A DNA stretch of 26,189 nucleotides, taken from the IMG/VR virus record IMGVR_UViG_3300028374_000057, positions 1-26,189 of that record, one strand, 5' to 3'. The number at the start of each line of letters is the position of its first letter. Within the stretch, counting starts at the first letter, position 1. The stretch is from a virus. Below the pieces are notes generated by a model, which was given only the letters and a program-made list of their open reading frames with translations, was not told where the DNA came from and did no database searches. The translations under genes were made by a program, and so were the position numbers. Shown here piece by piece: positions 1 through 26,189 of this stretch.

Positions 1-1818
1 TCTGCGGGAACGGGAACGTCACCTGTCACATATGATTATACCGTAGATGTTAGTAGTTCAGGCACTGAAACAGATATTGAATTAGGCGATACTGCTGTCA
101 AGGTCAATGACAACGTCATATATATTAACGCTAACGATGGAGCTAATAATCCATCCATTGAGGGATTTACAGGTCTTACCGGTTTTGAGTTACAAGAGGG
201 CACAGCAACGCCTAATTGGTATATCAGAAATAATGAAATTAGCGTAGGAGATATCTTTAGGGCTGATGGTAATACGAATACAGGAAGTTTTGCAGGTTGG
301 GTAGTTGACCCAGATAAGCTCAAGTCCCCGACTACTGGAAATGCGTATATTGATCTTTTGTCAAATGGGTCGAAAGGGCTTAGGCTTGGAGCAGGTGCGA
401 CTTTTGATGACCTCACTCCTGACACGCAATTTACAGAATCGTTGGCTACTCCATTTTCTCCATTAACTACCACTACCCCATCGACTACGAAAACACAGGA
501 CTATAACCTTACGACAGCTCTTACAGGGTCTCCAGATTTGAGTAAGATTTTAACCCTCTCATTCGATCTTGAATCTTGGTTGGATGCGAATCTCGGGCCG
601 AGCGGTTCGGGAGTAACTTATGAAGTTTTCCTCATAGCTAAAGTTACTTCGGGGTCATGGGAGGAACAAGAAAGGCTCTTAGATGTAACTACGATGTTAG
701 CTGGTGCCCCATCTTCTTCCCCCGTTGTTAATACAGGCCAAGCCACTAAGACTCTGAGTTCTTATGATGAAATTGGTTTCCGACTTAAAATAACAAATAA
801 CAGGACAACAGGAGACGCAGCAGGTCAGATAAAAAATGTGACTGTAAATCAGTATCGGGTTGAAACAATTATTACCGAAGAAGGGGTTTACTCCCTCATT
901 GCTCCAGGAAGAGTTGTTACCATTGGAGAATCTTCTGGGAGTTCTTCTGTAGTTGAACTACCTGAATATACAGCAGGGACGGGGTTATCATTAAGTTCTG
1001 GGGAATTTTCTATTGACTCCACGTTAAAATCAAATTGGGATAGTGCTTATACATTTACACAAGGTTCTGATTCTTTCAATAGCAGTGGAACATATTCAGG
1101 ATTAACTGTAGGTAATGCAAATGATGCCGACACAGTAGATAATGTGCACGCTTCTGAATTCTTACGAAGTAATACGAACGATACTAAAACCTCGGGATAT
1201 ACTAGATTTAATGACGGGACCTCCATACAATTAGGTAGTGGGGGAGATCTACAAATGAATTTTAGTGGCTCCCATACTTATATAAGAAATTATAATCATA
1301 CAAATGGTGATATTTATTTTCAAGGAGAGGATTCTCAAGGAAATAACCAGGCACTTTTCTATTTGGTTACGTCTACCTCTCGGCCATACTTAAGGTTATT
1401 TGAAAACGGAGCTGAGCGGTTAAGAACACTCTCCTCAGGAATAAGAGTATACGGCACTTCACAGGCTGATAACCACACAGATCCATCTGACATAAGGCTA
1501 AAGACAAATCTTGTTGAGCATGATCCTCTCGACATTGCTAAGCATGTGACCCTTTATAAATATAATAAAAGAGGACTATCTTATGCTCAGTATGGAATTA
1601 TTGCCCAAGATATCATGAAGTATGATTCAGACTTGGCAGTTGCTTACCCTGACGAAGAGTTTGGTAGCATTTATTCACTATCTGGGTACTCTATTGCTTC
1701 TATAGCCCTATCAGGTGTAGGTAAGCTCGATTATAAGGTAGAAAAACAAGCTAAGCTAATCTCTGAGCTTGAAACCAAGATAAAAGCTTTGGAAAAGAAA
1801 CTTAAGAACTTTGAATAA
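1..1818 (+). CDS. Tail fibre/spike, C-terminal part with S74 chaperone domain (5' end outside window)
   Basis: The frame is open from base 1, so the start lies upstream; 605 codons are visible. The last ~115 residues form an intramolecular chaperone of the peptidase S74 family: SDIRLKTN, then YGIIAQDIMKYDSDLAV, then a C-terminal coiled coil (KLISELETKIKALEKKL). In this family the chaperone drives trimerisation of phage fibres or spikes and then cleaves itself off just before the Ser of the SD motif. Just before it, LRSNTNDTKTSGYTRF and following repeats resemble the beta-rich shafts found upstream of S74 domains. The upstream part is Gly/Ser/Thr-rich and beta-like. There are no TGA codons in the visible part. 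It ends TAATG, overlapping the next start by one base, so it is probably translationally coupled. The fold assignment is strong; the receptor is unknown. Confidence 0.9.
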   Translation, partial: SAGTGTSPVTYDYTVDVSSSGTETDIELGDTAVKVNDNVIYINANDGANNPSIEGFTGLTGFELQEGTATPNWYIRNNEISVGDIFRADGNTNTGSFAGWVVDPDKLKSPTTGNAYIDLLSNGSKGLRLGAGATFDDLTPDTQFTESLATPFSPLTTTTPSTTKTQDYNLTTALTGSPDLSKILTLSFDLESWLDANLGPSGSGVTYEVFLIAKVTSGSWEEQERLLDVTTMLAGAPSSSPVVNTGQATKTLSSYDEIGFRLKITNNRTTGDAAGQIKNVTVNQYRVETIITEEGVYSLIAPGRVVTIGESSGSSSVVELPEYTAGTGLSLSSGEFSIDSTLKSNWDSAYTFTQGSDSFNSSGTYSGLTVGNANDADTVDNVHASEFLRSNTNDTKTSGYTRFNDGTSIQLGSGGDLQMNFSGSHTYIRNYNHTNGDIYFQGEDSQGNNQALFYLVTSTSRPYLRLFENGAERLRTLSSGIRVYGTSQADNHTDPSDIRLKTNLVEHDPLDIAKHVTLYKYNKRGLSYAQYGIIAQDIMKYDSDLAVAYPDEEFGSIYSLSGYSIASIALSGVGKLDYKVEKQAKLISELETKIKALEKKLKNFE

Positions 1819-2555
1819 TGGGAAGATTAGGAACAAACCCGGACAGAGATTCTATTATGGCAGAGTTTGGGTCAAACACCCGACCATCTAATGGTGGTCT
1901 GGAAGAGGCCTGGGGATTAATATTTGGCGGAACTAATTACTCCCGCGACGGTTTTTATGATGTTGGATATCCAGACGGTAGTATAACTCCCGGAACTTCT
2001 ACAACACAAACGTCAGCTACCTTAGAAGGTAATATAGTGGACATGGGCCTAGACACTGAGTATCGGTTTGAATGAGGAGATGGGAACTATAACAACACTA
2101 CCACATGGAAAACTGTCATAGGTAACACTGGAGATACCACTGTCTCTGAAAACATTTCAGGACTTTCGGCAGGTACTACTTACGATTATAGATTGGTTTA
2201 CTATAATCCTTTTAATAGTAATTCATCTGATTGGGAGTATAGTTCAGGACAATTTACTACCCAGTCTCCACCGGCAGATCAAGGTATTTTTCTCACTCAA
2301 GCTCAGGATGAAAACCCACCGGTTCAAGTGGAGGCTTCTTGGACTAATTTAAGTTCTTCTTATCCTAGTCAAGTCGAATTTGAAGAGGGAGGTTACTCTC
2401 ATTTTAAGTCTGTAAGTGCAGGAGTAACTAGCGTTTTAAGTAATGCTATTTACTATCAATCAGATAGTGTCCGAGCTCGAGTAAGACACACCTCTGGACC
2501 TAATACTTCTTGGAGTGATTGATCAAATAATGTTAACATACTTACTTCCACATAA
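1818..2555 (+). CDS. Fibronectin-III-like tail/adhesion protein (TGA read as Trp)
   Basis: The start ATG overlaps the previous stop (TAATG). With TGA as Trp the frame runs 245 residues to a TAA at 2553. Two TGA codons (2073, 2520) fall where Trp is expected: FEWGDGN and SWSDWSNN, the latter mixing TGG and TGA in one motif. The N-terminus (RDSIMAEFGSNTRPS) resembles the start of the next gene (LDDVYNEFGNNTQPT), so the two are paralogues. The rest has FN3-like strands (TTYDYRLVYYN, VRARVRHTSG). In the standard code this would be several fragments. Probably a distal tail or baseplate adhesion component; the exact role is unknown. Confidence 0.75.
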
Positions 2556-2559
2556 AATT

Positions 2560-4224
2560 ATGGCTATATCAACTTCAAATTTTACTCTAGATGACGTGTA
2601 TAATGAGTTTGGTAATAATACTCAGCCCACGCACAATTCTTTTAGTGTAATACATAATAAAGTATTTGGTAATTTTGGGGAGGGGGCTAGAATTGGTAGT
2701 TTTTCAGGACTTAGTAAGCCTATAGTTTCTTCATTTTCTACATCAATAGGTGTGGGGGAGATAGATGTTTTTACCACTATAAAGACCGGGGGATTAAATG
2801 CAGAAGTTTTTATAGAGTACCAAATAGAGGAGATAGGGGAGAATCCTTTTGAGGGCGCAAATGCTATTAATAGGACATCTATACAACACATAGGTGTTGG
2901 AGATGCTGTTAGTTACGACATTACTCTTAATTTGTCCGAGAATACAACTTATTGAGTTAGAGTAAGGGCAGCTAATAGTTTTAATAATGCTGTAACTACA
3001 GAATTTAATGATTGAACAGCTTCTCAGGCGGCGAATGTTACTACTGGTCAAACCCCTCTTGCTAATGTAGATCTAATCTACGCTAAGTATAAAAATGATA
3101 CAATGTATTTAGAGTGGAATTATGATGATAGTGCTGATCAATTTGAGGTTCAGTATGCGGATGACCAGACCCCTCCTTGAGAGGATAGTAGTATTTCTGG
3201 CTCTCCACAAAACTGAGGTACTACTACAAACCCTAAAACCGGGCAATTCGAGCCATCATCACCGGTAAATTACGCCAATGATTTGCAAGCTAGGATTAGA
3301 GCGGTAGATACATCTGGATCTAATGAATCTTCGTGGGTTTTATTTATTCCCCAAGAGTTATATTTTGCACCTCTTTCAAGATCTTTGTCGCAACCGGATC
3401 CTTATGATAATGAAGTGATCGGTACCTGGACAAATAATGAAACTTTAGATATTGAAGTACAGTGGCAATTATTTTCAGGAGGTTCTTGATCAAACGATGG
3501 ATCCATTATTACATTATCTCCCTCCACTACACAAATAACTAGCAATTACTCAGATGGGCAAGAAATAAGATTTTTAATCAGATATGTTAATGGGAGTAAT
3601 CTAGGTGAGTGGGGTGCGAGCAATTCAATTACTATGGACGTCTCCCTAAATCCACACCCTATAAATCTAGTCGCGTCTGGTGGCGCGGGAAGTTCAGTAT
3701 TACTAGATTGGGACGAGCCAGAAGCGGGCACACCTGATTATTATCAAATTGAATTTGATGATGGGACTGCAACTGGATATGTTGTTTTAGAGAGTAGTTG
3801 AAGTAGCTCAAATTATATCCACCAAGCCCCTGAAGATGAGGGTCTACAGTATAGAGTTAGGTCTTATTATTCTTCTACGGGGTTTAGTGGTTGAGTATAT
3901 TCTAATATTTTTGATAATAGTAGTTCAGGCGGTGGCGGGGGATCTGGCGGGCCGGACAATTTAAGCGCCTCACAAATAACTTATGAAGACCCTCTACAAG
4001 TAGAGGCAACGTGAGACAATACTTCTACAGCAAGTTTATCTATAGAATGAATAATAAACAGCGTAGCGGAACCTGAAAAAGGATTAACCTCTAATACAAC
4101 CTCAGATATCTTGTTTTACCAATTTAGTAATGGAGATAACGTGCAATGTAGGGTTAGATATACAAGCGGGGACACTACATGAAGTGACCTTAGCAATAAT
4201 GTTACAGTTTTTGAGCAAATATAA
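2560..4224 (+). CDS. Multi-domain fibronectin-III-like adhesion protein (TGA read as Trp)
   Basis: Read with TGA as Trp this is one 554-residue protein; otherwise it would be at least ten fragments. TGA lies at 2953, 3013, 3178, 3214, 3487, 3799, 3892, 4012, 4048 and 4180, alongside about six TGG codons. Several FN3-like repeats carry the typical end-of-domain pattern, for example TTYWVRVRA, QFEVQYADDQ, YYQIEFDDG and DNVQCRVRYTSGDTTWSDLSNNV. A Gly/Ser linker (SSSGGGGGSGGP) sits near residues 455-466. The N-terminus is homologous to the preceding gene. It is likely a tail-associated adhesion or baseplate protein; FN3-type domains in virion proteins are thought to bind carbohydrate or act as spacers. 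No enzymatic motif was seen. Confidence 0.75.
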
Positions 4225-4245
4225 AATAATTTAAAATAAAGTAAA

Positions 4246-5247
4246 ATGTATAACATAAAAATAAAAAAACTAAAATTAAAAGAAAGTGAAACCCTAGATA
4301 GTATTATAGATAGGGTTGAAATCAACGTAGAGATTCTAGGCGAGAGTTTTTCACAATCAATAAGTTTACCAGAGCCTGACCCTAATGACTTTATACCTCT
4401 AACAGAGATTACTGACGAGGTAATCAAGTCTTGAGTTTGAGATAACTTGGACCTTGATAATATAGATAGTATGCTTTTGGGCAGAGAGGTAGATAAAGCC
4501 TCTACCGCTATTAAGACAACAAATCCTGAAACATCCACGAGCTCTTATACAGTAAAAGAACATATAAAACAATGGAAAATAGATAAATCATACGTCGTTG
4601 ATGATCTTTGTTACTATGAGTGAGAGGAAGAAGTCAACACTACGGACCCCGAAACCGGTGACCCGATGACAGTTACAACTGATAAGAAAAAGTTTTACCG
4701 GGTAATTCAGGCCCACACTTCACAAGCTGGTTGGACACCGAAAGACACAGCGGCCCTGTTTACAGAAATAAAGTACTTTGGAAATGAGGATGTTGTGGGA
4801 TATCCGGAATGGCAACAACCTCAAGGAGCTCATGATGCTTATCCAATAGGTAGTATTGTGGAGCACAATGGGACCATATACGAGGCCGATGTTGATGCTA
4901 ACGTTTGAGAGCCTCCTACACAGTGGAGCGAATATACTGAACCAGTCACATACCCGTCGTGAGAGGGTGGGATTAGCTACACCTCCGCAGATATAGTTGA
5001 ATATGGTGGAGAAAATTATATAGCCTTGTCCAATCATACGTCAGTAGAGGGTGAGACTCCTGATATAGAGACTTCCCTTTGAAGCGTTTATACGGAGGGC
5101 TCTTCAAATGCATGAGCTGCGGGAACTTCTTACGTAGTAGATGATGTTGTAACTTATAATGGGACAGAATATACTTGTGTACAAGCTCATACCTCACAAG
5201 TAGGATGAGAGCCTAGTAATGTTCCCAGCCTTTGAAGCGCAGTCTAA
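4246..5247 (+). CDS. Carbohydrate-binding-module tail protein (TGA read as Trp)
   Basis: 333 residues with nine TGA-Trp codons (4432, 4438, 4621, 4906, 4960, 5080, 5113, 5206, 5233). The C-terminal half contains repeats of the CBM5/12 chitin-binding type: YVVDDVVTYNGTEYTCVQAHTSQ followed by W-PS-LW, and earlier related copies such as YPIGSIVEHNGTIYEAD, ADIVEYGGENYIA and FYRVIQAHTSQAGW. The aromatic residues of this family stack on sugars, and several of them here are TGA codons (VGWEPSNVPSLW). The N-terminus has mixed charge and no recognised fold. It follows the FN3 genes and is the last gene before a terminator, so it is probably a host-surface or glycan-binding tail component. Confidence 0.75.
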
Positions 5248-5267
5248 CCCTAAATACTCTTTAATAA

Positions 5268-5297
5268 GGCTCTCCTCAAAAAGGGGAGCCTTTTTTG
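5268..5297 (+). terminator. Intrinsic terminator after the tail-fibre operon
   Basis: The stem GGCTCTCC / GGGGAGCC is 8 bp with one G-T pair. It has a 7-base loop and is followed by TTTTTTG. It lies 20 bases after the stop of the carbohydrate-binding gene, so it ends the tail-adhesion transcript. Confidence 0.9.
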
Positions 5298-5382
5298 TTT
5301 TAAACTGTCCTAAAAACTAGACAATACCCTTTATTTTTTATAGATTAAACTAAAATGACAACCCCAATAACCCTATTATAAA

Positions 5383-6102
5383 ATGCCGGTTTGAAGTAAC
5401 TTATTAGAAATTATACAAAAATTTACCTTTAAAAACACCCTTATTGTACTCTTATTATGTGTTATTGGGTTAGGTACCTTTTGAACGTATAAAAAAATTG
5501 ACACACTACAACTTACAATCGAGGAAGCTATGACTACTCGAGATAAATATTTTGAAGAGTTTGGAATAGACGAATTGAGCGATGATCTTTTAATAAGAGA
5601 CATACTAACTGAAACTCGCTTAAAATTTAAAGCAAACGAAGTTTCTCTTTGAGGATATCACAACGGGATAAAAATTGGACCATTTCCCTTTAAAAAGATA
5701 TCCTTATTAGATGAGAGTGTGGGTACTGGAGATGCTAGATTGGCTACCAATTATCAAAGTGTTCCATTAAACTTATTTATACCCATCACAGTTGATCTAT
5801 GACAGTTGGAAGAGGGTGGAATGTCTTTAACGATAGAACATGCTAAAGAAAAGTACCCAAACGTATATTATGAAATGATACAGAACGGATACGGATATCA
5901 ATTTATATACCCGATAAAAATAAAAGGATATGACCCACCTATTGGTCTTTTTGTAGTTAACTTAGATCAATTAAGAACGAGGGACTTAATAAAAACAAAC
6001 CCACTGACCAAAGTGGATTTTGAAGATTATATTTTTCAACAAGCCAAAAGGGTGGAATTGATTTTCAATGCACAATACACTAGATTAAATAGTAGACAAT
6101 AA
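5383..6102 (+). CDS. Membrane-anchored protein of unknown function (TGA read as Trp)
   Basis: With TGA as Trp, an ATG at 5383 opens 239 residues. Four TGA codons occur at 5392, 5482, 5650 and 5800, for example MPVWSN, GTFWTYK and SLWGYHNG. An N-terminal transmembrane helix (TLIVLLLCVIGLGTFW, about residues 19-34) is followed by a short helical linker and a soluble domain with alternating hydrophobic strands (FIYPIKI, IGLFVVNL). The soluble part vaguely recalls GAF-like sensory folds, but no signature is clear. It opens the lysis-like cluster of small membrane proteins. No strong ribosome-binding site is visible. Confidence 0.6.
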
Positions 6103-6126
6103 CTAACACGGAGATAGATAAAATTT

Positions 6127-6366
6127 ATGGCACAAAAAGATAAGCCTAGTGATGTTCTAAACAGGTATCGGGTTTTCCCAAGATTATTTGCATTGATTTT
6201 TCTAGTTCTTCTTTGAACAGTAAGCGCATGATTTATGGGCCTGCCTTCTCCGGGTGTCGAGCAAGCAGGGTTTGCGTCAACAATGGTTGCTACTGCTGCG
6301 GCTATGTTTCGTTTTTATGTAAACAGTGGTCCAAATTCTAGCAAAGCAACCACAGGGAATGAATAA
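6127..6366 (+). CDS. Small two-helix membrane protein, holin candidate (TGA read as Trp)
   Basis: 79 residues. A first hydrophobic helix (FALIFLVLLWTVSAWFMG, about 21-38) contains two TGA-Trp codons (6214, 6229). It is followed by LPSPGVEQAGF and a second, weaker hydrophobic segment (STMVATAAAMFRFYV). Length, two helices, charged N-terminus and position between other small membrane genes fit a holin, the pore former that triggers lysis. It is too short for the standard code to show it. Without a homology search the holin call is inference from architecture and context. Confidence 0.6.
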
Positions 6367-6384
6367 GAATTATAAAAATAAATT

Positions 6385-7023
6385 ATGAATAAAACAATCA
6401 CGGGAATTCTAACTGGGATCATTATCATCCTAATTAGTTTTCTACTTTACACAGAGTATTTCAAAGTTCCTAAACTGGAAAAGGAGTTAAATGAATGAAA
6501 AAATGCTCCAACCAAAATAGATACACAATATGTTCAGGGCGAAACAGATACACTCTGAATAGCAAAAACAGATACAGTCTATGAAACGATATCAAAAGAT
6601 CCAGTGCTTACCTCAGATGTCGACACAGCTCCTAAAAAAACCTATGAAACAGCTATAGGGGATTCTTTACTAAAAGGAACCATATATAATACTGTTATTG
6701 GTGATGGGTATTTAGCAGACGCTAATTTGACCTATTCATTTAAAAAACCTATATATACCTCTATGAGAGTAGATACTATATATGAGACAACGACTAGAAC
6801 AGTATTAAAATTTGTACCTGAACAACGCCCTATGAGATTGCAGGTGGGTGGTATGTTAGGAGCTTCCCCGGACGGAACTATTCATTGAGGGCCAAGTGTT
6901 GGGTTACTAAATAAGAAAGATCACTCTTTTACTTATTCTTATGATGTAGCTAATAAAGGCCACTTTGTTACCTATCGTAGAACAATTCGATTCCCAAAAA
7001 TAGACCTAAACCCATTTAACTAA
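6385..7023 (+). CDS. N-terminally anchored lysis-region protein, spanin-like (TGA read as Trp)
   Basis: 212 residues with TGA-Trp at 6496, 6556 and 6886. The N-terminus is a transmembrane anchor (ITGILTGIIIILISFLLYTEYF), followed by a short charged helix (PKLEKELNEWKNA) and a Thr/Tyr-rich beta region with repeated TDT/DTVYET segments. This resembles single-pass periplasmic proteins in lysis modules, which often serve as spanins. Its stop TAA overlaps the next ATG (TAATG), so the next gene is coupled. No catalytic motif was seen. Confidence 0.5.
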
Positions 7024-7343
7024 TGGCCGGAAGAGACTGGACTGAGAACCGTGTGATCGGTATAGACATTAAATTATTTGTGGCAATCATCTTATTGGTG
7101 GCAAGCACTGTGGGAGGATTTTATTATGTTATGGGCGAAATTGAGAAGGCAAAACAATTACCAGCCCCCGGTACTGGACAGTACTCGATAGACCGTACTG
7201 ATCCTAACGCCATAGGGACTTGACCTCCTACTAAAATAGAGTACCAAATGAAGGACCAAACTTCTAGACAAACTCTCCAACAATTACAAGAGAGAGTAGA
7301 GCAACTAGAAGAAAAAGTAGATAGAATAGAACAACAACAATAA
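7023..7343 (+). CDS. Small membrane protein with C-terminal coiled coil (TGA read as Trp)
   Basis: 106 residues. The N-terminal signal anchor is LFVAIILLVASTVGGFYYVM (about 18-37), followed by a Pro/Gly linker. One TGA-Trp (7221, GTWPPTK) precedes a strong heptad coiled coil at the C-terminus (LQQLQERVEQLEEKVDRIEQQQ region). A single-pass protein with a coiled coil next to a holin candidate suits an inner-membrane spanin or a lysis regulator. That role is inference. Confidence 0.55.
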
Positions 7344-7359
7344 ATAAAAATAAATAAAA

Positions 7360-7743
7360 ATGAAACAGATAATATTAGCTGTCATTCTTTTATTTTCATC
7401 TATGTCAATTTTCGTAGAGCAGGATGTACCATTCCTTACTACAAAAAATTATGATGAACACGTCTCTCAAGACGGTGTAGTTGCAGTAGAGTTTTGAGCC
7501 GAATGGAATTCAGAAGAATCTTATAATCTTTGTGATTTAGAAAACGTCAAAGCTTATAGAGTTGACGTAGATGAAGAGTACATGCTTGTTTCCAGATTCA
7601 GTGTCAACAATGTGCCTACCCTTTTTATATATAAAGACGGTATATTGCGACATAAAGAAACTAGCGATGTCACTTTTGAAAAGAGGGCACACATAGATTT
7701 ACTTCAAGATATAATAAATAACTTAAATAAAACGGAAAAATAA
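7360..7743 (+). CDS. Secreted thioredoxin-fold protein lacking CXXC (TGA read as Trp)
   Basis: 127 residues starting with a signal-peptide-like segment (MKQIILAVILLFSSMSIF). The body is a thioredoxin fold: VVAVEFWAEWN, then YRVDVDEEYMLVSRFSVNNVPTLFIYKDG, which contains the conserved cis-Pro before Thr. The normal WCxxC active site is replaced by WNSEESYNLC, so only one Cys remains and classical dithiol redox chemistry is unlikely. The first Trp of the motif is encoded by TGA (7495) and the second by TGG. It lies between the membrane-protein cluster and the DUF5675-like gene and overlaps the latter by one base (TAATG). Probably an exported redox-dead or chaperone-like protein. Confidence 0.7.
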
Positions 7744-8213
7744 TGCACCTAGAAGTACAACGGTTCTCATCTGCAGAAGATGATACCTTAGGTAATTTAT
7801 TTATAAGCGATTCTTTATATAAATGGCTATGTTTTACCTTAGAAGACCAGAAGCAAACTAAAAAAGTATACGGTGAGACCAGAATACCTCCAGGGACTTA
7901 TGAAATAAAGTTAAAAAAAGTAGGAGGTTTTCATAATAGATATTTAAAACAATATGGTAGCGACTGGCATAAAGGAATGCTCCACATACAGAATGTACCA
8001 GGGTTTACAGATATCCTAATTCATAAAGGAAACGATGACGAAGATACTGCTGGATGTTTATTATTAGGCGAAGACGCAAAAGGTAACTTTAATAAGAAAG
8101 GCGGGGTAGTAAGTTCAAAAAGCGCTTATGATAGAATTTACCCAATAATAAGAGATAAATTATTATCTGGCGAGCGTGTAAGAATACGATACCGTAATTT
8201 AGATACTCTTTAA
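7743..8213 (+). CDS. DUF5675-like lysis-region protein
   Basis: 156 residues with no TGA codon; both Trp are TGG. The pattern FTLEDQKQ, ETRIPPGTYEIKL, GMLHIQNVPGFTDILIHKGN, DDEDTAGCLLLGE and YDRIYPIIRDKL matches what I recall of the DUF5675 family, often found next to phage lysis genes. The IHxGN...GC arrangement also recalls the His/Cys pair of L,D-transpeptidase-like folds, so activity on peptidoglycan is possible but unproven. It is the only candidate cell-wall enzyme in this cluster, as I see no classical lysozyme or amidase. Its start overlaps the previous stop. Confidence 0.7.
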   Translation: MHLEVQRFSSAEDDTLGNLFISDSLYKWLCFTLEDQKQTKKVYGETRIPPGTYEIKLKKVGGFHNRYLKQYGSDWHKGMLHIQNVPGFTDILIHKGNDDEDTAGCLLLGEDAKGNFNKKGGVVSSKSAYDRIYPIIRDKLLSGERVRIRYRNLDTL

Positions 8214-8229
8214 AAAAATTAAAGTTTTA

Positions 8230-8261
8230 TTTGCAAAAAATACCTAAGATTCGTAATTTAG
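8230..8261 (+). promoter_or_regulatory. Bacteroidota-type promoter candidate
   Basis: TTTG at 8230-8233, 20 bases, then TAATTTAG at 8254-8261. This is close to the Bacteroidota primary sigma consensus (TTTG, spacer 19-20, TANNTTTG). It sits in the 78-base gap before the gene at 8292 and could also transcribe the tRNA downstream. Confidence 0.5.
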
Positions 8262-8291
8262 GTCTAATCAAATAACGTAAATAATAAACAC

Positions 8292-8708
8292 ATGATATTA
8301 AAAAACTTCGAAGTAGAAAATATCTATAACATCTTGCAACAAGATATAGTAGATGCTCAAGAGATAAAGGATATTAAAGTAAAGTTCCGAATAGCGAAAA
8401 TACTTCGTGTCCTTTCCAGTCCCTTAGAGGACTTCCAGAAAACGCGGAATGAGCTCATACAGGAACATGCTGAGAAGGACGAAGAAGGTAATATGATCCG
8501 CCCCACAGATAAAGAAGGCAAGCCTATTGAGGATCAAGTAAGAATATCTAACCAAAAAGAGTTTAATAAAAAACTTATTGTGCTCTCACAAGAAGATAAC
8601 GAGCTAGAGTTGGGTACATCACTTTCTATTGATGACTTGGCAAATTCAGAGATAGATCTTGATGTGTATAAACTCTCAGTTCTTGAAAAACTACTAGATA
8701 GCGAATAA
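8292..8708 (+). CDS. Phage protein of unknown function
   Basis: 138 residues, mostly helical and rich in Glu, Asp, Lys and Gln, with no Trp at all. The start (MILKNFEVENIYNILQQ) and mid-region (KFRIAKILRVLSSPLEDFQKTRNELI) recall small tail-assembly or DUF1617-like phage proteins, but I cannot confirm the family. No membrane segment or catalytic motif. It follows a plausible promoter and is the last gene before the intron-split tRNA. Confidence 0.6.
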   Translation: MILKNFEVENIYNILQQDIVDAQEIKDIKVKFRIAKILRVLSSPLEDFQKTRNELIQEHAEKDEEGNMIRPTDKEGKPIEDQVRISNQKEFNKKLIVLSQEDNELELGTSLSIDDLANSEIDLDVYKLSVLEKLLDSE

Positions 8709-8709
8709 C

Positions 8710-8752
8710 AGGAGGTGATTACTTTCCGGGGAAGGGTTTATAACTCTTCTCC
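8710..8752 (+). other. Unused consensus Shine-Dalgarno followed by an 11-bp hairpin
   Basis: AGGAGGTGATT at 8710-8720 is a full-length anti-16S match, directly after the stop of the preceding gene but with no convincing reading frame behind it. It is followed by a hairpin, GGGGAAGGGTT (8728-8738) / AACTCTTCTCC (8742-8752), 11 bp with two G-T pairs and a 3-base loop, then TTATTTAT. The hairpin may be a weak terminator or a processing signal 8 bases before the tRNA 5' end. Confidence 0.4.
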
Positions 8753-8796
8753 TTATTTATACCACTGCAAACCCCATTGGTGAGGGGGCCGGTCTT

Positions 8797-9415
8797 TAAG
8801 ATATGATTGAAAACTTAAGCAAAATAGAGAAGGGAGAGTACGGTTGTTTTGTATTAACTACAAAGTTAATAAAACGCGGTTATAGTGTTTATAGACCCGT
8901 ACTTGAAAATACAAAAGTAGATATTATCGCTGAAAAAGATAACGTATACTATAGAATACAAGTTAAAACTGTCCAAACTCAGTCCCCCTCTTATAAGCTG
9001 ATACCTGTGCGAAAGTTAGGGCACTCTAAAACAAAACATAAGGTGTCTAGATACACCAAAGAAAGTATAGATTACTTTGTTGGAGTAGATATAGAAACCG
9101 AGGATTGTTATGTTTTACCTGTCGAATTTTCTTCAAAGTATAGAACAGGTGTTAGTGTAAATACTTGCGAAAGGTATAAGAATAATTTCAATCTTGAGGA
9201 GCCTTACGTCGGCGACGGTGTAAGTGAACAACAGAATATCGGTGAACCCTTAACAGGTAGGGCTGATGGCGATACCGAGGCATAGGGAGTAAAGTTCCAG
9301 CCGTAGAGACTAGATGCTGTTGCATCTCTTTGAGATGAAGATATAGTCCAGACCACAAACAATATATTGGTAGTGAAAACTATAGTAGGTAAGCAAAACC
9401 GTGTGTCCCGGATTC
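8797..9415 (+). other. Group I intron in the tRNA-Trp anticodon loop
   Basis: P7 strands are visible: GACTA (9308-9312) and TAGTC (9344-9348, in AAGATATAGTCC). The hairpin AGATGC/GCATCT lies between them (P8). A P4-P6-like region, GGTGAACCC to GATACCGAGGCA, lies at about 9240-9285. The guide sequence TTGAGGA at 9194-9200 pairs with TCTTCAA, the joined anticodon-loop exons, over 7 bp with a U-G at T33. Upstream of it, ATCTT (9191-9195) pairs with AAGAT at the intron 5' end (8798-8802), extending P1. The last intron base by this model is C rather than the usual G, so the boundary may be off by one or two bases. The endonuclease gene fills the P1 loop. Insertion between anticodon positions 34 and 35 parallels the known group I intron in cyanobacterial tRNA-Leu(UAA). 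Confidence 0.7.
8803..9285 (+). CDS. Intron-encoded PD-(D/E)XK homing endonuclease
   Basis: 160 residues. The fold is that of the small PD-(D/E)XK endonucleases associated with group I introns (the I-Ssp6803I type, known from a cyanobacterial tRNA intron): GCFVLTTKLIKRGYSVYRPV, then the catalytic strand KVDIIAEKDNVYYRIQVKTVQ with D near residue 46 and Q-V-K as the second half of the motif, then YFVGVDIETEDCYVLPVEF. It begins 6 bases into the intron and its C-terminal ~35 codons read through the intron core (GDGVSEQQNIGEPLTG), so coding and ribozyme sequence overlap. No Shine-Dalgarno is visible. Expected role: cut intronless tRNA-Trp genes and spread the intron. Confidence 0.85.
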   Translation: MIENLSKIEKGEYGCFVLTTKLIKRGYSVYRPVLENTKVDIIAEKDNVYYRIQVKTVQTQSPSYKLIPVRKLGHSKTKHKVSRYTKESIDYFVGVDIETEDCYVLPVEFSSKYRTGVSVNTCERYKNNFNLEEPYVGDGVSEQQNIGEPLTGRADGDTEA

Positions 9416-9480
9416 CAACCCCGGGCTTGGGAGTTCGACTCTCTCCAGTGGTGCAACTCACCCAAGTATTATTATTTAAA

Positions 9481-9505
9481 GGCTCGCAGAACTGCGGGCC
9501 TTTTT
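9481..9505 (+). terminator. Intrinsic terminator after the tRNA
   Basis: GGCTCGCA / TGCGGGCC (8 bp, one G-T pair) with loop GAAC is followed by TTTTT. It ends the tRNA/intron transcript 28 bases past the tRNA 3' end. Confidence 0.9.
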
Positions 9506-9513
9506 AGTATGAG

Positions 9514-9542
9514 TTGACTTTTGGAACAGGCCTATGTATATT
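9514..9542 (+). promoter_or_regulatory. Sigma70-like promoter of the portal operon
   Basis: TTGACT (9514-9519), exactly 17 bases, then TATATT (9537-9542), just after a terminator and 33 bases before the next start. The start of the site (TTGACTTT, then GAAC) is shared with the site upstream of the RNA polymerase gene at 22741. Confidence 0.7.
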
Positions 9543-9574
9543 AAAGGGTCAAATTTAACTAAAAATAAAAGGAA

Positions 9575-10642
9575 ATGAAAAAACTTGCTTCTTACAACTT
9601 TGATATAATAGACCATGTTATGTCAGGAGATCTAGAAAAGGTTGCTTCTGTTCTAGAAGGGCTTTCAGAGGATGTGAAAAACTCTACACTCCCCGATTTT
9701 AATGAACAGCAGGACCGAGACAGATCCGATTTTGCATTGGTCACCTATCACCCTGAGCAGGGCTATGTAAATAAATATGCTCACTACACGAAAGAACTTA
9801 CTGAAGTATCTGCTGCTTTTTTAGCTAGCAAGAGAGATGAATTACCAGATGAGATTTTAAAAACAGCTTCAACTAATTTAAACCGTGCTTGTAAAAAATG
9901 GGGTATTCCCCTTCCTGAAGAACTTTCATCTTACAGTGAAAAAAGCGCGCAGTTTGTTGATCCAGTTATAAATTTAAATGATGTAGACTCTTTAGCCTAT
10001 ACCCTTAAGCTAGAAAAAAATGCGGAAGAGGATGCCTACTTTGCTTTACCTTCCCAGGAAAAATATCCTATATCTACACCAGAACAAATAACACAGGCTC
10101 AAGAATATTTTGATAAGTATGCCAATGATCTTAGTGTTTCTGAAGCATTGGAATACGCTGTTAGCGTTAAAAAAGCATGCAAGCAAACCGGAGTAGATCT
10201 AAAATCTGAAAAGATCAACAAAATCGCAAATTTGGATTTCTCAACTTTTAACCCTAATTTTCAATCTCATTTAGGGGTACGTAAAAGCTATCTCTTGGAC
10301 TCAGATACTGAAAAACGGGCAATGTATGACGAGCTGGAAAAACTAGCCACAAATTACGAACCTTCAAAAGTTGCTCAGGTTTTAGAGCAGATTGACTTGG
10401 AGACTGGCAATGATCAGCTGTGGGGAAGAAAAATAAGTAACCCACTATTAGCCGTTGGAATGCCGAAAGAGGCACAAGAAAGACCTACTTTAGAGGAACT
10501 TCAAGCACTAGATTCAGCTGACCTAATGGACATTGTTGGTAACGATACTATCTCTGCTCTAAAGGGCGAAGAAGGAGTAGACGTATATAAAACATTGCCG
10601 AGACCTATGAAGAAAGAAATAGACTTTTTATTAGGACTGTAA
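9575..10642 (+). CDS. Phage protein of unknown function, head-gene operon
   Basis: 355 residues, mainly helical, acidic and lysine-rich. Trp is TGG only. Visible features are FALVTYHPEQGYVNKYAHYT near residue 53 and the pattern FALPSQEKYPISTPEQITQA near 157, which I have seen in uncharacterised proteins of large phages. There is no transmembrane segment or catalytic motif. AAAAGGAAATG gives a reasonable ribosome-binding site. It is the first gene after a strong promoter and lies upstream of the portal, so a role in head assembly or packaging is a contextual guess. Confidence 0.7.
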   Translation: MKKLASYNFDIIDHVMSGDLEKVASVLEGLSEDVKNSTLPDFNEQQDRDRSDFALVTYHPEQGYVNKYAHYTKELTEVSAAFLASKRDELPDEILKTASTNLNRACKKWGIPLPEELSSYSEKSAQFVDPVINLNDVDSLAYTLKLEKNAEEDAYFALPSQEKYPISTPEQITQAQEYFDKYANDLSVSEALEYAVSVKKACKQTGVDLKSEKINKIANLDFSTFNPNFQSHLGVRKSYLLDSDTEKRAMYDELEKLATNYEPSKVAQVLEQIDLETGNDQLWGRKISNPLLAVGMPKEAQERPTLEELQALDSADLMDIVGNDTISALKGEEGVDVYKTLPRPMKKEIDFLLGL

Positions 10643-10643
10643 C

Positions 10644-10925
10644 ATGAACTGAATAGCTTTCATACTTATCTCTGCGGCTTTTATTTGATTATATTTACAT
10701 GATCGAAAGCTAGACACTTTGGAGAAGCAAGACTTTAAATTTGATATTCATGTCCATGTTAATGGAACTGATTCAACAAAGGTCGGCACAATAAGCGAGT
10801 CTGGTGAGGTTACAACTAAGGAGCCCACCAAGAAACGCCGAAAAGTGGAGATACCTATGGAGTCTCTTGGAAAAAAGAAAACTGACAACTGATTAGAAAA
10901 AGAACCTAAAGACTCAAATTTTTAA
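10644..10925 (+). CDS. Small N-anchored membrane protein (TGA read as Trp)
   Basis: With TGA as Trp, 93 residues open 1 base after the previous stop, with TGA at 10650, 10686 and 10890. The N-terminus is a membrane anchor (NWIAFILISAAFIWLYLH, residues 2-19). It is followed by FKFDIHVHVNGTDSTK and a very basic patch (TKKRRKVE), ending in an acidic/lysine-rich tail. It is invisible in the standard code. It is the only TGA-containing gene between 9.5 and 14.7 kb. It fills the gap between the genes at 9575 and 10928 with 2 bases to spare, which supports its reality. Confidence 0.7.
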
Positions 10926-10927
10926 AT

Positions 10928-11944
10928 ATGAAAGATAAAACATTAATTGGCCTAGATTGCGGCACGGGGAACTTTGTTGCATCAAGTGGAGCTGGAATAG
11001 AATTACAAAGAAATGCTTTTCTTAGTATCCCAAAAGCCATCACGACCAAACGACAACTTAAGCGTATGAATGTTCCTTATATAGAGTTGGACGATGACTT
11101 ATTTATTGTAGGTCAAGACGCTTTTAACTATGCAAATATCTTTCCTTCTGCGGAATTAAGACGCCCTATGAAAGACGGGTTACTTAACCCTGCCGAGAAA
11201 GACGCCCTACCTGTTCTTAAACACATTGTAGGATCTCTTATAGGTGGTGGAGCCTCACCAGGCAGCGAAGTGGTTTACTGCGTTCCGGGGACACCTATAG
11301 ATGTTGATCGCCAAGTCGATTACCATTCGGATGTTCTTAAACAAGTTATCGAATTCTATGGATTTAAAGCCCGTAGTATAAATGAAGCTGTTGCGTTAGG
11401 CTTTGCAGGACTAGCAGATGATAACTATACGGGAATTTCTATTTCTTTTGGAGCCGGCATGGCTAACATCGCTGTTATGTATATGGGGATTAGTGCTTTA
11501 CAATTTGCTGTAAGTAAGAGCGGTGATTATATCGACTCACAAGTTGCGGCAGATTGTGGTATCTCAGTTGCCAAGGCTCAACAGATAAAAGAGAAAGGGG
11601 ACTATTCTATTGCACCTGTAATGAATGCTAAGACTCGAGAACATAATGCGATAAAGAGTCATTACGGTGCCTTGATCCGTTATATTCTTGCTAACATTGC
11701 CGCGCAGTTTGAAGATGCTGATGATACTCCAACCTTTCCTGATCAAGTACCTATTGTTGTAGGAGGCGGGACTTCAATGGCAGAAGGCTTTATAGAATTG
11801 TTCCAAGAACAGTTTACACAAGATGACTTTCCTATCGATATCAGTGAAATTCGATTAGTAGAGGAGCCACTAACCGCGGTTGCCCGAGGTTGTCTGGAAG
11901 AAGCTAAATTAGGTGCAGAGGAAGACGAGCCCCAAGATGGATAA
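10928..11944 (+). CDS. Actin/MreB/Hsp70-fold ATPase
   Basis: 338 residues, complete for a bacterial actin-like fold. Phosphate-1 loop GLDCGTGN is at residues 8-15, the connect-1 region INEAVALGFAGL at 151-162, phosphate-2 loop ISFGAGMANIAV at 172-183 and the adenosine motif IVVGGGTSM at 276-284. It resembles MreB/ParM-like and DnaK-like members, but I cannot place it in a named subfamily. Known phage actin homologues form filaments that move or segregate DNA or organise virion assembly. Here the gene is embedded in the portal operon. Trp is absent. The next gene starts inside its 3' end (ATGGATAA), so the two are coupled. Confidence 0.8.
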   Translation: MKDKTLIGLDCGTGNFVASSGAGIELQRNAFLSIPKAITTKRQLKRMNVPYIELDDDLFIVGQDAFNYANIFPSAELRRPMKDGLLNPAEKDALPVLKHIVGSLIGGGASPGSEVVYCVPGTPIDVDRQVDYHSDVLKQVIEFYGFKARSINEAVALGFAGLADDNYTGISISFGAGMANIAVMYMGISALQFAVSKSGDYIDSQVAADCGISVAKAQQIKEKGDYSIAPVMNAKTREHNAIKSHYGALIRYILANIAAQFEDADDTPTFPDQVPIVVGGGTSMAEGFIELFQEQFTQDDFPIDISEIRLVEEPLTAVARGCLEEAKLGAEEDEPQDG

Positions 11945-12437
11945 TACAGAAGCCCTTTCACAGGAAGAATACTTAGAACCAGAAACTATAAGAATGCTTA
12001 GAGGAGAGGAAATTTCCTCTCTTCAAGTATTAAAAGATATTACCACAAAGATTGTAAAAAACACTGAAGCTGCTTTTGTAGATTTCTATGTTTTTGAAAA
12101 TATTGTGCACGTTTTAAACGATATCGAGCCAGACACTGAAAAACTGGAAGGAACTACCCCAGCACAAATATGGTATGCTCTTTTAAGAATTTCAAAAATG
12201 CGCCCTGATTTTAAATTGGATCACGAGGTTAAGATGTACATTAGATTTATCTACAGGAACGCCGGAATGGCTTTCTTACCGCCCCACCTAGGTGAGACGA
12301 ACCCTAACCTTACCGAGATCATTAAGAGGGCGGAGAAGGGAAATATAATGGAAGATACAGAAAATCTTATAGAGATACAGGCAATACACTATTTACGAAT
12401 CAAAGAATATTTAAAAACTAAAGGAATACAAATATAA
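11937..12437 (+). CDS. Phage protein upstream of portal, unknown function
   Basis: 166 residues from the ATG at 11937, which overlaps the stop of the actin-like gene. An upstream in-frame ATG at 11913 would add 8 residues inside the previous gene and is less likely. The protein is helical and acidic (LQVLKDITTKIVKNTEAAFVDFYVFENIVHVLNDIEPD; PAQIWYALLRISKMRPD). No recognised domain. The stop overlaps the portal start (TAATG). Possibly a head-assembly partner, by position only. Confidence 0.7.
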   Translation: MDNTEALSQEEYLEPETIRMLRGEEISSLQVLKDITTKIVKNTEAAFVDFYVFENIVHVLNDIEPDTEKLEGTTPAQIWYALLRISKMRPDFKLDHEVKMYIRFIYRNAGMAFLPPHLGETNPNLTEIIKRAEKGNIMEDTENLIEIQAIHYLRIKEYLKTKGIQI

Positions 12438-14350
12438 TGTCCAGCAGTTCATACGGAGACTATCAATCAGAGCGAGATTTTATAAGCCACGGCAGAAGGT
12501 ATAGAAACCCTTTCTTTAGCCTGGCGAATAACTTTATACCTAATAACATAAAAACCTTATTTAAGTATTGTTATTCTTTTTTCCACACTGATCCTTTTCT
12601 AAGTAATGTTGTTAGAAAATTAACTGAGTACCCTCTAACTAAAATACTGTACGATACAGAAGTTAGTCAGAATACAAGGGATAAGTACGACAAGATCCTA
12701 CATGAGAAATTAAATATAAACACCAAGCTTATTGAGATCGGTTTGGATTATTACACATACGGTAACTGCTTCTTAAGTACCTATGTAAAAACAAAGAGAT
12801 TTTTACGTAATACAAAGACCGGAGAAACCCAACCAATTGAAAAAGCTAAATACCAGTATCGTAATTACCGTTTCTACTCCGAAGGTGATGAATCGGTTGA
12901 ATTAGAGATACAAGATGAGCCTATAAACTCTATTGAAGCTTTTAGAGTTGTTAGGTGGGATCCTAGAAACATAGATATACGATACAATCCTTTTACAGGA
13001 GATAGCGAATATTTCTACGAGATGCCTAACTCTGTAAAGAATGGAATTAAATTAGGTCACAAACACTTAATAGAGAGTACACCAAAACTTTTCTTAGATG
13101 CTTTAAAAGAGAATAAAAAGCTAAAGTTTGACCCAAAAAACTTCTTTCACTTTAAAAGACCGGGACTGTCTTCATCAGATATGGCCTGGGGCAAGCCGAT
13201 AATTTTGGCTGCCATCAAAAAAATATATTATCTACAAATACTTCAGAGCGGCAATGAAGCTATTGCACATGAGCATATTGTGCCTAAGAAAGCAATTTCC
13301 CCTGCTAATACAGCTACTTTAGATCCTCTTACTCAAATGAACCTACCTAAATGGACTGGTCAGATGGAAGAGACCATTAAAAAATGGAGAAAAGATCCTA
13401 ACTACATCGCTGTGTTCCCTATACCTATAGGTTATCAGGAATTAGGTGGTAACGCTAGAGGCCTTATGACTACTCCTGAGATGAAGTTCTTAGAAGAAAC
13501 TATTATTAATTCTTTGGGTGTACCTATTGAATTTATTAAAGGTGGAACGTCGTGGACTGGTTCTTCTATTTCTTTAAGAATTGTAGAAAACATGTTCCTT
13601 ACTTACAGAGGGTTGTTACTTGATTTCTTAAATCATTTCTTAATACCTAAACTAGTCCACCATTTAAATTATCCTGAAGTTAAAGTGGCTTTCAAAGATT
13701 TTAAAATGAGTGATGATACTCAGGCTAAGCAATTAGTTATTCAAATGGCTGAGATGGCTAAAATCAGTGATGATAAATTACTTGAAGTATTTGGATGGAA
13801 TCCTGAGGAAATTAAGAAGCAGCAGAAGCAGAGTCGAATGGAGCAAAGAGAGAATGCTGTTCACGATCAAGTTGCACAGGCCGAAGCACAGGGTAAGGCA
13901 CAAGTAGTTATGTCAAAATACCAAGCTAGAGCACAAATGGAAGGACAAAGAGAAACCCTGAAAATAAAACTAGAGAGGCTCCAAAGCGAAATACAACAAG
14001 AGCAGGGAGAAATTCCGGAGGACTATTTAGATCTGGTTGAGGCTATAGCTTTGAGACTGATGCACCTGCCTCCAGAAATGCAGGTAAGTAGTATGAATAA
14101 GTTGCAGAAGACTGCACCAACTACGTACGCTCTTGTTATGGAGGCGATACGCTCTTACCAAGAAGCTGGTTTCGTACCAACATCAGAAGGAATGAGTCCG
14201 ACAGGCGGAGAAGAGGGTAACCCAAACACCTCCGGAGTAGGGGGAGAACCTCCTGCTAAAAAGAAACCCGGTACTAGAGAGGGCGATAAAGTTAAGGTGA
14301 GAGATAAAGAAAAAACCAAAGGAAATACAAGAGGAGAACCACAAGCATAA
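12437..14350 (+). CDS. Phage portal protein
   Basis: 637 residues. The sequence shows the pattern of portal proteins of large phages: an N-terminal clip/wing region with LIEIGLDYYTYGNCFLSTYV, a receptor-like stretch EAFRVVRWDPRNIDIRYNP, FFHFKRPGLSSSDMAWGKPIILAAIKKIYYLQ, and the stem-like ETIINSLGVPIEFIKGGTSWTGSSISLRIVENM. A long Gln/Glu-rich C-terminal coiled coil follows, then a low-complexity Lys/Gly tail. Portals form the dodecameric ring through which DNA is packaged. All Trp codons are TGG, in contrast to the tail genes. TAATG overlaps at both ends indicate a coupled operon. Confidence 0.85.
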   Translation: MSSSSYGDYQSERDFISHGRRYRNPFFSLANNFIPNNIKTLFKYCYSFFHTDPFLSNVVRKLTEYPLTKILYDTEVSQNTRDKYDKILHEKLNINTKLIEIGLDYYTYGNCFLSTYVKTKRFLRNTKTGETQPIEKAKYQYRNYRFYSEGDESVELEIQDEPINSIEAFRVVRWDPRNIDIRYNPFTGDSEYFYEMPNSVKNGIKLGHKHLIESTPKLFLDALKENKKLKFDPKNFFHFKRPGLSSSDMAWGKPIILAAIKKIYYLQILQSGNEAIAHEHIVPKKAISPANTATLDPLTQMNLPKWTGQMEETIKKWRKDPNYIAVFPIPIGYQELGGNARGLMTTPEMKFLEETIINSLGVPIEFIKGGTSWTGSSISLRIVENMFLTYRGLLLDFLNHFLIPKLVHHLNYPEVKVAFKDFKMSDDTQAKQLVIQMAEMAKISDDKLLEVFGWNPEEIKKQQKQSRMEQRENAVHDQVAQAEAQGKAQVVMSKYQARAQMEGQRETLKIKLERLQSEIQQEQGEIPEDYLDLVEAIALRLMHLPPEMQVSSMNKLQKTAPTTYALVMEAIRSYQEAGFVPTSEGMSPTGGEEGNPNTSGVGGEPPAKKKPGTREGDKVKVRDKEKTKGNTRGEPQA

Positions 14351-14505
14351 TGGAAAAATACGGAACATACGAAGTTTACAAAGACAAGAAAACCGGCGAA
14401 ATTATTAGAGAGCCGGTAACAGGAGAAGCTTCCAAGGAAGCCTCTAAAGAAGATAAGAAGAAATATATTAAACTCGAAAAGGACCCACAAGACGAGGAAA
14501 AGTAA
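14350..14505 (+). CDS. Small charged protein
   Basis: 51 residues, strongly charged (YEVYKDKKTGEIIREPV; ASKEDKKKYIKLEKD). It overlaps the portal stop and the next start by one base each (TAATG twice), which supports it as a real coupled gene despite its size. Function unknown. Confidence 0.65.
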   Translation: MEKYGTYEVYKDKKTGEIIREPVTGEASKEASKEDKKKYIKLEKDPQDEEK

Positions 14506-14711
14506 TGGAAATTATAGATCCAAAAATAACACCTGGTGGTTCTGAGGGAGTTAAGCGTATAAAAGTTTTCTGCATTAATAACGATGAGGACAAGACAGAG
14601 TACGAGGAATTACTTAATAATGATAATGTAACGATTATGAAACAAGATGGCCCCACCCTAGATAAAATAGGCAGGGCCATAATTGTGGTTACTTGGGAAG
14701 AAGAGACTTAA
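14505..14711 (+). CDS. Small phage protein, unknown function
   Basis: 68 residues with a beta-alpha pattern (VKRIKVFCINNDE; IGRAIIVVTWEEET). It is coupled by TAATG to the preceding gene. Its last 23 bases overlap the 3' end of the convergent glycosyltransferase gene. Function unknown. Confidence 0.6.
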   Translation: MEIIDPKITPGGSEGVKRIKVFCINNDEDKTEYEELLNNDNVTIMKQDGPTLDKIGRAIIVVTWEEET

Positions 14712-15996
14712 GAGTTTCTTTTAGGAACTCTCGTTTTTCGTCCCAGTGAAACTCTTTTTTTATTCTTTTGGCAGCATCTGGATTAAACAACTGTTTTTTT
14801 CCATTTGACTGCCATTTTTTATATACTCTCTCAATAGCTAGTACATACTCCTTCTCGTCCACAATGGGGCGCATACTCCCATTATCATTTCTCATATTCA
14901 CAACCCCTACGTTAGGTATTAACTGCCCAAACTCTCCTAACATTTCAGGGATAGCACTATTTTTTGGAGCTATACTCTCTACTCCTACCGAAGCACTCTC
15001 CAAGAGAGAAAGACCACAGCCTTCACCAATGGTAGTACTTAAATTTAAATCGGCGCAATTATACAAAGCGTTCATAACATCAAACCCTACCTCACCCGAT
15101 TCTAAATCATGGGCATTTAAATCTACATTAGAGTCGGGATCTGATAAATCGCAACCTGCATTTTCCATGTGAGTTAAAAAGTGGTCTGAAGCACTTAACC
15201 CCATTACACCTGATTGTGCGTTTGTGTGTAAGTATAGCTTTACATCTTTCTTCTCTTGGCCCAGTTCTAACATATCCTCAGATTGGCAAAGCTCACAAAT
15301 GTTTAAATTTTTTGGTTGCCAATGCCCACAATCCTGGCATTCGTTATATCCGTGTGAGAACATTCTAAAAGCCCTTACTGTAAGGTCTAATTGTTTTCTA
15401 GGTTGGTACCTATTAACATTTATGCACACAAATTTATTTTGCCACCCCATCTTTTCTTTATTAGCCTTTATAAGCTCTTCAGGTAGTCGTTTAAAGTTTT
15501 TAAAATCTACACCATGGTATAGTTTATGTATTGGTTTGTCTAGGTCCGGATAAAACTCTTTTACTACTTTAATAGCCCAGTCGCTATAGGTTATAATAAC
15601 ATCGCTAAGCTCTAATGCAGAATGGTAAACCTTGCCCAGAGGATAGCCGTCTATTGGAAAATAACTAATGATTTTGGCATTCAGCGCTTTTTCGGAAATA
15701 GTTTTTATAACTCCATTTATGTTCCATATATCTTGGAACAAGAATATGACATCTGGCTGCTCTTCTTCTACAACCTCATAAAGTGTCTGAGTATTAAATG
15801 GATCTTGCCTACTATCTTTTGTAGGGTGTACATAGCTGAATCGGGATGTATCAAATTTACGTCCTCTGAAATTATTTATAGCTACAACTTCTATATCGAA
15901 ATATTCTTCTAGTCCTTGTAGTAATTGATCTGCTACAATTGCGAATCCTGTATGACACTGGAAGTCATGCCAGGTAATTAATTTTGGTTTGCTCAT
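14689..15996 (-). CDS. GT4-family glycosyltransferase with inserted zinc ribbon
   Basis: 435 residues, a GT-B fold glycosyltransferase. The N-terminal Rossmann part includes TGFAIVADQLLQGLEEYFDIEV and PDVIFLFQDIW. The C-terminal part has the family-4 features VNRYQPRKQLDLTVRAF (192-210) and the E-x7-E motif EGCGLSLLE (325-333) for nucleotide-sugar binding. Unusually, a zinc-ribbon module with Cys 220, 223, 234 and 237 is inserted after the first strand of the C-terminal domain, and an extra ~40 residues follow before the canonical end. Likely roles are modification of phage DNA, virion protein or host glycan; the acceptor is unknown. All Trp are TGG and the stop is TAA. It is transcribed alone, convergent with the portal operon. 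Confidence 0.85.
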   Translation of the reverse strand: MSKPKLITWHDFQCHTGFAIVADQLLQGLEEYFDIEVVAINNFRGRKFDTSRFSYVHPTKDSRQDPFNTQTLYEVVEEEQPDVIFLFQDIWNINGVIKTISEKALNAKIISYFPIDGYPLGKVYHSALELSDVIITYSDWAIKVVKEFYPDLDKPIHKLYHGVDFKNFKRLPEELIKANKEKMGWQNKFVCINVNRYQPRKQLDLTVRAFRMFSHGYNECQDCGHWQPKNLNICELCQSEDMLELGQEKKDVKLYLHTNAQSGVMGLSASDHFLTHMENAGCDLSDPDSNVDLNAHDLESGEVGFDVMNALYNCADLNLSTTIGEGCGLSLLESASVGVESIAPKNSAIPEMLGEFGQLIPNVGVVNMRNDNGSMRPIVDEKEYVLAIERVYKKWQSNGKKQLFNPDAAKRIKKEFHWDEKREFLKETLKSLLPK

Positions 15997-16024
15997 ATAA
16001 ATTTTTTAGGTTTTTATTAATGAT

Positions 16025-16068
16025 CAAATATACGAAAATCTTAACGTAAAAAAAATCTTAACGTAAAA
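16025..16068 (-). promoter_or_regulatory. Promoter and tandem 17-bp operator candidate for the glycosyltransferase
   Basis: On the minus strand TATATTTG (16032 to 16025) matches the Bacteroidota -7 element TANNTTTG. Directly upstream are two identical 17-bp direct repeats (16035-16051 and 16052-16068, core ATCTTAACGT). They occupy the -33 region and could be a repressor or activator site. Confidence 0.5.
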
Positions 16069-16099
16069 AAAAGGAAGAGTCAAATAAATGACTCTTCCT
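16064..16099 (-). terminator. Intrinsic terminator of the minus-strand noncoding RNA
   Basis: AGGAAGAGTCA / TGACTCTTCCT is a perfect 11-bp stem with a 6-base loop, followed on the minus strand by eight T. It would stop transcripts leaving the 16.1-16.8 kb region before the glycosyltransferase promoter. Confidence 0.9.
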
Positions 16100-16450
16100 G
16101 ACGGGTAAAAGTTTGCAAGCAGAACTCACAAGAACGAAAATCAGGACACCTCTATACCACTAGTGCGGCATTGGGCCCGCTGGTGCGCACCGGTCGTCCG
16201 GGCGCCTCCAGGCCTGAAGACATCCCCCGGCAGCTAAGCGTCAGATCCCCCAGAAGATCTGGGTTAACTCGACGGCCAAGCCCCGGGGACCATGGCCAGC
16301 TCGCGCCGGCATGCATCCAGGTAACAGCTGCGAACATCGATGGACCCTCGAACGGGAGGAAACCCGCCGGATCCGGATGGTCATCACCGCAGTGCACTGA
16401 CTTGTCGAACAGAAAGTAAGTATAAAGTTTACTTTCATGAAACATTGAAC

Positions 16451-16616
16451 CCATTTTACTAGACCGTGATCGAGTCTAGGTGGAACCTAGGAACGAGATC
16501 GAGTCTAGGTGGAACCTAGGAACGAGATCGAGTCTAGGTGGAACCTAGGAACGAGATCGAGTCTAGGTGGAACCTAGGAACGAGATCCGACCAAAGGTCG
16601 AGGTTTAGTAAAATGG
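16451..16616 (-). repeat. 15-bp inverted repeat enclosing a repeat array
   Basis: CCATTTTACTAGACC (16451-16465) pairs with GGTTTAGTAAAATGG (16602-16616) over 15 bp with one G-T. It encloses the four 29-bp repeats and a further hairpin, CGACC-AAA-GGTCG (16588-16600). The whole would form a multi-hairpin arm in RNA. Confidence 0.85.
16471..16586. repeat. Four identical 29-bp tandem repeats
   Basis: Copies start at 16471, 16500, 16529 and 16558 with no base differences. Each contains the hairpin CTAGGT-GGA-ACCTAG. Perfect identity suggests recent expansion or continuing homogenisation. Confidence 0.95.
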
Positions 16617-16757
16617 AATGTAACTTTGAGTGCGAAACGCACACACTTTTTAACTAAATAAAAAGGATCTTATATGAGATTCTACCTTTCTACCGTCTGT
16701 TGTTTGCCCTATTTAAATGATCCATTGAAGGATCTTTAGCACGTAAGGGCCTACGTG

Positions 16758-16771
16758 CATTATTCTTATAC
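16758..16771 (-). promoter_or_regulatory. Shared TATAAGAATRATG motif, promoter candidate 1
   Basis: The minus strand reads GTATAAGAATAATG immediately before a perfect hairpin. The same motif (GTATAAGAATGATG) occurs on the minus strand at about 22731, again followed by a hairpin that opens a structured noncoding segment. It may be an extended -10 or a phage-specific promoter. Confidence 0.45.
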
Positions 16772-16800
16772 CTATAAAATATTTTTTTTGTTGATACTTA

Positions 16801-17075
16801 TTGCCCTCCTTAAAGAGCATAGTGATAAGCTGTCCGTGAAGGAAGAATAAATTAAGTTCAGATTCTCTGGCAAACTGAATGAGGACGACCGATGCGAAGT
16901 GTCGGCCACAAAGTAAATAAACTACCTTATTTAATTTTGGTCGACGCGAGTGTCGTGCGCCCGCAATGAAGTTGTCACTCAGAATATGAATCTTAATTTT
17001 TCTTACAAGCGGACCGGCTGAAACGCGATAGCGTGAGGCCGTATCTGTCTTTAGAAGCGAAGCGCTTCTTTTTTG
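16801..17075 (+). ncRNA. Second structured segment, possibly a plus-strand RNA
   Basis: The gap between the large RNA candidate and the gp88 gene has no credible ORF. Helices visible are TTCAG/CTGAA (about 16857-16879), CCGATGC/GTGTCGG (16889-16905), a long imperfect stem GGCCA...TAAATAA/TTATTTA...TGGTC (about 16903-16942), CGACG/TGTCG near 16943, and CGGC-ACGC/GCGT-GCCG (about 17013-17040). A plus-strand terminator closes it. No clear promoter. The strand is chosen only from the terminator. Confidence 0.4.
17053..17074 (+). terminator. Plus-strand intrinsic terminator
   Basis: AGAAGCG-AAG-CGCTTCT is a 7-bp stem with a 3-base loop followed by TTTTTT on the plus strand. It lies next to the 3' end of the minus-strand gp88 gene, for which the T tract is on the wrong side. 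Confidence 0.7.
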
Positions 17076-17085
17076 ATAAAATCTA

Positions 17086-18683
17086 TCAACTAAAAAAATT
17101 CCAATCGCTGCCTTTCGTCTTTGAACTTCTCCAACACCTATTACAATGGGAGCAGGCCTTATCATGATTGATCTTGCCTGCTAGATCAGGGCATGCTTCT
17201 CTTACAGTCTTGTTGTACTCAATGTCAACGTTCTTTCTACCTATGTTAAAAAAGATTCCGAATTTTCTTTTGTTCCATTCGGTCTGGATTATCCAGTCAT
17301 CTTTTTCACCTGTGAAAGCGAACTGTATTCCGTCATTGCCGTATAAATCTTTTACTACTTCATAATTCTTGATGTTTTCATTGTCAAAGGATAGGACGAT
17401 ATTTGTAAGGTTCGGAAGTTGTCTAAGTGTCTCAAGCTCTTCTTGCATACTCTCCATAGTCAAAGACTTTGAGATAATATAAAACTTAAAAGTAAGCTTT
17501 GAGATGAAATCGTAATGCTCCTTAATGTAATCCCCGCTACCATAAAGACGGACTGGAAGTTTTTCCACTCTTTTCATCTTTTTGCTACGGCTCTTACGAG
17601 CTTTACGGTATTCGTTGTCTAGTTGTCTGGCAAAGTTGTCTGCGTTGTCTGTAGCCCAAGAATTATTTCTTTGAATTTTAGCCAGGTATGCTGGATAAAT
17701 ATTCTCCATATTGTCTACGTACATTTATCTTGACCTTTCAGTCGAGTATAGACTATTTCATTATCCTTAAATTTTTTGAACTTTCTTTTTAGTTTATAAG
17801 GTGATTCTTTATATAACTCATTAAACATTTCAACGTGTTTGCATACATAATGAGTGGTATAAGTTCCACACTTTTCTAACTTTAGAGATGTTTTAGAAAA
17901 GCCATGCTTTTCTAACTCGTTTTTTACTCCTCGTACTACACTTTTAGTTCCAGAGAACCCTAACTTTCTGTATTGTTTCCATTTACAATCCTCGTCAGGG
18001 ATATAGATATACCCATCTGAGTCAAACAATCCAAAAATAAAAGGTAGAATTAATTTGTCTTTTAACCCTGTTGGAAATTTTAAAACTTTTGATTTGTTTG
18101 GGACCACTCCATGTTTTTTCAAATCAGTTGCTAGCTTTTTATTTGTTATTCTCAAAGAGTGTATGTAACCTTTATTTCTATCGTACCTTCTGACCGGTCC
18201 AGAGTAATTTAAAGCTTTTTTAATAAACTCTAAGATATCTCTGTCTTTTACTCCTATGGCCAAAGTCGTATAGTTTTTGTTTGTAATGCATCCATCTCCA
18301 TATATAAAACCTAAAATGTATGCTTTTTCTCTTGTGTCTATTTGTTCAAAATAATTTTTATCTACTGTGTATTTCATTACGAAAATATACGTAATGAATA
18401 TCACATATCCAAGGATATTCGGCGCTTGTGAGAGATTATTGTTAGGCTCACCCTCTAGTCGTTGAACGTTCAAGACCCTTTTAACCTAGGTCAAGCTTCG
18501 CTGCAGATTGCCATAGTATTACTACCTTAGGTTTCCTGCAATTCACCGAATTTTATCAATACATGTTACCATGTAAAGCTGCTACTATTAACAGTAATCG
18601 CACATTTGAGGACATGTGCCTCTGCGATCGAAGTCTACTGACAATACGGTTTTCGAATTCTCGGTAAATGCTCGATTTCGCAT
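17086..18683 (-). CDS. gp88-family protein, gene interrupted by a group I intron
   Basis: Exon 1 is 18683-18591 (31 codons, MRNRAFTENS to CPQMCDYC). Exon 2 is 17721-17086, starting YVDNMENIYPAYL. Joined, they give a 242-residue protein with the gp88 pattern: a Cys cluster CPxxCxxC followed by Y, VRLYGSGDYIKEHYDFISKL, FYIISKSL, LPNLTNIVLSFD, and a C-terminal CPDLAGKINHDKACSHCNRCW. The Cys clusters suggest metal or iron-sulfur binding; the function of the family is not known to me. The unspliced message stops at TAA right after exon 1. The gene ends in TGA followed at once by TAG, so it terminates whichever way TGA is read. It is the last gene of the MoxR-VWA-RT operon. Confidence 0.8.
17715..18377 (-). 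CDS. LAGLIDADG homing endonuclease (intron-encoded)
   Basis: 220 residues from MKYTVDKNYF. Two LAGLIDADG motifs are seen: AYILGFIYGDG (about 19-29), and LPFIFGLFDSDG about 90-100 residues later. Both carry the catalytic acidic residue, as in single-chain enzymes. An open frame extends upstream to 18473, but that part is intron core, so the start at 18377 is preferred. The 3' end reads across the splice site: its TAG stop lies in exon 2, so the endonuclease can be made only from unspliced RNA. It probably cuts intronless gp88 genes. Confidence 0.9.
   Translation of the reverse strand: MKYTVDKNYFEQIDTREKAYILGFIYGDGCITNKNYTTLAIGVKDRDILEFIKKALNYSGPVRRYDRNKGYIHSLRITNKKLATDLKKHGVVPNKSKVLKFPTGLKDKLILPFIFGLFDSDGYIYIPDEDCKWKQYRKLGFSGTKSVVRGVKNELEKHGFSKTSLKLEKCGTYTTHYVCKHVEMFNELYKESPYKLKRKFKKFKDNEIVYTRLKGQDKCT
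17722..18590 (-). other. Group I intron in the gp88 gene
   Basis: 869 bases on the minus strand. The 5' exon ends CTGT and pairs with GCAG a few bases into the intron, giving a U-G at the splice site (P1). The core shows GGTGAATTGCAGGAAACC and GGCAATCTGCAGC (P4-P6), GTTCAACGACTAGAG (P7 5' strand, GACTA) and ATAGTC near the 3' end (P7 3' strand), close to phage T4-type introns. The last base is G, followed by TACGTAGAC of exon 2. Splicing restores CPxxCxxC-Y, a conserved protein motif. The endonuclease gene is inserted between the two P7 strands. Confidence 0.85.
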
Positions 18684-18705
18684 AAACCAGAAACTAATTT
18701 AAAAG

Positions 18706-18728
18706 TTAAAAATTAAGAGCTTTACGCT
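18706..18728 (-). terminator. Weak hairpin plus T-rich tract between RT and gp88
   Basis: On the minus strand GAGC-GTAAA-GCTC is followed by TTAATTTTT. The 4-bp stem is weak, so partial termination or RNA processing before gp88 is the most it could do. Confidence 0.35.
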
Positions 18729-18737
18729 CCATTTATC

Positions 18738-19640
18738 TTATACCGGATTCACCGGAATTTTTTTCACTTGTTCAATAAAGAACTTGCCCTGTTGAGGATT
18801 GACCTGATCAATCCAATTAGCATATCCTCTAAGCTTTTGTTTTTCATCTGGGTCTATCTTTTCACCAGATTCTAAAAGGTTGTGAAGTTTTGCCCTGAAC
18901 TTTCTTCTTTTAACCTTTGAAACATTGGTCCTGTCATTTACAACAATACCCGTAACAGACATTTGTTTATTTGCTCGTTGGAATCTGGTTTTTTTTCTGT
19001 TTATGACGAGTCCAAAATCTTCTATAATTTTTGTAACGTCTGCCAAAATATGAGCAAGGTCAATGTCTCCCGTTGCGTGTGAAAAAGTCATATCGTCTGC
19101 GTATCTTGTGTATGTTAGTTTATTATCTAAAGAATAACCATACAACTCTCTATCAAGATCGAAACAAGCTAAATTAGATATTACCGGGGAAGTTGGTGCT
19201 CCTTGTGGTAGCCCTCCTTTATAGCAGCAAAGCTCCGCTAGGTAATCTAATTCCTGCTCACTGAGGGTCGTTAAACTTATATGTTTCTTAGCCCTCTCAG
19301 TTGCTTCTCTGAAAACTTCAATAACCTCATCCTTTTCTACAGAAGGAAAAAAGTTCTTAAGGTCTATATTTAATAGAGCCTTTTGACCTACATGCTGTCT
19401 AGCACCATCCCCTATTCCGTATCCCGGTATAAAGCCGGTTGCAGATGCGTGTGGTCTCCCTTTATATAAAATGGAATGTAGAATGATGTTCTGTGCTGCT
19501 TTTAACTTGTCACTGGGGGCTGTTATTTTGCGTATTTTACCGCTCTTCTTTTTTATCCCAAACGTGTAATAATTAGCTTCAATTGGATTCTTTATTTCTT
19601 TTAGGTTCTCCTGACCTAATAGTTTTTTAATATTATTCAT
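18738..19640 (-). CDS. Retron-like reverse transcriptase
   Basis: 300 residues, the typical retron RT size. Landmarks are N51-IIL-H55 (NAxxH-like region X), HASATGFIPGYGIGDGARQH, catalytic D93 in LNIDLKNFFPS, LPQGAPTSPVISNL (144-157), YADD at 180-183 in YTRYADDMTFS, and SVTGIVVN (228-235), the VTG motif characteristic of retron RTs. There is no maturase or endonuclease domain, so a group II intron origin is unlikely. Upstream it is only 8 bases from the VWA gene (SD AGAGGG), and gp88 follows after 54 bases. No msr-msd-like RNA fits next to it; the nearest candidates are the RNAs at 22.5-22.7 and 16.1-16.8 kb. Trp is TGG and the stop is TAA. Confidence 0.9.
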   Translation of the reverse strand: MNNIKKLLGQENLKEIKNPIEANYYTFGIKKKSGKIRKITAPSDKLKAAQNIILHSILYKGRPHASATGFIPGYGIGDGARQHVGQKALLNIDLKNFFPSVEKDEVIEVFREATERAKKHISLTTLSEQELDYLAELCCYKGGLPQGAPTSPVISNLACFDLDRELYGYSLDNKLTYTRYADDMTFSHATGDIDLAHILADVTKIIEDFGLVINRKKTRFQRANKQMSVTGIVVNDRTNVSKVKRRKFRAKLHNLLESGEKIDPDEKQKLRGYANWIDQVNPQQGKFFIEQVKKIPVNPV

Positions 19641-19648
19641 TTACCCTC

Positions 19649-21142
19649 TTAAAAAATATTTTTAAATATGGTTTTTGCCGCTTCAAATTTTTCATTACTT
19701 ATGTCTTTGAGATGGACTACCTCATTAGAAAACTGCTCTAGGGATTTAGTAGTTCCGTACCCTCTATCCATTAAAATAGACGTTACCTTGACATTATTCT
19801 CATCTCTCCAACTTAAAAAACTTTTTAAGAAAGCATCAGTAACCCCGGAACATCCGTCAGTTAGCATTATTACATCTGCTTTAAAAAATTCAGGTTCCTT
19901 GTCGATCTCTATTCGAGACCGTTTTAATGGTACTTCAAAATTTGTTCCCGCACTTTCAAAGTATTCAGCCATTTCTATAACCTGTTCTACCTTAAAAGGC
20001 TTCTTAGGGCTAAAGTAATGTGTCACTAATTCTGATGGATGCGAGGCGTCAGAGAAATGTATCCCTAGAAAGGCTCTCTTCTGCCTCCTTGATATTTCTA
20101 AAAGACTTAGGGCAACCGCTTTCGTAAAGATTTCATTTTCTCCCTGCATACTTCCTGAGGAGTCCATTAAAACTAAGATGGGTCCCATCCCTTTTTTAGA
20201 CTTAGTCCCGTAATTGTGTTGCATTAACCTTCTCTCGGAGTATTTCTTTAAAAATACTTGACGATACGTACTGTGGTTAAACCCTACTAATTCTGAGGGA
20301 AGCACTCTGGGGAGATCATTACCTATTGTTACATCTCTTAATGTTTCTTTGGCTTTACGGGAGTTTTCCCTCTCTCCCTTTAGATAGATCTCTTTTAATC
20401 GGCCAGCTAATAAAGATATTTCTCTAAGCTTAGGATTTTTGCTGATCTTGTTTATTAGACCTAGCTTTTCTTCATAGGGCATTTTCTGGTAAGAACCGTC
20501 ATTTCCCAATCCCCAGTTCTTGATATTATCTCCAAGCTCCCGCTGCTGTCCAGCCAAAACATTTAGTGACCTAATTAGTTTTGATCTAACCTTATCTTTG
20601 AAAAGCTGATCTATTTTGTCTTTTGCTTTCTCCATAGCATCTTTTACCTCGTCCAGGGTATGTTCTTTCCCAGGCCCTAGTTTTTTAGAGGCCTCCTCAA
20701 TTACAGATTCCATAGCTTGCATAATTTGGTTGTATTCTGTAATGATGTCGTCCAGATCCTTTAAAAGGTCCTCAATAAAAACCTCAGTACCTGTTATGGA
20801 TGCTATCTTATCATTTCTGGAGAAGTTTCTTATTTCTTTGAAACGTGAAGATTTTGTAAAAGCCTCTAAAACTCTGTAATTCAGCTGATGAGATGATTTC
20901 ATTAACTGTGGTTTTACAAGCTGGGGATAATGCCGGTATAGGGCTGTATAAACATCGCAGATTAAATCCCTCACCGGCGGGTATTTATCCTTATATTTTT
21001 GGACAATTTTCTTTAATCGCGAGCTTTTTTTAAATAATGTTTTATCGAAATTTTCTTTATCTATAGTAGTTGTATGAAAACAATTCTCGTACAGCTCTAA
21101 CTCCTCTGATAGGGAGGTGTTGTTCTTTCCTAAATATTTCAT
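19649..21142 (-). CDS. ViaA-like von Willebrand factor A (VWA) protein
   Basis: 497 residues from the ATG at 21142, which has AAGGAG upstream; an ATG at 21172 would add 10 residues. The N-terminal two-thirds is helical. LPSELVGFNHSTYRQVFLKKYSERRLM precedes the VWA domain, as in ViaA/CoxE-type partners of MoxR ATPases. The MIDAS metal site is LVLMDSSGSMQGE (DxSxS at 326-330), GTNFEVPL and IMLTDGCSG. The partner ATPase is directly upstream. In RavA-ViaA and related pairs the ATPase remodels targets selected by the VWA protein. Large phages also carry CobS/CobT-like pairs of this type. Trp is TGG only. Confidence 0.85.
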   Translation of the reverse strand: MKYLGKNNTSLSEELELYENCFHTTTIDKENFDKTLFKKSSRLKKIVQKYKDKYPPVRDLICDVYTALYRHYPQLVKPQLMKSSHQLNYRVLEAFTKSSRFKEIRNFSRNDKIASITGTEVFIEDLLKDLDDIITEYNQIMQAMESVIEEASKKLGPGKEHTLDEVKDAMEKAKDKIDQLFKDKVRSKLIRSLNVLAGQQRELGDNIKNWGLGNDGSYQKMPYEEKLGLINKISKNPKLREISLLAGRLKEIYLKGERENSRKAKETLRDVTIGNDLPRVLPSELVGFNHSTYRQVFLKKYSERRLMQHNYGTKSKKGMGPILVLMDSSGSMQGENEIFTKAVALSLLEISRRQKRAFLGIHFSDASHPSELVTHYFSPKKPFKVEQVIEMAEYFESAGTNFEVPLKRSRIEIDKEPEFFKADVIMLTDGCSGVTDAFLKSFLSWRDENNVKVTSILMDRGYGTTKSLEQFSNEVVHLKDISNEKFEAAKTIFKNIF

Positions 21143-21149
21143 AAATTTA

Positions 21150-21170
21150 AAGGGGCTCCTTAAGGGCCCC
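21150..21170 (-). other. Intercistronic hairpin between ATPase and VWA genes
   Basis: On the minus strand GGGGCCC-TTAA-GG(A)GCCCC forms a 7-bp G+C stem with one bulged base. It contains the AAGGAG that would serve the VWA gene, so the hairpin could limit VWA translation or protect the downstream mRNA. Confidence 0.45.
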
Positions 21171-21180
21171 ATATTATAGA

Positions 21181-22356
21181 TTAAACTTGCATATCATGGA
21201 TGCCGTGTCCTTCGCTAAAAATGCGTTTGACCCAGCCGTCAATAGTATTTATCTTTTTGTCTATTGTTTTTGTACTTTTACCGTCTGAAACTATTCCGTC
21301 TTTTATCTCGTCTAACCTGTCACGGACATCTACTAAGTCTTGAATGAAGTGCACATAATTACCCTCTGAGGTACCGTGCTCATTAAAAGCTTTCTTGTAT
21401 TTGTCCATAACGTTCGTGGCTTTAGAAAACTCTTCGATAATTTTCTCAGCCTCTGAAGATATGTTAGCATAAACCTTTGCACTTATTAAAGGAATATCGT
21501 CATCATTTCTCCATAAGACGTTTACTAGGGTTTCCAAATCGTCTATCTCTGCTTCTTTTCTACCCTCTAGTAAAGCATTCGCTTGTACTATTTTCATGCT
21601 TTGATTAGCCATTCTAGGTGAAATTTCTAGTCCTTCAGATCGTAAAGCATTTTTGATTTTAACAAATGCTTTTAAAACACTTAAAGGAACTGTTACCTCA
21701 CTTCGCAGCTTTTGTAGGGTGTGAACCTCGTCCAAAGTTATAGATGCTTCTTTTACACGAGTTCCCTCTAAAGAGTTTTGCATCATCTTTACAAGATTCG
21801 CGTCTTCTTGAATCGTATCTACTTTAAACTTTAAAATAAATCTGTCCAATGCGGCATCTAAATGATCATTAGCTTCCGGAAGTTCATTAGAAGCACCGGC
21901 TAATAAGATGGTAGGTACTTTGATTTGTTTACCGTGATTATGAAATACCCGCTCATTCATTACAGATAACAAAGAGTTAATAACCCCATTGTTACATTTC
22001 CAAATTTCATCTAAAAATACAACGTGAGCCTCGCTCAGCATTCCCTCGGTATGTCTCTCAAACTTGCCCTCCTGTAAACTAGTTAAAGAGTATGTACCAA
22101 AAAGTTCGTCAGGTGTGGTAAATTTACCAACCAACCATTCAAAATAGTCTGATTCAACAATTCTTTTTGAAAAATCTTTTATGAGCAGACTTTTACCTAC
22201 TCCGGGATCACCTAGTAATAGAACATTAGTGTTAGCTATTATAGCTAAACTAAGACCGCGTATTTCTTCGGTGCGTTCTACGTGAAATAAATTTAACTCA
22301 TTTTCTATGTCTCTCATTTTTTGGGCTTCGCTTTGCCCTGTAAGAGTTTTTGTCAT
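21181..22356 (-). CDS. MoxR-family AAA+ ATPase
   Basis: 391 residues. Walker A GDPGVGKS at 49-56, Walker B VVFLDE at 112-117 with the MoxR-typical IWKCN after it, sensor 1 LLAGASNELPE around N157, and an arginine-finger-like DRF at 171-173. After the ATPase core comes a helical lid and a C-terminal extension of about 110 residues. The sequence is closest to RavA/MoxR-type ATPases that act as chaperones with VWA partners. It is the first large gene of a four-gene minus-strand operon with the VWA protein, the retron-like RT and gp88. No Shine-Dalgarno; the leader is A/T-rich. Trp is TGG only. Confidence 0.9.
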   Translation of the reverse strand: MTKTLTGQSEAQKMRDIENELNLFHVERTEEIRGLSLAIIANTNVLLLGDPGVGKSLLIKDFSKRIVESDYFEWLVGKFTTPDELFGTYSLTSLQEGKFERHTEGMLSEAHVVFLDEIWKCNNGVINSLLSVMNERVFHNHGKQIKVPTILLAGASNELPEANDHLDAALDRFILKFKVDTIQEDANLVKMMQNSLEGTRVKEASITLDEVHTLQKLRSEVTVPLSVLKAFVKIKNALRSEGLEISPRMANQSMKIVQANALLEGRKEAEIDDLETLVNVLWRNDDDIPLISAKVYANISSEAEKIIEEFSKATNVMDKYKKAFNEHGTSEGNYVHFIQDLVDVRDRLDEIKDGIVSDGKSTKTIDKKINTIDGWVKRIFSEGHGIHDMQV

Positions 22357-22370
22357 TTATTTTCAATTGT

Positions 22371-22460
22371 TTAGTTGTCTTTTGTTTCCTCGCCACTATC
22401 AACTGCTGCTTCGTATAAGCAACAAAAGGCATCCAGTAATGTTATCATTACTGTTGTCAT
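22371..22460 (-). CDS. Possible 29-residue peptide upstream of the ATPase
   Basis: ATG at 22460, ending TAA 14 bases before the ATPase start (MTTVMITLLDAFCCLYEAA...). The first codons lie inside a perfect hairpin (22434-22453), which could act in translational control. It may be a leader peptide or chance; there is no homology evidence. Confidence 0.3.
   Translation of the reverse strand: MTTVMITLLDAFCCLYEAAVDSGEETKDN
22434..22453. repeat. Perfect 8-bp inverted repeat upstream of the ATPase operon
   Basis: CAGTAATG-TTAT-CATTACTG. There is no T tract on either side, so an operator or mRNA hairpin is more likely than a terminator. Confidence 0.6.
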
Positions 22461-22500
22461 GGAATTAAAAGACTGTGTTTAAGTTAAAAAATTAATGTAT

Positions 22501-22524
22501 AAAAAAGGACCCGACCCGGATCCT
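22501..22524 (-). terminator. Intrinsic terminator of the second noncoding RNA
   Basis: On the minus strand AAGGATCC-GGGTC-GGGTCCTT (8 bp, one G-T pair) runs into TTTTTT. It separates the structured segment from the ATPase operon. Confidence 0.85.
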
Positions 22525-22733
22525 TAAAATACCTTAGGTCATAGATAGTATGCCCTAACCGGGCCTACCTATAATTCCTTTCGTCAGGTTTCGTCACGGC
22601 TCAGTCGCCGTCGATGCCGGCGCCACTAGGACGCTCATAGGCTGTATAGCCTGTAGGCACGAAACCCTCCGTATGGTTAAGAGTGTTAGCATATAAATTT
22701 GAGCGTTCTTAATCGCTCATCATTCTTATACCC
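22503..22733 (-). ncRNA. Structured noncoding RNA candidate (about 230 nt)
   Basis: Minus strand, starting near a TATAAG motif. Helices in order: TGAGCG/CGCTCA; an outer 8-bp stem GGTTTCGT/ACGAAACC enclosing AGGCT-ATAC-AGCCT and CGCCG/CGGCG (a multibranch junction); ATAGGTAG/CTATCTAT enclosing GCCC-GGTTA-GGGC; then the terminator. The complete promoter-to-terminator layout suggests an independent RNA gene. It is the structured RNA nearest upstream of the operon with the retron-like RT, so it is a candidate template, but I cannot identify the branch-point G or the a1/a2 repeats with confidence. A regulatory RNA is the alternative. Confidence 0.55.
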
Positions 22734-22735
22734 AA
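22722..22735 (-). promoter_or_regulatory. Shared TATAAGAATRATG motif, promoter candidate 2
   Basis: The minus strand reads GGTATAAGAATGATG just before the first hairpin of the structured RNA. It matches the motif at 16758-16771 at all but one position. Confidence 0.45.
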
Positions 22736-22740
22736 AAATG

Positions 22741-22769
22741 TTGACTTTCTGAACCCTCCTGCTTATCTT
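22741..22769 (+). promoter_or_regulatory. Sigma70-like promoter of the RNA polymerase gene
   Basis: TTGACT (22741-22746), 17 bases, TATCTT (22764-22769), 31 bases before the start codon. It shares TTGACTTT-N2-GAAC with the portal-operon promoter. Confidence 0.65.
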
Positions 22770-22800
22770 TTATTAGTCAATAATGATTTAAAAACAACCA

Positions 22801-25800
22801 ATGTCAGATACAAATTTCTTAGACCACAAAGTACAAAATCAGCAGATACAAAAATCTCTGCAAGATTCCATAACGAACATGTTTCCTGTAGAACAAGATG
22901 GAAAAAAGTTAATATTATCCAATTTACAAATTGAAGATACCTTGGGAGAAACAGATTTCCCAGGCCAGAAAGAAACTAGGCTAAATAGAGGTAGCTGAGA
23001 AGTCCCTATTAAGGCTGATTTAGCTATAGTAGATTCCAGCTCTGGAAGAACTATATCTAGTAAAACTAATGCCAAAATTGGCGCTATACCAAAGCTCACC
23101 AATAGATTTAGCGCAATTGTAGGGGGAAATGAATATCAAGTTTTTAACCAGATAAGAAGGAAGAGTGGTGTTTATTCTCGTAAGAAAAAGAATGGGCAGT
23201 TAGAGAGTGAGTTTAACTTAGAGAAGGGTGCAAACTTTTCTTTGGAGCTAGACCCACAGAAGCAAATATTTTATTTAATTTTGAGAAGTGGAACTCGTAA
23301 ATACCGTTTGTATACTCTGCTTAGCCATTTGGGTATGATGGACTCAAAAATGAAAAATGCTTGAGGAGAAAATCTTTTTGAAACAAATAAAAGTGGTTTT
23401 GAGCGAACAGAGCAGAGTGAGATTGTTGATTTATATAAAAAGTTAATTGACAAGAATAATGTACCTCAGACTCTTTCTAAAGTAAGCGCCGGGCTTAGAA
23501 AATATTTTGAAGAGACGGCAATGAACCCAGAGGTAAATAAAATCACTTTAGGATCCGGGCATAAAGTCGTTTCTCCAGAGGCTCTTATCGATGCCTCAAT
23601 TAGGCTTCTTAATATTAACAAGGGGACAGAAAAGCCTGATGAGAGAGACTCTCTTATTTTCAAAAATATTTACGCACCAGATGACCTTTTAAAAGAATAT
23701 TTTAATGCGCATGGTAAGACTATACAAAGAAAGCTACAAAACTCTTTAAGAAATAGAGACCAGGTTGGAGAAGTAGTTGCTTCAAACGTTTTTACAAAAC
23801 CTTTGAGAAACTTTTTTACTACAAGTGATCTATCCTCTACACCGCCACAAACAAACCCTGTGGCTATGCTTACTAACGCACGTAAAACTACATCTATGGG
23901 AGAGGGTGGTATTCGAAACATGCACTCTATTACTATGGAGACTCGTGATGTTCAGCCATCCCATTTTGGGTTTTTAGATTCCCTTTCGACACCAGAATCT
24001 CTGAAAGTAGGGGTATCTGTGGGTCTAGGTAGTGAAGTTCATAAGAAAGGTAATGAAATGGTCACTCCGGTGGTTATGCCAGACGGTAAAATTGAAGACA
24101 AGAGCCCTATGGATTTTTATAACTCTACTGTTGGGTTTCCAGATCAATTTACTATGAAGAATGGGAAGCCTAAAGCTCTTTTCAAAAAGGTTAAGGCTAT
24201 GAAAAATCACAAGCCTGCCGAAGTTAAACCTAGTGAGGTTGATTTTTATCTAAGATCTCCTCAAAGCATGTTTGACTTTGGTGCTAACCTAGTTCCTTTT
24301 TTATCCACTACTCAAGGTAACCGGGCCTCTACTGCCGGACGAATGATTACACAGGCCTTGCCTCTGGATAATCCGGAAGCCCCTCTGACTACTGTCAACC
24401 GAGACGGAGAAAGTACCTATGAAGATTTTATGGGAACTATTTTATTACCTACTCTTTCAAAAGAGAGTGGAAAAGATAATGTTGGTGGTACTGTAGATAA
24501 AATAACAGATGAATATATTCATATAAAAGGTGATGATGGCGAAGATTATAAAGTAGGTCTTTATAAAGATTTCCCTCTTAACCAAGACGGTTTTTTAAAC
24601 ACCTCCCCTATTGTAAAAGAAGGCGACAAAGTTAAACCAAAAGACTTATTAGCTAAAAGTAATTTTACAGATGATAAAGGAAGACTTGCTTTAGGTAAAA
24701 ACCTGACAGTGGCTTACATTTCGTACAAAGGTAATTCTTTTGAAGATGGTGCTACTATAACTGAAAGTGCTGCCAAAAAACTTTCTCACTCCTCTATAGA
24801 TAGGATCAATGTGTTCTTTACACCGAAGCTATCTGTGTTTGACAAAAAAAGATTCAGAGCCTTATTCCCTGAGGAGCTCCCTCCAAGTAATTCAGATAAA
24901 TTAGATGAACAGGGACTACCTAAGCCTGGTGAGAAATTTCAAAAAGGAGAAACTTTAGCAGCCTTTTTGGTTAAAAAAGAAGTAGATGACTTAGATGCTT
25001 CTTTAAAAAAGTTAAATAAAGCTATTTACACTCCTTACTCTAAGAACGTAACCGTCTGGGATGAGGAAGATGTAGGGGAAGTTGTTGAGGTTAGAAAAAC
25101 TGGAAGAAACATTGACATCTATGTTAAAAGTGTTCACCCTTTCAAAGGAGGAGATAAACTATGCGTAGATGAAGAAACGGAATTTCTAACTGATAAAGGG
25201 TGGAAATCTATTTTAGAGTTAAAGGGTTCTGAAAAATTCTGTACCCTAAATCCAAATGGAGAATTAATAGAGTACCAAGAGGCCCAAAGTATTAATATAT
25301 ATGACCATGAGGGTCCTATGTATAAGATAGCAAATACTACTATAGATCAACTTGTTACTCTAGGCCATAAAATGTATGTTAAGCCTCGTAACCCTTTAAA
25401 TAGTGGATACGGTTTATTTAATCCTAAAGATATATTTGGTAAGCGAGTCAGGTATTCTAAAAGTGGTAAATGGTTTGGGGAGGATCTTGTAATACCCTCT
25501 GAAATACAACATGAAATTGATGCTTTAGATTTTGCTTCATTTATGGGATGGTTTTTATCTGAGGGAAATACTAACAAAACTCCAAAAGGGTATGTAACTA
25601 CAATCCATCAGAGTTTAGAAATAAATCCTATTAACTATAAAGAGATAGTTAATTTACTAAAAAGGATGAATCTTACTCCAATTGAGCAAAAAGATAGAAT
25701 TACCTTTAATTCCAAGTCTTTTTATTACTATTTAAAGCCTTTCGGCAAATCCTTTCAAAAATTTGTCCCAGATGCTATAAAAGAGTCTGACTCTGAATAT

Positions 25801-26189
25801 ATAGAAGCTTTTTTAGATGCTTACTGTAAAGGGGATGGTTCTATAAATAATAGCGGGCAAAAAGTTTATATAACATCCTCATTAAAAATGAGAGATGATT
25901 TGATGGAATTGATACTTAAAAACGGTATGGCAGCTAATTATACTTTAGCTTCTCCAGCCGGTACCCGGGTTTTTGAATATTTTTCTAACTATGATTGTTG
26001 GAATATTAGAGAAATAAAAACAAAATTGTACCCACAAGTTAATCATGGGCACGTACATGATCAAAATGCACAAGAAGAGGATTATATACACTATGAGGGC
26101 AAAGTAGGATGCCCTACTACTCCTAACGGTATAGTTTATATTAGAAGAAATGGTAAAACTAGTTGGACTGGTAATTCGTCGCGCTATGG
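22801..26189 (+). CDS. Phage RNA polymerase beta (RpoB)-like subunit with intein (3' end outside window)
   Basis: Open from 22801 to the end once TGA at 22996 (GSWEVPI) and 23362 (NAWGENL) are read as Trp. Conserved beta-subunit blocks appear in order. QTNPVAMLTNARKTTSMGEG and RDVQPSHFGFLDSLSTPES (about residues 355-400) match the RpoB stretch RDVHPTHYGR-IETPEG. VAYISYKGNSFEDGATITES (about 636-655) matches AFMPWNGYNFEDSILISE. FKGGDKL, then SSRYG after the intein, matches the active-site GDKMAGRHGNKG. Only about 787 residues precede that motif, shorter than in bacterial RpoB (about 1065), as in virus-type multisubunit polymerases of phiKZ/AR9-like phages. It is expected to transcribe phage genes with beta'-like partners encoded outside the window. 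Confidence 0.9.
25162..26175 (+). mobile_element. LAGLIDADG intein in the RNA polymerase beta-like subunit
   Basis: 338 residues, complete. Block A is CVDEETEFLTDKGWKSI (Cys1), block B is DQLVTLGHKMYVKP. The endonuclease motifs are ASFMGWFLSEGNT and IEAFLDAYCKGDGS, and the end is GIVYIRRNGKTSWTGN with Ser at +1 of the extein. The penultimate residue is Gly rather than the usual His, as in some phage inteins. Removal joins GDKL to SSRYG, restoring the polymerase GDK-RHG-type motif. Its Trp codons are TGG, unlike the start of the host gene. Confidence 0.92.

Follow-up and report, generated by a model that had tools for sequence, protein, structure and literature searches.

A group I intron inside the anticodon of a candidate UGA-reading phage tRNA-Trp with a second, CCA-bearing arm

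How can one tRNA be charged with tryptophan and also read UGA? Since the synthetase TrpRS reads the anticodon, a tRNA with anticodon UCA is in conflict between Trp charging and UGA reading. We met this question in a 26,189-base stretch of viral DNA (the window), which covers part of the genome of a large phage, a virus of bacteria, and carries tail-fibre, phage RNA polymerase beta-like, MoxR ATPase, reverse transcriptase and actin-like Volactin genes. Several genes in the window are open only when TGA is read as an amino acid. A preliminary description of this DNA had held that the phage's own TGA codons need a UGA-decoding tRNA, and two alignments indicate that TGA is read as Trp, since it falls on conserved Trp positions. 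In the last CBM5/12 chitin-binding domain, each of the three TGA codons is matched by one of the three Trp in chitinase A1 (1ed7), and the TGA in 'VEF-TGA-AEW' of the thioredoxin gene stands at a Trp of the bacterial thioredoxin WAxW.

The tRNA gene lies in two halves on the plus strand. The 5' exon (8761..8796) holds the first acceptor strand (8761-8767), a CAAA linker, the D arm (8772-8787) and the 5' half of the UCA arm down to C32-U33-U34. The 3' exon (9394..9453) supplies CAAA, which is the rest of the UCA loop, followed by the ACCG stem strand, a CCA-bearing arm, the variable loop, the T arm, the acceptor strand and G73. Between U34 and C35 lies a group I intron (8797-9393, plus strand) of 597 nt that begins with U and ends with G. 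Much of the preliminary description stands: the 7-bp acceptor stem (ACCACTG, 8761-8767, with CAGTGGT, 9446-9452), the T arm (9429-9445) and the Trp-type G73 (9453) are in place, and anticodon UCA still forms across the corrected junction. Its core proposal, a tRNA-Trp(UCA) split by a group I intron inside the anticodon, is retained, but the junction, the length and the plain cloverleaf had to be revised. The bacterial Trp identity elements A1-U72 (A8761, T9452) and G73 (G9453) are present, and the gene has no encoded CCA tail.

The 3' splice site had originally been placed 22 nt away, joining U8796 to C9416 and leaving an intron that ends in C. We set the 3' end of the intron by homology to 13 or more introns ('TAGTGGTAAG|') and by intron-minus alleles. 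In the relatives, every tRNA intron finishes with '...TAGTGGTAAG' or a close variant of it, always with a final G, and G9393 is the corresponding base of the window; the 3' exon therefore reads CAAAACCGTGTGTCCCGGATTCCAACCCCGGGCTTGGGAG... and starts at C9394, 22 nt longer than first described. The U34|C35 junction is common to all split relatives, and the boundaries are those of a group I intron, with the 5' exon ending in U8796 and the intron in G9393. As natural alleles we compared L107 and L116, which have no intron, against L037 and L034. L037, L107 and L116 come from related phages with homologous flanking genes, and the two intron-minus alleles share 93/98 and 92/98 identical alignment columns with the intron-bearing L037. 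With the corrected junction, U31-A39, G30-C40, G29-C41 and C28-G42 all pair in the anticodon stem.

The earlier junction would give a plain class I tRNA-Trp(UCA) with an intron of 8797-9415 and a 3' exon starting CAACCCCGGG, a variable loop of normal length and a tRNA-Trp-like 3' part. We consider it very improbable, since its intron would end in C while in all relatives the intron stops at the base homologous to G9393, since it leaves a U31-C39 mismatch in the anticodon stem, and since the extra 20+ nt that it removes are kept in intronless two-headed tRNAs. The proposed exon start, 'CAACCCCGGG...' from 9416 on, belongs to the 3' side of another hairpin, one that bears CCA, and the misplaced splice site hid this most unusual feature of the locus. 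The same model had drawn on a guide, TTGAGGA (9194-9200), paired with UCUUCAA; this pairing is possible in the window but is not kept in the relatives, and we rejected it as a general rule. The internal guide is more probably the GAG at 9199..9201 (plus strand), which would pair with C32-U33-U34 and adjoins P2 in all relatives. From its position next to P2, U34.G9199 would be the usual U.G pair at the splice site. ORF-bearing introns of UCA, Arg and Leu tRNAs have GAG as the guide triplet, and ORF-less UCA introns have GUG.

The presence of a group I intron between the halves, as first proposed, is confirmed by a 13-intron alignment in which P3, P4-P6, P7, P8 and P9 were found. The consensus fold of these 13 introns has double changes in 25 of 40 pairs, with covariation in P2, P3, P5, P8, P9 and P9.1. 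The P3 5' strand CAACAG (9229..9234, plus strand) pairs with 9317-9322, with compensatory changes in all six pairs. The P7 5' strand GACTA (9308..9312, plus strand) pairs with TAGTC (9344-9348) and is invariant in the 13 introns; because P7 forms a pseudoknot with P3, it was read by eye. Rfam RF00028 gave the window intron a weak 16.9-17.6 bits, below the curated cut-off of 50 of a model that is not tuned to such short cores. The UCA-tRNA introns of L036 and L042 have an extra insertion of ~115 nt in the core relative to L041.

Within the intron, an ORF at 8803..9285 (plus strand) encodes a 160-aa PD-(D/E)XK homing endonuclease of the I-Ssp6803I family, and its 3' part overlaps the ribozyme core. 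The ORF contains the PDDEXK_5 domain PF11645 (E 1.2e-18; 67.9 bits against a cut-off of 26.1), and the intron ORFs of L034 and L039 are 45-52% identical to it. I-Ssp6803I (PDB 2ost), from the Synechocystis tRNA-fMet intron, belongs to the same fold family and also to a tRNA anticodon intron, but it is distant in sequence (E 0.0019 against the window ORF) and sits in another tRNA. The window core and P3 are closest to the intron of a viral tRNA-Leu(UAA) (L064), whose ORF differs from that of the window except in the part overlapping the core. A similar core with a different ORF would fit movement of the intron between U34 tRNAs.

Related introns were found in viral contigs with a pattern linking the P7/P8 signature to the T arm; since these collections were sampled by patterns, the counts are not frequencies. 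Requiring the 3' exon CAA returned 13 contigs, and dropping the 3' exon condition returned 34, including a few non-tRNA or cut-off sites. ARAGORN with introns allowed reported several relatives as UCA tRNAs split inside the anticodon. In about 11 distinct viral UCA loci, a count that may take in near-duplicates of the window, an intron of this family lies at the identical position, and the family also occupies that site in viral tRNA-Leu(UAA) and tRNA-Arg(UCU). The split UCA tRNA of the window is thus not a single case, and the intron family recurs in viral loci. Its occurrence in Leu and Arg tRNAs speaks for a mobile element dependent on a CUU 5' exon and against a dedicated recoding device. 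Most likely, then, the intron is a mobile element using U34 tRNAs, and an effect on the timing of recoding is a possible by-product. Three loci (L059, L067, L068) combine the same intron with a 3' exon AAAATCC, giving anticodon UAA, and a short variable loop unlike that of ordinary tRNA-Leu(UAA).

We also asked how much of the DNA around these tRNAs is covered by ORFs when TGA is read. Coverage usually rises near split UCA tRNAs (for example, from 0.10 to 0.65 and from 0.39 to 0.78), and there is hardly any gain near split Arg tRNAs in long loci. The test is blunt where few long genes adjoin tRNA clusters, and some two-headed loci show no gain. The gain near most split UCA tRNAs places them in recoding phages. 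Four contigs (G005, G006, G010 and G011, with L044, L046, L047 and L048) hold a split UCA tRNA together with more than 20 other tRNAs; three of the four also have a tmRNA, and in G010 and G011 an intact tRNA-Trp(CCA) stands apart from the split tRNA.

The spliced window tRNA is 96 nt long and carries an extra arm, unlike the plain cloverleaf first described. Its arms follow in the order acceptor, D arm, UCA anticodon arm, second hairpin and T arm. The second, anticodon-like arm (9407..9425, plus strand) has the stem CCCGG/CCGGG, an A.C pair and the loop UUCCAAC, with CCA at 9415-9417. In this hairpin, CCCGG-A-UUCCAAC-C-CCGGG, the seven-base loop presents U33 and CCA at 34-36, as in tRNA-Trp. 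A Trp-type CCA is absent from the anticodon arm, which has UCA, and is found in the extra arm. The preliminary description had left open whether the product would be UCA or CCA, an ambiguity explained by the tRNA having both anticodons, each in an arm of its own. There is no class I-type variable loop of 4-5 nt; ~27 nt separate the UCA arm from the T stem in the spliced form and fold as the CCA-loop hairpin, with a fold probability in the window of 0.84-0.86 per pair. The UCA arm has four pairs only, plus a C27-U43 mismatch, and the T arm is not in the predicted minimum, which prefers an alternative T hairpin (T-stem pair probability ~0.11). ARAGORN with its intron options called no tRNA at this gene in the window, tRNA programs missed it in the sister contig too, and the spliced window sequence gave no ARAGORN call. 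A relaxed-score scan of all exon joins in the window was too permissive to use.

To see the second arm in other tRNAs, we fetched intronless UCA tRNAs with a search pattern in which the UCA arm and the T loop are set and any sequence may stand between them. TCCAA occurred in the long variable region of 28 of the 50 contigs matched, and the best hairpin with a seven-base loop, chosen with the loop sequence ignored, placed CCA at loop positions 3-5 in 22 of these 28. The same loop-blind search found CCA in the split tRNAs L034 and L037; such a simple hairpin search misses the window arm because of its A.C pair. When all the distinct tRNAs called in the fetched sequences were compared, 17 of 18 A1-type long-variable UCA tRNAs had a hairpin with a UCCA loop, and none of 73 Leu/Ser/Tyr tRNAs and none of nine short-variable UCA tRNAs did. 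Three of 12 G1-type UCA tRNAs had it, all three two-headed, and the other nine look like genuine tRNA-Sec. Most split UCA tRNAs in this collection, and nine intronless UCA tRNAs, are without the CCA arm. A further two-headed tRNA lies at 3882-3977 of L125 (reverse strand of the locus), on an 11.7-kb metagenome contig that is binned as Coriobacteriia and is possibly a phage contig.

For covariation, 20 distinct arms were aligned that had been picked for containing TCCA, so that their loop invariance is by construction. In the stem, 90% of cells are paired against 55.7% in shuffles, and the covariation is 0.842 against 0.217 in shuffles (0/500) and lower in every slid version, figures that are not probabilities because the sequences are related. 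Of nine relatives folded, most have the five-arm form, or nearly so, as their lowest-energy prediction; the minimum for L085 leaves out the CCA arm. The stretch that runs from the CCA arm up to the 3' end matches tRNA-Trp 3' halves of named phages at 80-89%, which suggests that a tRNA-Trp anticodon arm was duplicated and that one copy became UCA. BLAST of the 74-nt and 96-nt tRNAs against named phages and plasmids returned part-length matches only, mostly to tRNA-Trp halves, and no named phage with a whole two-headed tRNA. In 84,980 bacterial and archaeal species genomes, the pattern matched twice: one match is a real tRNA-Sec by sequence, and the other is the two-headed tRNA of L125.

Such an origin raises the question of whether the arm does anything. 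It could be a roleless leftover of the duplication, the acceptor stem and a TrpRS tolerant of U34 being enough for charging. Size is the main feature by which E. coli TrpRS recognises C34 (PMC12135181); it may therefore accept U34 and have no need of the CCA arm, and recoded phages with armless UCA tRNAs do exist. However, the stem covariation and the CCA loop kept in divergent tRNAs imply selection, and we regard the leftover as unlikely, though worth keeping in mind. It is more doubtful still that the CCA arm works as the anticodon, either alone with a passive UCA arm or together with it so that UGG and UGA are both read. The arm is indeed placed relative to the T arm as a tRNA-Trp anticodon arm would be, but the UCA arm is well formed in intronless relatives, the phages use TGA, and one phage has a tRNA-Trp(CCA) alongside its two-headed tRNA.

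ARAGORN labels relatives of this tRNA as selenocysteine tRNAs, and UCA, G73, a long variable region and a length of ~96 nt are all in keeping with that label. We rejected tRNA-Sec as hardly credible. The 8-bp acceptor stem and 13-bp domain are absent, the acceptor/T domain being 7 + 5, and an eighth pair would be C-C; the first pair is A1-U72. The nine other G1 (Sec-type) UCA tRNAs have no CCA-bearing variable arm, and TGA is frequent at Trp positions. tRNA-Sec and the selC* tRNA-Cys (PMC7609411) likewise combine UCA with a long variable arm, and some selC* have A1-U72; they differ in an 8/5 or 8/4 acceptor domain or U73, and a CCA-bearing variable arm is not described for them.

A search by flanking genes for close relatives of the window found one near-identical contig only. 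This sister contig (G001, 43.8 kb) is 99.75% identical to the window over 23.9 kb, with one change in the intron, A9274G. A second intact tRNA-Trp or UCA tRNA, which the preliminary description had said would make the split gene dispensable, was found in neither; the window has no further tRNA at all, and the sister contig has seven others, none of them Trp or UCA. Both contigs are incomplete genomes, and a second UCA tRNA may lie elsewhere. With 26-44 kb known of a probably much larger genome, the intron or tRNA might have decayed to give no working product while another tRNA elsewhere reads UGA, and the odd four-base linker and weak UCA stem could be taken as signs of this. We think it improbable, given the conserved core, the open endonuclease frame and the intact arms in two contigs, and given that the intact relatives L103 and L105 have a similar linker and D arm.

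We therefore favor, with a probability of roughly three in four, an intron-split tRNA-Trp that reads UGA, in which the UCA arm decodes and the CCA arm and acceptor serve TrpRS. The sequence and structure of the split two-armed tRNA are well supported; its splicing and charging are what we infer. The group I RNA would splice itself, with guanosine attacking after U34 and the exons being joined after the last G, to create the UCA anticodon. Removal of the intron has to come first, because it breaks the UCA loop in two; the precursor already has an intact CCA arm. Bacterial TrpRS depends on G73, anticodon CCA and, less strongly, A1-U72 (PMC9976931, PMC12135181), and all of these are in the window tRNA, with CCA moved to a separate arm. 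The host TrpRS would then charge the tRNA through G73/A1-U72 and the CCA arm, and the ribosome would read UGA through the UCA arm, so that identity and decoding would be split between two arms. As a tentative generalization with a real chance of being right, some phages may recode UGA by a five-armed tRNA with identity and decoding divided in this way, and in a subset splicing could gate the code switch.

The intron site, U34/C35, is that of the cyanobacterial tRNA-Leu(UAA) introns, and the GAG at 9199-9201 next to P2 is homologous in position to the guide of Anabaena-type introns. The cyanobacterial and plastid tRNA-Leu(UAA) introns and related bacterial introns likewise lie at 34/35 after C32-U33-U34 and have a P2-side guide, a small core and a final G. 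The cyanobacterial introns, however, sit in host genes, whereas the window intron sits in a phage UGA-decoding tRNA-Trp. A 2014 review places every phage group I intron known at that time in protein-coding genes (PMC3984707). In the open-access literature, preprints excluded, we found no phage tRNA group I introns and no tRNAs with two anticodon arms, and a 2020 review of non-canonical tRNAs mentions neither phages nor two anticodons.

Two phage systems come closer in function. The UGA/UAG suppressor tRNAs of recoded phages (PMC7886860) are also stop-reading phage tRNAs, associated with recoded late genes; in contrast to the window tRNA, no anticodon intron or second anticodon arm is described for them. 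Theta ribozymes adjoining phage suppressor tRNAs (PMC10879173) likewise link a ribozyme to a recoding tRNA, but they are self-cleaving and HDV-like, lie beside the tRNA and accompany almost only UAG tRNAs, whereas the window intron lies inside the anticodon. If our reading is true, showing one anticodon to the synthetase and another to the ribosome would be a natural solution to the conflict, with direct use in genetic-code engineering. tRNA finders miss split UCA tRNAs and label unsplit ones tRNA-Sec, and such missed or mislabelled tRNAs may help explain recoded phages that seem to have no suppressor tRNA. The intron would also tie self-splicing to the start of recoding in a simple way that can be tested.

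Elsewhere in the window we noted further elements. In the region 17715-18600 on the minus strand, a strong group I match (RF00028, 68.4 bits) at 18338-18600 overlaps a LAGLIDADG endonuclease ORF, and a second, weaker group I match lies at 17729-17871; this region is directly downstream of the reverse transcriptase gene (18738-19640). On the minus strand at 19649-22356, a MoxR-type ATPase (bpMoxR) stands beside an unknown 507-aa protein, possibly as a conflict system of the MoxR-vWA type. A 29-bp tandem repeat occupies 16462-16606, where the alignment between the window and G001 is irregular. The RNA polymerase beta-like gene (22801-26187, plus strand) has two in-frame TGA codons, and at ~25160-26187 on the plus strand it contains what appears to be the beginning of a LAGLIDADG-bearing intein, which runs off the window.
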